This document shows, piece by piece, positions 1 through 64,000 of a DNA stretch of 64,000 nucleotides. The notes beneath the pieces were generated by a model that saw nothing but the letters and a program-made list of their open reading frames with translations, was not told the DNA's origin and did not search any database. Each line of letters begins with the position of its first letter. Positions within the stretch are counted from its first letter, which is position 1. The stretch comes from Vibrio ishigakensis (GTDB lineage Bacteria > Pseudomonadota > Gammaproteobacteria > Enterobacterales > Vibrionaceae). Made by a program: the position numbers and the translations under genes. The stretch is from the NCBI RefSeq assembly GCF_024347675.1, contig NZ_AP024882.1, positions 248,001 through 312,000 of the forward strand, read 5' to 3'.

Positions 1-15
1 TTCTAATTGCCTGCT

Positions 16-110
16 GTTCCCAACGCACCTAGGTTGGGAACATTCCCCACAATACCTAGCTTCCAGCCCAATCTTACTTACGGATTTACGATACTTTGTG
101 GCGTAAATCC
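16..110. repeat. two perfect 9-bp inverted repeats
   Basis: Two perfect palindromes lie close together: GTTCCCAAC (16-24) with GTTGGGAAC (33-41), and GGATTTACG (82-90) with CGTAAATCC (102-110). Neither is followed by a T-run, so they are not canonical terminators. The motif CCTAG or CCTAA recurs several times between 28 and 250. They could be the edge of a mobile element, cruciform sites or operators; nothing in the window decides. Confidence 0.5.
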
Positions 111-339
111 TAGATCGGTTTACCAAATAAAATCCTATATAAATTAAAGACTTGCTCTAATAACTCACTATTGGTTTAATTGCCTAAAACGAGTTAAATA
201 AATATAAAATCTGCCTAAAATCGCCAATAGCAACTAGACTTTTACCTAGATTAAATGCATAGTAGTACACGATGAACGACCACAGGAAACAGTGTAAAAT
301 TCATCATTAGCTTTTTCATGAGTTATATTTTTTATCTAC

Positions 340-503
340 GCCGATTTGGGTCTTGGATAAGGTAACCATCAGGCTTAACGAGCATGCAACTGACTCGCTT
401 AAGTCGAGCTTTGGACTCCCCCATAAGCTCAACAGCCTTCTTTCAAACCCAAACAGGCAAAGACTATTAGCGATTTTAGGGGGCCACTGGCCTCCCTTTT
501 TTT
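340..503 (+). ncRNA. possible small RNA ending in a strong intrinsic terminator
   Basis: No credible gene lies between 1 and 924, yet 478-503 is a clear intrinsic terminator on the + strand: a GC-rich stem (479-485 with 489-495, one G-U pair), a 3-nt loop and seven T residues. A terminator so far from any + strand gene suggests a short untranslated transcript. The weak promoter-like AT-rich segment near 320-345 is only a guess for its start. A 60-codon frame through it (353-535) has no ribosome binding site and runs through the terminator, so I do not call it coding. The 5' end is uncertain. Confidence 0.3.
478..503 (+). terminator. intrinsic terminator
   Basis: GC-rich stem-loop (479-485/489-495) followed directly by a run of seven T (497-503). 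The rest of the gap up to 924 is AT-rich. It holds one further inverted repeat (ACGAGAT near 600 with ATCTCGT near 634) and presumably the promoter of the downstream secreted-protein genes. Confidence 0.65.
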
Positions 504-924
504 ATAAATTGCTCAACCCTCACACAAAACTGTAGTTTCCGGTCACCAGTTTTAAGCGATCCTTAGTGTTTTCATCTCAATTGCTCAGTAAGCCCCCTAA
601 ACGAGATTTACTCTATATCAGTTTGATGTATCTCGTTTGAAAAGTGGCGGTTCAACACCATCACACAGAACTTATAGATACCTTATACGAATTTATTTTA
701 ATTCATAAGCCATTGATATAAATAAGTTTATTTGGATTATTATAAAATAATATATAAGAATAACCAAAAGACCTATTGACGGCAATTATTGTTCTGATAA
801 GATGCACACCACTTAAGCATACACAGTACGCATACAAGCAAAACGTACGTGGCATCGCAAATGATTTGGTCGAGCATAAAACAGATAATTTTATGTTTAA
901 GAGGTTTTTGAAAGGGGTATCTTG

Positions 925-1368
925 GTGAAGAAACTACTTCTATTAGCGATATTAATGTCGGGTCATGTAATGGCGCATTCACATGCTCCAACAGAATTTG
1001 GTGGCAATGCTACAGATGATGACTTTATCAATGAAGCTCTAACCATCAATGGTATCCAACAGGTTCCGATCACCATCACTAACCTAAACAAATACCCCCA
1101 ACAATACGATGTGGTTGTTGAAAAAGTAAATATCGACAAAAAAACAGGTGAAGTAGAGGTTCTATCAACCAAAGTAGCCGGCCAAACATCGATTGTTTAC
1201 CCAAATGATTTTCGTAAGTTACCAATTACCGTTCAACTGGATCAAGGCGATTGGAACAAGCCTGTAACTTACAAAGTTTGTTCGATTTCAGTAGCAAACG
1301 ATGGAGATATGTTCAGATCAAAGATTTGTACATTGGCGAAGTTGTACTGGAAGAAAGATACATTTTAA
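925..1368 (+). CDS. small exported protein of unknown function
   Basis: About 147 residues. A GTG start at 925 is preferred over the TTG at 922 because AAAGGGG (911-917) lies 7 nt upstream. The N-terminus is a typical Sec signal peptide (KK, hydrophobic core, cleavage after HVMA), so the product is periplasmic or secreted. The mature part is rich in beta-strand-like segments (QVPITITNL, YDVVVEKV, PVTYKVCSI) and has two cysteines near the C-terminus. It resembles an immunoglobulin-like sandwich, perhaps a pilus-type subunit or chaperone-like fold, but no family is recognised. It is the first gene of a run of secreted-protein genes and lies 10 nt before the next, which suggests an operon. Confidence 0.7.
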   Translation: MKKLLLLAILMSGHVMAHSHAPTEFGGNATDDDFINEALTINGIQQVPITITNLNKYPQQYDVVVEKVNIDKKTGEVEVLSTKVAGQTSIVYPNDFRKLPITVQLDQGDWNKPVTYKVCSISVANDGDMFRSKICTLAKLYWKKDTF

Positions 1369-1378
1369 GGTCATTTAA

Positions 1379-1750
1379 ATGAAAAAATTAACTCTTGCAG
1401 TAGCGATTGCTCTCTTCGCAACTCCAGCCTTGAGCGATACAATCCGTACCTCAGATGGTATTTCGTGCTCATTCGACTCTGACGACTCTCCGTACGAAGT
1501 TCGTACCTATGCTGAGTCTGGTGCGAACGAGTACGACCAAAACGGATCAAATGATTATTACAATGGCTATGATGGCAACGATAACCGTGTAGGCATTGAA
1601 TTCACCTGGAAATTCGGAGCTCCAAAACGCCTTGATTGCGACAAGTTATATGCATTGGAACTTCGCACTAAAGAAGCAAAAGTAAAAGAGCTTGAGAAGA
1701 AAGTGGAAATGCTTGAATCCGCAGCGTCGCTTTCAAACGTTCAATGGTAA
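1379..1750 (+). CDS. small exported protein with C-terminal coiled coil, unknown function
   Basis: 123 residues. A signal peptide ends near PALS (residue 19). The mature N-terminal half is acidic and rich in Asn, Asp and Tyr; it is followed by a GIEFTWKFG segment and a heptad-like C-terminal helix rich in Lys and Glu (about residues 93-115). Cysteines near residues 30 and 86 could pair in the periplasm. The start ATG at 1379 has AAGG upstream. The 3' end meets the next gene closely (TGGTAA spans 1745-1750), so translation may be coupled. I do not recognise the family; the coiled coil suggests oligomerisation. Confidence 0.65.
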   Translation: MKKLTLAVAIALFATPALSDTIRTSDGISCSFDSDDSPYEVRTYAESGANEYDQNGSNDYYNGYDGNDNRVGIEFTWKFGAPKRLDCDKLYALELRTKEAKVKELEKKVEMLESAASLSNVQW

Positions 1751-1755
1751 GCCAT

Positions 1756-2244
1756 ATGAAGAAGTTAGTTTTATCCATCTCAATTCTGGCTTCATTTGGG
1801 GCAAATGCTTCAATGGACTTTAGTTCTAATGGTGTCTCATTCAGCACAAAAATTGAAGACTCATGCGGTATTCAAGTTCATGACGCAACCGGTGACATTA
1901 TTTTTGAAAATGGCAGTCGTATTATTTACGACGACACTGCCAAGTTTGAAGTAATGGCAAATACGTCCTCTGAACGAGCAAATGTAAGATTTACTAATGT
2001 TGAAACGTCTCAAGCCATTGGCGATGACTATTTAATGTTGGTACGTGGAAACAATGGTGAACGAAAGCAGTTCAACCATACCTACGGCGGTGTCACTCTA
2101 GGCAACGGAGAGTACGAAGCCGTAGTAAAAGTAAACAAGTCGATTACGGATATGCCATCTGGTACGCACTACGTATCGGGCACTCTTGAAATCGAATGTG
2201 GCGATGTATCGATTGGTCAATTCCAATCATCTCGAATCAAATAA
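1756..2244 (+). CDS. exported two-cysteine beta-domain protein (cluster paralogue)
   Basis: About 162 residues from the ATG at 1756; an in-frame ATG at 1744 would add MVSH before the signal peptide. The signal peptide ends after GANA. The mature protein shows the pattern shared by several neighbours: an early segment like SFSTKIEDSCGIQV, many predicted beta strands, and a C-terminal strand G-T-H-Y-V-S-G-T-L-E-I-E-C. The two cysteines probably form a disulfide. The architecture recalls small fimbrial subunits (CS1-like or spore-coat-U-like), but no usher or chaperone gene is adjacent. Function unknown; a surface or periplasmic structural role is an inference. Confidence 0.65.
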   Translation: MKKLVLSISILASFGANASMDFSSNGVSFSTKIEDSCGIQVHDATGDIIFENGSRIIYDDTAKFEVMANTSSERANVRFTNVETSQAIGDDYLMLVRGNNGERKQFNHTYGGVTLGNGEYEAVVKVNKSITDMPSGTHYVSGTLEIECGDVSIGQFQSSRIK

Positions 2245-2314
2245 CTTTTATTTAAATTAAATGCGTACTTAGTATTTTATGTGCGCTACATATCCCTAGA
2301 TAGGAAGGTACAAA

Positions 2315-3229
2315 ATGAAGAAGACTCTTCTAGCTTTGGCAATGGCTACTAACGCACTTACTTTTGGCGCTTCTGCATCAGAGCTCGTCCTTAAACCAGT
2401 TCTGAGTCCAGCAGACAAAGCAGCATATGAACAACTTGAGGAACTTTCTGGCAACACAGAATTAGTTCAAAACTTTCACGACATTATGGAAGGTCAAAAC
2501 GAATTCAAGCAAGGCGAAAACGAAAGCGATGACGATTACGCAAATCGAAAAACCGATGCTATGTCTGATCTTATCAAGGGTGTACAAGAGAACGTTTCAG
2601 AAATGAACAATCGTGATAAAGCAGCTGCATTTGTTGCACTAAACAACATCTCTGTATTCAACGATAACCCACTGACACCAAAAGAAGAAGGATACGACTC
2701 AGTCCTTGACCAACTGATCAATTCGTTTCTTCTTGGTGGTGATGTAGCAAAGCAACGTTTTAATGAATGGAATAGCAAAACTGGTAAGGAAAAGAAAGAG
2801 TTCATTTCTCAGAAAGCTGGACGTGGCGTCCCAGTCCCTGAAGATGGTATTCCTGCTCCAATTAAAGGCGACACTCTGTTGTTCCAAGAAGACGTCCCTG
2901 TAGTATGTGGTGCAGAAATAACACAGAAGAACACTGGTTCTATTCACTTCCTTGGTGAGATTGACGTTAGTTCAGAAAGATCTGCACAAGTTATAACATA
3001 CAGCAATGCGCCTACAGCAATGGTTGGCCTAATTGTTAACACTGAAAATACCACTCTGGACGAGAACAAAATCACTTACTCTGTTGATGGTAAAATAGTT
3101 AAACCTGCTATGGAAACTAAAGTAGGTGCTGATATCTACGATATTGGTGCCAACTACAACGGTACCTACGCAGAAGTTCCAGCAGGTATTGCGTCAATTT
3201 CTGCAACTATCGAATTCAACTGTCAGTAA
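2315..3229 (+). CDS. exported two-domain protein: helical N-terminus plus two-cysteine beta domain
   Basis: 304 residues, with a signal peptide ending near GASA. Residues about 30-170 are acidic and predicted helical, with few cysteines. From about residue 190 there is a domain like the neighbouring paralogues: V-V-C-G-A-E-I near the start of the domain and a final strand S-A-T-I-E-F-N-C-Q at the very C-terminus. It looks like the small subunit fused to an extra N-terminal domain, as a tip or anchoring subunit might be; that is inference. The start ATG at 2315 has AGGAAGG upstream. A stem-loop follows the gene at 3247-3268. Confidence 0.65.
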   Translation: MKKTLLALAMATNALTFGASASELVLKPVLSPADKAAYEQLEELSGNTELVQNFHDIMEGQNEFKQGENESDDDYANRKTDAMSDLIKGVQENVSEMNNRDKAAAFVALNNISVFNDNPLTPKEEGYDSVLDQLINSFLLGGDVAKQRFNEWNSKTGKEKKEFISQKAGRGVPVPEDGIPAPIKGDTLLFQEDVPVVCGAEITQKNTGSIHFLGEIDVSSERSAQVITYSNAPTAMVGLIVNTENTTLDENKITYSVDGKIVKPAMETKVGADIYDIGANYNGTYAEVPAGIASISATIEFNCQ

Positions 3230-3246
3230 TCATTAAAATACTTTTC

Positions 3247-3270
3247 AGAGGCTATTTCATTAGCCTCTTT
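3247..3270 (+). terminator. stem-loop after the two-domain gene
   Basis: AGAGGCTA (3247-3254) pairs with TAGCCTCT (3261-3268), followed by only a short T stretch. Likely a weak or partial terminator separating the first four genes from the next two. Confidence 0.45.
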
Positions 3271-3303
3271 GCAACCTCCTGTTTTTCCACAAAGGCATTA
3301 CCC

Positions 3304-3756
3304 ATGAAAAAATCTCTAGCTGTAGTTGCTCTGATGGCATCTTCTTTGACACATGCTGAAAACGTTTCATTTTCAACAACAATTGACGACACTATTGGTT
3401 GTGGTGTTACTTTTCATAGCACGAATGGTGGTATCCGCCTTTATGATAGCCAGGATTGGGAATCAGTTTACGGTGATATTACTACAGGTCTAAATGACAC
3501 CAACGTTCGTCTATATATCCACTCAACTGACACTGATTCAGCGACGATCGATCTTACTAAGGGACACTTTAGCGTTGGGGCTGGTGAAACATGGAAAGAG
3601 ATTTCAATGACAACTTCACACGAAGTGGGCAACATGAAAAATGGTGATAGCTTTAGTATCGAGGCAACCCTTAATCAATCTCGTGCAGATTTGGGTGTAG
3701 GTACACACGAGATCACATCTACCGTTGAACTCCTTTGTGATACTTCTGGTAAATAA
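3304..3756 (+). CDS. exported two-cysteine beta-domain protein (cluster paralogue)
   Basis: 150 residues with a short signal peptide ending at THA. The mature protein starts ENVSFSTTIDD and continues with a G-C-G-V-T-F motif. It ends in G-T-H-E-I-T-S-T-V-E-L-L-C, the same first and last cysteine pattern as the genes at 1756, 2315 and 3767. Similarity to the next gene is obvious over the whole length (ENV-FS-T--DD, CGV-F, R-DLG-GTH-I-STVE), so the two are tandem duplicates. No catalytic motif is visible. A secreted structural or binding role is the most reasonable guess. Confidence 0.7.
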   Translation: MKKSLAVVALMASSLTHAENVSFSTTIDDTIGCGVTFHSTNGGIRLYDSQDWESVYGDITTGLNDTNVRLYIHSTDTDSATIDLTKGHFSVGAGETWKEISMTTSHEVGNMKNGDSFSIEATLNQSRADLGVGTHEITSTVELLCDTSGK

Positions 3757-3766
3757 GGCTCTGAGA

Positions 3767-4222
3767 ATGAAAAAGATTCTGAGTAGCTTAGCACTTACGT
3801 TAGCCTGTGCTTCGATTCAAGCATCTGAAAACGTGACATTTTCAGTAACATTGGAAGACGATGACCAACCATGTGGTGTTGAGTTCGGTGGTAACAATGC
3901 ACGGATTCACCTAACTGACCAGTATGGCTCTTCGTTCTACGGTAGAGTTGTAACAGGGATTTCAGGCGGTCAAGTTGACTTCACAATAGCTAAAGCAACC
4001 AACTATCAAGGCAACATAGATCCCGCAGTCGCTTACTATGAGTCTTACGCACATGGTAGTTTCATTAGAGAACCAATTGACCAAAACTTTAAGGTTTTGG
4101 GCCTGGAAAATGAAGAAGAGTTTAGACTGTCGGTTTACGCAGGTATGTCGCGCGCTGAATTAGGTTCCGGCACACATTCTATCGAGACTACCGTCGAGTT
4201 TACTTGTAATACCACGCCTTAG
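3767..4222 (+). CDS. exported two-cysteine beta-domain protein (tandem paralogue)
   Basis: 151 residues from ATG 3767, chosen because it begins the signal peptide (MKKILSSLAL, cleavage after IQA) and has an AAGG/GAG stretch upstream. An upstream in-frame start at 3725 would overlap the previous gene. The mature sequence ENVTFSVTLEDD, then P-C-G-V-E-F, then G-T-H-S-I-E-T-T-V-E-F-T-C near the end repeats the family pattern. The gene lies 10 nt after its paralogue and is followed by an intrinsic terminator at 4259-4283, which closes the + strand unit. Confidence 0.7.
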   Translation: MKKILSSLALTLACASIQASENVTFSVTLEDDDQPCGVEFGGNNARIHLTDQYGSSFYGRVVTGISGGQVDFTIAKATNYQGNIDPAVAYYESYAHGSFIREPIDQNFKVLGLENEEEFRLSVYAGMSRAELGSGTHSIETTVEFTCNTTP

Positions 4223-4258
4223 CGAAGGCATAGCAAAACTAATCGAAATGAAACATAG

Positions 4259-4283
4259 GCCATCTCTCAGTAGATGGCTTTTT
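4259..4283 (+). terminator. intrinsic terminator of the secreted-protein operon
   Basis: GCCATCT (4259-4265) pairs with AGATGGC (4272-4278), followed by TTTTT. It lies about 35 nt after the last + strand paralogue. Confidence 0.7.
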
Positions 4284-4351
4284 ACTCAGGCCAAAAGAGT
4301 CTTCAGCAAATTAGCTTACGACTGATTTACCTGTATACCGCGGACTAATCT

Positions 4352-4756
4352 CTAATCACATGTCACATCAAAATAGATTTCGGCTATACCGTTGCCACCC
4401 GTTTGCTTTGATTGAATGAGGACTTCATTCTCCTTGTCTTCTTTCAGATCTAAATCAACACCCGCAGTCAACATTTCATCGAAACTTTTGTCTGGGCCTA
4501 AGTTAAAAGAAAACGTTAAATCACTATTTTCCAACTTAGTAGCAGACTGAATATCCATATGCTCAATGACAATTGAAGGCTTACTCCCCTCAATAAAAAA
4601 TCTTACTGGATTCATCCCTTCACCAATTGAGCTTATATTGCCATCCTCTACATCAGTAATGATGCAACTTCCCTTTTTAACCTCAAAGTTTGGTGATACC
4701 AATATATCCGCAAACGTTGGCATCGAAATAAACATCATCAGCAAGGCCGTTCTCAT
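4352..4756 (-). CDS. exported two-cysteine protein, divergent relative of the upstream cluster
   Basis: About 134 residues. The ATG at 4756 is preferred because GAGG lies 5 nt upstream; a TTG at 4771 and an ATG at 4759 are alternatives. The signal peptide ends after MPTFA. The mature protein has K-G-S-C-I-I-T near the N-terminus and ends I-A-E-I-Y-F-D-V-T-C-D, matching the first/last cysteine spacing of the + strand paralogues. It faces them, with the gene ends about 130 nt apart. Function unknown. Confidence 0.6.
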   Translation of the reverse strand: MRTALLMMFISMPTFADILVSPNFEVKKGSCIITDVEDGNISSIGEGMNPVRFFIEGSKPSIVIEHMDIQSATKLENSDLTFSFNLGPDKSFDEMLTAGVDLDLKEDKENEVLIQSKQTGGNGIAEIYFDVTCD

Positions 4757-4963
4757 CATTACCTCATTCAAAGCTAGCTAAGTACTTAGAGTTACTATCC
4801 TACAGTACAGTTTCAAACTCAACAAAACTGAGCGGTGAGTAAGTAATAATCTTCGCAAGATTTGGGTTTGAACTTGTTCAATAAATATAAAAATTTGCCA
4901 AATTTTGAAAGCGAGTTTCGACAGAATAATTTTCCGAGTGGTTTTAAAGAAAGATCAACAGAC

Positions 4964-4997
4964 AAAAAAAGCCCTACAGAGAGGGTGAGTCACGTAG
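4964..4997 (-). terminator. intrinsic terminator downstream of the atp operon
   Basis: On the - strand GCCCTAC pairs with GTAGGGC and is followed by seven T (complement of 4964-4970). It lies about 330 nt beyond the atpC stop and probably ends the atp mRNA after the ERIC-like element and several hairpins. A second short hairpin (5010-5016 with 5021-5028, 4-nt loop) sits just before it. Confidence 0.7.
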
Positions 4998-5057
4998 GGC
5001 AAAAGGATTCAGAACGAAAACGGTTCTGAGTTTCTCTGCTAAAAGAAATGGTTTAGA

Positions 5058-5188
5058 GCCTGAAAAGTCTTACGCTTGTCTGCTTTTCAAGTGGCTACCC
5101 AAACTTGGATAGCGAATCAATTCTGAGAGTAAATATGGTTTTGAATCCGAGGATCTGGACATACGGTTTTCCAAACCATGTTCACTCT
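5058..5188 (-). repeat. inverted repeats in the atp 3' region
   Basis: A 16-bp inverted repeat with two mismatches joins 5126-5141 to 5173-5188, with a smaller palindromic core between the arms. A second hairpin pairs TGAAAAG (5061-5067) with CTTTTCA (5083-5089). Read on the - strand these form a series of stem-loops between the ERIC-like element and the terminator. They may stabilise or process the atp transcript, or may be remnants of further palindromic repeats. Confidence 0.5.
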
Positions 5189-5195
5189 AATTTTA

Positions 5196-5311
5196 CTCTT
5201 CTTAATTGAAGCTACAGCGTCGTTAACTGCTCTCTTTCGCCCCATCACATAGTTTGTCTATGCTCAGGGGTCTCAATCGTTTGTTGTCTAGCTGTAGCTC
5301 CAATTACTTTG
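5196..5311 (-). repeat. ERIC-like palindromic element
   Basis: About 115 bp. The outer arms (5196-5211 and 5296-5311 on +) pair over about 16 bp with one wobble. The core on the - strand contains GACCCCTGAGCATAG, a short loop, and CTATGTGATGGGGC. This matches the layout of enterobacterial repetitive intergenic consensus elements, which have CCCC-GAGC and GTGA-GGGG core boxes and are known from Vibrio as well as enterobacteria. It starts 20 nt after the atpC stop, so it is transcribed as part of the atp mRNA 3' region. Identification is by motif memory, not by search. Confidence 0.65.
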
Positions 5312-5329
5312 AGTATTTTTAAGCTCTCA

Positions 5330-5776
5330 CTAGTGTCGTCGCGTAGATGAAGCGGTAAGCTCCACAGCTCGCAGTTGAGCAATCGCTTTGGCCAACTCTA
5401 GTTGTGCTTGAGCAAAGTTAGCGTCCCCTGCTCCTTTATTGATGTTTTCAAGCGCAGCACGCTTCGCTTCTTCGGCACGAGCTTTGTCGATATCTGTGCC
5501 GTGAAGCGCGGTATCAGCAAGAACCGTTACTGAGTCAGGTTGAACCTCCACCAGACCGCCTGATACATACAGCACTTGCTCGTCTGCTTTCAGATCGGTC
5601 ACAAACACAGTTACACCCGGTTTGATCTTACTTAGTAGAGGTGAGTGACCTGGGCGGATGCCCAGCTCACCATCTGCGCCTGAAACCGCTAGAGCGTGTG
5701 CTGGCCCTGAAAACAGCGTACCTTCCGCACTTACGATGTTAAGTTGAAATGTATTCTCTGTAACTCCGATAGCCAT
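5330..5776 (-). CDS. atpC: F1Fo ATP synthase epsilon subunit
   Basis: 148 residues. The epsilon subunit of the F1 central stalk couples rotation and inhibits ATP hydrolysis. The N-terminal beta-sandwich is clear (FQLNIVSAEGTLFSG, GELGIRPGHSPLLS) and is followed by the two-helix C-terminal hairpin rich in Ala, Glu and Lys. It is the last gene of the nine-gene operon, 14 nt after atpD. Downstream there is no glmU, the frequent neighbour of the housekeeping operon, but an ERIC-like palindrome and hairpins. Confidence 0.95.
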   Translation of the reverse strand: MAIGVTENTFQLNIVSAEGTLFSGPAHALAVSGADGELGIRPGHSPLLSKIKPGVTVFVTDLKADEQVLYVSGGLVEVQPDSVTVLADTALHGTDIDKARAEEAKRAALENINKGAGDANFAQAQLELAKAIAQLRAVELTASSTRRH

Positions 5777-5790
5777 AATGCACCCTACCC

Positions 5791-7206
<1,416 letters not shown>

Positions 7207-8067
7207 TTAAACCGCTTGAGCGCCTGAAACGATTTCGCTCAGCTCTTGGGTAATGGCAGCCTGACGCGCTTTGTTGTACACCAACTGAAGGTTGTCGATC
7301 AGTTGGCCGGCGTTGTCGGTGGCCGCTTTCATGGCTACCATTCGGGCTGCTTGCTCACACGCGATGCTTTCTACAATGCCTTGATACACTTGAGATTCGA
7401 TGTATCTGTGTAGCAGGTCTGAAAGGATGTCACGTGGTGCTTGCTCATAGATGTAGTCCCAACGCTTTTCTTCTTTCGGCGTGTCTACATCTGAAGGATG
7501 TGGCAGCAGTTGTGCTGTCGTTGGCTCTTGCACCATGGTGTTCACAAACTTGTTGTAAACCAAAAACAAACTGTCAATCTTGCCTTCATCGTAGTGACTA
7601 AGCATTGCGTTAACCGTACCCAGAATCTCTTCCAGTTTTGGTGCGTCACCTAAACCTGAGGTCTGTGCAACAACGTTACCCATGCGTTGGAAGAAGTTGA
7701 TAGCTTTAGAACCGATAAGGGTTGTATCTACTTCCACGCCTTTTGCTTGCCACTCAGACATCTCTTCCAGCACTTTCTTGAACAGGTTGTTGTTCAAGCC
7801 GCCACACAGACCACGGTCTGAGGAGATAATGATGTAAGCAACACGCTTAGGTTCGCGTTGTTGAAGGTACGGGTGTTGGTACTCCAATGTACCCGAAGCG
7901 ACATGAGCGATAACTTGGCGCATGCTCTCGGCGTATGGGCGTGTAAGCTCCATACGATCCTGAACCTTACGCATCTTACTTGCCGCAACCATTTCCATAG
8001 CACTGGTGATCTTTTGTGTGTTAGACACACTGCCGATCTTGGTGCGAATCTCTTTTGTATTAGCCAT
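7207..8067 (-). CDS. atpG: F1Fo ATP synthase gamma subunit
   Basis: 286 residues. The gamma subunit forms the rotating coiled-coil shaft inside the alpha3beta3 hexamer. The conserved N-terminal helix ([27 protein letters not shown]), the [12 protein letters not shown] motif and the C-terminal helix ([28 protein letters not shown]) are all present. It lies between atpA and atpD, with 30 nt to atpD and 47 nt after atpA. Confidence 0.96.
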
Positions 8068-8114
8068 TATCTGCTCCTATTTGTTTTGGATTTCCAGTCA
8101 ACAAACCGGAGCGA

Positions 8115-9656
8115 TTACCAAGGCTTAAGCGCTACGAAACTATCCAGAATCTCTGTAAGAGCAGATTCGATGTCGTCGTTGTAGTCACCCGTTGCGTTGA
8201 TCTTGTCGAACAACTCTGGGTTTTGAGCTTTAGCGTAAGAAAGCAGTTCTTCTTCAAAGCGAGCAATCTTGTTTAGCTCAACGTCGGTTAGGTAACCTTT
8301 TTCAGCTGCGAAGATAACCGTTGCTTGTTCCGCTACAGACATAGGAGCGTATTGCTTCTGCTTCATTAGCTCTGTAACGCGCTCACCGTGGTCAAGCTGC
8401 TTACGAGTTGCTTCATCAAGGTCAGAAGAGAACTGAGCAAACGCTGCAAGTTCACGATACTGAGCCAGTGCGGTACGGATACCACCAGATAGCTTCTTGA
8501 TGATCTTGCTCTGAGCTGCACCACCTACACGAGAAACCGAGATGCCTGGGTCAACCGCTGGACGTAGGCCTGAGTTAAATAGCTGAGTCTGAAGGAAGAT
8601 CTGACCGTCAGTGATAGAGATAACGTTGGTCGGTACGAACGCTGATACGTCACCTGCTTGGGTCTCGATGATAGGCAGAGCGGTTAGAGAACCTGTCTTA
8701 CCTTTTACTTCACCGTTAGTGAACTTCTCTACATACTCTTCGTTTACTCGAGCTGCGCGCTCTAGAAGGCGTGAGTGAAGATAGAAAACGTCACCTGGGA
8801 ACGCTTCACGGCCTGGTGGGCGTTTTAGTAGAAGCGAGATTTGACGATAAGCTACCGCTTGTTTTGATAGGTCATCGTAGATGATTAGTGCATCTTCACC
8901 ACGGTCACGGAAGTATTCGCCCATGGTACAACCTGCGTATGGCGCTAGGTATTGAAGTGCTGCTGATTCTGATGCTGACGCTACCACAACGATAGTGTTT
9001 TCAAGAGCGCCGTGCTCTTCAAGCTTACGTACTACGTTAGCGATAGTTGAAGCTTTCTGACCGATTGCCACATAGATACATTTAACGCCAGAATCTTTTT
9101 GGTTGATGATGGCATCGATTGCCATTGCTGTTTTACCAGTCTGACGGTCACCGATGATTAGCTCACGCTGACCACGGCCGATTGGCACCATGGTATCAAC
9201 CGCTTTATAACCAGTCTGGATTGGCTGATCTACCGACTTACGTTCGATTACACCAGGGGCGATAATTTCGATTGGGTTTAGCTGCTCAGACTTAACTGCG
9301 CCTTTACCGTCGATTGGCTCACCAAGGGTGTTTACTACGCGGCCAAGAAGACCTTCACCTACTGGAACCTCAAGGATACGGCCAGTGCCTTTCACCTTCA
9401 TACCTTCAGAAAGGTCGGTGTAAGGACCCATAACAACCGCACCTACAGAGTATTGCTCAAGGTTAAGAGCGAGTGCGTAGCGGCCGCCTGGCAGTTCAAT
9501 CATCTCACCTTGCATTACATCAGCTAGGCCGTTGATTGTGATGATACCGTCACGTACTGAAACGATGGTACCTTCATTGCGAGCCTCAGTGCTCACATTA
9601 AATCGCGCGATTCTCTCTTTGATTAGATCGCTGATTTCATTGGAATTTAGTTGCAT
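8115..9656 (-). CDS. atpA: F1Fo ATP synthase alpha subunit
   Basis: 513 residues, full length. This is the regulatory nucleotide-binding F1 subunit. The Walker A motif GDRQTGKT is at 169-176, and the signature [14 protein letters not shown] is intact. The N-terminal helix ([16 protein letters not shown]) that binds delta is present. It lies 9 nt after atpH in the operon. Confidence 0.97.
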
Positions 9657-9665
9657 ATTCGTTAC

Positions 9666-10217
9666 CTATCTCGCGCGAAGTTGACTAGCTAGTCGTTCGA
9701 TGGAAGTGTTCAACGAGCCATCGATAATGGTCTCACCCGCTTTGATGACGATGCCGCCTACCAGTGTGGTGTCGAGCTCTTGCTCTAGTTCAACCTTGCG
9801 CTCTAATTTCTTCTCTAGTGCAGCGGTCAATGACGTTACCTGCTGCTCTGAAAGTGGCTCTGATGCTGTGACGGTGACAGGAACTACGCGTTCGTATTCG
9901 TCCTTTAGCTCGCAGAACAGTTGATATACATCGCCGAAGAGTGACAAACGGCCATTCTCAGACATCACCTTAATCAGGTTTTGTACTGGCTCATCGATCA
10001 TGCCTTGGCAGATTTCGATGATGGCGTCAGCGATTTGTTCCGCTTGCTGGGAGCCTGCTCCCTCTGCAGAAGAGATGGCATATGCGATGCTCTCTTCTTC
10101 TGTCACGGTCACAAGAATTTCCAACATCGATTGCCATTCTTGTAACTTGTTCTCACTTAAAGCAAAGTCGAACGATGCTTTAGCGTATGGATGAGCAATA
10201 CTTGCGTACTCAGACAT
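9666..10217 (-). CDS. atpH: F1Fo ATP synthase delta subunit
   Basis: 183 residues. Delta links the peripheral b2 stalk to the top of F1. The N-terminal helical domain ([13 protein letters not shown]) and the C-terminal signature [18 protein letters not shown] are typical. It lies 12 nt after atpF and 9 nt before atpA. Confidence 0.94.
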
Positions 10218-10229
10218 ATTGCCCCCCTA

Positions 10230-10700
10230 CTAGATTTCTTTGATTAACTGATCAACCAGAGCTCGGTTCGCGTCTGAATCCAGGTTCTTGTTAATCAACT
10301 TCTGAGCACTTTCGATTACGGCGTCTGCCATCTGTGCTTGAAGTTCTTGGCGAATCTTCTGGCGTTCGCCTTCCAATTCCGCTCTACCCTGCTCAAGGAT
10401 GCGTGCTTTTTCTTTTTCAGCATCTTGCTGAGCTTGGGTGATGATTTCGTTGCGACGTTTGTTGCCTTGCTCAAGGAGCTCGGACACGTTACGTTTCGCT
10501 TCGTCAACTAGGTCCGCTGCATTTGCTTTTGCAATATCTAGCTCTTTTGCAGCGTTTTCTGAATGGCGAAGACCGTCAGCAATCATCTTTTGGCGCTCAT
10601 CTAGCATCGCAGTGAGAGGTGGCCATACATATTTCATACACAGCCAAACAAAAATCACGAAGGAGATTGCTTGGCCAAGCATGCTTGCATTTAAGTTCAT
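10230..10700 (-). CDS. atpF: F1Fo ATP synthase subunit b
   Basis: 156 residues. Subunit b has one N-terminal membrane helix (about residues 5-25, followed by WPPLTAMLDERQ) and a long, highly charged coiled coil forming the peripheral stalk. It lies 49 nt after atpE and 12 nt before atpH. Confidence 0.95.
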   Translation of the reverse strand: MNLNASMLGQAISFVIFVWLCMKYVWPPLTAMLDERQKMIADGLRHSENAAKELDIAKANAADLVDEAKRNVSELLEQGNKRRNEIITQAQQDAEKEKARILEQGRAELEGERQKIRQELQAQMADAVIESAQKLINKNLDSDANRALVDQLIKEI

Positions 10701-10749
10701 AGCTTCCTCACTAAATCTTGATTACTACTAAATCGGTTCTTGCCTTGCG

Positions 10750-10986
10750 TTACGCTACAGCGAAGATGATGTATAGACCGATACCAACACCAATCATTGG
10801 TACAGCATCCACAAGACCCATCATGATGAAGAATTGAGTACGTAGCATAGGAGTTAGGTCAGGCTGACGAGCAACACCTTCTAGGTATTTACCAGCAAGG
10901 TTACCGATACCTGAAGCCGCACCAGCAGCACCTAGACCGATTAGCAATGCACCCGCTACATATAGAACTGCGCTTACGATATCCAT
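10750..10986 (-). CDS. atpE: F1Fo ATP synthase c-ring subunit, proton type
   Basis: 78 residues with two membrane helices joined by the polar loop ARQPD. The ion-carrying carboxylate is Asp60 in [10 protein letters not shown], as in E. coli c. The residues typical of sodium-binding c subunits (Gln in helix 1 with Glu-Ser/Thr in helix 2) are not seen, so a proton-driven enzyme is likely. It lies between atpB and atpF as usual. Confidence 0.95.
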
Positions 10987-11037
10987 TGAATGTCTCCAAT
11001 TATCTTTAATTTGTTAATTAATTCGATTAAATAAAAC

Positions 11038-12209
<1,172 letters not shown>

Positions 12210-12631
12210 AATAAACCTCGTATCTTAGTGGCTAAGAACATATAAACAGTGAGCAGAGAAGATTATGAATAACTCATAAGGTGCTTTGTTTTCTGTTTAT
12301 ATTCCCCAATGAAGCGAAGGTATATAAAACTTATTTACTATCGCTTCGGTACGAATAAAGTTACTCCTAAATTTCTGTGATCTAAACGGCAAATATCGAC
12401 ATCAATCATTTCATTTTTGAGATCGGCTCTGCTGTTTTATGGAATCAATAGATGAGATGAATGTGAAAGATGCTGTTTTGTACACAAATCAGAAAATGCA
12501 TGCATAGAAAATTGCATATAAATCAACCATTTCATTTGTATGATTTATTAACTGGTATGCAAATGGTGTCATTGCACCTTTGGAGTAAATTTTGTGCGAC
12601 TCAAGGAGCAACACCCTTAAAAAACTCTTAC

Positions 12632-12645
12632 TTGATGCAGATCAG
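12632..12645. promoter_or_regulatory. FNR-like box in the atpI/yfcC intergenic region
   Basis: TTGATGCAGATCAG matches the FNR consensus TTGAT-N4-ATCAA at all but the last position. It lies in the 876-bp gap between atpI (-) and the transporter (+). The gap (12210-13085) also holds an ArgR-like box GTGAATAATGATTTTCAA at 12811-12828 and otherwise AT-rich sequence; no gene is credible there. FNR control of arginine deiminase genes is established in other bacteria; here it is inference. Confidence 0.45.
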
Positions 12646-13085
12646 GTATTTTTACGAGTTGTTATGCCTAAACCCACTTAACTGATTGTTTTATATACAA
12701 AACAGCACAATATGCGCCTATTTTTATCTTTGGGCTCACAAATCCACCAGCTTCTGTGAACAGTTTCAAAATTCCGCACAATTCTTGAACAGGCCAAGAT
12801 ATCCCAAAAAGTGAATAATGATTTTCAAAAATCTAGGGTTAAAGGCATCGTACTGAATGAAAGTGCGCCCCAATCCTTAATTATCCAATGCCAGACTCTA
12901 TGCATAGTTCTGGGTAAAAATCAGGCATAAAAGAGTGTGATCAAACTGGGTTTTACTGTTTCAAAACAGCGCTAGACTGTCCCTGTTCCGTTTAATGCTT
13001 AAATCTTCCGTTCTTTTCTAAGCAACTCGTAACTCAATGAAGTTACATGGATTTTTTGATTCAAGTTGTTATCAGGAGATAAGCA

Positions 13086-14534
13086 ATGACAACGCATACA
13101 CTACCTACTGAAGAGAAAAAGGGTGGCTTCTTTGCCAACTTTAAATTCCCTTCCGCCTATACGATCTTGTTTGCCTTGATCGCTATCGTTGCCCTTATGA
13201 CCTGGATTATTCCAGCAGGTCAATATGAGCGTGCAATGAATGAAGACCTTGGCCGTGAAGTACCTGTAACGGGTACCTATCATTCTGTGGATGCCAACCC
13301 GCAAGGGGTGGTTGACGTACTGCTTGCGCCTATCGATGGCTTCTATGACCACAACAGCTACGAAGCTGCCGCAATCGACGTTTCACTATTTATCCTTATT
13401 ATCGGTGGCTTCCTTGGCCTAGTAACCAAAACAGGTGCAATAGATGCCGGTATAGAGCGCGTCACAGCTCGTCTTAAAGGGCGAGAAGAGATGATGATCC
13501 CCATACTCATGGCACTGTTTGCAGCAGGGGGCACCGTCTATGGTATGGCAGAGGAATCTCTACCTTTCTATGCACTACTAGTACCTGTGATGATGGCAGC
13601 ACGTTTTGACCCTATGGTAGCGGCAGCCACTATTCTGCTGGGTGCTGGTATCGGCGTATTGGGTTCAACCATCAACCCGTTTGCTACCGTAATCGCAGCT
13701 AACGCGTCAGCGATTCCATTTACAGAAGGCATGCTACTTCGCGTGGTCATGCTAGTGGTTGGCTGGTTTATCTGTGTAGCTTATGTGATGCGCTACGCTC
13801 GCATGGTTCGTGAAGATGCAACTAAGTCAGTGGTTTACGATAAATACGAAGAGAACAAGGCACACTTCCTAGGAGACAAAGAAGAGGGCCAACTAGAATT
13901 CACTGGCACTCGCAAACTTATCCTTGGCATCTTCGTAGCCTCGTTTGGCGTAATGATCTATGGCGTAGCTGTAGTCGGTTGGTGGATGGCAGAGATCTCT
14001 GCAATGTTCCTAGCCGCTTCTATCATCGTTGGCCTAGTCGCTCGCATGAGCGAAGAAGACTTCACCACCAGCTTTATCGACGGTGCTCGAGACCTACTAG
14101 GTGTAGCGCTAATTATCGGTATCGCTCGCGGCATCGTAGTAGTCATGGACAACGGCATGATCACCGACACCATCTTGTTCAACGCCGAACAGATGATCAC
14201 TGGCTTGTCGTCTGTAGTGTTCATCAACGTGATGTTCTTTATCGAGGTCCTACTGTCATTCCTAGTCCCATCAACCTCAGGCCTAGCAGTGCTAACCATG
14301 CCTATCATGGCACCTCTGGCTGACTTCGCTGGCGTTGGTCGTGATCTAGTGATCACCGCATATCAATCTGCGGCGGGTCTAGTAAACCTAATCACCCCAA
14401 CCTCTGCGGTAGTAATGGGCGGCCTAGCAATCGCTCGCGTACCATATGTGCGCTGGGTTAAGTGGGTAATGCCATTAATAGGTATTCTGACTGTATTCTG
14501 TATGGTAGTGCTGAGCATCGGTGCTCTGATCTAG
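13086..14534 (+). CDS. YfcC-family transporter, probable arginine/ornithine exchanger
   Basis: 482 residues with about 11-13 membrane helices (for example YTILFALIAIVALMTWIIP near the N-terminus and a hydrophobic C-terminal helix). It belongs to the YfcC/ArcD-related ion transporter superfamily; conserved parts include ITPTSAVVMGGLAIA and GTVYGMAEESLPFYALLVP. It heads the arginine deiminase cluster, which suggests arginine import coupled to ornithine export. The start ATG 13086 has TCAGGAG upstream. An intrinsic terminator follows at 14560-14583, so arcA has its own promoter. Confidence 0.85.
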   Translation: MTTHTLPTEEKKGGFFANFKFPSAYTILFALIAIVALMTWIIPAGQYERAMNEDLGREVPVTGTYHSVDANPQGVVDVLLAPIDGFYDHNSYEAAAIDVSLFILIIGGFLGLVTKTGAIDAGIERVTARLKGREEMMIPILMALFAAGGTVYGMAEESLPFYALLVPVMMAARFDPMVAAATILLGAGIGVLGSTINPFATVIAANASAIPFTEGMLLRVVMLVVGWFICVAYVMRYARMVREDATKSVVYDKYEENKAHFLGDKEEGQLEFTGTRKLILGIFVASFGVMIYGVAVVGWWMAEISAMFLAASIIVGLVARMSEEDFTTSFIDGARDLLGVALIIGIARGIVVVMDNGMITDTILFNAEQMITGLSSVVFINVMFFIEVLLSFLVPSTSGLAVLTMPIMAPLADFAGVGRDLVITAYQSAAGLVNLITPTSAVVMGGLAIARVPYVRWVKWVMPLIGILTVFCMVVLSIGALI

Positions 14535-14559
14535 CCTAGAGACTGATACCTTTTCGAAG

Positions 14560-14583
14560 AAGCCACCTACGGGTGGCTTTTTT
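14560..14583 (+). terminator. intrinsic terminator after the YfcC-family gene
   Basis: AAGCCACC pairs with GGTGGCTT and is followed by further T residues. It lies 26 nt after the transporter stop codon. Confidence 0.75.
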
Positions 14584-14611
14584 GCGTTCGGAAGTAAAAA
14601 GATACGGAGCG

Positions 14612-14730
14612 AGCTATCAGCTATCAGCTATCAGCTATCAGCTATCAGCTATCAGCTATCAGCTATCAGCTATCAGCTATCAGCTATCAGCTATCAGCTA
14701 TCAGCTATCAGCTATCAGCTATCAGCTATC
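14612..14730. repeat. tandem repeat, 17 copies of the 7-mer AGCTATC
   Basis: Seventeen perfect copies of AGCTATC (119 bp) lie just after the transporter terminator. The same heptamer recurs in nine copies at 17899-17961, and degenerate reverse-orientation copies (CTGATAG, CTGAAAG, CTGACAG) lie near 15094-15125. Perfect identity implies recent slippage, so copy number should vary between strains. It is not coding and is not a CRISPR, since there are no spacers. Confidence 0.97.
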
Positions 14731-14781
14731 AGGGTGAGTGTAGGGCTCCGCTCCAAACCGTCAACGCATAATCGTCCGTCC

Positions 14782-14986
14782 AGACCGTCATACCGGTAGG
14801 CTTTTAGCCGGGGTCTTCCGGTGTACAAACCTACCTAGAGCACTCAAAACAGATCCCGGATATTTGCGATGCAAATTCCGGGATGACGTGGAGTGGGCTA
14901 ACTGGAAACTGCTTCCCTTCTGAAGTTTACCGAGCCTCTAGAGTAAGACCGTCATGCCGGAAAGCCCTAAAGGGCTTATCCGGTAT
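14782..14986. repeat. REP-like palindromes (two types)
   Basis: Three palindromic units lie in tandem: near 14782-14822 (GTCATACCGG and CTTCCGGTG), at 14853-14884 (ATCCCGGATATTTGC with GCAAATTCCGGGAT), and at 14954-14986 (TGCCGGAAAGCCC with GGGCTTATCCGGTA). The same two sequence types recur near 57750-57935 and 63720-63838. They are dispersed intergenic palindromes in the style of REP elements. The surrounding gap 14535-15706 contains no gene. Confidence 0.8.
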
Positions 14987-15295
14987 CCTCCAACATACAC
15001 AGCTAGAACCGACCCTACAGACACCCAAAAACGTCATATATGCGCTAACAGCCAACGCATAAAGCCCTCCTAATTCGAGTTTAAACGCTCAAAACTGATA
15101 GCTGAAAGCTTGCAGCTGACAGCTCCTCTTCTCCCTCTCAACTACTTTTTAAACCTTAAACTCTCCCAGAATAAATATATCCCCACCCCGAATAACTAAT
15201 ATATTTTATTCCCACATTAGTTTTATTAATTATCATCCAGACTTATATTAATGATATCAACTTATTAATTAACACCTCTAAATAATTAGTCTAAA

Positions 15296-15309
15296 TTGAC
15301 CTTAATCAA
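15296..15309. promoter_or_regulatory. FNR-like box upstream of arcA
   Basis: TTGACCTTAATCAA differs from TTGAT-N4-ATCAA at one position. It lies 398 bp before the arcA start, so a long leader or a second promoter is implied. Between it and arcA two ArgR-like half-sites (TGCATAGAAAAATAG at 15486 and TGAATACAAATTGCT at 15520) and an AT-rich palindrome (15636-15657) are visible. Confidence 0.45.
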
Positions 15310-15706
15310 ACATCCCTTCTGTTTTAAGTTGCCCGTTTGTTAATTAATACATTTAACTGCCAAGTTATGCATTTTTTTACATCCTTATGTGTACTAGTGC
15401 ATAGATACAACACCAATACAAACGCACAAAAACCAAGCCACACAAGGCATCAAAGCAACGCAAATGCCTACAAAGTCAGTTTTAATGCATAGAAAAATAG
15501 CAAATAAAAACACACTAAATGAATACAAATTGCTAATAAAGATAACAGTTAAGTATTACTATATTTAAATAATTGTGTGATAGCGGTCTTAGTTTAATCC
15601 CAATCTAAGAGTAATATTAACTACAGAAAAGAACGGGGATTTAATTAAATTAAACCCACATAAAAACAAATAACGTGAAACAGAAAAATAATAAGAGAGA
15701 TATAAC

Positions 15707-16927
15707 ATGAGCAAATTCTATGTAGGCTCAGAAGTTGGACAACTAAGAAGAGTGCTTCTTCACCGTCCAAAGCGTTCCCTGACTCACCTAACCCCTTCTA
15801 ACTGTCATGACTTGCTATTTGATGATGTACTTGCTGTAGAGCGAGCTGGCGAAGAGCATGACGCATTTGCACAGACTCTGCGTGACCAAGGCGTTGAGGT
15901 TCTGCTTTTAACTAACCTATTGGCTGAAACCCTAGAAGTGCCAGAAGCGAAAGACTGGCTACTGCGCACTCAAATCTCAGACATGCGCTTAGGTCCAACA
16001 TTTGCTAACGATGTGCGCTGCTATCTAGGCGACCTGCCTAACCTACAACTGGCTAAGATCCTAACCGGCGGTTTAGCATTCGGTCAGATGCCAATGCAGT
16101 CTTCAGCGATTCTAAATGCGATGTCTAAACCGACTGACTTTATTATCGACCCACTACCTAACCACCTATTTACCCGCGATACCTCTTGCTGGATCTACGG
16201 TGGTGTCTCCATTAACCCAATGGCTAAGGTAGCTCGTCAACGAGAAACTAACCATGTTCGCGCTATCTATCGCTGGCACCCAACCTTCGCTGGTCAAGAC
16301 TTTGTGAAGTACTTTGGCGATGAGCAACAAAACTACGATCACTCAACTATCGAGGGTGGCGATGTATTGGTTATCGGTAAGGGCGCAGTACTGATTGGTA
16401 TGTCCGAGCGCACCACACCACAAGGTGTTGAGCAGCTAGCTTCTAACCTATTCAAGCATGGTCAAGCTAAGCAGGTTATTGCATTAGAGCTTCCAAAAGA
16501 GCGCTCTTGCATGCACCTAGATACGGTAATGACTCACATGCGTGAAGACACCTTCTCTGTCTATCCAAATGTGATTCCAGATGATGTGAAAACCTGGAGT
16601 CTAACTGGTGATGAATCAGGCCGCGTAGTTGCCAAACAGCAAGACTCTTATATCCACACCATTGAGAAAGCCCTGCACGTAGACAAGCTAAACCTTATCA
16701 CTACAGGTGGTGACAGCTTCGAAGCAGAGCGTGAGCAGTGGAACGATGCCAACAACGTACTAACCGTACGCCCGGGCGTAGTTATCGGCTATGAGCGCAA
16801 CACCTACACCAATGAGAAATACGACAAAGCGGGCATCACTGTACTGCCTATCCCAGGTGATGAGCTAGGTCGTGGTCGTGGCGGTGCACGCTGCATGAGC
16901 TGCCCAATCGAGCGTGACGGTATCTAA
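15707..16927 (+). CDS. arcA: arginine deiminase
   Basis: 406 residues, the usual length. It hydrolyses L-arginine to citrulline and ammonia in the cytoplasm, the first step of the arginine deiminase pathway. Signature segments are visible: [13 protein letters not shown] at the N-terminus, [32 protein letters not shown], and the C-terminal GGARCMSCP with the catalytic cysteine near residue 399. Carbamate kinase and ornithine carbamoyltransferase follow on the same strand. The start ATG has AGAGAG upstream. Confidence 0.96.
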
Positions 16928-16978
16928 TTTCAGTGGCTGAGTGGAGCCCTGCTCCACTCCTATCAAAGAGTAAAGAAT

Positions 16979-17893
16979 ATGACAAAGCAAACTGTTGTGG
17001 TTGCCCTAGGTGGTAATGCTCTGCTTCGCCGTGGCGAGCCATTGGAAGCAGAAGTTCAACGTAAAAATATCCAAATCGCTGTAGAGACCATCTCTAAGAT
17101 TGCCGAAGAGTACAACGTGGTTTTAGTGCACGGTAATGGTCCTCAAGTTGGCCTATTGGCTCTACAAGGATTGGAATACAAGAAGGTAAACCCGTATCCG
17201 CTAGACGTTCTAGGTAGCGAAACTCAAGGCATGATCGGCTACATGCTTATGCAAGAGTTCAAGAATCAGATGCCGAATGTCAATGTGACCTGCATGCTGA
17301 CCCAGATGACGGTTAACCCTGAAGACCCAGCATTCGCTGACCCAACTAAGCCAATCGGCCCTGTGTACAAAGAAGCCGAAGCGCGCGAGATGGCAGAGAA
17401 ATACCACTGGACCATCAAGCCAGACGGTGAGTACTTCCGCCGCGTGGTACCAAGCCCTCAACCAACTGGCATCGTTGAGCACGACGCTATCGAGAAACTA
17501 ATCCACGAAGGTCACTTGGTCATCTGTACTGGCGGTGGCGGTATTCCAGTTAAGCGCGTTAACGGCAAGCTTGAAGGAGTGGAAGCAGTAATCGACAAAG
17601 ATATGTCGGCGGCATTCCTAGCCCGTCAACTAGGCGCAGATGCACTACTTATCCTAACCGATGCTGATGGCGTTTACCTGGATTGGGGAACAGCGACTCA
17701 GCACGTGATTCGCAACGCTACCCCGAGCGAGCTGGCCAAGGTTGAGTTCGATGCAGGCTCCATGGGACCTAAGATCGACGCTTCCTGCGAGTTCATCAAA
17801 ACGGGCGGCAAGGTAGTGGGCATAGGCGCACTGCAAGACGGCTTAGAGATCCTAAAAGGCACCGCTGGTACCAATATTACTCGTGACCTTTAA
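16979..17893 (+). CDS. arcC: carbamate kinase
   Basis: 304 residues. It transfers phosphate from carbamoyl phosphate to ADP, giving ATP, CO2 and ammonia; this is the energy-yielding step of the arginine deiminase pathway. Family segments are intact: VVALGGNALLRRG, VLVHGNGPQVG, CTGGGGIPV, IDKDMSAAFLA and LLILTDADGVYLDWG. It lies 51 nt after arcA, and its stop is followed 5 nt later by the second AGCTATC array. Confidence 0.96.
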   Translation: MTKQTVVVALGGNALLRRGEPLEAEVQRKNIQIAVETISKIAEEYNVVLVHGNGPQVGLLALQGLEYKKVNPYPLDVLGSETQGMIGYMLMQEFKNQMPNVNVTCMLTQMTVNPEDPAFADPTKPIGPVYKEAEAREMAEKYHWTIKPDGEYFRRVVPSPQPTGIVEHDAIEKLIHEGHLVICTGGGGIPVKRVNGKLEGVEAVIDKDMSAAFLARQLGADALLILTDADGVYLDWGTATQHVIRNATPSELAKVEFDAGSMGPKIDASCEFIKTGGKVVGIGALQDGLEILKGTAGTNITRDL

Positions 17894-17898
17894 GTAAC

Positions 17899-17961
17899 AG
17901 CTATCAGCTATCAGCTATCAGCTATCAGCTATCAGCTATCAGCTATCAGCTATCAGCTATC
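17899..17961. repeat. tandem repeat, 9 copies of the 7-mer AGCTATC
   Basis: Nine perfect copies (63 bp) fill most of the 111-bp gap between the arcC stop and the start of the ornithine carbamoyltransferase gene. The unit and orientation are the same as at 14612-14730. Because it lies inside a probable operon, copy number would change the arcC to OTC spacing in the mRNA. Confidence 0.97.
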
Positions 17962-18004
17962 AAAAAACAATAATAAAGAACCCTAATAAAAAGGAACAAA
18001 TATC

Positions 18005-19015
18005 ATGGCTTTTAACCTACGCAATCGTAACTTCCTAAAACTATTAGACTTCACCCCTCGCGAGATCCAGCACCTACTAGAGCTATCTATGGAGCTGAAA
18101 AAGGCGAAGTACAATGGTTACGAGCAGCCGCGTCTGAAAGGCAAAAACATCGCACTTATCTTTGAGAAAACCTCTACTCGTACTCGCTGTGCATTTGAAG
18201 TAGCGGCATTCGACCAAGGCGCTCAGGTTTCTTACCTTGGCCCATCTGGCTCTCAAATCGGTCACAAGGAATCAATGAAAGACACCGCTCGCGTTCTTGG
18301 TCGCATGTATGACGGAATCGAGTATCGCGGCTTTGGTCAAGAGATCGTGGAAGAGTTAGGCGCATACGCTGGCGTGCCAGTGTGGAATGGTCTTACTGAT
18401 GAGTTCCACCCGACTCAAATCTTGGCTGACTTCCTAACCATGATGGAGCACTGCCCTACTAAGCAACTGAGCGAAATGAAGTTTGCTTATCTAGGCGATG
18501 CACGCAACAACATGGGTAACTCACTTATGGTTGGCGCGGCTAAGATGGGCATGGAAATCAACCTAGTGGCTCCTAAGCAATTCTGGCCAGAAGAGAGCCT
18601 AGTAGCTGAGTGCCGCGCTATCGCGGAAAACACTGGCGCTAAAATCACCCTAACTGACGACGTTACTGAAGGCGTTCAAGGTTGTGACTTCCTATACACA
18701 GATGTTTGGGTATCTATGGGTGAAGCGAAAGAGGCATGGGACGAGCGCATCAACCTGATGCTTCCTTACCAAGTAAACATGGACATGATCAAAGCAACCG
18801 GCAATCCGCAGGTGAAATTCATGCACTGCCTACCGGCTTTCCATGGTGAAGACACAACAGTGGGCAAACAGCTTGCCGCTGAATACCCAGTGTTGAAAGA
18901 CGGCTGTGAGGTGACAGACGAGGTTCTTGAATCGGAGCACTCTATCGTGTTCGATGAAGCAGAAAACCGTATGCACACCATCAAAGCTGTAATGGTAGCT
19001 ACCCTAGGTAGCTAG
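18005..19015 (+). CDS. arcB: ornithine carbamoyltransferase, probably catabolic
   Basis: 336 residues. It interconverts citrulline plus phosphate with ornithine plus carbamoyl phosphate; in this context the catabolic direction, feeding carbamate kinase, is likely. The carbamoyl-phosphate motif STRTR is at 57-61, and HPTQILAD and the ornithine-binding HCLPAFH are present. Sequence alone does not separate anabolic ArgF from catabolic ArcB; the neighbours arcA and arcC argue for ArcB. AAAAAGGA lies upstream of the ATG. A stem-loop (19022-19047) follows the stop. Confidence 0.93.
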
Positions 19016-19021
19016 TTGGAA

Positions 19022-19047
19022 CTGGTGACATGCTACCCGTATGTCAC
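19022..19047 (+). terminator. perfect stem-loop after the OTC gene
   Basis: GGTGACAT (19023-19030) pairs with ATGTCACC (19040-19047) around a 9-nt loop. The following T content is modest, so it may be a weak terminator or an mRNA-stabilising 3' hairpin. Confidence 0.5.
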
Positions 19048-19084
19048 CTTTACCACTTTCCTAAAATTTCCAGCTAAACCAGTT

Positions 19085-19279
19085 ATGGCGACAGACGAAA
19101 TCAAGGTGCTCATTAGTCCTGCCTTAATTTCTAGGGGATACGACGTATCTCCCTCATTTGCGTCCCTTCCCGACTTTACTGTCGCCGCCTTCTCTCGCGA
19201 ATCGGAGAAGCTCTCTCCGTATTGCTGTTGCCTTCCGTCTTTGACGGAGGGCTTTTTTATACCTAGAGGATTCCTTTAA
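19085..19279 (+). CDS. pyrL: putative pyrBI leader peptide (PyrL-like)
   Basis: An open frame from ATG 19085 runs through the pyr attenuator and stops with TAA at 19277-19279, overlapping the pyrB ATG (TAATG). In E. coli a translated leader reaching the attenuator couples UTP level to read-through; the same logic fits here. The start is uncertain: the ATG has no strong ribosome binding site, and the frame is open further upstream to about 19016. The peptide itself is not expected to have a function. Confidence 0.45.
19203..19258 (+). promoter_or_regulatory. pyrBI attenuator with pause hairpin
   Basis: The pause-like hairpin CGGAGA (19203-19208) with TCTCCG (19214-19219) is followed by a strong intrinsic terminator, CCTTCCGTC (19231-19239) with GACGGAGGG (19243-19251) and six T (19253-19258), 20 nt before pyrB. 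Order and spacing match UTP-sensitive attenuation of the enterobacterial pyrBI operon: pyrimidine shortage slows transcription, lets the leader ribosome catch up and prevents termination. Confidence 0.8.
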
Positions 19280-20208
19280 TGACGCATTCACTGCATCAAA
19301 AGCACATCATCTCTATTCCTGAGATGAGTCGTGACGAACTAGAGCTTATCGTGCAAACCGCAGGCCGACTCAAGGCTGAACCCAATCCAGAAATCCTAAA
19401 GAACAAGGTGGTCGCTAGCTGCTTCTTCGAACCATCTACCCGCACCAGACTATCATTTGAAACCGCTATCCAGAGACTGGGTGGTACGGTTATCGGCTTC
19501 GATAACGGCGGCAACACTTCGCTAGCTAAAAAAGGCGAAACACTGGCTGACTCAGTACAAGTAATCTCTTCTTATGTGGATGCCTTTGTAATGCGACACC
19601 CACAAGAAGGCGCGGCTCGCCTTGCCTCTGAATTCTCAAATGGCGTGCCCGTGATTAACGGCGGCGATGGTGCCAACCAGCATCCAACTCAAACACTACT
19701 GGATCTGTTCTCAATCTATGAGACCCAGGGCAGTTTAGATAACCTAAATATTGCACTAGTGGGTGACCTCAAATATGGGCGCACAGTCCATTCCCTAACT
19801 CAAGCCCTAGCTAAATTCAGCAACAACCGCTTCTTCTTTATCGCTCCAGAAGTACTAGCTATGCCGGGTTACATCTGCGACGAATTGGATGAAGCAGGTA
19901 TCCAGTACAGCCTGCACGACAATATCGAAGACGTTGTAGGTGAGCTGGACATCCTCTATATGACTCGCGTGCAAAAAGAGCGCTTCGACGCATCAGAATA
20001 TGCGCATATGAAGTCCGCCTTTATTCTTACTTCGCAAACCCTGAAGCCAGCACGACCAAACCTTCGAGTTCTGCATCCACTTCCTCGCGTAGATGAAATC
20101 ACCGTAGATGTAGATAAAACAGAGCACGCCTATTACTTCGAGCAGGCAGAAAACGGGGTCTACGCTCGTGAAGCACTGTTGGCATTGGTATTGAGCGACA
20201 AGGTTTAA
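19279..20208 (+). CDS. pyrB: aspartate carbamoyltransferase catalytic subunit
   Basis: 309 residues. It catalyses the committed step of pyrimidine synthesis, carbamoyl phosphate plus L-aspartate to N-carbamoyl-L-aspartate. The STRTR motif is at 53-57 ([13 protein letters not shown]), and [15 protein letters not shown] and the C-terminal [10 protein letters not shown] are intact. It competes with the arginine deiminase branch for carbamoyl phosphate. The gap to pyrI is about 10 nt. Confidence 0.96.
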
Positions 20209-20218
20209 GGAGAAAGAC

Positions 20219-20686
20219 ATGACCACTAAAACCCAACTGCAAGTAGAAGCGATCCGCACCGGTAGCGTGATCGATCATATCCCTGCCAATATCGGCATAA
20301 AAATCCTTAAACTGCTAAAGCTGAACAAGACTGAAGAGCGAGTCACTATCGGTCTTAATCTGCCCTCTTCAGCTCTTGGCGGTAAGGACCTGATCAAGAT
20401 TGAGAATCTATTCCTAAGCAAAGAGCAAGCAAGCCAGATTGCACTGTATGCTCCACACGCCACCGTAAATCAAATAGATGACTATCAGGTGGTGAACAAG
20501 ATCACCCTAGCGCTACCATCCACAATCGAGAGTGTGTTTCAGTGTCCAAACAGCAACTGCATTTCTCACGGTGAACCGGTAGAAAGCCGCTTCAAAGTGA
20601 TTCAAAAAACTGAAAAGGTGCGACTGAAGTGTCACTACTGCGAAAAAGTATTCTCTCGCGAGATAATAACGGAGAAAAAATATTAA
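20219..20686 (+). CDS. pyrI: aspartate carbamoyltransferase regulatory subunit
   Basis: 155 residues. PyrI binds CTP and ATP and gives allosteric control to PyrB. The nucleotide-binding N-terminal domain is followed by the zinc domain with Cys109, Cys114, Cys138 and Cys141 (CPNSNC and CHYC). AAGGAG lies just before the ATG. After the stop an AT-only palindrome spans about 20683-20708 and the gap to argR (20687-20980) holds no gene. Confidence 0.95.
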
Positions 20687-20980
20687 ATATGTTGCATAAC
20701 ATTTAATGCAGTAATTATCTAAATAAATATAAAACTGACAACAGCGTTAATATGAGATGTATTTAATATAATTATTTAAATCTTACGTTTTCGCTGTTGC
20801 ATCACTGCTAAATTAAGCCAATTCGGTGATCCCCTTCATATTATTCAGCATATTACGCTGATAAAATACCCATCTAAAATTTACTAAACTGGATTTTTAT
20901 CTGATAACCGAGCTAAAGACTTGTAAATCTTATTTAACCAGTTGCATAAAACAACAATAATAATCTTATAAGGTGATTCT

Positions 20981-21466
20981 ATGGACACTTTAATCGCGGA
21001 TAGAACGACTAAAAACGAAGAGAAAAAGCTCGCTCATGTATGCAAACAACTGCTTCAAGAGCAAAGCTTCCACAACCAAAATCAGCTCAGAGCGACGCTA
21101 GAAGAGAGAGGCTTTGAAGGGATCAGTCAGTCGACGGTATCTCGCCTGCTATGCCAACTCGGGGTGGTGAAAGTGCCTAATTCTTTGGGTAAAAAGGTAT
21201 ATTGCCTGCAACCAGAAAATACTGCGGTTCACTTCAACTCTTCTATCGCTTCACAGATTGAACTGATCACACATAACCAATCTATGGTTATCGTCAAAAC
21301 TCACGCGGGTAGCGCTCAATTGGTTGCGCGTCTCATCGACTTCGACCCTGACCCATCCATTCTTGGGACTGTAGGTGGTAACGATACTGTACTGATCATC
21401 CCTAAATCAGTAGAAGAAATCGACCTGTGCGAATTAGCGGTTCGTCGCCGTTTAGGTGTATTTTAA
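20981..21466 (+). CDS. argR: ArgR-family arginine regulator, variant effector site
   Basis: 161 residues. It has an N-terminal winged helix (about 15-75, with SQSTVSRLLCQLGVVKV) and a C-terminal oligomerisation/arginine-binding domain (about 90-160). The arginine-binding signature, GTIAGDDT in E. coli, here reads GTVGGNDT (129-136), so the first Asp of the pair is Asn134. The normal housekeeping argR neighbour mdh is absent, so this is probably a second ArgR dedicated to the adjacent arginine deiminase/pyr genes. AAGGTG lies upstream of the ATG. A GC-rich stem-loop (about 21477-21494) follows. Confidence 0.88.
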   Translation: MDTLIADRTTKNEEKKLAHVCKQLLQEQSFHNQNQLRATLEERGFEGISQSTVSRLLCQLGVVKVPNSLGKKVYCLQPENTAVHFNSSIASQIELITHNQSMVIVKTHAGSAQLVARLIDFDPDPSILGTVGGNDTVLIIPKSVEEIDLCELAVRRRLGVF

Positions 21467-21609
21467 AATACCTAATCCGCCACGGATGGCGGAGCAACTG
21501 TTGATATTAAACTGTGCGCTTATTCAAAGTTTTCTAGAAATTAATCCTCACAATCCCCTAATAAAAATCTGAATAAATTTGCTAATCTTTACCTACCCTA
21601 GGAATAAAG

Positions 21610-22716
21610 ATGCATTCCATGAAAGCCTCAAATACCAAAATTAAAGTTCTAATATTCCTGATTGTTGCCCTTTCCGGTGCATTCGCTATTTATTGGTTTC
21701 AAAAACCTCTCCCCGAAGAGGTTCATGTACAAACCTCAAACAAGATCAAAACTCATTACGAACATGGGCTGTTTACGCTCTCTATTTACAAGCAGAGTCA
21801 CTTTGGCCTTCGTATGTATCGCCAAACCCTAGACCCTAAATACACCACCACTATTCGCGCCGATGTGGCAGATATGTCGCTGCGTTTAGACAAGCTCTAC
21901 CATCAGATGCATAACAAAGCAGAACTAGATGGCTATGTAGAAGACAGATTAGCTAGCTATAAAAAAGGAAAAGACGAGCGCAGTGTAAGGCGATTTGAAG
22001 CAACCCAAAAACACCCTGAGTATTTCTATATAGCGCTAGACCTACTGCATCATATGGCACGTTTGGATGACTATGGCCTGAAGCACCAACACGACGCTTA
22101 TTTTAGAAAGCTACTACGAGGTTATGATTTTAAGGCCTTGTTCTCCAACAAGACTATGACTGAGGCGTGGGCCGCCCAATTAGCAAACCAAGCTTATTGG
22201 CTAAAGCAGATTGGTGAAGGGGATTACACAGACCTGTTCGTAGAGACCCTAAAAAAGACCTACCCTGACAGAAAAGACTACCTACTGTCACAACAGCAGT
22301 TCGGTAATAAACTGTATGGCATGACCCATGTGATCATCGCCGACTCTGGCTACTACCAACACAATGTCAAAGAGTCTGACCACCCTTGGATCTACACATA
22401 CTTTAGGGACAACATCGACGATATCTTGGCTTATGCCAAAGAGGACATCATCGCAGAGATAGGCCTCAGCTTTAAACTGGCTGGCCTGTATGATGAGCCT
22501 GCACTGAAGAAAATAGAAAAGCGCATCTACAGCTCTGTGGACCAAGATAAGGAGATGGTGCCGTCCGATACAGGTAGCTTCAGCTTCTCATGGGGCGAAC
22601 ACAGAAACGTACTCGCCATCATGCTACTCAACTGGCAAAAACCAAACGGTGGCCCAGATATTCAGCAGAATCCAACCATGTTCGAAGACTTGCCACAAAG
22701 CCTAACGGCTAAGTAA
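21610..22716 (+). CDS. membrane-anchored protein, probably DUF3541 family
   Basis: 368 residues. A single N-terminal membrane helix (about residues 12-29) is followed by a large, soluble, mostly helical domain rich in Tyr, His and charged residues. I believe this matches the Vibrio DUF3541 family, whose function is unknown. The start ATG 21610 has AGGA 6 nt upstream; an in-frame ATG at 21619 is the alternative. It is probably monocistronic, and a stem-loop overlaps the end of the facing gene. Confidence 0.65.
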   Translation: MHSMKASNTKIKVLIFLIVALSGAFAIYWFQKPLPEEVHVQTSNKIKTHYEHGLFTLSIYKQSHFGLRMYRQTLDPKYTTTIRADVADMSLRLDKLYHQMHNKAELDGYVEDRLASYKKGKDERSVRRFEATQKHPEYFYIALDLLHHMARLDDYGLKHQHDAYFRKLLRGYDFKALFSNKTMTEAWAAQLANQAYWLKQIGEGDYTDLFVETLKKTYPDRKDYLLSQQQFGNKLYGMTHVIIADSGYYQHNVKESDHPWIYTYFRDNIDDILAYAKEDIIAEIGLSFKLAGLYDEPALKKIEKRIYSSVDQDKEMVPSDTGSFSFSWGEHRNVLAIMLLNWQKPNGGPDIQQNPTMFEDLPQSLTAK

Positions 22717-22738
22717 AAAGGAGGCTCATTAGCCTCCG
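22716..22738 (-). terminator. terminator between convergent genes
   Basis: GGAGGCT and AGCCTCC pair around CATT. On the - strand the stem is followed by T residues (complement of AAAAAGG). It overlaps the stop codon of the ABM gene and begins at the end of the DUF3541-like gene. Confidence 0.6.
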
Positions 22739-23016
22739 TATTCTCTTTTGATCTCTACCACCTGCACTGAATAAGAGCGGTACCATTTCTCTCGCCCAAG
22801 CTTTTGGGCGATAAGATGAGTGCTGTCTTTGTGCCAAGCCTGAATATCTTGTTCGCTTTGCCAATAAGAGATGGCAATCTCCTGCGCTCCCTCTGTCACA
22901 GCCACAAAGTCTTGGCAGTTGTACTTGTCGAATGCCAACTGGCGTAACTTCTCGGCCATATCCAAATATTCTTGATCTTGCTCACCCACCTCGGCTTTGA
23001 AGATAACTGCGAACAT
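22729..23016 (-). CDS. antibiotic biosynthesis monooxygenase (ABM) domain protein
   Basis: 95 residues, a single small alpha/beta-barrel domain. The pattern FAVIFKAEV-(x)n-EYLDMAEKLRQLAF and AISYWQSEQDIQAWHKDSTHL is typical of the ABM family, which includes quinol monooxygenases and IsdG-like haem-degrading enzymes. The IsdG catalytic Asn/His/Trp set cannot be confirmed by eye, so the substrate is unknown. TAAGGAG precedes the ATG closely. A strong terminator hairpin sits directly upstream of the ribosome binding site, which implies control by transcription attenuation. Confidence 0.8.
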   Translation of the reverse strand: MFAVIFKAEVGEQDQEYLDMAEKLRQLAFDKYNCQDFVAVTEGAQEIAISYWQSEQDIQAWHKDSTHLIAQKLGREKWYRSYSVQVVEIKREYGG

Positions 23017-23035
23017 TTTGGCTCCTTAGAAATGA

Positions 23036-23165
23036 AAAAAGGTAATGATCGCCCCCGGGCATTTCGCCCTCTCCCGATCATTACCTTTGAATGTAGCAGC
23101 CAACTACGTTGTCGGACTATGTTGCCCGTGGTCGCGTCTATGCGACTCTGTTTTTCGGAGGCGAA
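23036..23165 (-). promoter_or_regulatory. structured leader with intrinsic terminator before the ABM gene
   Basis: On the - strand, GGTAATGATCG pairs with CGATCATTACC (23075-23085 and 23041-23051) over 11 perfect bp, with an inner GGGC/GCCC stem, and is followed by six T and then TAAGGAG and the start codon. Upstream on the same strand are further hairpins: GTCGC/GCGAC near 23132-23147 and GTAG/CTAC near 23093-23107. A terminator placed right before the ribosome binding site, preceded by about 75 nt of structured RNA, is the layout of a riboswitch or attenuator. I could not match it to a known class. Confidence 0.55.
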
Positions 23166-23287
23166 TATACGCCCACCCTCAAGGACAAACCGAGAGACAG
23201 ATCACACATAACTCAAGCAAAAATAAGACAATATAATAATGTGACGTGACGATATGTTACTGATTTCTATGAAACTTCATCGACCAT

Positions 23288-23316
23288 ATAAAAAACCGAA
23301 GCTAGGCTTCGGTTTA
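23288..23316 (-). terminator. intrinsic terminator after the DUF3861-like gene
   Basis: AAACCGAAG pairs with CTTCGGTTT, followed on the - strand by a T-run. It lies 42 nt after the stop codon. Confidence 0.75.
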
Positions 23317-23357
23317 AGGGATTTGTCTTAGCTGAACTTCCATGTCAGGCAAATATT

Positions 23358-23669
23358 TTATGCGGTTGCACGCTTTACGGTGCTCTTTAAATTCTGCATA
23401 AAGGTTTTGAAGTGCGGCATGAAGTCCGCAAACAAGTCATGTTTTCGATTGAGCATCATCACAGGGCCTAATAAACGCAGCGCTACACCTACTCGGGTCG
23501 CGGTATCCGCTTCTAGACCACTGCCTTGCTGAAGTTTTTCAACAACCTTGAACATATCTTCTCTATCTTGAACCTCAAACTCTAGACGCTGTGGGGAATC
23601 TTGAGTATCGGTGCCAACTTCTTCGATAGTGATGCGATATACATTATCTTTTCTGCTTAGACGTTTCAT
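23358..23669 (-). CDS. small protein, probably DUF3861 family
   Basis: 103 residues, no signal peptide. The N-terminus YRITIEEVG is followed by acidic stretches and a C-terminal helical part (VALRLLGPVMMLNRKH, FMPHFKTFMQNLKSTVK). The style matches the DUF3861 family, which is found in many Vibrio and has no known role. It is divergent from the MarR gene with about 115 bp between, a shared promoter region. That region contains AGTTGATAATGTCTACTAT and TTGATATTGTCAACTA, palindromic stretches (about 23715-23765) that could be MarR operators. Confidence 0.7.
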   Translation of the reverse strand: MKRLSRKDNVYRITIEEVGTDTQDSPQRLEFEVQDREDMFKVVEKLQQGSGLEADTATRVGVALRLLGPVMMLNRKHDLFADFMPHFKTFMQNLKSTVKRATA

Positions 23670-23714
23670 AGCTTCTCCTGATTAGAACTTTGAGACTTTT
23701 CAACTAACCTGCTG

Positions 23715-23765
23715 TATAGTTGATAATGTCTACTATAAAAATATTAATTGATATTGTCAACTAAA
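23715..23765. promoter_or_regulatory. palindromic MarR operator candidate
   Basis: Two related AT-rich stretches, TAGTTGATAATGTCTACTA and TTGATATTGTCAACTA, lie in the shared promoter region of the MarR gene and the divergent DUF3861-like gene. TAGTTGA and TCAACTA are inverted arms. MarR repressors commonly bind such 16-20 bp palindromes over their own promoter. Confidence 0.4.
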
Positions 23766-23784
23766 TTCATACAAAGAGATCCCT

Positions 23785-24210
23785 ATGTCTAAAACACAAT
23801 CCTTCGACAGCCTTTTTCATCTGGTCATCATGCTAAAGCGTAAAATGCATGAGAAGGTAGAGAAACTCGACCTTGGCATCACGCCTATGCACGTGCGCGT
23901 CATCAAGATCATCCATCGCAAGTCACCGTGCACGGCCAACGATATTTCTCAGTTTCTTAATCGCGATAAAGCTCAGGTAACAAGACTGCTAAGCTCTCTT
24001 ATCAGCCTAGAGCTTATTGAGAAGATGCCAAACCCTGAAGACAAACGTAGCCAGCTACTCTCAATTACTAGCAAAGGCGCAGAGATACTTGAGCAGATCC
24101 AAGAGATCGACGCAGAGATATTTGAGCAGATGTGTTCCGACATTTCCGAAGATGAACTGAAACAGTTCAAGGCAATCTCCAGCAAGATGCACGAAAACCT
24201 GAGTCAATAA
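23785..24210 (+). CDS. MarR-family transcriptional regulator
   Basis: 141 residues, a single winged-helix domain with dimerisation helices at both ends. The recognition part reads NDISQFLNRDKAQVTRLLSSLISLELIEK, and the wing PEDKRSQLLSIT is typical of MarR. The stop lies 1 nt before the ATG of the YcaQ-like gene, so the two are translationally coupled and the regulator may control the glycosylase as well as itself and the divergent gene. The effector is unknown. Confidence 0.9.
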   Translation: MSKTQSFDSLFHLVIMLKRKMHEKVEKLDLGITPMHVRVIKIIHRKSPCTANDISQFLNRDKAQVTRLLSSLISLELIEKMPNPEDKRSQLLSITSKGAEILEQIQEIDAEIFEQMCSDISEDELKQFKAISSKMHENLSQ

Positions 24211-24211
24211 G

Positions 24212-25351
24212 ATGCTCTCTATTGCCCAAGCCAAGAAACTGGCCTTGCTCTCTCAAGGCTTACCACCCAAACGCACTTCCTCTGCGTTAGAGGCATTCGA
24301 GCGCATGGGCTATGTGCAGATAGATACCATTTCAGTGGTACAGCGAGCCCATCACCACGTGCTATGGAGCCGAAGTCCAGGCTATCGGCCAGAGCATTTA
24401 GATGAACTGGTTTCACAGAAGAAGGTGTTTGAATACTGGTCACACGCCGCTTCCTATCTTCCCATGCGAGATTACCGGTTTACCCTTCGTCGCAAGCAGG
24501 CCATCAAATCAGGTGAACAAAAGCATTGGTTTACTAAGAATCCTAAGTTGATGTCCGAAGTGCTAGCGCGCATCAAGGCAGAGGGTCCATTGATGGCTAA
24601 GGATTTTGAGTCTAAACGCAATCCAAATGAGGTCTGGGGCAGCAAGCCCACCAAGCAAGCGCTAGAGTGTTTGTACATGCAAGGGGATCTCATGATCTCT
24701 GAGCGAAACAATTTCCATAAAGTGTATGACCTAACCGAGTGCGTTCTCCCCCAAGGTATTGATATATCCACTCCCTCAGCCGAAGAACATGCCAGATTCT
24801 TAGTAGCCAACTACCTTGAGGCAAACGGTATAGGCACACTTTCACAGATAAGTTATCTGTTAAAAGGGGTTAAGTCGAATGTGAAGCTTGCGCTTGAAGA
24901 GCTGGCCGAAGATAAGCTGATCACCCCGATTGAGATTGCAGGTAATTCATACTTTTCGCTGCCTCATTCGCTGGATCTACTTAATCAAAGACTCAATCGA
25001 CGCCAAGCTAAGATCCTCTCTCCTTTTGATAATCTGCTGATCCAAAGAAAGCGAGCACAGCAGCTGTTTGATTTTGACTATCTACTGGAGTGTTACGTAC
25101 CACAGGCGAAGCGAAAGTATGGCTACTTTTGTCTGCCGATTCTATGGGATGGTGACTTGGTGGCGATGGCCGACTGTAAGGCTAATAAGAAAAGGTCTGT
25201 GCTCGAAGTGTTGAACCTCTTTATCGAGCCAAAACTGAAACAGAAAGACGCATTTATCGAGGCACTTCAACAAGAATTGATCGCGTTTGCCAAGTTTAAC
25301 AACTGCTCTGATTTCAAAATTCAGACCATTCAAACAAAAAAGGCGCAGTGA
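24212..25351 (+). CDS. YcaQ/AlkX-type DNA glycosylase (HTH_42 winged-helix family)
   Basis: 379 residues. The HTH_42 family comprises bacterial interstrand-crosslink glycosylases: Streptomyces AZL type and E. coli YcaQ/AlkX. Family signatures are clear: the catalytic Q-x-D segment VQIDTISVVQRAHHHVLWSR (Gln36, Asp38) and VFEYWSHAASYLP. Asp in the third position fits the YcaQ branch, which unhooks alkylated bases and crosslinks. The ATG follows the MarR stop by 1 nt. A MarR partner suggests induction by a toxic electrophile; that is inference. A bidirectional-style stem (25342-25364) ends the unit. Confidence 0.85.
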   Translation: MLSIAQAKKLALLSQGLPPKRTSSALEAFERMGYVQIDTISVVQRAHHHVLWSRSPGYRPEHLDELVSQKKVFEYWSHAASYLPMRDYRFTLRRKQAIKSGEQKHWFTKNPKLMSEVLARIKAEGPLMAKDFESKRNPNEVWGSKPTKQALECLYMQGDLMISERNNFHKVYDLTECVLPQGIDISTPSAEEHARFLVANYLEANGIGTLSQISYLLKGVKSNVKLALEELAEDKLITPIEIAGNSYFSLPHSLDLLNQRLNRRQAKILSPFDNLLIQRKRAQQLFDFDYLLECYVPQAKRKYGYFCLPILWDGDLVAMADCKANKKRSVLEVLNLFIEPKLKQKDAFIEALQQELIAFAKFNNCSDFKIQTIQTKKAQ

Positions 25352-25370
25352 CCAGCACCGCGCCCTTTTA
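25337..25370 (+). terminator. intrinsic terminator between convergent genes
   Basis: GGCGC (25342-25346) pairs with GCGCC (25360-25364), followed by CTTTT; an A-run precedes it. It overlaps the stop codon of the YcaQ-like gene. Confidence 0.55.
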
Positions 25371-25382
25371 GGACCTAAAATC

Positions 25383-25946
25383 TTATCTCTCGCTAGGGTG
25401 TGTCCAAGCGAACTTCTCAAACGGCTTATCAGGCGCTGTATGTGCCAGAGCGTTAGTGAAGTTAGAAATTAGCTTAGCTGAGAGACCAGTCAATACCTCT
25501 AGTGCTTGTCGCTTGGTATAGCCAGCATCCAAGAATGCCTGCAAGCGCACATCGCCGATATGACCACGGTTATCCAGAAGCTCTTTAGCAAAATCGTGCA
25601 AGGCTTGTAGCTTAGGATCTGGAATCACCGTTCCCTCGCGAAGCGCTTCAATCACCTCTTCTGGCATTTTACCGGCCTTCATCATATAGGTGTGGCCTGG
25701 TACGCAGTAGTGGCAATTGTTCTCAAAGTTCGCTGTCATAAACACAACCTGTTGCTCTAGTGGGCTGAAGGTGGTGTTTTTCATAAAGAGATCAAAGGTA
25801 GTGTTGTACGCCTCGTACGTGGCCGGTGCTTCTGCAAGTACAGCGTGCAAGTTTGGTAGCATGCCAAACGCTTTTTGCGATTGTTCTACCAGTGGCTTTG
25901 ATTCTTCTGGAGCGGTTTCTTTGTTGTAATAGGTAAACTTAGTCAT
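25383..25946 (-). CDS. carboxymuconolactone decarboxylase family (AhpD-like) protein
   Basis: 187 residues, helical CMD fold. The redox motif C-x2-C-x3-H is intact at Cys78, Cys81 and His85 (NNCHYCVPGH), as in AhpD-like alkylhydroperoxidase proteins. The YNKETAPEESKPLVEQ start resembles YciW-like and peroxidase-related members. It lies 12 nt after the flavodoxin-fold reductase gene on the same strand, so a two-gene redox operon is likely. Peroxide or quinone/electrophile defence is inferred. Confidence 0.85.
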   Translation of the reverse strand: MTKFTYYNKETAPEESKPLVEQSQKAFGMLPNLHAVLAEAPATYEAYNTTFDLFMKNTTFSPLEQQVVFMTANFENNCHYCVPGHTYMMKAGKMPEEVIEALREGTVIPDPKLQALHDFAKELLDNRGHIGDVRLQAFLDAGYTKRQALEVLTGLSAKLISNFTNALAHTAPDKPFEKFAWTHPSER

Positions 25947-25958
25947 CTCTAACTCCTG

Positions 25959-26543
25959 TTAGAAGTTTGCGTCCAAGTGAGCTTCAAAACGTTTGAAGTC
26001 ATTTTCAATATCAGCATTCTTCATTACGTCATAACACGCAAAAGTTGGCAGCGCTGACATACCGAAGAAACGAAAATTTGCGTGCATGTGGAACATTAGG
26101 TCATCCACACCACGGCCTTCAAATAGGTACTCGTCTTTGTCATCAAACGACTCTTTTGGCGCATTGAAAGTAAACGAAAGCATGTACTTAGTATCGGTCT
26201 GAGTACCACCAGTACCATAGTTTTTAGTTGGTTCTTCAGAGCTTCGGCCATCAAAGTTACACAGCGCGCCGCCCATACCAGCAGTGAAAACATCATCCAT
26301 GTACTTTTTGAAAGACCAAGGGATTGTCATCCAGTTCACTGGCGATTGAAGGATCACGCGATCCGCCCACTCGAAATGAGCCAGTTGCTCATCAGCTACA
26401 ATCTCGTCCTGCATAGTCACAACACGAACCTCGTGGCCTTTAGATTCAAGCTTAGTGCGCGCCTTTTCTACTAGAGCGGCGTTTAGTTTGCCTTCTGAGT
26501 AAGGTGATGGTTCGTGTGCATTAATGATTAGAACATTACTCAT
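25959..26543 (-). CDS. MdaB-like NAD(P)H:quinone oxidoreductase
   Basis: 194 residues, flavodoxin-2 fold. VLIINAHEP at the N-terminus is the first strand and phosphate loop; VNWMTIPWSFKKYMDDVFTAGMG is the MdaB/KefG-type signature. The family reduces quinones by two electrons using NADPH and FAD or FMN, protecting against redox cycling. Co-transcription with an AhpD-like protein supports an electrophile stress role. The 493-bp upstream region contains GGTTACC and GGTAACC arms (26616-26658) that may bind its regulator. Confidence 0.85.
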   Translation of the reverse strand: MSNVLIINAHEPSPYSEGKLNAALVEKARTKLESKGHEVRVVTMQDEIVADEQLAHFEWADRVILQSPVNWMTIPWSFKKYMDDVFTAGMGGALCNFDGRSSEEPTKNYGTGGTQTDTKYMLSFTFNAPKESFDDKDEYLFEGRGVDDLMFHMHANFRFFGMSALPTFACYDVMKNADIENDFKRFEAHLDANF

Positions 26544-26615
26544 GATGTTAATCCTTCAGATGGTTTCAACATTGTTAGTCAGATAAGGCGTTTGCCTTTC
26601 GATGTGGTTTATTAT

Positions 26616-26658
26616 GGTTACCTGAAACCTATTTGCAATTAGTTAACTTTTGGTAACC
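26616..26658. promoter_or_regulatory. inverted repeat upstream of the MdaB-like gene
   Basis: GGTTACC (26616-26622) and GGTAACC (26652-26658) are perfect inverted arms separated by 29 bp, about 73-115 bp before the start of the reductase gene. Possible operator for a HxlR/MarR/LysR regulator. The rest of 26544-27036 is AT-rich with no gene. Confidence 0.35.
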
Positions 26659-26957
26659 TAGATAAAAATCAACTCGACAGAGATAATTCACATATAAAAC
26701 AACAATTTAGATAAAGTTAAGTTTTTATGAACATCTAGAAAGGTAGGAAAGATTGTCCCGTTACGCCAGTAGAATCGCCCAAAGACCAATACTTAAAGCG
26801 CCCTAGTTTCAATACCGAATATCTCACTATATAAAATGAATATTAGGTTACCTTGCTTTAGTTTTACTCTTAATATATAGAGTTAAATAAAAACAGGTTT
26901 CATTAATTTTATACTGTACAGTAGCTTTATATATATGTATTACAAATAATTAAACTA

Positions 26958-26971
26958 ATGATTTAGATCAA
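26958..26971. promoter_or_regulatory. FNR-like box before the periplasmic ClpP-fold gene
   Basis: ATGATTTAGATCAA matches TTGAT-N4-ATCAA at 9 of 10 defined positions. It lies 66 bp before the start codon, a plausible distance for activation. Confidence 0.4.
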
Positions 26972-27036
26972 AGATAGTAAGCTCACACATAATTATATTT
27001 TGCGCGTTGTAAAATAACTAATTATTAGGTGGAGCG

Positions 27037-27642
27037 ATGAAATATAAAATGCTCCAAAAAGTTTTCATTCCAGTATTTATTATTTATTCTATGGGGGTTT
27101 TCGCCGCGACATATCACAGTTTTAACCGACCGGCAGACCATAAACATATAGTCACTGTAAATGGAAAAATAGAGAAGGATGAATATTCAAAGTTCAAACA
27201 GTTCATTGACAATCAAACGCTGCCTATCGACATCATTTTGTTGCAATCGAACGGAGGTTATATCTCGCCAGCGCTAGAAATTGGTGAGTATATTCATGAA
27301 CATAGCCTACATACTCGTGTTGAGACCTACTGCAATTCAGCGTGCTTGTATCCCTTTCTTTCCGGTAATAATCCGGTTCTCTATCAGAAAGGAGAGATAG
27401 CGATCCATCGTCCTTATCGAGGTGAGATAGGCAAAGATATGAAGCACTGTCATCCACATGAGAAGCTATACAACAAACTGATTCGAAAGCTGACTCAATT
27501 TACTGAAAATAAGAAACTAGCAAGCCGGATAGTAGAAAAAATGTACCAAACACCAGCACCTCATAGGTATTCAATAAATAAGGAAAATTCAGGCGAATGG
27601 CATATTCATGTTTCAGATAAGGGTCTTCTAAATCATATTTAA
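27037..27642 (+). CDS. exported ClpP/crotonase-fold protein (COG3904-like)
   Basis: 201 residues with a signal peptide ending near VFA. The core follows the pattern of predicted periplasmic ClpP-like proteins: ILLQSNGGYISPALEIGEYI (69-85), then VETYCNSACLY with a candidate nucleophile Ser101, then GEIAIHRPY with candidate His124. Position and context of Ser and His match ClpP-type serine proteases, but activity is unproven. GTGGAG precedes the ATG. It is monocistronic by spacing; an FNR-like box lies upstream. Substrates are unknown. Confidence 0.75.
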   Translation: MKYKMLQKVFIPVFIIYSMGVFAATYHSFNRPADHKHIVTVNGKIEKDEYSKFKQFIDNQTLPIDIILLQSNGGYISPALEIGEYIHEHSLHTRVETYCNSACLYPFLSGNNPVLYQKGEIAIHRPYRGEIGKDMKHCHPHEKLYNKLIRKLTQFTENKKLASRIVEKMYQTPAPHRYSINKENSGEWHIHVSDKGLLNHI

Positions 27643-27728
27643 AGATACATTCATCTTACTACTTAAATTAAGCTACATGGCTATAGTCTAGCCCTTGTAG
27701 AAGCGAGCAAATAACAATCAAGATTAGA

Positions 27729-28522
27729 TTATAAATAACGCTCTATCTGCTTAAACCAAGCGGGTAGAGTGCTGTTATACCAATCTAAATACTTGTTCCT
27801 CATTGAGTTCTGACGCTCGAACAAGATATTTACTACCTCTAAAGCTATCCATGCTTTTGCAAGGATTAGACTTCTAATCAAATCTTGACGGTCAGTTTGT
27901 GGATTGATTTGCACATAACGCTCTGCGATGGCTAGGTACTCAGAATCAGTTCCCATCCCTTTAACCAGAGGTGCAAGATCAATAGCTGGGTGCCCATAAC
28001 CAAAGCGCTCCCAATCAAACAAAACTAGTTCTCCATTGCCTCGCCGTCCCCAGTTTCCGTTATTGCTGTCTCCTGAAATCAAAGTATCAGCGGTAAACAA
28101 GTGCTGAGCCTGCTTTTGCATATCGCATAGCGTCGCCCGGCTCATTTCGGGCAGAGACAACCTTGAAAGGGCTCGGTTTGTATCTCTATCTGTCCAACTA
28201 TGCTGTTTCAGTGGCTCAATGTGTTTGTGCGGGAATCGATGAATGGCCGAAAGTGCGGCAAAAGCATCGCGAGAACTGGACAACTCCGCCAGTGATACCT
28301 TGTTGGGAATGTATTCGATAAATAGTGACTGTTCGGTCATGTCTATTAACTTAGGAATACCCACCCTCGCGCCACTAGCTTTGGAGCGACAACCTTATAG
28401 AAATTCCTTTCAACAAGGCTGGCATTATTCTTACGGATACAGACGCTCTCTTTATGGGTAACCATAGCAACACTGGCCGAGCCCATTTGAGCAAGCTCCC
28501 TATCTTTTACTCTCTCTTCCAT
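27729..28522 (-). pseudogene. frameshifted aminoglycoside phosphotransferase-like kinase
   Basis: The C-terminal 211 residues (27729-28364) hold the kinase core: SGDSNNGNWG (catalytic loop, H replaced by S in the usual HGD) and LFDWERFGYGHPAIDLA (metal-binding Asp and following segment). In another frame, ATG 28522 with AGGGA upstream opens a reading frame of about 50 residues (MEERVKDRELAQMGS) that leads straight into it. The frames change around the G-rich stretch near 28365-28375, where one extra base would explain the shift. So the gene is broken in this sequence, or a sequencing error is present. Related kinases phosphorylate choline, fructosamines or aminoglycosides; the substrate is unknown. 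Confidence 0.65.
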
Positions 28523-28607
28523 GTTTATTCCCTAATTGAGCCAGACCTAGAGTCCATCTCAAGTAAACAGTTGGAAGTAAGACGCCCCATACAAATAGGC
28601 TCTTTAT

Positions 28608-28632
28608 CTAAATGATAATAATTTGTATTTTT
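28608..28632. promoter_or_regulatory. Fur-like box
   Basis: AATGATAATAATTTGTATT resembles the Fur consensus GATAATGATAATCATTATC. It lies between the frameshifted kinase (-) and the small gene at 28779 (+), so it could serve either direction. Confidence 0.35.
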
Positions 28633-28778
28633 AACAATATGCCACTATTGTCAATTAGACAAACCAATTATCCTTGAAGTCATCAAACCATTGAAAAGTA
28701 TAAACTTTTAAGTTTTGGCACGACGCTTGCTATCTATAAAACAACAGTAACCAACAACAAATTGCAAGTGAGGGCTCC

Positions 28779-28961
28779 ATGCAGCAGATGTTTTTAGAGA
28801 ATCGAACCGATGAGGCTTATGTTGAAGAGTTTCGTTGTGGTTCTTTCCGCCATCACAGAGAAACTCGAGAATCGGTACTGCTATCGCTGCTCAAGAATAT
28901 CTGGCATGACGCCTTCAAAGTCAGAGTTTCAAAATCCGACACTGCAAACGCCACAAACTAG
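28779..28961 (+). CDS. small hypothetical protein
   Basis: 60 residues, basic and charged, with no signal peptide and no recognised domain. The ATG has GTGAGG upstream, and the stop lies 9 nt before the DUF1971-like gene, which supports a two-gene transcript. The frame EEFRCGSFRHHRETRESVLLSLLKNIW is plausible protein sequence but not conserved to my knowledge. It could alternatively be only a leader frame of the downstream gene. Confidence 0.45.
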   Translation: MQQMFLENRTDEAYVEEFRCGSFRHHRETRESVLLSLLKNIWHDAFKVRVSKSDTANATN

Positions 28962-28970
28962 GAGACTATT

Positions 28971-29309
28971 ATGAGCCATTTAAGAATCCCTAAAGGCTGG
29001 ACTATCCAGCGCTCCACACCATTTTTCACCAAAGAAACCGTGCCTCAGGCTCTGCTTACCCACCACAATACGGCAGCAGGTGTATTTGGCCAGCTGTGTG
29101 TGATGGAAGGTAGCGTAACCTACTTTGGTTTTGCTGATGAGAATGCGACTGAGCCAGAGCTAAAAGTAGTAATCGATGCCGGCCAGTTCGCCACCAGCCC
29201 ACCACAATACTGGCATCGTATCGAGATGAGTGATGATGCTCAGTTCAACATTAACTTCTGGTCTGATAAAGACAAGCGTGACCAACCGATGTTCCACACA
29301 AAAAGCTAG
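28971..29309 (+). CDS. DUF1971/TehB-type cupin protein
   Basis: 112 residues. The sequence FTKETVPQALLTHHNTAAGVFGQLCVMEGSVTYFGF and the ending SPPQYWHRIEMSDDAQFNINFW fit the DUF1971 cupin domain, also found at the N-terminus of some TehB tellurite-resistance methyltransferases. Here it stands alone without the methyltransferase. The function is unknown; a small-molecule binding cupin is likely. AGGAG lies before the ATG. Confidence 0.75.
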   Translation: MSHLRIPKGWTIQRSTPFFTKETVPQALLTHHNTAAGVFGQLCVMEGSVTYFGFADENATEPELKVVIDAGQFATSPPQYWHRIEMSDDAQFNINFWSDKDKRDQPMFHTKS

Positions 29310-29527
29310 GTATCTTTGATAACTGTAATTAGGGCAGTTTTAGTAAAGAGTTAGCTTATTTCTGGGGTGTGAAAGTGCAAGATCTCACCATCAAAACACC
29401 CCATGCGTGGCAATGATTAAAACTCCAACAAAGACTTATTACACGTTCATTCAAAATTACATTTGCTAAGTTATGCCAAATTAGGTGCAGAAAAGCCTAG
29501 ATAAAGGCTTCCAAAAAACAAGCAGAC

Positions 29528-29932
29528 TCAATTTGTATTTGAATCGGGAATCAATTCTCGAAACTCAATCCATTTAGGATCAACAGCACTGCCTCCGATA
29601 AGCCCCAACTCACCAGTTTGTTCCCATAAAAGAAGCTTATTTGACCATTCTTGGCAAGTCCCCATACTAAAAGCTTGTGCCAATAAGGAGTCTTGAAGAA
29701 TTGTAGTATCAGAATCCATATTAATGCGATATAGGGCCATATCTAAGTTATGATTTAACTCTCCATTTCGATTACATTCCGCCACTTCACCTGCAACGTA
29801 ATTTATGTGACGCAGAAAATTAAATTCAGAGTATGACAGGTCAGATGCCGCAAATGATGCAGCACCCACCAAAGATTGTGCACAACCTACCAGCGCCACC
29901 GAAAACGCAAGGACCACGGTTTGCTTAATCAT
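29528..29932 (-). CDS. small lipoprotein of unknown function
   Basis: 134 residues with a lipobox ALVGC (Cys17), so it is probably anchored in the outer membrane. The remainder is soluble with three further cysteines and no recognised domain. Its start overlaps the stop of the outer-membrane protein gene by 1 nt, so the two are likely translationally coupled. A weak stem-loop (29492-29509) lies downstream. Confidence 0.65.
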   Translation of the reverse strand: MIKQTVVLAFSVALVGCAQSLVGAASFAASDLSYSEFNFLRHINYVAGEVAECNRNGELNHNLDMALYRINMDSDTTILQDSLLAQAFSMGTCQEWSNKLLLWEQTGELGLIGGSAVDPKWIEFRELIPDSNTN

Positions 29933-30447
29933 TAGAATTTAACTCTCAAACCAAACTCTGTTTGCGACATATCGCTGCCACTTAAAGAAGGGAACAAGAA
30001 CATACCGGTTTGTGCATATAGAGATACCGTTTTCTTTATCTCAGCTTCAACACCTACATTGAGTTTTGTATATAGCTCTGAGCCCGAGGCTTCCATACAA
30101 TAGGAATAACCACACATTTTGTAGTCATAAATGAATGCACCGAGCCCCGCTCCAACATATGGTTTAACCGCAAAGTCATCGTTGCCAAAATAAAAACCAA
30201 TTCGAGTATCAAGACCAAATGCCATTTCAGAGTTATCACTTGGCAAATCTAGGTTATTCAGAAATTCACCACCGATAGCTACAAACGCATTTTGTGAAAT
30301 CTGATTTTCTAATCCGATAGCCAAAGATAAGAACTGAACATCTTCGATATCAGAAGAACCTGCTTGTACGTAAATCTTGTTCTCTTCTGCGTAGACTGTA
30401 GCGATTGAACTCAAAGCTACTGCTGAAGCTAGTAATAATTTTTTCAT
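29932..30447 (-). CDS. small outer-membrane beta-barrel protein
   Basis: 171 residues. A signal peptide ending in VYAEE and alternating beta strands (KIYVQAGSSD, FLSLAIGLEN, FAVKPYVGAGLGAFIYD, VSLYAQTGMFLF) end in a terminal aromatic F (EFGLRVKF), the hallmark of an eight-stranded OmpX/OmpA-type barrel. The family resembles the outer-membrane beta-barrel domain (OMP_b-brl). It is encoded just before a small lipoprotein, so the pair may form an envelope unit. Confidence 0.8.
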   Translation of the reverse strand: MKKLLLASAVALSSIATVYAEENKIYVQAGSSDIEDVQFLSLAIGLENQISQNAFVAIGGEFLNNLDLPSDNSEMAFGLDTRIGFYFGNDDFAVKPYVGAGLGAFIYDYKMCGYSYCMEASGSELYTKLNVGVEAEIKKTVSLYAQTGMFLFPSLSGSDMSQTEFGLRVKF

Positions 30448-30725
30448 TTTTCTCGTTTAAGTAATTTTTATTAAATTGATGCTTTTTTAACAGATAACCA
30501 AACACAATAAAGATACCTGGTACGCTATATTGGTAAAGGCAAAACTTGTGTGAGGATAGAGAATGTATGATTAACTTAAACCTCGTATCCAAACAAATAG
30601 TGTCAAATGCAATATGGTTTCAAACAATTAAATAGTCTCAATAAACCATATGCTTTGCGCATATTCCAATCCAATCGGAGATGACGATCTAGCAACTTTA
30701 TATTGCTTGCGTCCAAGGAAGCAGT

Positions 30726-30998
30726 TTATTTGACTTGAAGAACTAGACCATCTTCAGTGTCGAGTAGAGTATATTTTTTATTACTATCACACTCTACTTG
30801 GTAGCCTTTTACGTTGGGTGCTACTTTAAAATCAGTTATTGTTGAACACTTGATCCCTCCGTCCTGAATCACTTGTAATGCAGCAACCATATTTTGAGTG
30901 TCTTTATTGATACTAGCTACTTCAGCTTTTGGTAAACCAAATGCTAAAACATTTAACGAAAGCAATAGTGTCGATAACGCGATAATAGTATTTTTCAT
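30726..30998 (-). CDS. small exported protein of unknown function
   Basis: 90 residues. The signal peptide ends near NVLAF. The mature part has two cysteines (GGIKCSTIT and YQVECDSNK) that could form a disulfide, and it ends with a short beta-rich segment. No family is recognised. It is probably monocistronic; the divergent promoter region (30999-31242) also serves the large lipoprotein operon. Confidence 0.6.
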   Translation of the reverse strand: MKNTIIALSTLLLSLNVLAFGLPKAEVASINKDTQNMVAALQVIQDGGIKCSTITDFKVAPNVKGYQVECDSNKKYTLLDTEDGLVLQVK

Positions 30999-31242
30999 AA
31001 TTAGTTCTCTAGACGTTTACTCTTCGTCGCCGAATACTAATGCGTACTAAGTACCATTGCAAGAGAAAATACAAACTTTCCCTTCAAAAATTGAAATTAG
31101 AAATAATCCTAATTTTTCAGTTGAAAAACGTATTAGGTACCTTATAATGCGAAAAAATTTGGCTCATAGGACAGGAAAGTAACGAGCCTTAGCTGATACA
31201 CATTATGGAATAACTTATCCTATTGAAATTGAAGGTAATTTA

Positions 31243-32652
31243 ATGAACTCGCTAAGAATCACATCTATTGTACTAGCTGTGACGGTTTCTTCTGGTTGCT
31301 CTAGCCTGAGCCAACGAAATGATTACAACAAACTAAATGAGCCCTTGCAAAAAGGAGATTTAGTTACCGCTCTGATGAATACAGAAAAACTAGCTGGAGA
31401 CATAGACCCTGTAGATGGCCAAGCAGATGATCTATTGTGGGCATTGCAAGCTGGAACGCTAAACCATGCGTCAGGCAATGACCAGAAAACAATCATGTAC
31501 TTTGACTCTGCGGAACGCTCGTTCAAAGATGAAAACTCGGAGGGTATGGTAAAGAATACAAGCGAAACTGCAGGAGCAGTTCTGGTAAACGATGCAATTC
31601 TAGATTATGAACCCACACAATATGACATGGTTTACGCCAATCACTACAAAGCTATGTCATTCTGGCACAAGGGTGATACTTCTATCGCACGTGTCGAATT
31701 CAATCGTGCAGAAGAGCGCCAACGTCGCGCAGCAGAGACTTTCGCTAACATAATTAACGAGCAAAAATCCCTAGCAAGTACAGAGGAAGCTCAACAAGTA
31801 AACTACGGCAAAATGATGAGTGACATTGATTCTAAAATGCAATCATCAGGCATCAATATGACTGGCTCTGAATGGGCACCATACGAAGGTTATATCAACC
31901 CCGCCGTAACATATGCCTCATCACTTTTCTTCATGTTAGAGGGACGATCTAAATCAGACTATGACAAAGCCGTAGATGGCTTCAAGCGAGTTTACGGGAT
32001 AAGCCAAAACGCATCGGTAAAAACAGACCTACAAATGGCACAAGCTTTCGCTAGTGGTCATTCAGACAATGAAATGAACCCTACTGTCTGGATTATTCAT
32101 GAAGATGGTTTGGCTCCTCAAAAGTCAGAATTTCGAGTTGATCTACCGGTTTTCCTATTAACCGGACAACCACAAATTGCCTCTTACGCTATTCCCAAAA
32201 TGGATTCCGGTAAATCAGCAATTAAATCCGTCAACGTCAACAATTACAAAACAACTGAAATCGCGGACGTTAGTAAAGTTATCAAATCCGAGTTCAAAGA
32301 AGAGCTACCAGCAATCAAAGCTCGTGCTGCAGCATCAAGTATTTCTAAAGTTATTATGCAAGCAGCAGCTGCTGAAGCAGCCAAAAATGACGACACCGGT
32401 GCCGGAGCATTGTTACAACTAGGTACGATGCTGTACAGCTTAGGCTCCACCAGTGCCGATATCCGAACAAACGTTTTGTTACCTAATACCGTGAACGCTG
32501 TTCGAATGCCTAAAGAAGACTCATTTGTAATGAAAGCGGGAGCATTTGAAATCCCGGTAACCACAGACCCTGACGCCAAATACTCAATCGTCTACGTGCG
32601 AACCATGAACTCAGTAATCGAGCCAACAGTTTCAGTTATCAACATTCAGTAA
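31243..32652 (+). CDS. COG3014-like lipoprotein, first gene of envelope operon
   Basis: 469 residues with lipobox VSSGC (Cys19). The N-terminal half is helical and TPR-like (KGDLVTALMNTEKLAG, LWALQAGTLNHASGNDQKTIMYFDSAE, MVYANHYKAMSFWHKGD). It is followed by an Ala-rich stretch and a beta-rich C-terminus. It matches my memory of the uncharacterised COG3014 lipoproteins that occur next to LpoB-like genes. GAAGG precedes the ATG. It lies 21 nt before the LpoB-like gene in a four-gene run of exported proteins. Function unknown; scaffold role inferred from repeats. Confidence 0.75.
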   Translation: MNSLRITSIVLAVTVSSGCSSLSQRNDYNKLNEPLQKGDLVTALMNTEKLAGDIDPVDGQADDLLWALQAGTLNHASGNDQKTIMYFDSAERSFKDENSEGMVKNTSETAGAVLVNDAILDYEPTQYDMVYANHYKAMSFWHKGDTSIARVEFNRAEERQRRAAETFANIINEQKSLASTEEAQQVNYGKMMSDIDSKMQSSGINMTGSEWAPYEGYINPAVTYASSLFFMLEGRSKSDYDKAVDGFKRVYGISQNASVKTDLQMAQAFASGHSDNEMNPTVWIIHEDGLAPQKSEFRVDLPVFLLTGQPQIASYAIPKMDSGKSAIKSVNVNNYKTTEIADVSKVIKSEFKEELPAIKARAAASSISKVIMQAAAAEAAKNDDTGAGALLQLGTMLYSLGSTSADIRTNVLLPNTVNAVRMPKEDSFVMKAGAFEIPVTTDPDAKYSIVYVRTMNSVIEPTVSVINIQ

Positions 32653-32673
32653 CCCTAAAAGTAGGCACTCTCC

Positions 32674-33282
32674 ATGAAAACACCTTATATCCTTGCGCTC
32701 TTTGCCGTCACTCTTCTGTCCGCAGGCTGCCAAACAACAACACAATATATCGATAGTAGAGATCAAACTACTAATATAACAGCCGGATTATCCAACGCTG
32801 ACTTCGAGAAAGCTGCTCAAGAGGCCTTGGAAGAAATGATAGCGTCCCCGCTTCTGGTACACCCTAAAGCACAAGCTGGCGGTCGCTACGTTATAGCAGT
32901 GAGTGATATTACTAATGACACTATGCAACGTATTTCAACAGAGCAAATAGCTAAGAAAATACGCGTTGGTTTACTTCAGTCTGGAAAATTCTTAGCTACA
33001 AGTGCTATTGGTGCTAACCAGGATGCACTTGTAATTGAATCTCGCAAAATGCAAGAGTCATCAATCGTAGATAAAAAAACTATGAAAGGTAATAACATAA
33101 TTATGCCTGATTTCTCTCTTTCAGGAACAATAATCCAACGAGTCAACTCCCTTGATAACGGTGACCAGAAAATAGAGTACTACTTCCAATTAACGCTCAC
33201 TAATTTAGACAACGGACTAGCATATTTCGAATCGGAAACGGTTATAGGAAAAGTGGCGGACGGATCCACTGTTAGTTGGTAA
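32674..33282 (+). CDS. LpoB-like lipoprotein (penicillin-binding-protein activator family)
   Basis: 202 residues with lipobox LSAGC (Cys19). The conserved segment RYVIAVSDITNDTMQRISTEQIAKKIRVGLLQSGKFLAT and the following beta strands match the LpoB/CsgG-like fold. E. coli LpoB spans the periplasm to activate PBP1b. The partner here need not be a PBP because the neighbours differ from the usual lpoB context (lpoB-ycfL/thiK). It is sandwiched between a COG3014-like lipoprotein and a 516-residue exported protein. Confidence 0.8.
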   Translation: MKTPYILALFAVTLLSAGCQTTTQYIDSRDQTTNITAGLSNADFEKAAQEALEEMIASPLLVHPKAQAGGRYVIAVSDITNDTMQRISTEQIAKKIRVGLLQSGKFLATSAIGANQDALVIESRKMQESSIVDKKTMKGNNIIMPDFSLSGTIIQRVNSLDNGDQKIEYYFQLTLTNLDNGLAYFESETVIGKVADGSTVSW

Positions 33283-33347
33283 CTCTGCAGGGGAGGAATC
33301 TCCTCCCCCCAGATGAGCTTAAAAATCCACTCCGGATGAGATAAGTA

Positions 33348-34898
33348 ATGAATAATCATATTGTTAAAAGTGCCGCGTTAGTTGGCACCCTTCTCTTCAA
33401 CCAAAACGCAATCGCTCTAGACTTTGGCTTCTCAGAAGAGAGGAGTTCGACAAATACACAAACTCATATTGAGCAACAGGCGACTCATGATCCTAACGCT
33501 AATGTGTCTGAAGGCATTACCGACTCTAAGAGAAAAAATTCAACATATGCAACGATAAGTCACAATGGTGCTGAGCAATTGGTCGAGAGTAGAATTGAAG
33601 ACTGGCTAGACTCTCCAGAGGGACGCCCATTTAAACAACAAATGGCGCTTCGAAAAATCAACATCTATACGGGAGTAGCTAGTAGCCCTACCCCTGGTGT
33701 TTCTATGCAACATATGCAATCAGCATTCGATGCCGCCATGGTTAATGCTCTTGAAAAAGCAGCTGAATCACAGTTCCTAAACGTGACTGGTGAGATGGTA
33801 AAAAGCTTAATAATTGAAGATCCTCAGTTTGCAAAAGACATTTGCTCTTTAGATCAAGATCTTGAGCAATCAGATCTTATCGCTAGAAAATCTATGAACC
33901 TAGCCACTACAGCAATATCGCAAGCAATCAAAAAAAACACCGACGCTAGCGATCAGCAAATTGAAAGAGATTTGAGTCCAATTCAACATAGTGTCGCAAG
34001 AACTAGCCTAGAAGATAGTATACAAAGAGCCATCAATGAGGGTACCCAAAAACCGGTAGAGGTAGATGGTCTCTTTGTTCTTCGTTCATTTTCAAGCGTG
34101 ACGGATCAAGGCGTTGCTATTCAGGGCGTTATTTTGATCGAACATAGCTTAACAACGGCATTAATTCGTCAAGCTAAAGGCTCCCGAGGAGATTTCAACC
34201 CCAAAGACTATGAAATACCAAAAGCTTTTCCAAAAATAGATGAAATGACCGATGAAAATGGCAATAACTTAGGCCTCTACACAATTCGAGACTATATAAA
34301 GTATGTTTCTCAAGACGCTTCTAGGGCCCCTTTTGGAGCCCAACTTGTGATTGATGCTAACGGTCAACTGACTTTTGTTGCAATTGGCTATAGCTCAGCA
34401 GAAACAACGAACAATGCCAGTCGAATGTCCGCTTACACAAAAGCAGCCCAAAAAAGGGCCAAGAGTATTGCCAATATCCAGATGCAATACCTTTCGAATT
34501 TAGTAGTTACTACAGAAACTACTATCAACGATAAAAACGCTTATATTGAAGAACTCGTACAAGACTACACAGACTGTTCAGCTACAGGTCAGGCCATACC
34601 AAGCATAAATACACCACTCTTGTCTAACAATATTACCTCTGTTGTCACGCTCAAAACTCAAGGAACGAGTATTGGCACTCAGCGAGATGTTATCCCGTAC
34701 ACAAACCCATATTTACCAGATCAAGAAACATGGTTGGGCTTCTCCTACTGGTCTCCGACCATGGAGAAAGAGATATACGAGATACAACAGGATAAAAAAA
34801 ATGCACTGACAAAAAACTCTCGTAGGCTATCTGTGAGCACGAACGCTAGTGACCAATCCTCCACTGAATCAATAACAACAATTTCGGCAGATTTCTAA
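33348..34898 (+). CDS. exported protein of unknown function, third gene of envelope operon
   Basis: 516 residues. The signal peptide ends near AIALD. No lipobox is visible. An N-terminal Gln/Thr-rich linker is followed by a mixed alpha/beta body (NALEKAAESQFLNVTGEM, GLFVLRSFSSVTDQGVAIQGVILIEHS, APFGAQLVIDANGQLTFVAIGYS) and a polar C-terminus. I suspect it belongs to the recently defined DUF6844 group seen beside COG3014 genes, but that is not certain. Its stop overlaps the start of the next gene, so translation is coupled. Confidence 0.65.
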   Translation: MNNHIVKSAALVGTLLFNQNAIALDFGFSEERSSTNTQTHIEQQATHDPNANVSEGITDSKRKNSTYATISHNGAEQLVESRIEDWLDSPEGRPFKQQMALRKINIYTGVASSPTPGVSMQHMQSAFDAAMVNALEKAAESQFLNVTGEMVKSLIIEDPQFAKDICSLDQDLEQSDLIARKSMNLATTAISQAIKKNTDASDQQIERDLSPIQHSVARTSLEDSIQRAINEGTQKPVEVDGLFVLRSFSSVTDQGVAIQGVILIEHSLTTALIRQAKGSRGDFNPKDYEIPKAFPKIDEMTDENGNNLGLYTIRDYIKYVSQDASRAPFGAQLVIDANGQLTFVAIGYSSAETTNNASRMSAYTKAAQKRAKSIANIQMQYLSNLVVTTETTINDKNAYIEELVQDYTDCSATGQAIPSINTPLLSNNITSVVTLKTQGTSIGTQRDVIPYTNPYLPDQETWLGFSYWSPTMEKEIYEIQQDKKNALTKNSRRLSVSTNASDQSSTESITTISADF

Positions 34899-36034
34899 TG
34901 AAACGTTTAATACTGATCATTTTCTTATTTATACCTTTAACTGGTAACGGAGCAACTTATGAAAAGGAAGTTACCGGTTACGGTAAAGATAGAGAAGAAG
35001 CCATTTACAATGCAAAACTGGAAGGAGTGAGACAATTTTTTGGCTCTGAATTATCTTCGGTCCAAATCCAAAAAATGACTGTTGAAACGGGAGGACTGAC
35101 TGACAAAGCGGAACTATCACTCGAGAATGGTTCAACTGAAGGCTTCAAAGGCAGAATCTCTAATTACGATATTATACAGGTGGACTGTCAGGAAACTTGT
35201 ACTGCCACTCTTTTACTTAGGTTTGAGAAAGATGAATCTCAGATAGAAAAAGAGAAGCTGCTCACTCGTAAAACAATTCTATTCACCAACCCTGTAGGTG
35301 AAGGGGCTATGGAGTTACAAACTGGACTACAAGCTAAGTTTGTTCAAGCTAGAAAGTTCGCTGTTGTTGAAGAAAATATACCAGGGCTAGATTATTCAGT
35401 TGAGCTCCGCGTTAAAGCTGCACGAACCAAAAAGTTTACATCTGGATCTACAAAAACAGACCCACTAACCGGCAATGTGACTTCAAATATTAAAAACAAC
35501 TACAAATCTTTAATAAGCGTAGACTTCAAAGTCTATAGAACAGCTACCGGTCAAGTTTTAGTTCAGGACAACATCAAAACAACGTCTAGCAGAAATAACT
35601 TACCTCTATTAAAAAATATTACTGTTGAAAAACTGTATAACGCTATTCATGAACAAATTTTTCCTCATCGAATAGCTAAAGTTAGTGGTAATGAGGTTAT
35701 CGTTGCTTCTGGAGGTGACACTATGAGAGTAGGCGATGTATACGAAGTTTACTCTCTGTCAGAAGAGATATTTGATCCCTACACTGGGGAGTCACTTGGG
35801 CAAGAGGAAACCAAAACAAGTGAATTAAAGATCACTAGGGTATTGCCCAAATTGTCTTACGCTAAAATATCCGGCAAAGGTTCAGTAAAAAAACACGATA
35901 TAATCCGTAAAAAAAAGCGGATTCCATCTAAGCCTAAACAAGTAAAAGCCGACAAAACGAACACTATTAAATCACCTATCACCCCTGCAGGAAATAGTGT
36001 GGTAGATACTAAAAATGGTGGCGTTATCCTTTAG
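34898..36034 (+). CDS. FlgT/CsgG-like exported protein, last gene of envelope operon
   Basis: 378 residues with a signal peptide ending at GNGA. The N-terminal domain EVTGYGKDREEAIYNAKLEGVRQFFGSEL resembles the first domain of FlgT and related proteins; the middle part (about 130-270) resembles the CsgG/LpoB-type fold; the segment MRVGDVYEVYSLSEEIFDPYTGESLG is typical of the C-terminal domain of FlgT-like proteins. The C-terminus is Lys-rich. FlgT is a component of the Vibrio flagellar H-ring, but no flagellar gene is nearby. The gene begins at the TAATG overlap and is followed by a strong terminator at 36102-36136. Confidence 0.7.
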   Translation: MKRLILIIFLFIPLTGNGATYEKEVTGYGKDREEAIYNAKLEGVRQFFGSELSSVQIQKMTVETGGLTDKAELSLENGSTEGFKGRISNYDIIQVDCQETCTATLLLRFEKDESQIEKEKLLTRKTILFTNPVGEGAMELQTGLQAKFVQARKFAVVEENIPGLDYSVELRVKAARTKKFTSGSTKTDPLTGNVTSNIKNNYKSLISVDFKVYRTATGQVLVQDNIKTTSSRNNLPLLKNITVEKLYNAIHEQIFPHRIAKVSGNEVIVASGGDTMRVGDVYEVYSLSEEIFDPYTGESLGQEETKTSELKITRVLPKLSYAKISGKGSVKKHDIIRKKKRIPSKPKQVKADKTNTIKSPITPAGNSVVDTKNGGVIL

Positions 36035-36101
36035 TTTCCTATGGTAACTCAGCAAACTAAATCGCTCTGCTGGGGTAGCGTATAATACTGTGACCTAAGA
36101 T

Positions 36102-36136
36102 GAATGGTCTTCTCGCACAGAAGGCCATTCTTTTTT
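36102..36136 (+). terminator. strong intrinsic terminator of the envelope operon
   Basis: GAATGGTCTTCT (36102-36113) pairs with AGAAGGCCATTC (36119-36130) and is followed by six T. It overlaps the 3' end of the convergent glutamate-synthase-like gene. Confidence 0.8.
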
Positions 36137-37682
36137 ATTTATCTAAACCCATTCCTGAAAATCGAATACCAGACAAATGCGCCATATCCCTATTCCAAGT
36201 AGCTAAGTCTTTTTGATTAAACTGCCCCAAGTCATTGTGTCCACATGCTCTGGCCATTACCTGCATAAGTTCTGTCGATGCTTCGAAAAAGTTCTTAAGC
36301 TGGTTAGAAGCCTTATCAACATTGAGCCTCTGACGCAGATCCTTTTTCTGAGTAGCTATGCCCGCAGGACAGTTATTGGTATTACACATTCGTGCAGCTA
36401 CACAGCCAATAGACTGCATCGCACTGTTGGAAATAGCCACACCATCAGCTCCCAACGCCATGGCTTTAACAAAATCCATCGGCACGCGAAGCCCACCGGT
36501 GATAATCAAGGTCACTCGACCACTGGCTCCTACCGAATCCAAATAGGCTCTAGCCCTTGCAAGCGCGGGAATGGTTGGCACACTAATATGATCCCTAAAC
36601 ATCTGTGGCGCCGCACCAGTACCACCGCCGCGACCGTCTAATATGATGTAGTCTGCGCTGGCATCCAGAGCAAACTGAATATCCTCTTCAATATGGTTAG
36701 CACTGAGTTTGAAACCAACAGGAATACCACCTGTCACCTCTCGAACTCGGTCGGCAAACTTCCTAAAGTCTTCTACCGTATGTAAGTCCTTAAAGGTAGG
36801 TGGAGAGATGGCAGCTGTACCCGCTTTAATTCCACGCACTTCTGCGATTTTACCAATATTTTTCACACCTGGCAGATGGCCACCGGTACCAGTTTTAGCC
36901 CCCTGACCACCTTTAAAATGAAACGCCTGCACAGTCTTAAGCTTTGACTCTTCATAGCCAAACCCAGCACTGGCAAGCTCATAAAAGTAACGTGAATTGG
37001 CTGCTTGCTCCTCGGGGAGCATTCCCCCTTCGCCAGAGCAAATCCCAGTACCGGCGAGTTCTGCACCCTTGGCTAGAGAGACCTTTGCCTCTTCAGAGAG
37101 TGCTCCAAAGCTCATGTCTGAGACAAACAAAGGGATCTTGAGTTTAAGGGGTTTTCGAGCCTGCGGGCCTATGACTAATTCAGTCGAAACGGGAACATCT
37201 TCCATCAAAGGCTTAGTCGCCATCTGCGCCACCATCACCTGAATATCATCCCAGTGAGGAAGTAAGTGACGCGGAACGCCCATAGAGGTCATAGGGCCGT
37301 GATGCCCCATTTTCGAGAGACCTTCTCGGGCCAGTTGATGAATAAACTCCACCGTCGGTTCTTCTTTGGTTGGAGTCGCAGTAGGTATAACCTCTACGTT
37401 CTGGATCTGTACGCCAGGCCCTTCTTGGCCAACTTGATCATCGCTAAACTGCTTATGTGAACCATCGCAGAAAGGCAGATTATTCGAGTGCTTACAGCGA
37501 CATAGATAGTTGTCACCGTCCTGCTCTGCCACAAAGCTCTTTGGCTTAAAGTCAGTGCTGGCGTGGGAGCCATCACAAAAGGGTTGGTTCTTGGAGAGCC
37601 CGCAGGTACAAAAGTAATACTCCTGCCCCTTGGTGAGTTCAACTTTGATCGGCTTGTTATCTGCGATGACTGGTTTACTCAT
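36135..37682 (-). CDS. two CDGSH iron-sulfur domains fused to a glutamate-synthase-type FMN domain
   Basis: 515 residues. Two N-terminal CDGSH ([2Fe-2S], mitoNEET-type) motifs are visible: Cys25, Cys27, Cys36, His40 and Cys61, Cys63, Cys72, His76. From about residue 120 there is the central FMN-binding domain of glutamate synthases (AFHFKGGQGAKTGTGGHLPG, ADYIILDGRGGGTGAAP, GADGVAISNSAMQSIGC, CNTNNCPAGIATQ). It lacks the amidotransferase domain, so it is not a normal GltB. Electron flow from CDGSH clusters to FMN is a reasonable inference. It is followed on the same strand, upstream, by a TetR regulator. Substrate unknown. Confidence 0.85.
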   Translation of the reverse strand: MSKPVIADNKPIKVELTKGQEYYFCTCGLSKNQPFCDGSHASTDFKPKSFVAEQDGDNYLCRCKHSNNLPFCDGSHKQFSDDQVGQEGPGVQIQNVEVIPTATPTKEEPTVEFIHQLAREGLSKMGHHGPMTSMGVPRHLLPHWDDIQVMVAQMATKPLMEDVPVSTELVIGPQARKPLKLKIPLFVSDMSFGALSEEAKVSLAKGAELAGTGICSGEGGMLPEEQAANSRYFYELASAGFGYEESKLKTVQAFHFKGGQGAKTGTGGHLPGVKNIGKIAEVRGIKAGTAAISPPTFKDLHTVEDFRKFADRVREVTGGIPVGFKLSANHIEEDIQFALDASADYIILDGRGGGTGAAPQMFRDHISVPTIPALARARAYLDSVGASGRVTLIITGGLRVPMDFVKAMALGADGVAISNSAMQSIGCVAARMCNTNNCPAGIATQKKDLRQRLNVDKASNQLKNFFEASTELMQVMARACGHNDLGQFNQKDLATWNRDMAHLSGIRFSGMGLDK

Positions 37683-37764
37683 AACACCCTTCCCTCTGCT
37701 CCAAGATATAAACTCATCTCAGAGTAAAGAAGATCGAACGAGTAAACGCCAGAATATGAGGTGG

Positions 37765-38241
37765 TTAAATACTATCGGATTCAATGATGGAAGCGAGTGC
37801 GGTGCCAATGATCATCTTATACATATGTTCAGCCTCTTGTTCATCCATGCCAAAGTAATGCTTACCCATCTTTTTCATGTTGGCTAAAATCTTCTTCGCA
37901 TGGGTGCCAGAAATTCCCTGTACGCCATCCAGCACAAAAAGCTCAAAGACGTTCCTAAACAGAGGTAATTTTATCCCCTCCGCGAAAGAGTCTAGAAATG
38001 CTTCCGGCGAACTCATGTCTAAAAGAGGTAGCATTTCTGGAAAACCCCGCCCCTCAATACCCTCTAAAAAATGGGCACTGCTTGGATAATACCCTTGAAT
38101 GGTACTTTTACGAGTACCCATGAATTTGGCCAAACGAGAATATGTAACCGCTTCCCAGCCTTCGGTCTTAAAAAGCTCCCAGATGTGATCGTCCAACTTC
38201 TGCTTATTTGCTTCATATTGCGCTCTTGATATACGTGCCAT
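37765..38241 (-). CDS. TetR-family transcriptional regulator
   Basis: 158 residues. The N-terminal helix-turn-helix region (WELFKTEGWEAVTYSRLAKFMGTRKSTIQGYYPS) is TetR-like; the ligand domain is short, so it is a small member of the family. It lies 82 nt upstream of the CDGSH-GltB-like gene on the same strand and divergent from the YceI gene, so it may control both. Its own promoter region (38242-38418) contains AT-rich sequence and GTACCTAATCCGC repeats. Confidence 0.8.
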   Translation of the reverse strand: MARISRAQYEANKQKLDDHIWELFKTEGWEAVTYSRLAKFMGTRKSTIQGYYPSSAHFLEGIEGRGFPEMLPLLDMSSPEAFLDSFAEGIKLPLFRNVFELFVLDGVQGISGTHAKKILANMKKMGKHYFGMDEQEAEHMYKMIIGTALASIIESDSI

Positions 38242-38418
38242 TGACCACTCATTCTATTAATGCGTACCTAATCCGCAAATATATCATAATAATTCTCATT
38301 AACCAATGCAGACTGTTGCCGGCTATATCCCATAAAGAAAGTCACTCTAGCCAAGCTTTGCGAAGTCTACTTTTTGAACAATACTCTATCCACTGCAATG
38401 GATAACAAGGAAAATGAC

Positions 38419-39003
38419 ATGCGACATCTACTGACTATCTTTGCGCTAGTGGTAACTGTACTAGCTATGCCTATTCAAGTACTTGCTGCGGGCCACTATG
38501 AGGTTGATTCCAAGGTTTCGACGGTAAGCTTTGCGACAATCAAGAAACAGTACATAGTTGAACCTGCTGTTATTACTGGATTGACTGGTAGCCTAGACGA
38601 TTCAGGTAATCTAAAGGTAATGGTGCCACTGCAGAACCTTGATACTGGAGTATCTATCCGAAACGACCGCCTTGGTGAGCTTTTCTTTAAGGTCGCAACC
38701 CATCCAAATGTTGAAGTGATGGCTACCGTGCCTGCTGAGTTGATGAAGGGTGATATGGTGGTTACACAGGCTAAAGTTCCTGCACAGGTGACCTTGTATG
38801 GTAAGGCTCAGACCTTAGACTTTATGCTAAATATCGTACGCGCGGGTAATGTGATTTCGGTCTCTAGTGTGAAACCAGTAGTCATTGATGGTATTAGCTT
38901 TGGTATTCCGAAGGAGAGTCTAGCTGCAGTGTCCAAGACGGTTGGGGATATTGCTATTTCGTCTAGTGTTGGGGTGAATGTTTCTTTGGTTTTGAAGAAG
39001 TAG
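38419..39003 (+). CDS. YceI-family periplasmic protein
   Basis: 194 residues from ATG 38419, chosen because AAGGA lies 7 nt upstream and a signal peptide begins here (cleavage near VLAA). An in-frame start at 38374 would add 15 residues. The mature sequence GHYEVDSKVSTVSFATIKKQ, VPLQNLDTGVSIRNDRL and TLYGKAQTLDFML are YceI/lipocalin-like signatures. Such proteins bind isoprenoid quinones or other amphiphiles. A bidirectional terminator (39114-39142) separates it from the convergent lipoprotein gene. Confidence 0.88.
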   Translation: MRHLLTIFALVVTVLAMPIQVLAAGHYEVDSKVSTVSFATIKKQYIVEPAVITGLTGSLDDSGNLKVMVPLQNLDTGVSIRNDRLGELFFKVATHPNVEVMATVPAELMKGDMVVTQAKVPAQVTLYGKAQTLDFMLNIVRAGNVISVSSVKPVVIDGISFGIPKESLAAVSKTVGDIAISSSVGVNVSLVLKK

Positions 39004-39113
39004 AGTTGTCGTACTGAAGTGAGCTCTGAACACTAAAGGTCCCGGCTCGAGGCCGACATCTTTATTGAGCACCCTAGCCAACGCAAATTACGTTTTCTAG
39101 CTAGCCCTTACGT

Positions 39114-39142
39114 AAAAATAGCGCCATTTCAGCGCTATTTTT
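39114..39142. terminator. bidirectional terminator
   Basis: AAAAATAGCGC (39114-39124) pairs with GCGCTATTTTT (39132-39142), with A-run on one side and T-run on the other, between convergent genes. Confidence 0.8.
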
Positions 39143-39147
39143 ATTTG

Positions 39148-39645
39148 TTAGCCGCTCACCTTTTGCAGTTGCGGTTTCATACCACCAGGCACTTTATCCA
39201 ATGACATCAAAGTTAGCTGCTTGCCTTCTTGGTCTGCATTTTGGTTCTTCAGCAGTGACTGGCTCGCAGTTTTTGGTAGTTTCCACATAGCACCTGTGGC
39301 TGGGTCGACGATCAGCAGGCCGATGAAGCCACCGAATAAAATGTTACCTACATACCATCCATCAACAGATGAAGAGACTGTCACGATAGAATCTTCATAA
39401 CCACCTTTGTGGTATTTAATGGTGTAGTCTGCTCCATCAAAAAAACCGTTGCTTGCATCCAAAGAGATAGTCGATGGTGTATGACCTTTACTCACTACCT
39501 GACCATTTTCATTGGTGATAGTGAAGATAGCATCGTCAGGAGAACTGGTGATTGCCATAGTGTATTGGCTATCACTAACAATCGATGCACAACCTGTGGT
39601 TGCCATCAATACACTTGCGGTAATGGTAGTTAAAATCTTTTTCAT
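39148..39645 (-). CDS. lipoprotein with PEGA-like domain
   Basis: 165 residues. Lipobox ATTGC (Cys19). The segment MAITSSPDDAIFTITNENGQVVSKGHTPSTISL is a PEGA-like surface-layer beta unit. It is followed by a hydrophobic turn (VDGWYVGNILFGGFIGLLIVDPATGAMWKL) typical of small lipoproteins of the YceK/phage-Rz-like kind. Function unknown. It is monocistronic by spacing. Confidence 0.7.
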   Translation of the reverse strand: MKKILTTITASVLMATTGCASIVSDSQYTMAITSSPDDAIFTITNENGQVVSKGHTPSTISLDASNGFFDGADYTIKYHKGGYEDSIVTVSSSVDGWYVGNILFGGFIGLLIVDPATGAMWKLPKTASQSLLKNQNADQEGKQLTLMSLDKVPGGMKPQLQKVSG

Positions 39646-39839
39646 TTGTACGCCTATAAACCCTTAGCGATATTCTCTTGTGGAATATTATGCTCAATGA
39701 AGAATGTTTATAAGCGTACCGTACGCTAAAATTTTGGGTGAAATGTAATCAGTGATTGCATAAATTCAATAAATAAAACAAACAGCAATCCATCACTCAT
39801 CTTTATGTTTTCATATTGATCTTAGCCGACTTAGAAGGT

Positions 39840-40460
39840 CTAAATAGTGCTCCTAATTGCATCCACTAAAAGACCTAACTTGTAAACAAAGTGGTCGAAA
39901 CAACTCAAACCCTGCGGGGTAAGTAGTGATAAGAAAACCGCGCTATTCAAAATAATGGTTAGCCAAAGTATCGCTTTAAAAGGCTGCTTTACTGATTTGT
40001 GCCTTAGTATCTGTTGAGCAATTAATGCACCAGGCCAACCACAAATAAGAGCGAATAAATGCAACGTTGATTCTGGAGTTCGCCACTCATTATTTTCAGC
40101 TGCATTCTTGTCTATTGCATATAACATGAAGGTAAAAAAGCTCATTCCGAAATAAGCTGCCACAAACAATACATCTACATCAAAAATGAAGTAGGAACTG
40201 GCAAGACCGACAAGGAAAGTAAGAGCAAACACCAGAGGAAAAGAAAAGCTCACAGTTAGAACTTCAGCCAACCTTACATCCACAGCGCACGCATCACCGC
40301 GCCTGTCCTGGCCAATTGCAAACTCTACCTCATCGTTCACACTGGGGCGTCTACCGCCATTTACTGATGAGATATGAAAGAACAGTCTTTGATGACTTAT
40401 TGGTGAGGAGATAAACCCATAACCTCTCTCATCATTCCACTCGACTACTGTTCCTTCCAT
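39840..40460 (-). CDS. cold-shock domain fused to DUF1294 membrane domain
   Basis: 206 residues. The first about 70 residues form a cold-shock domain (GTVVEWNDERGYGFI, LFFHISSV), a single-strand nucleic acid binder. After that come four hydrophobic helices of the DUF1294 type (LYAIDKNAAENNEWRTPESTLHLFALICGWPGALIAQQ). Such fusions are common in gammaproteobacteria; the role is unknown. The orientation places the nucleic acid domain in the cytoplasm. Confidence 0.85.
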   Translation of the reverse strand: MEGTVVEWNDERGYGFISSPISHQRLFFHISSVNGGRRPSVNDEVEFAIGQDRRGDACAVDVRLAEVLTVSFSFPLVFALTFLVGLASSYFIFDVDVLFVAAYFGMSFFTFMLYAIDKNAAENNEWRTPESTLHLFALICGWPGALIAQQILRHKSVKQPFKAILWLTIILNSAVFLSLLTPQGLSCFDHFVYKLGLLVDAIRSTI

Positions 40461-40574
40461 CTTATTTCTCTAATATCTATATTCAGTAATTAGAGTATTT
40501 TACCTAAATTAAGTTATGAAGTAATTGAGAAAGATTATTCAGATAAATATTCAACTGAGTCGCAATAAATACGC

Positions 40575-43025
40575 CTAAACAGATTCAGTGGCCACTAGAT
40601 ATTTATTAAATTCAGACTTCATGCTCTCAACATCAAACTCTCTATTTAGTGTTTGCACATATACAGCTTGATTAATTCTCTCGTCCACAACGTTTTGATA
40701 TCGATACTCCTCATCTCCCTCATAACTCACTATCAGCCCCTTCTCAGACAACTTACTCTTCAGCACTTGCGACAACTCATAGGGAGCGAGCTTCGATTCA
40801 ATACGATACAGATACCCCTTTTCAATCTTCTGTCTTGCCCAATAATCACACTCATCAAGCTCTATCGGTATGCGAGTAAAGAAAAGAGCTGAGCTTTGAT
40901 GCATTACAGGCTCAAGAGTGACTGGTGTATGTTTGAATTCTGGTTGCCCAGAAAACTCATCACTGTTGGGAATAATAAGAGAGCATGGCTTGCTTTGTTT
41001 GGCTGTAGACTCATTCCAATGGATAGGAATAAACAGCTGTTTTGGCATCATCTCTAAGCTTATCTGTGCTCTCACCAAGCACTTGCCCTGCTGGTTACTT
41101 ACAGCGACTATCTGGTTGAATTTAACACCATATTCTTTGGCGGTTTGCGGATGGATTAGCACAAAGGGTTCAGCTTGATGTTCTGCGAGCCTAGCCGAGA
41201 GGCCGGTACGGGTCATGGTGTGCCAGTGATCGCGGGTGCGCCCACTGTTTAGCAGTAGAGGAAACGCTTCAGACACTTGGCTAAGTGGCTCGCTATGGGT
41301 TACCGCAATGAAGTTCGCTTTTTTGTCTTGAGTGAAAAAGCGACCATCAGAGAAGAATCGCTGATGAGTCAGTTCTTTTTGTACCTCTAAGACAGGCCAC
41401 TGTTGAGGGCTGAGTTTGCTATAGCCTTGATCGTCTAACTTGGTGAGACCAATCAGGTTGAGGTCTCGCTCGCCATTGCTGTTTTCAAGGGTGGTGAGCT
41501 TGGCGTACTCACGGAATATCTCCCCCTCATGCAGGTAATCAAATGCCTCACCAAACCCCATTCGTTGCCCTACCTGAGACACTATCCACCAGTCCGGTTT
41601 TGCCATTCCTGGGCTTGGCAGAACGCGTCGCTGTCTCGAAATACGACGCTCTGAATTGGTGACGGTGCCAGATTTCTCGCTCCAGCCTTGCGCAGGCAAC
41701 AGTAAATCCGCCATTCTCGTGGTTGCGGTATCGGCAATACAATCAGATACCACCACAAAAGGGCAAGCCTTGAGAGCGGCTTCAATCTTGGCGCTGTCTG
41801 GCAAGCTCACCATAGGGTTGGTGGCCATTATCCACACGGCTTTGATCTTCCCCTCAAGCATGGCATCGAACATATCTATGGCCTTCAGTCCCGGCTTGCT
41901 GGCAAGGTTTTCGGTGCCCCAAAAGTCACTGATAGCCCGCAAGTGTTGTGGGTTGTCATATTCCATGTGAGCGGTAAGTGTATTGGCCAATGCGCCTACC
42001 TCTCTGCCACCCATGGCGTTAGGCTGGCCCGTTACTGAGAAAGGACCACATCCCACCTTGCCTATCTTACCGGTCGCCAAGTGACAGTTGAGGATGCTAT
42101 TAACCTTGTCCGAGCCCTGGCTGGATTGGTTCACACCTTGGGAATAGACAGTGACCACTTTATCCGTGGTTGCGAAGTCAGAGTAAAAGCGAGCAAGCTG
42201 AGATGCCGTCAAACCGGTTTTATGCTCGACCTCGGACTCAAGCAAAGCCGACTGCAGCGCATCTTCAAAGCCATTGGTGTTTGCTTCTATATACTCGGCA
42301 TCTAGGTATCCATTGGTAGTCAGATTGGCCAATAGACCATTAAACAGAGCGACATCGGAGCCAGAGTTGATAGCCAGATGTTCATCAGCAATAGAGCATG
42401 TCTCGGTAACCCTTGGGTCTATAACCACTACCTTGAGATCTGGATTATCTTGTTTGGCTGCCCGTAGACGCTGAAACAGCACAGGGTGACACCAAGCAAG
42501 GTTAGAGCCGACTAAAATCACCAGCTCAGCCTGCTCTATATCTTCATAGCAAACCGGTACGGTATCCGTGCCAAAAGCGCGCTTATGACCAACCACAGAC
42601 GAGGCCATGCAAAGGCGAGAATTGCTGTCTATATTGCTGGTTCCCATAAAACCTTTGATAAGTTTGTTCGCCACATAATAGTCTTCCGTCAGCAGTTGTC
42701 CTGAGACATAAAACGCCACAGAGTCAGGTCCATATTTTTCGATCGCTTCCGAGAACTTGTTTGCGGTTAAGTTAAGTGCTTCGTCCCAACTGACAGTTTC
42801 AGCTTTGCCTTGTTGCTTCTTAGTGGGCGCCAATAGGCGACCGTCATGGATTACCGTATCGCCCAGCGCTATACCTTTGGTGCAAAGCTTACCGAAGTTT
42901 GAAGGGTGATCTTTGTCTCCTCGAACCTCGAGCTCACCGCTTGATTTGGGTCTAGCCTCCACTCCACAGCCCACTCCACAATATGCACATGTTGTCTTGA
43001 TCCAACCTTGGTTGTCCTGCACCAT
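40575..43025 (-). CDS. nasA: assimilatory nitrate reductase catalytic subunit
   Basis: 816 residues. It is a molybdopterin enzyme reducing nitrate to nitrite in the cytoplasm. The N-terminal [4Fe-4S] motif has Cys13, Cys16, Cys20 and Cys48 (CAYCGVGC, LCTKG). Molybdopterin segments such as VTVYSQGVNQSSQGSDKVN, GPFSVTGQPNAMGGREVG and NSGRTRDHWHTMTRTG are intact. No NasC/NasB-type FAD reductase gene is nearby, so the electron donor is not encoded here. It is divergent from cobA-nirBD with a sigma-54 promoter right upstream (43061-43077), giving a leader of about 25 nt. Confidence 0.93.
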   Translation of the reverse strand: MVQDNQGWIKTTCAYCGVGCGVEARPKSSGELEVRGDKDHPSNFGKLCTKGIALGDTVIHDGRLLAPTKKQQGKAETVSWDEALNLTANKFSEAIEKYGPDSVAFYVSGQLLTEDYYVANKLIKGFMGTSNIDSNSRLCMASSVVGHKRAFGTDTVPVCYEDIEQAELVILVGSNLAWCHPVLFQRLRAAKQDNPDLKVVVIDPRVTETCSIADEHLAINSGSDVALFNGLLANLTTNGYLDAEYIEANTNGFEDALQSALLESEVEHKTGLTASQLARFYSDFATTDKVVTVYSQGVNQSSQGSDKVNSILNCHLATGKIGKVGCGPFSVTGQPNAMGGREVGALANTLTAHMEYDNPQHLRAISDFWGTENLASKPGLKAIDMFDAMLEGKIKAVWIMATNPMVSLPDSAKIEAALKACPFVVVSDCIADTATTRMADLLLPAQGWSEKSGTVTNSERRISRQRRVLPSPGMAKPDWWIVSQVGQRMGFGEAFDYLHEGEIFREYAKLTTLENSNGERDLNLIGLTKLDDQGYSKLSPQQWPVLEVQKELTHQRFFSDGRFFTQDKKANFIAVTHSEPLSQVSEAFPLLLNSGRTRDHWHTMTRTGLSARLAEHQAEPFVLIHPQTAKEYGVKFNQIVAVSNQQGKCLVRAQISLEMMPKQLFIPIHWNESTAKQSKPCSLIIPNSDEFSGQPEFKHTPVTLEPVMHQSSALFFTRIPIELDECDYWARQKIEKGYLYRIESKLAPYELSQVLKSKLSEKGLIVSYEGDEEYRYQNVVDERINQAVYVQTLNREFDVESMKSEFNKYLVATESV

Positions 43026-43060
43026 AGTATCGCTCCATTTCTAACTTATAAGCGATACAT

Positions 43061-43077
43061 TGCAAAGTTCGCACCAA
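43061..43077 (-). promoter_or_regulatory. sigma-54 promoter for nasA
   Basis: On the - strand TTGGTGCGAACTTTGCA carries GG and GC separated by exactly 10 nt and matches TGGCAC-N5-TTGCA closely. It lies about 35 nt before the nasA start codon. Confidence 0.65.
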
Positions 43078-43194
43078 ATACCACTAGCAATAAATAATCA
43101 TTTTTAAATTAATAAAAAACAAACACTTAAAAACAAGACTAACCCTAAAGTGGTATGCAGATTTATACCCAAACAACCCCCTAAACAACCCCAT

Positions 43195-43232
43195 TTGCAC
43201 TAATGTGAGCCCAATTGCACCACCAAGGTTCA
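43195..43232. promoter_or_regulatory. NtrC-like activator sites between the divergent nas promoters
   Basis: TTGCAC at 43195 and TGCACCACCAAGGTTCA at 43216-43232 resemble the NtrC consensus TGCACCA-N3-TGGTGCA. They sit between the two sigma-54 promoters, about 120-155 bp from each, a proper enhancer distance. Tentative. Confidence 0.45.
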
Positions 43233-43352
43233 TTTTTAAGCAAAAATCAGTTTTGAAACTGTACTAATCCAAAACACTACATCTTAAACCCCACAACTAA
43301 ACCATTGTTTTTAATGGAATTTTAAAATTAATTTCTTAGAAAAATAAAAAAG

Positions 43353-43368
43353 TGGCATTCATATTGCT
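43353..43368 (+). promoter_or_regulatory. sigma-54 promoter for cobA-nirBD operon
   Basis: TGGCATTCATATTGCT has GG (43354-43355) and GC (43366-43367) separated by 10 nt, the -24/-12 pattern. Transcription would begin near 43378, which puts the GTG at 43372 outside the mRNA and supports ATG 43411 as the cobA start. Confidence 0.7.
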
Positions 43369-43410
43369 GGGGTGAATCCATGTACGAGTTCAAAAGTACG
43401 GGATTCAGGT

Positions 43411-44217
43411 ATGAAGATAAGATTCTCAAAAAAGAGCCCAGGAAGGGTAACACTGGTAGGTGCAGGACCTGGCGATCCAGACCTTCTGACTGTTAAAGCA
43501 CTAAGAGCGATTGAACAGGCAGAGTGCATCGTTTTCGATAACCTAGTTAGCCAAGAAATCAGAGCGCTTTTCCCTGAAAAAGCACGCTGCCTCTTCGTTG
43601 GTAAATCCAAAGGTGCGCACAGCTCAACCCAAGATGAAATCAACCAACTTCTTCTAGATTTAGCACTCTCTGGCACCAATGTGTGCCGCGTAAAAGGCGG
43701 CGACTCATTTGTATTTGGACGTGGTGGTGAAGAGATGTTGCTGATGGCTCAGAAAAACATATCTGTGGATGTGATTCCAGGCATCACCGCTGCTTCAGGC
43801 TGTACCAGTTACGCCAACCTTCCCCTTACCCATCGTGGTGTGGCTCAGGGCTGTACCTTCATTACCGCCCACAGCGATAAAGCACTCTCAATCAACTGGA
43901 AAGCACTGGCAGAACTCAACCAGACGCTAGTGATCTATATGGGCTTAACCAAGACAGAACTTATCACTAGCGAACTTAGTCAGGCAGGTATGGATGCCGC
44001 AACGCCAGTCGCCATCATTGAAAATGGCTGCACTCCAGAGCAACGCATCTTCACAGGGCAACTGCACGAACTCACCGCTCTTAAACAGCACAACCAGATC
44101 AAATCACCCGCTCTTATCGTGGTAGGCGAGGTCGTCACCATAGCTAACCAAATGCAGTGGCTGGAGCAACTTTCAGAGCGACATACCGCAGACAGCACAT
44201 TTAAGTTAACGGCATAA
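43411..44217 (+). CDS. cobA: uroporphyrinogen-III C-methyltransferase
   Basis: 268 residues from ATG 43411. It methylates uroporphyrinogen III twice with SAM to precorrin-2, the siroheme precursor required by nitrite reductase. SUMT signatures are clear: VTLVGAGPGDPDLLTVKAL, VCRVKGGDSFVFGRGGEE, VIPGITAASGCTSYANLPLTHR. The single-domain form lacks the CysG dehydrogenase/ferrochelatase part, which must come from elsewhere. A longer start at 43372 lies upstream of the expected transcript start. It lies 16 nt before nirB. Confidence 0.92.
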   Translation: MKIRFSKKSPGRVTLVGAGPGDPDLLTVKALRAIEQAECIVFDNLVSQEIRALFPEKARCLFVGKSKGAHSSTQDEINQLLLDLALSGTNVCRVKGGDSFVFGRGGEEMLLMAQKNISVDVIPGITAASGCTSYANLPLTHRGVAQGCTFITAHSDKALSINWKALAELNQTLVIYMGLTKTELITSELSQAGMDAATPVAIIENGCTPEQRIFTGQLHELTALKQHNQIKSPALIVVGEVVTIANQMQWLEQLSERHTADSTFKLTA

Positions 44218-44233
44218 ATCAAGGAATAGAGAC

Positions 44234-46792
44234 ATGAGTAAACAACGAATCCTAGTGGTCGGAAACGGAATGGTTGGCCACAAATTTATCGATACCCTCA
44301 TTGCTAGTAAGCGAGATGATCTTGAGATCATCACCTTCTCTGAAGAGCCTCGCCTTGCCTATGACAGGGTGCAATTGACCTCCTACTTCACGGGTAAAAC
44401 TGCTGATGACTTGTCGCTAACCAGTGCACCTTATTACGAAGAGAATGGCATTAATTATATTCTGAGCGACAAGGTTACAAGTCTAGATACAACTGCCAAA
44501 ACGGTAGTTACCGAAAGCGGCCGAGTGGAGGCGTATGACAAGCTGGTGCTTGCTACTGGCTCCTATCCTTTCGTGCCGCCTATCCCTGGCAACGATCAAG
44601 AGCACTGCTTTGTTTATCGAACTCTAGAAGACCTAGATGCTATCCAAGCTTCGAGCAAACAGAGCAAGAGTGGCGTGGTTGTAGGTGGCGGCCTACTGGG
44701 CTTGGAAGCGGCAAACGCGATTAAGAACCTCGGCCTCGAGACTCATGTGGTGGAGTTTGCGCCTCGACTAATGGCAGTACAGCTTGAAGAGGGTGGCGGC
44801 GCACTGCTAAGACGCAAGATTGAGGCGATGGGCGTATCCGTGCATACCGAGAAAGCGACCACAGAGATCGTAGAGGGTGAAAGCGCTCGCTATCGCATGA
44901 ACTTTGCCGACGGCACCCATCTAGAGACCGACATGATCGTCTTTTCTGCTGGTATCAGACCTCAAGATGAACTGGCGCGGGAAACCGAGATCAAGCTTGG
45001 AGAGCGCGGCGGTATCGCAGTCAATGACCACTGCCAAACCAGCCTAGAGGATGTGTACGCTATTGGTGAATGTGCCCTATGGGAAGGACAAATCTTTGGC
45101 CTTGTAGCACCAGGCTATCAGATGGCAAAAGTAGCGGCGAGTCATCTTCTACAAGATGAAACCCCTATCCAGTTCACTCGCCCAGATATGAGCACCAAGC
45201 TGAAACTTCTTGGCGTAGATGTCGCCAGTATTGGAGAGGTGCATGGCCGAACTGAGGGTGCGCAATCCTACACCTACAGCGATGAAATTGAGCAGGTCTA
45301 CAAACGCCTTATCGTTTCAGAAGATGGCAAAAAGATAGTCGGTGCTGTATTGGTGGGTGATGCTGATGCTTATGGCACGCTACTTCAACTCAAGCAGAAT
45401 GACATGCCACTTCCAGAGAACCCATCGGTTTTAATCCTGCCTAATGTGGCGGACGACGAGTCTTCCGCTATGGGTGTGGACGCCCTGCCAGATAGTGCCG
45501 TGATCTGCTCATGCTTTGATGTCTCGAAAGGCGATATCAAACAAGCAGTCGCTTCTGGCTGTACCACAATGGCTGAGCTTAAAGAGACCACCAACGCCTC
45601 AACTGGTTGTGGAGGCTGCTCAGCTCTTGCCAAGCAAGTGCTAGATAGCGAACTCCTTAGCCTAGGCGTTGAGGTAAACAACAACCTTTGTGAGCATTTT
45701 GCTTATTCGCGCCAAGAGCTGAGTGACATTGTTCGTATCAACCAGATCAAAACCTTCGACGAGCTATTAGAGAAATATGGCACCGGCCTTGGCTGCACTG
45801 TATGTAAACCTGCGGTAGGTTCGATACTCGCCTCGTTCTGGAACGACTACATCTTGCAAGACGAGCATATGGAGCTTCAGGACACCAACGATATCTACCT
45901 TGGCAACATGCAAAAGGACGGCACCTACTCGGTCGTGCCACGCGTCGCTGGCGGTGAAATCACACCTGAAAAATTGATTGTCTTGGGTGAGATAGCCAAA
46001 GAATACGATCTCTACACCAAGATCACCGGAGGTCAACGTATCGACCTATTCGGCGCCCAACTCAATGACCTGCCAATCATCTGGAAAAAACTGGTGGATG
46101 CAGGCTTTGAGACCGGACACGCCTACGGCAAATCAGTGCGTACTGTGAAGTCCTGCGTGGGTAGCACATGGTGTCGTTATGGTGTGGGTGACAGTGTCAG
46201 CTTCGCTATCGATATCGAGAACCGCTACAAGGGCCTTCGCGCTCCACACAAACTGAAGTTTGCCGTATCTGGCTGTACCCGAGAATGTGCGGAAGCCCAG
46301 TCAAAAGATATTGGCGTCATCGCCACCGAAAACGGTTGGAACCTTTATGTCTGTGGTAACGGTGGTATGCGCCCACGCCATGCAGACTTGTTCGCCACCG
46401 ACCTAGACGACATCACACTCATCAAATACATCGACCGCATCTTGATGTTCTACATCCGCACTGCCGATCGCTTACAACGCACCTCGGTTTGGATGGAAAA
46501 CCTAGAGGGTGGGTTGGACTACCTCAAACAGGTAGTGATTGAAGACAAGCTAGGTGTGTGTGAAGAGCTTGAGAAAGAGATGGCGAGCAACATCGCCAAA
46601 TACCAATGCGAATGGAAGACCACCATAGAGTCTCCGGAAAAACTCAAGCGATTCAGCCACTTCATCAACAGTGACCAAAGGGACGAGAAGCTCAAGTTTA
46701 TCTCGATGCGTGAACAGAAGATCCCGAAATCATTCGAGCCAAGCGCTGAAGAAAGAATCCCAGTATTGGAACTTACGTCAAATGACGAATAG
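44234..46792 (+). CDS. nirB: NADH-dependent nitrite reductase large subunit
   Basis: 852 residues. It reduces nitrite to ammonium in the cytoplasm using NADH. Domain order: FAD/NAD-binding (about 1-400, ILVVGNGMVGHKF), BFD-like [2Fe-2S] (about 420-480, CSCFD and GCGGCSALAKQVL), then nitrite/sulfite reductase ferredoxin-like and siroheme domains. The siroheme/[4Fe-4S] cysteines lie in KSCVGSTWCRYG and AVSGCTRECAEAQ. Full length. It is followed 14 nt later by nirD. Confidence 0.96.
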   Translation: MSKQRILVVGNGMVGHKFIDTLIASKRDDLEIITFSEEPRLAYDRVQLTSYFTGKTADDLSLTSAPYYEENGINYILSDKVTSLDTTAKTVVTESGRVEAYDKLVLATGSYPFVPPIPGNDQEHCFVYRTLEDLDAIQASSKQSKSGVVVGGGLLGLEAANAIKNLGLETHVVEFAPRLMAVQLEEGGGALLRRKIEAMGVSVHTEKATTEIVEGESARYRMNFADGTHLETDMIVFSAGIRPQDELARETEIKLGERGGIAVNDHCQTSLEDVYAIGECALWEGQIFGLVAPGYQMAKVAASHLLQDETPIQFTRPDMSTKLKLLGVDVASIGEVHGRTEGAQSYTYSDEIEQVYKRLIVSEDGKKIVGAVLVGDADAYGTLLQLKQNDMPLPENPSVLILPNVADDESSAMGVDALPDSAVICSCFDVSKGDIKQAVASGCTTMAELKETTNASTGCGGCSALAKQVLDSELLSLGVEVNNNLCEHFAYSRQELSDIVRINQIKTFDELLEKYGTGLGCTVCKPAVGSILASFWNDYILQDEHMELQDTNDIYLGNMQKDGTYSVVPRVAGGEITPEKLIVLGEIAKEYDLYTKITGGQRIDLFGAQLNDLPIIWKKLVDAGFETGHAYGKSVRTVKSCVGSTWCRYGVGDSVSFAIDIENRYKGLRAPHKLKFAVSGCTRECAEAQSKDIGVIATENGWNLYVCGNGGMRPRHADLFATDLDDITLIKYIDRILMFYIRTADRLQRTSVWMENLEGGLDYLKQVVIEDKLGVCEELEKEMASNIAKYQCEWKTTIESPEKLKRFSHFINSDQRDEKLKFISMREQKIPKSFEPSAEERIPVLELTSNDE

Positions 46793-46806
46793 CTAAGGAG
46801 AAGCCC

Positions 46807-47133
46807 ATGACCAACTGGCAAACCGTTTGTCGGGTAACCGACCTAACTCCGAACATAGGCGTATGCGCCCTCGTTGAAGACCAGCAAGTTGCCATCTTCA
46901 ACTGCGCCCGTACTGACAGCCTATACGCCGTGGCCAATTTTGACCCAATCGGCAAAGCCAATGTGCTCTCCCGAGGAATTATCGGCTCTATCGAGGGTGA
47001 ACCCTATGTGGCCTCCCCTCTTTATAAGCAGCATTTTCATCTGCAAACCGGAGCCTGTTTAGAGGAGCCCAAACAACAAATTAAGACCTACCCTGTGCGC
47101 GCCCATGAGGGCGAGATACAGGTGTCGATTTAA
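46807..47133 (+). CDS. nirD: nitrite reductase small subunit
   Basis: 108 residues, a Rieske-like fold. As in many NirD proteins the complete Rieske iron ligands are missing, so it is a structural partner of NirB rather than an electron carrier. The pattern YAVANFDPIGKANVLSRGIIGSIEGEPYVASPLYKQHFHLQTG is typical. AAGGAGA lies before the ATG. Confidence 0.93.
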   Translation: MTNWQTVCRVTDLTPNIGVCALVEDQQVAIFNCARTDSLYAVANFDPIGKANVLSRGIIGSIEGEPYVASPLYKQHFHLQTGACLEEPKQQIKTYPVRAHEGEIQVSI

Positions 47134-47165
47134 GAATTTAGAACTAAAGTAAAAGGATTAACACC

Positions 47166-48635
47166 ATGGAAAATACGAAGTTCTCACTAATGTCATTTAC
47201 CGGCAAGATGAAAATCTTGCACCTAAGCTGGATTGCTTTTTTTATTACCTTTGTGGTTTGGTTTAACTTTGCACCGCTACTACAGATGGTAAAAGAGACC
47301 CTAGGCCTCTCCACTCAAGAAGTAAAAACCCTTTTGATCCTGAACGTGGCGCTTACCATACCTGCGCGCGTCATCATAGGTATGCTTACCGACAGATTCG
47401 GGCCTAGATTGGTCTACTCAGCACTGCTCGCTGTCTGCTCCATTCCCTGCTTTATGTTTGCCTTTGCCGACTCCTTCATGCAGGCCGCTATTGCGCGCTT
47501 CATGCTAGGTTTCATTGGCGCGGGCTTCGTAGTGGGTATCCGTCTGGTATCTGAGTGGTTCCCGCACAACGAGCTAGGTACCGCTGAAGGTATCTATGGC
47601 GGCTGGGGTAACTTTGGTTCGGCAGCTGCAGCCTTTACTCTACCAACAGTGGCTCTGCTATTTGGTGGTGACGAGGGCTGGCGTTACGCTATCGCTTCTA
47701 CCGGTCTTATTAGCTTGCTGTTCTCGTTCGTCTTCTACAAGAACGTATCCGATACACCAAAGGGCTCAACCTATTTCAGACCTAAGCACCTTTCTGCGAT
47801 GGAAGTAACCTCAAAGGGTGATTTTTACTTCCTGCTACTGATGAAGATCCCTATGTATGCGGTATTGGGTCTACTGGCATGGAAACTGTCATCAAGCGGT
47901 ATCGGTATGCTGTCTGACTTAGTAGTTAACTCTATCTATGGCGGCCTAGTGGCTCTATATCTTCTTGAAGCTAGCCAAGTATGGAAGGTAAACAAGAACA
48001 TTTTCAAAGAGCCTGTTGAGGAGATCCATCAGTATAAATTCAAGCAAGTTGCAGTTCTTAACGTCCTTTACTTCGCCACTTTCGGTTCTGAGCTTGCTGT
48101 TGTTTCGATGTTGCCTCTGTTCTTCTCTGAGACCTTTGAGCTGACGCCGGTTCTAGCTGGTATGGTGGCTTCTGCCTACGCCTTCATGAACCTGATGTCT
48201 CGTCCAGGTGGCGGTTGGATCTCGGATAAGTTTGGCCGTAAGCCTACCCTGCTAATTCTAACTGCAGGTCTTGCTGTAGGTTACTTCCTAATGGGTCAGG
48301 TAGATAGCCAATGGCCAATCTGGCTAGCTGTTGTAGCCGCTATGGTGTGTTCATTCTTCGTGCAGGCTGGTGAGGGTGCAGTATTTGCCACAGTACCTCT
48401 TATCAAGCGCCGTATGACAGGTCAGATTGCAGGTATGACAGGTGCTTACGGTAACGTGGGTGCGGTAACTTACCTAACTATTCTATCTTTCGTTGACTAT
48501 CAAACCTTCTTCTATGTGATTGCAGCAACCGCCGTACTTGGCTTTGCTACCCTGCTATTCATGGAAGAACCAAACGGCAAGATTGCCGAGGTTAATGAAG
48601 ATGGTAGCGTTACCTTGATTGACGTATCTAACTAA
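47166..48635 (+). CDS. nitrate/nitrite transporter of the NarK/NasA MFS family
   Basis: 489 residues, about 12 membrane helices. The nitrate signature regions are visible: WFNFAPLLQMVKETLGL and GFVVGIRLVSEWFPHNELGTAEGIYGGWGNFGSA in the first half, and SRPGGGWISDKFGRK with FVQAGEGAVFATVPLIKRRMTGQIAGMTGAYGNVGA in the second. It imports nitrate for NasA. AAAGGA lies before the ATG. A long GC-rich stem-loop (48643-48666) lacking a T-run separates it from the next gene. Confidence 0.93.
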   Translation: MENTKFSLMSFTGKMKILHLSWIAFFITFVVWFNFAPLLQMVKETLGLSTQEVKTLLILNVALTIPARVIIGMLTDRFGPRLVYSALLAVCSIPCFMFAFADSFMQAAIARFMLGFIGAGFVVGIRLVSEWFPHNELGTAEGIYGGWGNFGSAAAAFTLPTVALLFGGDEGWRYAIASTGLISLLFSFVFYKNVSDTPKGSTYFRPKHLSAMEVTSKGDFYFLLLMKIPMYAVLGLLAWKLSSSGIGMLSDLVVNSIYGGLVALYLLEASQVWKVNKNIFKEPVEEIHQYKFKQVAVLNVLYFATFGSELAVVSMLPLFFSETFELTPVLAGMVASAYAFMNLMSRPGGGWISDKFGRKPTLLILTAGLAVGYFLMGQVDSQWPIWLAVVAAMVCSFFVQAGEGAVFATVPLIKRRMTGQIAGMTGAYGNVGAVTYLTILSFVDYQTFFYVIAATAVLGFATLLFMEEPNGKIAEVNEDGSVTLIDVSN

Positions 48636-48642
48636 AGGTATT

Positions 48643-48666
48643 GGAAGCCGAGCTAGCTCGGCTTCC
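48643..48666 (+). terminator. GC-rich stem-loop after the nitrate transporter gene
   Basis: GGAAGCCGAG (48643-48652) pairs with CTCGGCTTCC (48657-48666), a perfect 10-bp stem with CTAG loop, but only ATTCGTTT follows. It probably reduces rather than stops transcription into the kinase gene, or protects the upstream mRNA end. Confidence 0.5.
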
Positions 48667-48686
48667 ATTCGTTTATAGGTATTACT

Positions 48687-50417
48687 GTGAATATGCCAAT
48701 CGCAACTCTCAAAATAGAACACGGCGGTGCTTCTCTCACTGGTAAACGAGCGCAAAACCAAGACGCTATTTTGGTTAAGGTTCCGGACAACAACCAAGAA
48801 CTCACGCATAAAGGCATAGTGGCCTGTATTGCCGATGGTGTTAGTTGCAGCGACCAGAGCCAGAGAGCCAGTCACACCGCTGTGGTGCAGTTTGTAAATG
48901 ACTACTTCGCTACCCCAAGCAGTTGGAGCATCAAACACTCCGCCAGCAAGATACTAACCGCTATCAATAGTTGGCTTTATGAAGAAGGGAGTAAGCAAGC
49001 ACTTACCCATAACAGCCTAGTCACCACCTTTAGCTGTGTGATCATTAAATCCAACACCGCCCATATCTTCCATGTTGGCGATACCCGAATCTACCTAATG
49101 CGAGATGGTGAGCTAGAACTACTCACCAAGGACCATCAAAGGGTCAATCTTGCCAAGCAAGCTTATCTCACCCGAGCCCTTGGCATGGATTCAAATCTGG
49201 ATGTGGATTATCAACAGCTGAGCCTAAAAAAAGGCGATAGATTTATCCTCACCACAGACGGTGTTCACGACACCTTAGATGTATCATCACAGGTTTCCTC
49301 CGCAAGTCTAACTTCGCAACAACTCAGTGACCAACTTTGCCAAAGTGCCCTTGAAAAAGGCAGTGAAGACAACCTCAGTGCACTGGTTTTAGATATCTTA
49401 GAACTGCCAGCACAATCGCTTCCTGAGCATCAGCTTTCAGTGCTCTCTCGTTCTATCCCTCCAGCACTGGATGAAGGGCATAAGTTGGATCATTTTAAGG
49501 TTCTGAAGATCCTACATGCAGGTGCTAGAAGCCATGTATATCAGGTACTTGATGAAACTAGTGGTGAGATTCGCGTCTTAAAAACGCCGTCGGAGCAATA
49601 TCGAGATGAATTGGAATTCCTAAAAGGATTTGCCAACGAGCAATGGGTTGGCACTCAACTCAAGAACAAACGGGTTATGAAGGTCTACCCGACACCTGTA
49701 GAGAGCAAGTTTGTCTACCAGATCTGCGAGCACATCGAAGGCATGACCCTTCGCCAATGGATGTACGACAACCCTAAACCTAGCCTACAACAAGCTCGTT
49801 CTATCTTAGATGAGACCGTAAAAGCTCTGCGAGTTTTCCAGCGTGCAGATATGGTTCACCGAGACCTAAAGCCTGAAAACATCATGATTACCCCAAGCGG
49901 CGAAGTGAAAATCATCGACTTTGGTGCGGTTAAGGTGAAAGGGCTCGAGGAAATAAGCCCTGAATCTCAAGATACGGTTCCACTAGGAGCGGTCAACTAC
50001 ATAGCGCCAGAATACCTAAACACGGGCAAAGCTAACCTAGTATCAGACCTTTTCTCTGTGGCCGTGATTGGTTATGAAATGCTAACCGGAGAGCTACCTT
50101 ACAAACCCAGCACTAGCCAGAATCTCAACGCTGCTAGGCATACAAAGTGGGTTTATCGGTCACTCTCCGATTACCGAGATGACATCCCAACTTGGGTTGA
50201 TCTGGTATTTAGAAAAGCCACTCATCATCTGCCCAACAGGCGCTATCAAGTATTGGGAGACTTCATCGCCGATCTCTATATCCCCAATCCTGTATTGCAA
50301 AAGGAAAAAGATGAAAGCCCTTTGATTAAACGCAATCCGGTGTTGTTCTGGAAGATACTTGCACTAATGGCAACAGGGGTAGCATTGGTAGAAACCCTGA
50401 TGTTAGTTTCAAAATAA
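48687..50417 (+). CDS. PP2C phosphatase-Ser/Thr kinase fusion with C-terminal membrane anchor
   Basis: 576 residues. Residues about 10-235 form a PP2C-type phosphatase (CIADGVSCSDQSQRAS, IFHVGDTRIYLMRDG, LTTDGVHDTL, EDNLSALVLD). Residues about 265-540 form a Ser/Thr kinase with catalytic loop VHRDLKPENIMI (near 390) and IIDFGAV; the glycine loop is reduced. A single C-terminal helix (about 548-572) anchors it in the inner membrane, cytosolic side. Such fusions accompany nitrate assimilation clusters in other proteobacteria, so it may phosphorylate the transporter or reductase; inferred. Start GTG 48687 (AGG 7 nt upstream), with ATG 48693 possible. Confidence 0.88.
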   Translation: MNMPIATLKIEHGGASLTGKRAQNQDAILVKVPDNNQELTHKGIVACIADGVSCSDQSQRASHTAVVQFVNDYFATPSSWSIKHSASKILTAINSWLYEEGSKQALTHNSLVTTFSCVIIKSNTAHIFHVGDTRIYLMRDGELELLTKDHQRVNLAKQAYLTRALGMDSNLDVDYQQLSLKKGDRFILTTDGVHDTLDVSSQVSSASLTSQQLSDQLCQSALEKGSEDNLSALVLDILELPAQSLPEHQLSVLSRSIPPALDEGHKLDHFKVLKILHAGARSHVYQVLDETSGEIRVLKTPSEQYRDELEFLKGFANEQWVGTQLKNKRVMKVYPTPVESKFVYQICEHIEGMTLRQWMYDNPKPSLQQARSILDETVKALRVFQRADMVHRDLKPENIMITPSGEVKIIDFGAVKVKGLEEISPESQDTVPLGAVNYIAPEYLNTGKANLVSDLFSVAVIGYEMLTGELPYKPSTSQNLNAARHTKWVYRSLSDYRDDIPTWVDLVFRKATHHLPNRRYQVLGDFIADLYIPNPVLQKEKDESPLIKRNPVLFWKILALMATGVALVETLMLVSK

Positions 50418-50478
50418 AAACCTAACATTGAACTCATTTAGGCATGTAGATAATTCCAGTATGGTGCGACAAATCCTA

Positions 50479-52746
50479 ATGAAATGTCTCAAATCAATGC
50501 ACCTGTCTCCATCTAAATCATTGTTAGTCTTAGCTTTAGTCTCTTCATGTGCCAATGCCAGCGTCATCACACTTGCCTCCAAGGGAAATACGCTTCGAAT
50601 TTCTCCCGCAAGCCTAAAGGTGGAATGGAACAAACTAGCGATCAATAGCGGTAATTTGCGGGTAAATGGCGAACCACAGAAAGTTACTAACTTGAGAGCC
50701 AACAACAAAACCGCAAGTTGGGTACTATCTCCAAGTCAGATATCAGCGGTCGCACGCTTAGATCAAGACCAACTGCTGCTCTCTTTCGATGCCTCTAGTC
50801 ACGCAAAGATAACGCGAAATCAACCAGTTACCTTAAGTTGGTTCGACCTTGCAGAGAACAAAACTCAAACCCTACTTCTGCCATTTAGTGAAGGAATGCG
50901 AGTACCCACTAACAGCCAACAATGGGGGCAATTCTTACCGCAGGAGTATTCAGGCTCGAATACTACTCAAGACCTAAAGATGCCATTTTGGAGCGCACAA
51001 CAAGGAGGTAGATTTGTTAACTATCAATTGGTTACGCCCACCAACAATGAACTCGGCTTTGACTTTGCCTCACAAAAAATAGATATGAGGGCAGACCACC
51101 AATTTACATCTCTCAATCAAAGCCAAACCTTTATGGTCAAAATCACCTTGGGTAAGGATTCTCTCAGTGGGGCTAGGTCCTATCGCCAGTGGCGAGTCGA
51201 ACATAAACAGTCACATAGCCTAGAGCAAAAACAAAAGCTCAACCCAGAAGTGGCTAAGATGGTAGGCGCGAGTCAGGTTTATCTGTTTGGCACTGGCTTG
51301 ATAAGTACGATGGATGTTGCTGATTGGTGGGGACTCAATACTTGGTACACCAAGGGGTCTGGGCTCAAGCTTTCAGCCGAAGCGACTAAGGAGCTTAAAC
51401 CCCTGAAAAAGGGTAAAGACTGGCTAGCTCAGTATCACAAGAGACTATTGGTTTCTGAGATTAATCGCTCTCTCAAGCAAAAGTATCCAACTCAAACACC
51501 AAGCCTTGCCGATAACACCATCAAGGCTCAATACGACTCTGCTCAGAAACAAAAACAATGGCTCGAAACCCATGCAGGCAAATATCTGCGCCCTTCAAAT
51601 CAGTGGGGACAAGCCATCTCAACCCAGATGATTCACACCCTCCAGCAAGCAGGACTAAAAAAACTGTGGCTAGGCTTTGATAACTGGATGCCTGCATTCT
51701 ACCAACCAGAAGCCGTCGATATGGCAAAAAATGCAGGTTATCTAGTCGCTACCTACGACTCATACAACACAGCCATTGAACGAGGAAAAAACGATACCTG
51801 GCTGACCGCGCAACTTCCAAAAGCTATGCGAGACAACTGTTATATAGAGCAAGCTGACGGGACTAAGAAGAAAGGCTTTCGAGGAAATGGCTTCTATCTC
51901 AATCCAAACTGCCATCTCGACTACGTTCAAAAACGAATCCAAGATATTGTTCAATATGGCCATTTCAATAGCCTATTCATCGACGTGGATTCAACAGGTA
52001 TGGCCCGCGAAGACTATCGCGATGATAGTAATGAGCAGAGTGTTCTCGACGCCTATAACCAAAGACTAAGTTGGATAGCCGAAGACAACCACCTGATTGT
52101 AGGCTCGGAAGATGGTAACAGTTTAACTACCGCAGGTATTTCGTTTGCTCATGGACTAGAGACCGTTGGCTTTGGTTGGACAGATAAGGATATGAAGTCC
52201 AATCCAAACTCACCTTATTACCTAGGACGCTGGTATCCCGATGAAAAGCCGGATTTCTTCTTTAAACCGGCAAAGGTAAAACAGCCCTATAAAGATCTGC
52301 TGTTTGATCCCAAGTATCGCGTTCCACTCTACCAAGCTGTTTTTCACGATGAGGTGATCAACAGTCATCACTGGCACAGCGATAGCCTCAAGTTTAGTAA
52401 TGTGCAGGTGGAGCGAGACCTAATTGGAATGCTCTACAACATCCCAGCGATGGTGCATCTCACCACTGATGAAGCAAGCTCACCAAAGAGCAAACGCATT
52501 GCGGCACTAGTGCATTACCAAGATGGGTACCTACCAATACACCAACAGCTCTGGAACAAACAGCTAGTTGGTTTTAAATGGCTAGATAAAATCGGTGAGG
52601 TGCAGCAAACCAGTTTCAGCGACGGCAGCACTATCACGGCCAACTTTACCGCAGAAGCATTTACTTTGGGCGATAACACTACTCCCGCTCGTTCCATGCT
52701 GGCTAAACTAGCCAATGGAAAAACAGTGCTTTGGTCATCTAAATAA
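50479..52746 (+). CDS. exported putative glycoside hydrolase (GH101/GH129-like barrel)
   Basis: About 755 residues from ATG 50479, which gives a normal signal peptide (core LLVLALVSSCANA). Alternatives are TTG 50428, ATG 50461 and ATG 50497; none has a clear ribosome binding site. A beta-rich N-terminal domain (30-270) precedes a probable (beta/alpha)8 barrel with KLWLGFDNWMP, SLFIDVDSTGM (candidate catalytic Asp), VGSEDGNSLTTAG (candidate acid Glu) and a C-terminal beta domain. The overall pattern recalls GH101/GH129 endo-alpha-N-acetylgalactosaminidase-type enzymes. The family call is tentative; the substrate is unknown. It may be read through from the kinase gene. Confidence 0.6.
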   Translation: MKCLKSMHLSPSKSLLVLALVSSCANASVITLASKGNTLRISPASLKVEWNKLAINSGNLRVNGEPQKVTNLRANNKTASWVLSPSQISAVARLDQDQLLLSFDASSHAKITRNQPVTLSWFDLAENKTQTLLLPFSEGMRVPTNSQQWGQFLPQEYSGSNTTQDLKMPFWSAQQGGRFVNYQLVTPTNNELGFDFASQKIDMRADHQFTSLNQSQTFMVKITLGKDSLSGARSYRQWRVEHKQSHSLEQKQKLNPEVAKMVGASQVYLFGTGLISTMDVADWWGLNTWYTKGSGLKLSAEATKELKPLKKGKDWLAQYHKRLLVSEINRSLKQKYPTQTPSLADNTIKAQYDSAQKQKQWLETHAGKYLRPSNQWGQAISTQMIHTLQQAGLKKLWLGFDNWMPAFYQPEAVDMAKNAGYLVATYDSYNTAIERGKNDTWLTAQLPKAMRDNCYIEQADGTKKKGFRGNGFYLNPNCHLDYVQKRIQDIVQYGHFNSLFIDVDSTGMAREDYRDDSNEQSVLDAYNQRLSWIAEDNHLIVGSEDGNSLTTAGISFAHGLETVGFGWTDKDMKSNPNSPYYLGRWYPDEKPDFFFKPAKVKQPYKDLLFDPKYRVPLYQAVFHDEVINSHHWHSDSLKFSNVQVERDLIGMLYNIPAMVHLTTDEASSPKSKRIAALVHYQDGYLPIHQQLWNKQLVGFKWLDKIGEVQQTSFSDGSTITANFTAEAFTLGDNTTPARSMLAKLANGKTVLWSSK

Positions 52747-52753
52747 CGAGCGC

Positions 52754-52785
52754 AAAAAAGGGATTAGCCTCAGCTAATCCCTTTT
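52754..52785. terminator. bidirectional intrinsic terminator
   Basis: AAAAAAGGGATTAGC pairs with GCTAATCCCTTTT between the convergent glycosidase-like and CoA-disulfide-reductase-like genes. The stem sequence is almost the same as the terminators after both VOC genes (57038-57070, 63009-63040). Confidence 0.85.
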
Positions 52786-52807
52786 ATCGCATAAGCGAAC
52801 AGAAGCC

Positions 52808-54130
52808 CTACTTAGCTACATTCCCAGCAACATTTAGCGCGTCCCAAGTGCGGGCAAATGGTGGCGCATAGCAGAAATCTAGATAACCCAGTTGCTGAGT
52901 TGTCATCCTAGCGGTAATAGCAACGGCCAGTGCGTTAACACGACTGACAGCCCCCTTCTTACCAACTATCTCTCCACCAAGAATCACTTTCGTGTGAGGG
53001 TGATAGATAAGCTTTATCTTGATGTCTTCCTGACCAGGGTAGTAATCAGTTTGGTTTTTATCAGAGATAACTGAAGTCTTATACTCAATCCCGTGCTCAA
53101 TCGCCATAGATTCAGTGACTCCAGTGCAAGCCAACTCGTAATCCAATACCTTTAAGCACGAAGAGCCTAAGAAGCCCTCTAAAAATACATCTTTACCAGC
53201 TAGATGGTCAGCCATCATGCGTGCTTGCTTGTTAGCGGTAGTCGCTAATGGCAGATAAACGGATTCTCCTAGAGAAAGATGATGTGCTACTGCACAATCT
53301 CCTACAGCATAAATGTGGGGTTCATTTGTCTGGCCGAACTCATTGACCTTAATTGCACCCGTTGCATGCTTCTCTAGATCAAACATCTCAGTATTCGGCT
53401 TAAAGCCAAGTGACAATACAATTAGATCTGCTTCCAATGAGCCTTGGTCTGTCACTATCTCATAGCCGCCATTCTCAGCATCTCTGATCTGTTCAACACT
53501 GCAATTGGTTTTAAGCTCTGCGCCAGATTCCGTAATTGCACTTTCAACAACAGAAATCATATCTTCGCCAAATTGGCGACTCATTACACGAGGGGCACGC
53601 TCCACAATTGTCACTTGTTTGCCTAAGTGCTCTGCCGCATCAAAAACCTCAAGACCGATAAAACCTGCGCCAATCACGCAGATACGCTTGTTGCTTGGCT
53701 TAGCAAAGGCTTCTTTGAGCGCTAGCCCATCTTCTTGAGAGGTCAGAGTGAACACACCTTCAGGATTGCACTCACCAAAGTTAGGCACGATTGGGCGAGC
53801 GCCGGTGCTGATAATGAGCTTGTCATATTGCACGCTTTCTCGATTGCCGTTTTTCACTACCTCAACGGTTTTGTCTGCGTTATTGATTGCTACAACTTCG
53901 CTGTTCACGCGCAGATCCAGCCCAGACTTGATTGCCTGCTCTGGAGTACGTGAAATCATGCGCTCAGTATCATCAAACATACCGCCAACAAAGTAAGGCA
54001 GACCACAGCCACCGAAAGAGATGTACTCTCGCTTTTCAATAACTACCACGTCATCACTCGGCTGGTTACGCTTATATTTTGCTGCAAAGCTCATTCCAGC
54101 TGCGTTACCGCCAACTACCACAATTCTCAT
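52808..54130 (-). CDS. CoA-disulfide reductase/persulfide reductase-like flavoprotein
   Basis: 440 residues from ATG 54130; an upstream in-frame start at 54151 adds seven residues without domain content. AAGG lies before the chosen ATG. It is a single-cysteine pyridine nucleotide-disulfide oxidoreductase: FAD motif VVVGGNAAGMS, redox Cys42 in SFGGCGLPYFVGG, NAD motif ICVIGAGFIGLEV, and C-terminal FAD segment IYAVGDCAV. Relatives reduce CoA disulfide, CoA persulfide or polysulfide. No rhodanese domain is fused. Next to a cystine transporter it probably handles cysteine-derived persulfides; inferred. Confidence 0.85.
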   Translation of the reverse strand: MRIVVVGGNAAGMSFAAKYKRNQPSDDVVVIEKREYISFGGCGLPYFVGGMFDDTERMISRTPEQAIKSGLDLRVNSEVVAINNADKTVEVVKNGNRESVQYDKLIISTGARPIVPNFGECNPEGVFTLTSQEDGLALKEAFAKPSNKRICVIGAGFIGLEVFDAAEHLGKQVTIVERAPRVMSRQFGEDMISVVESAITESGAELKTNCSVEQIRDAENGGYEIVTDQGSLEADLIVLSLGFKPNTEMFDLEKHATGAIKVNEFGQTNEPHIYAVGDCAVAHHLSLGESVYLPLATTANKQARMMADHLAGKDVFLEGFLGSSCLKVLDYELACTGVTESMAIEHGIEYKTSVISDKNQTDYYPGQEDIKIKLIYHPHTKVILGGEIVGKKGAVSRVNALAVAITARMTTQQLGYLDFCYAPPFARTWDALNVAGNVAK

Positions 54131-54150
54131 TTCTAAAACCTTAACTAACA

Positions 54151-54170
54151 AAGAGGGCCGAAGCCCTCTT
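54151..54170 (-). terminator. stem-loop between tcyP-like and CoADR-like genes
   Basis: AAGAGGGC pairs with GCCCTCTT around a four-base loop (TTCG on the - strand). Few T follow on the - strand, so it is likely a partial terminator or processing hairpin inside the operon. Confidence 0.5.
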
Positions 54171-54189
54171 AAAAATTACTTCTTAATGG

Positions 54190-55602
54190 TTAAGCAACCG
54201 CTTGTTCTGGGTCGCGAGACTCTGGGATATGTTCAGAGTCGTAACGCTCTTTATCTAGCGTGCCGTTACTCTTCGCTGTCATAACACCCGATAGCATGGA
54301 GCCAGAAATGTTAAGGGCTGTACGGGCCATATCAATCAATGCTTCGATAGACACCAGGATAGCCACGACAGTAATATCCAACCCCATGATGGTTAGTACC
54401 GCTACTGCGGCAAATGTTGCACCGCCACCAACACCAGCGATACCGAAAGATGCAATCGCAATTACCGCAATCAACTGAAGAATGAAGCCAAGGTCAACTG
54501 GAATACCCATAACTTGTGCCGCCATGATAGCTAGCATCGCTGGATAGATACCCGCACAACCGTTCTGACCAATACTCGTACCGAAAGTCGCAGACATGTT
54601 CGCAGTTTCTTCATCAACACCTAGGCTACGGTTTTGAGTTTCAACGTTCAGTGGAATAGCTGCCATGCTTGAGCGAGAACCAAAGCCGAACACAAGTACA
54701 GGCCAAGACTTCTTCACAAACTTCATTGGTGACAAGCCTGTTAGCGATACCATTGCAATATGTACTAGATACATCGCGAAGATAGCTACGTAGCTTGCAA
54801 CTAGGAAGCGACCCATTTCAGCCAATGCAAACAAATCGTTAGTCATCATGAAAGAGGTCATGAGAGCAAATACGCCGTAAGGAGTTAGCTTCAAGATTTC
54901 ACGTACCATCGACAGTACAACTTCTTTAGCTGAATTGATGAAATCAACGAAGTTTTGTACTTTTTCAGGACGACGCTTCTTAACCTGCAGGATGCTGTAG
55001 CCAAGGAACATACCGAAGAGAACGGTAGACAATGTTGAGGTACGTTGAGAGCCAGTAAGCATGTCAAACACGTTAGACGGAATGATAGATAGTGCTAGTG
55101 CTGCCAAGCCATTATTCGACATGGTTTCTTGTGTCGAAATCAAGCGGTCACCACGAGCTTCGATTGCACTGTTAGAACCGATAGTACTTACCATCGCATT
55201 CGCATCAATTCCGAAGATATAGATGCTCGCTACACCGATTACTGCAGAGATAGCAACAGTGAAGATCAAAAGGCCAATGATCTTTGGTGCGATCTTTGAC
55301 AGAGCGCCATGGCCATCCACGTTCATCACAGAAGAGACCATCGCCACGAATACTAGTGGGATTACAATCATCTGTAGAAGCTTGATATAGCCTTTGCCGA
55401 ACACGGAAATGAACTCAGCAAAACTACCCACTGCACTGTGGTCCACACCCAGAGACATCTGGATAGCACCACCAAACAGCAAACCGCATACCAAAGCACT
55501 CAATACACGGTAGTTAAATGATTTCTTCTGCTTCTTGAAGTTTGCCAGTACAGCGTAAAAGCCTAAGAAAAGTATACTTAAAACAATAAACTGAAAACTC
55601 AT
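54190..55602 (-). CDS. tcyP: TcyP/YdjN-type L-cystine:cation symporter
   Basis: 470 residues, eight membrane helices plus two re-entrant hairpins (dicarboxylate/amino acid:cation symporter family). The TcyP style is clear in YRVLSALVCGLLFGGAIQ, LLQMIVIPLVFVAMVSSVMN and SRSSMAAIPLNVETQNRSLGVDEE, AGVGGGATFAAVAVLTIMG. It imports L-cystine with cations. RidA lies 16 nt upstream on the same strand. Confidence 0.85.
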   Translation of the reverse strand: MSFQFIVLSILFLGFYAVLANFKKQKKSFNYRVLSALVCGLLFGGAIQMSLGVDHSAVGSFAEFISVFGKGYIKLLQMIVIPLVFVAMVSSVMNVDGHGALSKIAPKIIGLLIFTVAISAVIGVASIYIFGIDANAMVSTIGSNSAIEARGDRLISTQETMSNNGLAALALSIIPSNVFDMLTGSQRTSTLSTVLFGMFLGYSILQVKKRRPEKVQNFVDFINSAKEVVLSMVREILKLTPYGVFALMTSFMMTNDLFALAEMGRFLVASYVAIFAMYLVHIAMVSLTGLSPMKFVKKSWPVLVFGFGSRSSMAAIPLNVETQNRSLGVDEETANMSATFGTSIGQNGCAGIYPAMLAIMAAQVMGIPVDLGFILQLIAVIAIASFGIAGVGGGATFAAVAVLTIMGLDITVVAILVSIEALIDMARTALNISGSMLSGVMTAKSNGTLDKERYDSEHIPESRDPEQAVA

Positions 55603-55618
55603 AGGATTCTCCTAAGCG

Positions 55619-56002
55619 TTATACACGCACGGCAAGGGCTTCAACTTCTACAAGCGCGTCTTTTGGTAGTCGGGATACCTCAACACATGAACGAGCAGGT
55701 GGAAATTCAGTACCGAAAACCTCGGTATAAACTTCATTGAAAGCAGCAAAATCTTCCATATCTGCAAGAAAACAGGTGGTCTTTAAAACAGAATCTAAAC
55801 GGGCGCCACCAGCTTCTAAAACTTGTTTCAGGTTTAAAAGAGATTGTCTTGCTTGCTCTTTAATCCCTCCTTCAACAAATGCATTTGTTTCAGGGTCGAG
55901 AGGCAGTTGCCCAGAGGTAATCACCAAATCAGCAAAGGTGGTCCCCTGGGCATAAGGGCCGATTGCTGCCGGTGCTTTAGGCGTAGCTATTAGGTTTTTC
56001 AC
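55619..56002 (-). CDS. ridA: RidA-family enamine/imine deaminase
   Basis: 127 residues. RidA hydrolyses reactive enamines and imines such as 2-aminoacrylate produced from serine and cysteine by PLP enzymes. IGPYAQGTTFADLVITSGQLPLDP and the ARSCVEVSRLPKDALVEVEALAV ending with the conserved Arg are intact. In this operon it fits detoxification of 2-aminoacrylate formed during cysteine breakdown. It lies between the regulator gene (22 nt) and tcyP. Confidence 0.92.
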   Translation of the reverse strand: MKNLIATPKAPAAIGPYAQGTTFADLVITSGQLPLDPETNAFVEGGIKEQARQSLLNLKQVLEAGGARLDSVLKTTCFLADMEDFAAFNEVYTEVFGTEFPPARSCVEVSRLPKDALVEVEALAVRV

Positions 56003-56024
56003 ATTATTTCCTTAGTATTAGGTT

Positions 56025-56702
56025 TTATATTGTTATTAATTCAGATTTGAATTCTCTGACGAATTTGTAGATTGCTTGACGAGTCACCCCTAAGTTATCT
56101 GCAACCACAGTGGTCGCCTCTTTCAACTCAAACACCCCGTTATCAAAAAGAAGCTTGGTGATGGCTTTATTACGACCTTTAGGAGATACCGTTGGATCCG
56201 AATTCACTTGGCTAATAGCACTTTGCAAAGATTGATGAATTACTTCTGCTGCACTCTTACTAAAGTGTTCATTCTCCAAAACACGATTCACTGACATATC
56301 TGGCATCATGGTTTTGATAATGTCTGGAAATGGCGTGTTCAAATTGAGATTTATACACAACATGCCAATCGCTTTACCCCCTGGGCCCGCGAGGATACAA
56401 GTGGTGGACTTCATCAACGCACCGTCTTCCCCTTGAGTGAAGTAGCACTTGGGCGAAACATTGCCGGTACGTTCAAACTCGCGCCACATCCTTAGACCAA
56501 GGTCAGTAATAGGAGAACCTATCTCTCGTCCGGTATGGTGACCATTTACAATCTTAACGACCGAGTTTTCTAGACTCTCAAATGAGTGAATCAATATTTC
56601 ACAATGTGGACCAATTAGATCCGCAAGTGAGTCAACAACTCGAAAATAATGTTCAAGATGTTGAGCGTCTTCTTTTGTAAACTTCACCTGATTCACGTTC
56701 AT
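56025..56702 (-). CDS. YheO/DauR-type PAS-HTH transcriptional regulator
   Basis: 225 residues. The N-terminal PAS_6 domain (about 15-125, DSLADLIGPHCEILIHSFESLENSVVKIVNG) and C-terminal HTH_22 domain (about 165-222, NKAITKLLFDNGVFELKEATTVVADNLGVTRQAIYKFVREF) match YheO family. Members act as ligand-sensing amino-acid catabolism regulators (DauR of Pseudomonas). It is the first gene of the ridA-tcyP-reductase run, so it likely controls that operon in response to cysteine or a related compound. An FNR-like box lies 123 bp before the start. Confidence 0.85.
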   Translation of the reverse strand: MNVNQVKFTKEDAQHLEHYFRVVDSLADLIGPHCEILIHSFESLENSVVKIVNGHHTGREIGSPITDLGLRMWREFERTGNVSPKCYFTQGEDGALMKSTTCILAGPGGKAIGMLCINLNLNTPFPDIIKTMMPDMSVNRVLENEHFSKSAAEVIHQSLQSAISQVNSDPTVSPKGRNKAITKLLFDNGVFELKEATTVVADNLGVTRQAIYKFVREFKSELITI

Positions 56703-56824
56703 ATTTGGGTTTATTTTTCTTAACTCGACAACAAAATACTACTCACTTTTTATACTGCGCCCAAATCATGCAAAACATGGTAAAGCATTGATTTTAAATG
56801 GATAAAATAGCCATGAGATAAGAA

Positions 56825-56838
56825 ATGATCTGGATCAA
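56825..56838. promoter_or_regulatory. FNR-like box upstream of the cystine island
   Basis: ATGATCTGGATCAA matches TTGAT-N4-ATCAA at 9 of 10 defined positions. The rest of the 383-bp gap 56703-57085 is AT-rich, ending with the VOC terminator; no gene seen. Confidence 0.4.
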
Positions 56839-57037
56839 AAGAATAAATAGATAGGGGTCACAAATGGGGAGAGGGAATAGTTTAATTTCGTTAACTTTCT
56901 CTAAGTTTACTTTTGTAAACTTATATTAATAGTAAGTTATAAGGCGTTTATTTGTGATTGACCTCTCTAGAAAATAGTTTTTTATTCAGTTTCTATTCTT
57001 TGCTTTATTGAATCTAAAATATTTTTCTAACGGGCAC

Positions 57038-57070
57038 AAAAAAGGGATTGGCTGAAGCCAATCCCTTTTT
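57038..57070 (-). terminator. terminator of VOC gene copy 1
   Basis: AAAAAAGGGATTGGCT pairs with AGCCAATCCCTTTTT. Symmetric A/T runs could act in both directions. It is the same sequence, with one compensated change, as copy 2 at 63009-63040. Confidence 0.85.
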
Positions 57071-57085
57071 ATATTTTACTGACTA

Positions 57086-57577
57086 TTACTCGTAGTCTGA
57101 AGCGTATGTGTCTTCGTAAGAGTGCGAGTAGAATTCGAATAGGTTGCCAAACGGGTCTTCTAGGTAAACCATTTGTGCTTGCTTAGAGTCATCTTCTGGG
57201 TGGTAACGATGGATATCCATACGTACTTTACCGCCAAACTCTTCTACACGTTTGATTGCTGATGCGAACTGCTCTTTTGGTAGCTGTACACAGAAGTGGA
57301 AGATACCTAGGCGAGAGAAATCAACGTTGTGGCGTTCTTCACGGTCAACCATTTCGAATAGCTCAACACCGATACCGTCTGAAGTTACTAGGTGAGCGAT
57401 GTTGAAGCCTTTGAAGCCTTCACCGAATACTGCGATACACATACGACCGATAGCAGATTCGCGCTCTTCAACAACTTTAGTGTTGTTCATTACAACGCGT
57501 AGACCTAGTGCTTGAGTGTAGAACTCAACCGCTTTGTCCATGTCGCCAACCATGATACCTACGTGATTCATTTTCAT
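57086..57577 (-). CDS. VOC-family (glyoxalase-like) protein, copy 1
   Basis: 163 residues from ATG 57577, chosen because GAGG lies 9 nt upstream and the domain begins at MNHVGIMVGDMDKAVEFYTQALGLRVV. A GTG at 57622 would add 15 unconserved residues. Two beta-alpha-beta-beta-beta modules with metal-ligand positions His (MNHV), Glu (GVELFE), His (FHFCVQL) and Glu (LFEFYS) are visible, as in metal-dependent lyases/dioxygenases. The substrate is unknown. The protein is identical to copy 2 (63057-63548) at all but one residue (Asn versus Lys in ERHxVDF). Confidence 0.85.
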   Translation of the reverse strand: MKMNHVGIMVGDMDKAVEFYTQALGLRVVMNNTKVVEERESAIGRMCIAVFGEGFKGFNIAHLVTSDGIGVELFEMVDREERHNVDFSRLGIFHFCVQLPKEQFASAIKRVEEFGGKVRMDIHRYHPEDDSKQAQMVYLEDPFGNLFEFYSHSYEDTYASDYE

Positions 57578-57749
57578 AATTCGTTTCCTCTTAGCCAGGT
57601 CTGCCGACGCTTTGCGACTCACAGCCCCTTATGTTTGTTTGGTGTTTTGTTTTGATGGGGTGAGTATATGGAGGAATCTGAATTACATGAAATTATTGAT
57701 TATTATATTTTTGATAATATTTTGTTATTTATGATTAAAAGTGTTCGGT

Positions 57750-57935
57750 GAAAGATACCGGATAAGTCTTTCAGACTTTCCGGCATGACGGTGATTGAGT
57801 GTCGGACGGATGGGAGCTTTGGATACTAGGTTTAACCTGTGAATAGCCAGAACCTACGATAAAACACACACCTCTTCCGTCATCCCGGAATGCCGGCCCA
57901 GCGGAATTTGCATAGCAAATATCCGGGATCTTCTA
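57750..57935. repeat. REP-like palindromes after VOC copy 1
   Basis: GATACCGGATAAGTC with GACTTTCCGGCATGAC (about 57753-57789), then CGTCATCCCGGAAT with GGAATTTGCATAGCAAATATCC (about 57879-57931). They are the same two types as at 14853-14986 and 63720-63838. No gene is seen in the rest of 57578-58014. Confidence 0.8.
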
Positions 57936-57966
57936 ACGCACCGACACAAACTCAACCGCCTCTAAA

Positions 57967-57994
57967 ACAAAAAAGCCCCAGCAAAAGCTAGGGC
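57967..57994 (-). terminator. terminator of the aldo/keto reductase gene
   Basis: On the - strand GCCCTAGC pairs with GCTGGGGC around TTTT and is followed by six T. Confidence 0.8.
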
Positions 57995-58014
57995 AATGTG
58001 GAGGCAAAACTAAA

Positions 58015-58995
58015 TTAGACTAGGTTCCACTTGTTCACTATCTCTTCAGCTCGCGCAAGCAGTTCCGCGCTTGAAGAGGATTGGACAAAGGCAGCGTTGT
58101 CATTCACCTGCTCAACGGTATGGGCACCTGCGATAACTGGACCCACTTCCTCTTGCGCCACCAACCAGTGGATAGCTAGATGCGCTAGCGGAATGTTCGC
58201 TTCTTTGGCTAGAAGCTTTAACTCTTCCACACAGTTGAAATAGGGTTCGAAGGCGTCGCCGTTAAGTTTAGGGTTATTACGGCGATCATCCTTCTCATCC
58301 CAGTTTCCTGAACGCTTTAAGGTTCCAGTTAACAGACCCTGCATCAATGGCGAGTACGGTAGGTACTTCATATCATTGGCTTTACAGAAAGGTAGAGCCT
58401 CTTCACGAGCACGGTACTGCAATGGAATGTTGTGGTAGTGCTCAGGGTTCTGCTCAAGCAGGTTGTACAGGCCTTGGAAGGTAGCGACCTCTACCCCTTC
58501 CATCATCTGACGAGTCATATCTAGCGAGTAGTTAGACACACCCACATGACGGATCTTGCCTTGCTTTTTCAACTCAGCTAGCGCCTCAGCGGTTTCAGAG
58601 ATTGGCGTGTTTGGATCCGGCCAATGCACCTGATACAAGTCCACATAATCGGTTTGTAGACGCATCAGTGAGTCGTCGATCTCTTTAAAGATGCTCGCCT
58701 TAGTAAGATCCTTGCGAGTCTTTTTGCGCTCATCTTGCGACCACGGCAGACCGCACTTGGTTGCTATGATGATCTTGTCACGAGACTCGTTTTTTAGTGC
58801 CTGTCCCAAAACCGTTTCTGCGTGGCCCTTGCCGTACACAGGAGCAACATCAAAGAAGTTGATACCGGTATCGATAGCCGCCTTGATGGACTTGATAGAC
58901 TCTTCATCTGAGACGTTATTCCAAGTCCCGCCGATTGCCCAGCAGCCGAAGCCGACTGCTGACGCGTTTAGATCTTTAATTTGTTTGTATTTCAT
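58015..58995 (-). CDS. aldo/keto reductase
   Basis: 326 residues, (alpha/beta)8 barrel using NADPH. Catalytic tetrad residues are visible: Asp and Tyr in FFDVAPVYGKGHAE, Lys in IIIATKCG, and His in YQVHWPD. The C-terminal NADP-binding part (GPVIAGAHTVEQV) is intact. It lies 13 nt after the 6-phospho-glucosidase gene, so it is part of the sugar operon; it may act on a sugar or sugar phosphate produced from the imported disaccharide. Specificity unknown. Confidence 0.9.
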   Translation of the reverse strand: MKYKQIKDLNASAVGFGCWAIGGTWNNVSDEESIKSIKAAIDTGINFFDVAPVYGKGHAETVLGQALKNESRDKIIIATKCGLPWSQDERKKTRKDLTKASIFKEIDDSLMRLQTDYVDLYQVHWPDPNTPISETAEALAELKKQGKIRHVGVSNYSLDMTRQMMEGVEVATFQGLYNLLEQNPEHYHNIPLQYRAREEALPFCKANDMKYLPYSPLMQGLLTGTLKRSGNWDEKDDRRNNPKLNGDAFEPYFNCVEELKLLAKEANIPLAHLAIHWLVAQEEVGPVIAGAHTVEQVNDNAAFVQSSSSAELLARAEEIVNKWNLV

Positions 58996-59008
58996 AGTCT
59001 TAACTCGA

Positions 59009-60343
59009 TTACTTCAGCTCTGGCCAGTAATCCTTGTTTGCTTCAATCATCTCATCGAGGATAGATTTCGCAACCTTAGCTGAAGGAATTGTCTTGCTTA
59101 GGGTAAAGGCTTGCAGTGCCTTGTCGTACGAACCTTCGATAGCCGCATCCACCAAGCATTTTTCTGACATCAATTGCTGTTGCAGCATGCCTTGATAGAA
59201 GTGTGGCACTTCACCCACTTGGATTGGATACACCTTGTCTCTACCTAGTAGAGCAGGAACCTCTACCATGGCATCGTCTGGCAAACCTTTGATAATGCCG
59301 TTGTTTGGAATGATCACTAGCCACTTCTGACGCAGGTCATAGGCCATAGACATAGCCACATCCGCAATAAACTCACCGTGAACACCCACATGGAACTTGC
59401 CTTCTACATCACCGTCAGAAGCCTTGATCTGCTCGATTGCTTCGAACATCTTCTTCTCGCGACCTTCCATCACCTCGTTAGCACGAGTGTGCTCCGGGTT
59501 AGACTGAGCCACGATATCGTCAGCCATTAGGTAGTACTGTAGATAGGTGTTTGGAATGTACTCAGGGAACATCTGAACCAGTGGCTTAGTATTCTTAAAG
59601 GTCTTAATCCAAGACGGCTCTGAGTGACAGGCATTTTCCACTTCTTGCTCGGTCAACATACCAAACTTAGCGATGTGCTTGCGCAGGAACGGGATCTTCT
59701 CTTCGCCGTTTACCTTAATAGAGGTAAACCAGCCGTAGTGGTTCAGACCGAAGTACTCCACGTCTAGGTCGTAGCGGTTCACCTCAAGAATATTGGATAG
59801 GTTGCGCTCGATTGCCACTGGCATATCACAGATATTCAGCACACGTGCATCTGGGCGCAGACGGTTTACCGCGTCCGCCACAATCGCTGCTGGGTTAGAA
59901 TAGTTAAGCATCCAGCAAGTTTCTTTTGAGAAACGCTCCATATGATCAATCAGTTCAATCATAGGGAAGATGGTACGCATACCGTAAGCCAGACCACCAG
60001 CACCACAGGTCTCTTGACCTACACAGCCGTGACGAAGTGGGATCTTCTCATCAAACTCACGCATCTTGTATTGGCCAACACGAATTTGAGCAAATACGAA
60101 GTCAGCGTGAGAGAACGCCACTTCTGGTTCAGTGGTTACCGTTAGCTTTACATTTGGAGCATGTGTTTTAACCACATAGTCTACCAATACCGCTACGTTA
60201 TCTTGACGCTCAGCGTCGATGTCGTACATGCGGATCTCAGCGATTGGGAACTCGTCACCTTTCATAAGAAGCGCTTTAACGATACCTGCTGTGTATGTAG
60301 AACCGCCACCAGCAATTGCGATGATTTGTGGTTGTTTAGTCAT
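59009..60343 (-). CDS. GH4 6-phospho-alpha-glucosidase
   Basis: 444 residues from ATG 60343 (GGAG 6 nt upstream; an in-frame start at 60355 is less likely). Family GH4 enzymes use NAD+ and Mn2+ to split 6-phospho disaccharides. The dinucleotide motif IAIAGGGSTYTAGIV begins at residue 7. The CDMP signature (172-175) is the alpha type (beta enzymes have CNVP), and LNYSNPAAIV and GLNHYGWF are intact. It cleaves the product of the adjacent EIIBC, for example maltose-6'-phosphate or another alpha-glucoside phosphate. A GlvA/MalH-like role is inferred. Confidence 0.9.
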   Translation of the reverse strand: MTKQPQIIAIAGGGSTYTAGIVKALLMKGDEFPIAEIRMYDIDAERQDNVAVLVDYVVKTHAPNVKLTVTTEPEVAFSHADFVFAQIRVGQYKMREFDEKIPLRHGCVGQETCGAGGLAYGMRTIFPMIELIDHMERFSKETCWMLNYSNPAAIVADAVNRLRPDARVLNICDMPVAIERNLSNILEVNRYDLDVEYFGLNHYGWFTSIKVNGEEKIPFLRKHIAKFGMLTEQEVENACHSEPSWIKTFKNTKPLVQMFPEYIPNTYLQYYLMADDIVAQSNPEHTRANEVMEGREKKMFEAIEQIKASDGDVEGKFHVGVHGEFIADVAMSMAYDLRQKWLVIIPNNGIIKGLPDDAMVEVPALLGRDKVYPIQVGEVPHFYQGMLQQQLMSEKCLVDAAIEGSYDKALQAFTLSKTIPSAKVAKSILDEMIEANKDYWPELK

Positions 60344-60380
60344 AACCAACTCCATTTATACTTAAACTTACAAGCTAAAA

Positions 60381-60497
60381 GGTATTATCAAACATAACCT
60401 TTCTCGAATAGGTCTTATCGTATTTATTGCCGCAGACATGACAAATTGAATAATCTATTTATGTGACACCATTCAAAGGTTATTTAATATAGGTTAT
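60381..60497. promoter_or_regulatory. GntR operator candidates before the GH4 gene
   Basis: GGTATTAT (60381-60388) faces ATAACC (60394-60399), and GGTTAT occurs twice more at 60479-60484 and 60492-60497. The same GGTTAT/ATAACC arms occur before the EIIBC gene. ATGTGACACCATTCAAA (about 60461) is a weak CRP-like site. Confidence 0.45.
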
Positions 60498-60518
60498 AAA
60501 TAAACATTAAATATATAA

Positions 60519-61223
60519 TCAATTATGGCGAGGAAGGTATATCGCTAGCTTATGCGCATCCGGATGGAACCAGGCCTCGGTATAATCAAATTTACGTCCA
60601 TCTACTAAATTGGAGATAGAACGTAGGTTGATAATAGGGTGACTTTTTTCCATGCCTAATAGCTTGGTTATCTCCTCATCCGACTCCACTGCTGTGAACT
60701 CTTGGCGACTTCCTTCTATCACCATCTGCTTCTCTTGCTCTACATAAGCGAACTTGGATTTTTCTAAGGTAGAGATGTTCAGCTCAGGGAATAAAGAGAC
60801 TGGCATATAGCTGTCTTCAACGATACGAGGCTGGTCATCTATATACTTAACCCTACGGATATAATACAGAGGCTCGCTCTCGCTTAGCCCAAGCAGCTTA
60901 TGGACTGAGACGTTTTCGGTATCCATAAAAAACTTGGTCACCTTGTACTTCACAGACTTGTTGTTGCTCTGCTGTATTTCCGAGGTTCCCGCTAAGGTAG
61001 TGAGCTGATGGGAGAGCTGCTTTTCCAGCACATAAGTGCCCGAACCACGGCGCTTTTCTACCAGCTTTAATTTAACCAATTCATCCACCGCCTTGCGGAT
61101 AGTGATTCGACTTACTTGATACTCTTCAATGAGTTGCTTCTCTGTAGGAAGCGCTTCTCCTACTCGATAAACGTCGGCGTTAATCTTGTCTTTAAGACTT
61201 TCCAACACTTTTACATATAACAC
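60519..61223 (-). CDS. GntR-family (UTRA-domain) regulator of the sugar operon
   Basis: 234 residues. The N-terminal winged helix (LPTEKQLIEEYQVSRITIRKAVDELVKLKLVEKRRGSGTYV, about 24-65) is followed by a UTRA sugar-binding domain (about 90-230), the HutC/TreR type. Its position between the GH4 gene and the divergent PTS gene, with GGTTAT/ATAACC repeats on both sides, suggests it represses both directions and is released by a sugar phosphate. Confidence 0.92.
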   Translation of the reverse strand: MLYVKVLESLKDKINADVYRVGEALPTEKQLIEEYQVSRITIRKAVDELVKLKLVEKRRGSGTYVLEKQLSHQLTTLAGTSEIQQSNNKSVKYKVTKFFMDTENVSVHKLLGLSESEPLYYIRRVKYIDDQPRIVEDSYMPVSLFPELNISTLEKSKFAYVEQEKQMVIEGSRQEFTAVESDEEITKLLGMEKSHPIINLRSISNLVDGRKFDYTEAWFHPDAHKLAIYLPRHN

Positions 61224-61289
61224 TGCCGATTCCTTTTAATTATTGGTTATATATTCGAAATAATAACATGACTAATTGGTACTATAATA

Positions 61290-61311
61290 GGTTATCCATC
61301 ACATTATAACC
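61290..61311. promoter_or_regulatory. GntR operator candidate before the EIIBC gene
   Basis: GGTTAT (61290-61295) and ATAACC (61306-61311) are perfect inverted arms around CCATCACATT. TATAAT occurs just upstream (61283-61288) and downstream (61325-61330), so the operator overlaps the promoter region whichever -10 is used. Confidence 0.55.
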
Positions 61312-61399
61312 ACCAGAAAGTTGTTATAATCTCTGCGATCAATAAAGCTATTCGCAAACAACATTAATAAATCAATAGCTAATTCAGGAACATCGACCA

Positions 61400-62980
61400 A
61401 TGAACAGAGAAGCAATAACCACTTATATGAGTGATTTATCGCGAGCCATGTTAGCTCCGATCTATGTCCTACCTATGGTGGGTTTGGCTATCGCCATCGG
61501 CGCGGCTGTCACCAATACCTCTATCGTCTCTGCCCTACCCTTTTTAGACAATGCCTTCTTCGCTGGCGTTGGTGAGGTATTGAAATGGGGTGCACTGTCC
61601 GTCCTTATTAACCTACACATTATCTTCGCCGTCGGGATATCCATGGGTATGGCGAAGAAAGATAAACACCTTGCAGGTTTTAACGCACTGATCCTGTACT
61701 TTGTTTATCTCTACTCCATGCATACCTATATGGACATCAATGGTCTTCTTATAGAAGGGGATCTCGGTGGTACCGGTCAGGGATCCATTCTGGGGCTGCA
61801 AGTTGTCGACACTGGTATCTTCGTTGGTATGTTGATCGGTATCCTGAACGCTGTTGTTCATAACCGATACAGCCAGAAGGTCATCACAGGCGCATTCGCT
61901 CTGTATGGTGAATCTCGTCTAGTGCTACTGATCATGCTACCTATCGTGATGACCCTTGGTGTAGTATTCACTCACGTTTGGCCACCTGTGCAGCACGTTA
62001 TCCAAGGTTTCGGTACGCATATTCTTGAGTCGGGTCATATTGGTGTGGGCATGTATGGCTTTATGGAGCGCATCTTGATCCCAACGGGTATGCATCACCT
62101 GTTGTGGATCCCATTACACTTTACTGAGGTGGGTGGCTGTACTGTAGTTTCAGGTCAAACCTACTGTGGTATCGAAAACATCTTCCTAGCAGAGATGACT
62201 GACCCAACAATCGAACGTCTATCTCACAGCGTTGTTTATGACGCTCGCTCTCTGGTTAAGATTTTTGGTCTTACTGGTGCAGCTCTAGCTATGTACCACT
62301 GCGCTGACGACGACAAGAAATCTCATGTAAAAGCGATTCTGGTCCCAGCGGTTGTATCATCGATTCTTGTGGGTGTGACCGAACCAATCGAGTTCTCTTT
62401 CCTATTCGTTGCACCAATTCTATTTGTGGTTCACGCCATCCTAACTGGTCTATTCATGATGCTAGTGTCTATCTTCGACATTCTGGCAATCGGTAAAGGC
62501 GGTCTGATTGACTTCATCATGTACAACATCCCGCTTGGCGTGACCAAGACTGGCTGGCCTTACTATGTACTGCTTGGTTTTGCTCAGTGCGCGACTTACT
62601 ACGTGGTATTTAGAGTTCTTATCACCAAGCTAAACCTTAAGACCCTAGGCCGTGGTAATGCAGAGATGAAGCTGCACACTAAAAAGGATTACAAAGAACG
62701 CAATGCAGTTGGCGTTATCGACAGCACTGTAGGCGAGTTTAACTCTACCGCTATCATTGCTGGTCTGGGTGGTAAAGCAAACATCTTAGATGTGCAGAAC
62801 TGCTACACTCGCTTGCGTGTTGAGGTAAAAGATTCATCTTTAGTGGACGAAGCAAAAATACAAGAAGCGAATCCTATGGGGATCGTAAATAAGGGGCAGA
62901 ACATTCAGATAATCTTTGGTAGCCATGTGGCATCTGTACGCCAAGAAGTGAATGAATTCCTTGAAGCTATGCCTGCTTAA
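61400..62980 (+). CDS. alpha-glucoside PTS transporter EIIBC
   Basis: 526 residues. The C domain (about 1-430, ten or so membrane helices, including GMHHLLWIPLHFTEVGG and VGVTEPIEFSFLFVAP) is followed by a B domain (about 445-526) with the phosphorylated cysteine near residue 468 in DVQNCYTRL. No EIIA domain is encoded; the glucose-type EIIA (Crr) probably serves. It takes up and phosphorylates an alpha-glucoside (maltose, isomaltose or similar), and the GH4 enzyme then cleaves the product. AGGA lies upstream of the ATG. It is divergent from the gntR-GH4-reductase side. Confidence 0.92.
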   Translation: MNREAITTYMSDLSRAMLAPIYVLPMVGLAIAIGAAVTNTSIVSALPFLDNAFFAGVGEVLKWGALSVLINLHIIFAVGISMGMAKKDKHLAGFNALILYFVYLYSMHTYMDINGLLIEGDLGGTGQGSILGLQVVDTGIFVGMLIGILNAVVHNRYSQKVITGAFALYGESRLVLLIMLPIVMTLGVVFTHVWPPVQHVIQGFGTHILESGHIGVGMYGFMERILIPTGMHHLLWIPLHFTEVGGCTVVSGQTYCGIENIFLAEMTDPTIERLSHSVVYDARSLVKIFGLTGAALAMYHCADDDKKSHVKAILVPAVVSSILVGVTEPIEFSFLFVAPILFVVHAILTGLFMMLVSIFDILAIGKGGLIDFIMYNIPLGVTKTGWPYYVLLGFAQCATYYVVFRVLITKLNLKTLGRGNAEMKLHTKKDYKERNAVGVIDSTVGEFNSTAIIAGLGGKANILDVQNCYTRLRVEVKDSSLVDEAKIQEANPMGIVNKGQNIQIIFGSHVASVRQEVNEFLEAMPA

Positions 62981-63008
62981 GAATAAAAACAAATTTATTT
63001 CCAAACAC

Positions 63009-63040
63009 AAAAAAGGGATTGGCCGAGGCCAATCCCTTTT
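63009..63040 (-). terminator. terminator of VOC gene copy 2
   Basis: AAAAAAGGGATTGGCC pairs with GGCCAATCCCTTTT. It also ends the convergent EIIBC transcript (T-run on +). Confidence 0.85.
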
Positions 63041-63056
63041 CATATTTAACTGACTA

Positions 63057-63548
63057 TTACTCGTAGTCTGAAGCGTAAGTGTCTTCGTAAGAGTGCGAGT
63101 AGAACTCGAATAGGTTACCAAACGGGTCTTCTAGGTAAACCATCTGCGCTTGCTTAGAATCGTCTTCTGGGTGGTAACGATGGATATCCATACGTACTTT
63201 ACCGCCAAACTCTTCTACACGTTTGATTGCTGATGCAAACTGCTCTTTTGGTAGCTGCACACAGAAATGGAAGATGCCTAGGCGAGAGAAATCAACCTTG
63301 TGGCGTTCTTCACGGTCAACCATTTCAAATAGTTCAACACCGATACCATCAGAGGTTACTAGGTGAGCGATGTTGAAACCTTTGAAGCCTTCGCCGAATA
63401 CTGCGATACACATACGACCGATAGCAGATTCGCGCTCTTCAACAACTTTAGTGTTGTTCATTACAACGCGTAGACCTAGTGCTTGAGTGTAGAACTCAAC
63501 CGCTTTGTCCATGTCGCCAACCATGATACCTACGTGATTCATTTTCAT
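63057..63548 (-). CDS. VOC-family (glyoxalase-like) protein, copy 2
   Basis: 163 residues from ATG 63548. It differs from copy 1 (57086-57577) at one residue, with several silent differences at third positions. The promoter side is also duplicated: about 100 bp upstream of the start (TTCGTTTCCTCTTAGCC and the GTTTGTTTGGTG segment) match copy 1. The terminator matches too. The two copies are in direct orientation 6 kb apart and bracket the alpha-glucoside operon. Function as for copy 1. Confidence 0.85.
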   Translation of the reverse strand: MKMNHVGIMVGDMDKAVEFYTQALGLRVVMNNTKVVEERESAIGRMCIAVFGEGFKGFNIAHLVTSDGIGVELFEMVDREERHKVDFSRLGIFHFCVQLPKEQFASAIKRVEEFGGKVRMDIHRYHPEDDSKQAQMVYLEDPFGNLFEFYSHSYEDTYASDYE

Positions 63549-63719
63549 AATTCGTTTCCTCTTAGCCAGGTCTGCCGACGCTTTGCGACTCACAGCCCCT
63601 TATGTTTGTTTGGTGTTTTGTTTTGATGGGGGGAGTATATGGAGGAATTGAAATTACATGAAATTATTGATTCTTATATTTTTGATAATTTAAATTTATT
63701 AAAGTAAGGCGTGGTTGAT

Positions 63720-63838
63720 GGCAGATACCGGATAAGTCTTTCAGACTTTCCGGTATGACGGTGGTTGGTTAGCGTTAAGAGTTCCGCACACTTGCGTCAC
63801 CCCGGAATTTGCAAAAAGCAAATATCCGGGATCTTCAA
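63720..63838. repeat. REP-like palindromes after VOC copy 2
   Basis: GATACCGGATAAGTC with GACTTTCCGGTATGAC (about 63723-63759), then CACCCCGGAATTTGC with GCAAATATCCGGGATC (about 63798-63834). They are in the same order relative to the VOC gene as at 57750-57935, so they form part of the duplicated segment. Confidence 0.8.
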
Positions 63839-63862
63839 ATGCACTGACTCAACTATGACGCA

Positions 63863-63888
63863 CAAAAAAGCCGGAGATAACACCGGCT
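63863..63888 (-). terminator. terminator of the gene entering from the right
   Basis: On the - strand GCCGG pairs with CCGGC and is followed by six T. Confidence 0.75.
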
Positions 63889-63923
63889 AGATGTACTGAA
63901 TGCAATAGAGCCAGCAAAGCCCC

Positions 63924-64000
63924 CTACATCATCCTCAAGAAGTAAGGAATGATCAGCGCGTTCGCCAAATCAATAAAGAACGCACATACCAGTGGCACCA
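63924..64000 (-). CDS. 3' end of a membrane protein gene (partial)
   Basis: The last 25 codons of a gene that continues beyond the window. The C-terminus reads VPLVCAFFIDLANALIIPYF and then LRMM before the stop, a hydrophobic helix. The ending resembles sodium/glutamate symporters of the GltS type, but 25 residues cannot establish this. An intrinsic terminator follows at 63863-63888, which supports a real gene end. Confidence 0.55.
   Translation of the reverse strand, partial: VPLVCAFFIDLANALIIPYFLRMM

What the first reader, a model, noticed from the sequence alone, without database searches (positions are those of the whole stretch)
31243..36034. Candidate undescribed envelope system: COG3014-LpoB-unknown-FlgT/CsgG-like operon
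Four exported proteins are encoded in one tight unit (gaps 21, 65 and -1 nt) with one promoter region and one strong terminator. Two are lipoproteins. Two carry folds of the CsgG/LpoB/FlgT type, which elsewhere build rings or regulate peptidoglycan synthases across the outer membrane. TPR-like repeats in the first suggest a scaffold. No curli, flagellar or PBP gene is nearby, so they may form a dedicated periplasm-spanning complex.
Basis: partly seen in the sequence, partly recalled or inferred. Interest (0 to 1): 0.7.

Follow-up and report, generated by a model that had tools for sequence, protein, structure and literature searches.

The report
Conserved four-gene outer-membrane lipoprotein operon
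Four neighbouring genes for exported cell-envelope proteins travel together in distantly related bacteria and may build an outer-membrane collar that is not part of a flagellum; no description of the set turned up in the papers searched.

The parts
31121..31148 (+). promoter-like site TTGAAA-16-TATAAT upstream of ORF1
   Evidence: consensus scan, 11 of 12 matches; not evidence of function by itself
31243..32652 (+). ORF1, COG3014-family protein, 469 aa, lipobox-like Cys19
   Evidence: some full-length relatives named COG3014 family protein by a source, others hypothetical; G18-C19 nearly invariant and AR-E-NR--RQ core invariant in A1; a held-out profile of 18 distant rows hits it at 2.9e-144
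32674..33282 (+). ORF2, LpoB-family protein, 202 aa, lipobox-like Cys19, C-terminal Trp
   Evidence: PF13036 3.3e-33, TIGR02722 2.5e-36; Cys in 37 of 37 aligned rows
33290..33308 (+). 8-bp G+C-rich hairpin between ORF2 and ORF3, no T run in the window
   Evidence: z -3.53 for the 65-nt gap; 13 of 26 loci with gap >= 35 nt have z <= -2 in the 45 nt after lpoB, against 1 of 33 with shorter gaps
33348..34898 (+). ORF3, divergent DUF6844 protein, 516 aa, exported, C-terminal ADF
34898..36034 (+). ORF4, FlgT-like (N-M-C) exported protein, 378 aa, no lipobox
   Evidence: hhalign of its family to FlgT over full length 99.1%, E 1.6e-18; model to FlgT 8z5n_0 1.3e-15 and 3w1e 8.6e-15; no Pfam hit on the window sequence itself
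36102..36130 (+). terminator-like hairpin with T run after ORF4
   Evidence: 12 pairs, 5 G-C

Best explanation
The four genes encode one outer-membrane-anchored periplasmic assembly. Shown by sequence: they are one conserved gene set; ORF1 and ORF2 carry lipobox-like sites; ORF2 is of the LpoB family; ORF4 has the FlgT three-domain layout; ORF3 is of the DUF6844 kind. Inferred: ORF1 (TPR-like by homology to its paralogue) and ORF2 sit on the inner face of the outer membrane as a conserved base, a cousin of the core COG3014-(YcfL)-LpoB set; ORF4, with ORF3, packs on this base into a collar, as FlgT does with lipoproteins FlgO and FlgP in the Vibrio H-ring, but without a flagellum. ORF3-ORF4 are the fast-changing, exchangeable part, which I take to meet the variable partner (surface or substrate). 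What passes through or docks on the collar is not known.
For: Same 19 of 329 genomes carry window-type ORF1, ORF3 and ORF4. All four together in a permuted order in three small gammaproteobacterial genomes. 47 of 80 COG3014 loci from genome contigs carry all four. DUF1425 is the only strongly recurrent extra neighbour (43 ORFs, 19 taxon labels; next cluster 9 ORFs, 7 labels). ORF4 family colinear with FlgT, model ranks FlgT first in Foldseek. ORF3 model matches 4qvr in the second look. No FlgI or FlgT_N match in the window's genome. Tree conflict between halves, and DNA similarity to the G164 copy ending 4 nt after the ORF2 stop.
Confidence: 0.42

Rival explanations
1. The operon is a second peptidoglycan-synthase activator: ORF2 works as LpoB and switches on PBP1B through its UB2H domain, with the others as helpers.
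For: ORF2 passes the LpoB equivalog cut-off. The window's genome encodes a UB2H protein (3.7e-27), and UB2H is over cut-off in 8 of the 13 tested genomes that hold all four genes.
Against: The same genome has a core LpoB that fits the family far better (184 against 115 bits). 5 of 13 full-set genomes have no UB2H match over cut-off: two are 99% complete, three are metagenome-assembled; nor has any of the 12 tested genomes with a partial set (most are metagenome-assembled). The stretch from Cys to the domain is 23-28 residues in 37 of 37 rows, against a 145 A disordered reach in E. coli (PMC6220978, passages); the core Vibrio LpoB is equally short, so this point is weak.
Confidence: 0.25
2. A CsgG-like export channel: ORF4 and/or ORF3 form an outer-membrane pore for a product encoded elsewhere.
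For: 28 of 47 ORF4 relatives score CsgG at E <= 0.01; Foldseek ranks CsgG chains high.
Against: ORF4 has no lipobox, and its family matches FlgT over the whole length. No curli-like partner was seen among the 22 widest flank clusters (by eye). No test of membrane insertion was made.
Confidence: 0.15
3. A flagellar accessory ring (extra H-ring) for motility.
For: ORF4 family is colinear with FlgT; 19 of 25 tested genomes with the set or part of it have FlgI, 10 of 13 with the full set.
Against: The window's own 99.99% complete genome has neither FlgI nor FlgT_N; two other full-set genomes lack FlgI. No flagellar family among the 22 widest flank clusters (by eye).
Confidence: 0.03
4. An envelope quality-control or lipoprotein-handling module with no ring, in which LpoB-, FlgT- and TPR-type folds act as single binders.
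For: TolB, PelC, LptE-type and PqiC folds score like CsgG for ORF4, and several of these do not build rings by themselves (recalled).
Against: The FlgT match spans all three domains rather than one.
Confidence: 0.15

Closest known systems
core hinT-COG3014-ycfL-lpoB locus (same genome, contig C1; hinT named by reading, E. coli lpoB neighbourhood recalled)
   Same: COG3014 and LpoB in the same order; a DUF1425 (YcfL) gene sits between them there and in many module loci
   Different: no DUF6844 or FlgT-like gene; the module LpoB is a separate subfamily ending in Trp (95 of 97 copies, some duplicate loci counted; the 2 core ones end in Leu)
Vibrio flagellar H-ring (FlgO, FlgP, FlgT; PMC7990780, passages)
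   Same: outer-membrane lipoproteins plus a FlgT-type periplasmic protein; ORF4 family colinear with FlgT
   Different: genome has no FlgI or FlgT_N match; ORF2 and ORF3 are not demonstrably FlgO and FlgP
Francisella FTT1537c-FTT1540c operon (PMC4696196 and PMC8149597, passages)
   Same: FTT1540c is listed as LpoB (K07337), FTT1539c is the solved DUF6844 protein 4qvr; the order LpoB-DUF6844-ORF4-COG3014 in L171-L173 fits this operon.
   Different: gene order; ORF4 in L171-L173 matches only profile positions 126-363 of 398, so lacks the N domain
E. coli LpoB-PBP1B
   Same: family sequence and lipobox-like Cys of ORF2; UB2H present in the window's genome
   Different: short stretch before the domain; UB2H under cut-off in 5 of 13 full-set genomes tested
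CsgG curli transporter
   Same: CsgG-type middle domain in ORF4 relatives
   Different: ORF4 has no lipobox and has extra N and C domains

Membership tests
LpoB (PBP1B activator) | curated family score | tested here: met
   TIGR02722 125.5 bits, cut-off 110.55
LpoB (PBP1B activator) | outer-membrane lipoprotein | tested here: inconclusive
   lipobox-like Cys in 37 of 37 rows; no predictor run, location not measured
LpoB (PBP1B activator) | long disordered linker that spans the periplasm | tested here: not met
   23-28 residues from Cys to domain in 37 of 37 rows; core Vibrio LpoB is equally short
LpoB (PBP1B activator) | UB2H partner in the same genome | tested here: inconclusive
   present in the window's genome; over cut-off in 8 of 13 full-set and 0 of 12 part-set genomes
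LpoB (PBP1B activator) | stimulates PBP1B | not testable with these tools
   needs an enzyme assay
FlgT | N-M-C domain layout | tested here: met
   family profile against FlgT 99.1%, columns 3-379 to 19-401; the window sequence alone gives no Pfam hit
FlgT | part of a flagellar basal body | tested here: not met
   no FlgI and no FlgT_N match in the genome
DUF6844 | Pfam PF20891 match | tested here: inconclusive
   no match on window ORF3 itself and held-out HMM misses it; 39 of 40 aligned rows match at E <= 0.01, among them the G014 copy that is 27% identical to it
DUF6844 | fold of the solved member 4qvr | tested here: met
COG3014 | sequence family | tested here: met
   full-length relatives, some named COG3014 family protein; held-out profile 2.9e-144. 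No COG model was held.
CsgG | lipoprotein with CsgG domain forming a secretion pore | tested here: not met
   ORF4 has no lipobox (read from sequence); pore not testable

The most novel reading that the evidence does not exclude
A non-flagellar relative of the flagellar H-ring: an outer-membrane machine with a conserved lipoprotein base (COG3014, LpoB-like) and a replaceable DUF6844-FlgT-like head that bacteria swap as a pair; the full set occurs in Pseudomonadota and Thermodesulfobacteriota, and most likely in Francisella, where the DUF6844 member is a reported antigen.
Probability: 0.3. Interest if true: 0.82.

Novelty: new variant of a known kind. Interest (0 to 1): 0.6.

Why it matters
FlgT is known to me only from flagella and LpoB only as a PBP1B switch. 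This module carries relatives of both, in a genome without FlgI and in some genomes without a UB2H match, which asks whether H-ring-type collars began as, or became, a general outer-membrane device. It also gives a context to DUF6844, which has a solved structure and a reported Francisella antigen, and for which my searches turned up no described function.

Tried and rejected
An ORF3 protein search found no homologue among 7999 scored candidates; the single-sequence genome-contig scan with ORF1 found none; the alignment scan worked.

One search listed three genomes for ORF3; G247:C103 is a false hit to an AAA+SPOR protein. The true G247 copy is on C63.

Direct profile proof that window ORF3 is DUF6844 failed: a 37-row held-out HMM does not detect it up to E 10. 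The case rests on the G014 intermediate, hhalign and the model.

The small divergent ORF 30726-30998 was considered as a fifth part; among the loci searched it was found only in the window and G164, so it was left out. Rfam gave no match. PHROGs gave only weak families of unknown function.

I had first counted all 25 as operon genomes. As 8 of 13 full-set genomes have UB2H, I raised the LpoB rival from 0.20 to 0.25 and lowered the best reading from 0.45 to 0.42 and the no-ring rival from 0.17 to 0.15.

Rows dropped: A1 holds 22 of 26 hits plus the window; A2 47 of 51 non-redundant rows (two pieces of a split L009 gene, a cut L034 and L014 left out); A3 40 of 41 (L014 left out); A4 leaves out L058 and adds L119; A6 25 of 41. 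Trees use 29 hand-picked loci; the tree uses 98 rows after six loci that I judged duplicates, and L121, were removed. The 25 genomes were hand-picked. Genome searches score only the best few candidates a genome (4-5).
Full report
OBSERVATION. A promoter-like site (11 of 12) lies 94 nt before ORF1 and a 12-pair terminator-like hairpin after ORF4. ORF1 and ORF2 have lipobox-like sites; ORF3 and ORF4 start with signal-peptide-like stretches without such a Cys (read from the sequence, no predictor). One correction: the 65-nt gap holds a strong hairpin (z -3.53, 0 of 200 shuffles). Among loci with an ORF2-ORF3 gap of 35 nt or more, 13 of 26 have z <= -2 in the 45 nt after the lpoB stop, against 1 of 33 loci with shorter gaps (some loci are close kin). 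Sequences differ between loci and several end in a T run, so the site may act as an attenuator or mRNA-stability element; that is inference.

A CORE PARALOGUE. The window's genome (4.79 Mb, two contigs, window on C2) has a second COG3014-LpoB pair on C1, in the order hinT-like gene (by reading), COG3014, DUF1425 (YcfL), LpoB. That COG3014 copy has detectable TPRs. The window operon is thus a cousin of this set with ORF3 and ORF4 added and the DUF1425 gene missing. In many other genomes a DUF1425-type gene is kept between ORF1 and ORF2: it is the widest flank cluster, 43 ORFs under 19 taxon labels; the next, an ABC-transporter ATPase by its look, has 9 ORFs under 7 labels.

CO-OCCURRENCE. In 329 Vibrionaceae genomes, window-type ORF1 (E below 1e-148; the next genomes are at 1e-45) occurs in 19, ORF3 in 19 (E <= 0.001) and ORF4 in 19 (E below 1e-60; one further genome, G041, at 9e-15; matches weaker than 1e-10 were not asked for), and the 19 are the same genomes, under six genus codes. 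If genomes were independent, two such sets would coincide with a chance of 3e-31; they are related, so this is only a guide. Of 80 loci found through COG3014 in genome contigs (the best 80 of 279), 47 have all four genes, 11 lack ORF3 (Achromobacter, Planctomycetota), 19 have only ORF1-ORF2 and 3 only ORF1; some contigs end close by. The full set is in Pseudomonadota and Thermodesulfobacteriota. These loci were chosen by ORF1. An independent draw, DUF6844 in 369 genomes of the class, gave 7 genomes (this model misses the window's own copy): ORF4 is beside ORF3 or one gene away in 7 of 7, and ORF1 and ORF2 are detected in 4 of 7. In three of these, small genomes of one family, the order is LpoB-DUF6844-ORF4-COG3014. 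A paper calls FTT1537c-FTT1540c one predicted operon of four genes and reports attenuation of an FTT1538c insertion mutant, polar effects not excluded (PMC4696196, passages); another lists FTT1540c as LpoB (PMC8149597, passage), and FTT1539c is 4qvr; so Francisella most likely has the same set. FTT1539c is reported as an immunoreactive antigen (PMC4207810, PMC10963506, passages).

WHAT IT IS NOT, AND WHAT IT MIGHT BE. The window's genome has no FlgI and no FlgT_N match although it is 99.99% complete. Of 25 hand-picked genomes, 13 hold all four genes and 12 a part; FlgI is missing in 6 of 25, three of them full-set (G000, G527, G631). A flagellar role is excluded for this copy and not general. 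UB2H, the part of PBP1B that E. coli LpoB binds (PMC6220978, passages), is over cut-off in 8 of 13 full-set genomes, the window's own among them, and in 0 of 12 with a part (11 of 25 at E <= 0.001). Of the 5 full-set genomes without it, two are 99% complete and three are metagenome-assembled. PBP1B activation is therefore a live rival here, though it does not fit every carrier.

TWO HALVES. Against its nearest relative, G164 (L124), the window's ORF1 and ORF2 are 81% and 86% identical, but ORF3 and ORF4 only 22% and 35%. DNA similarity (74%) runs from 31216 to 33286, that is from just before ORF1 to 4 nt past the ORF2 stop; the only other matching patch is the small ORF upstream (30727-30962, 70%), and nothing matches downstream. 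Trees place the window with G164 for ORF1 (100) and ORF2 (98/92), but with G014 for ORF4 (98/96) and ORF3 (100/100), and an AU test rejects window+G164 for ORF4 (p 0.0016) and ORF3 (p 3e-5). The tool warns that the window and G014 are long branches that meet in the ORF4 tree, so fast change may add to, or mimic, exchange. Across 171 pairs of Vibrionaceae loci the median identities are 47, 61, 37 and 45% for ORF1 to ORF4. In Photobacterium obscurum ORF1 lies opposite to ORF2-ORF3-ORF4. I read this as a conserved base and a replaceable head, with the hairpin at the seam. ORF3 ends in Phe or Trp in 65 of 65 copies and ORF2 in Trp in 95 of 97 (counts include a few duplicate loci), which hints at end-docking motifs; untested.

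MECHANISM. ORF1 and ORF2 probably anchor at the outer membrane; ORF4, with ORF3, builds on them as FlgT does with FlgO and FlgP in the Vibrio H-ring (composition from PMC7990780, passages). Lipobox-like sites, FlgT layout and gene linkage are shown by sequence; complex, ring and function are inferred. Rivals are listed with their tests.

NOVELTY. Full-text searches for COG3014 and for DUF6844 gave no paper; FlgT with LpoB and CsgG gave none; LpoB with YcfL gave five, seen as a listing only. Searches for Francisella locus tags gave a few papers, of which I saw passages of four and the rest as listings. Subscription papers and preprints were not searched. The families are known; their union as a non-flagellar, exchangeable outer-membrane module is, as far as these searches go, not described. 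I rate it a new variant of a known kind, as the ring itself is unproved.

Noticed in passing
window 31216-33286 against L124: Sharp end of DNA similarity just after the ORF2 stop, with conflicting trees for the two operon halves.
   Followed up: yes
L014:1422-5083 (Photobacterium obscurum): ORF1 lies on the strand opposite to ORF2-ORF3-ORF4, so the set is split into two transcription directions.
   Followed up: no
L009 (Photobacterium sp. JCM 19050), about 13569-14674: The ORF4 gene is in two pieces (119 and 231 aa); draft error or decay, not examined.
   Followed up: no
window 30726-30998 (-): A 90-aa exported-looking ORF with no Pfam match over a curated cut-off, found beside the operon only here and in G164 (L124).
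   Followed up: partly
window 36135-37682 (-): Glutamate synthase-type protein with CDGSH iron-sulphur domains at its N-terminus, convergent with the operon.
   Followed up: partly
window 29528-30447 (-): A 171-aa beta-barrel-type protein and a 134-aa lipoprotein-like ORF overlap by one base upstream of the operon.
   Followed up: no
L174:4890-6347: An unknown 485-aa ORF lies between the DUF6844 and FlgT-like genes in one gammaproteobacterium, without detected COG3014 or LpoB nearby.
   Followed up: no
alignment A3 (ORF3 family): 3 of 40 DUF6844-type rows carry an extra GYF_2 domain; by the look of the alignment these are the desulfobacterial ones (L027, L029, L035).
   Followed up: no
L010 and L011 flanks: Type IV pilus-like genes (pilA/B/C/D by their look) lie near the operon in Oceanisphaera and Oceanimonas; of note as ORF4's C part resembles TsaP.
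   Followed up: no
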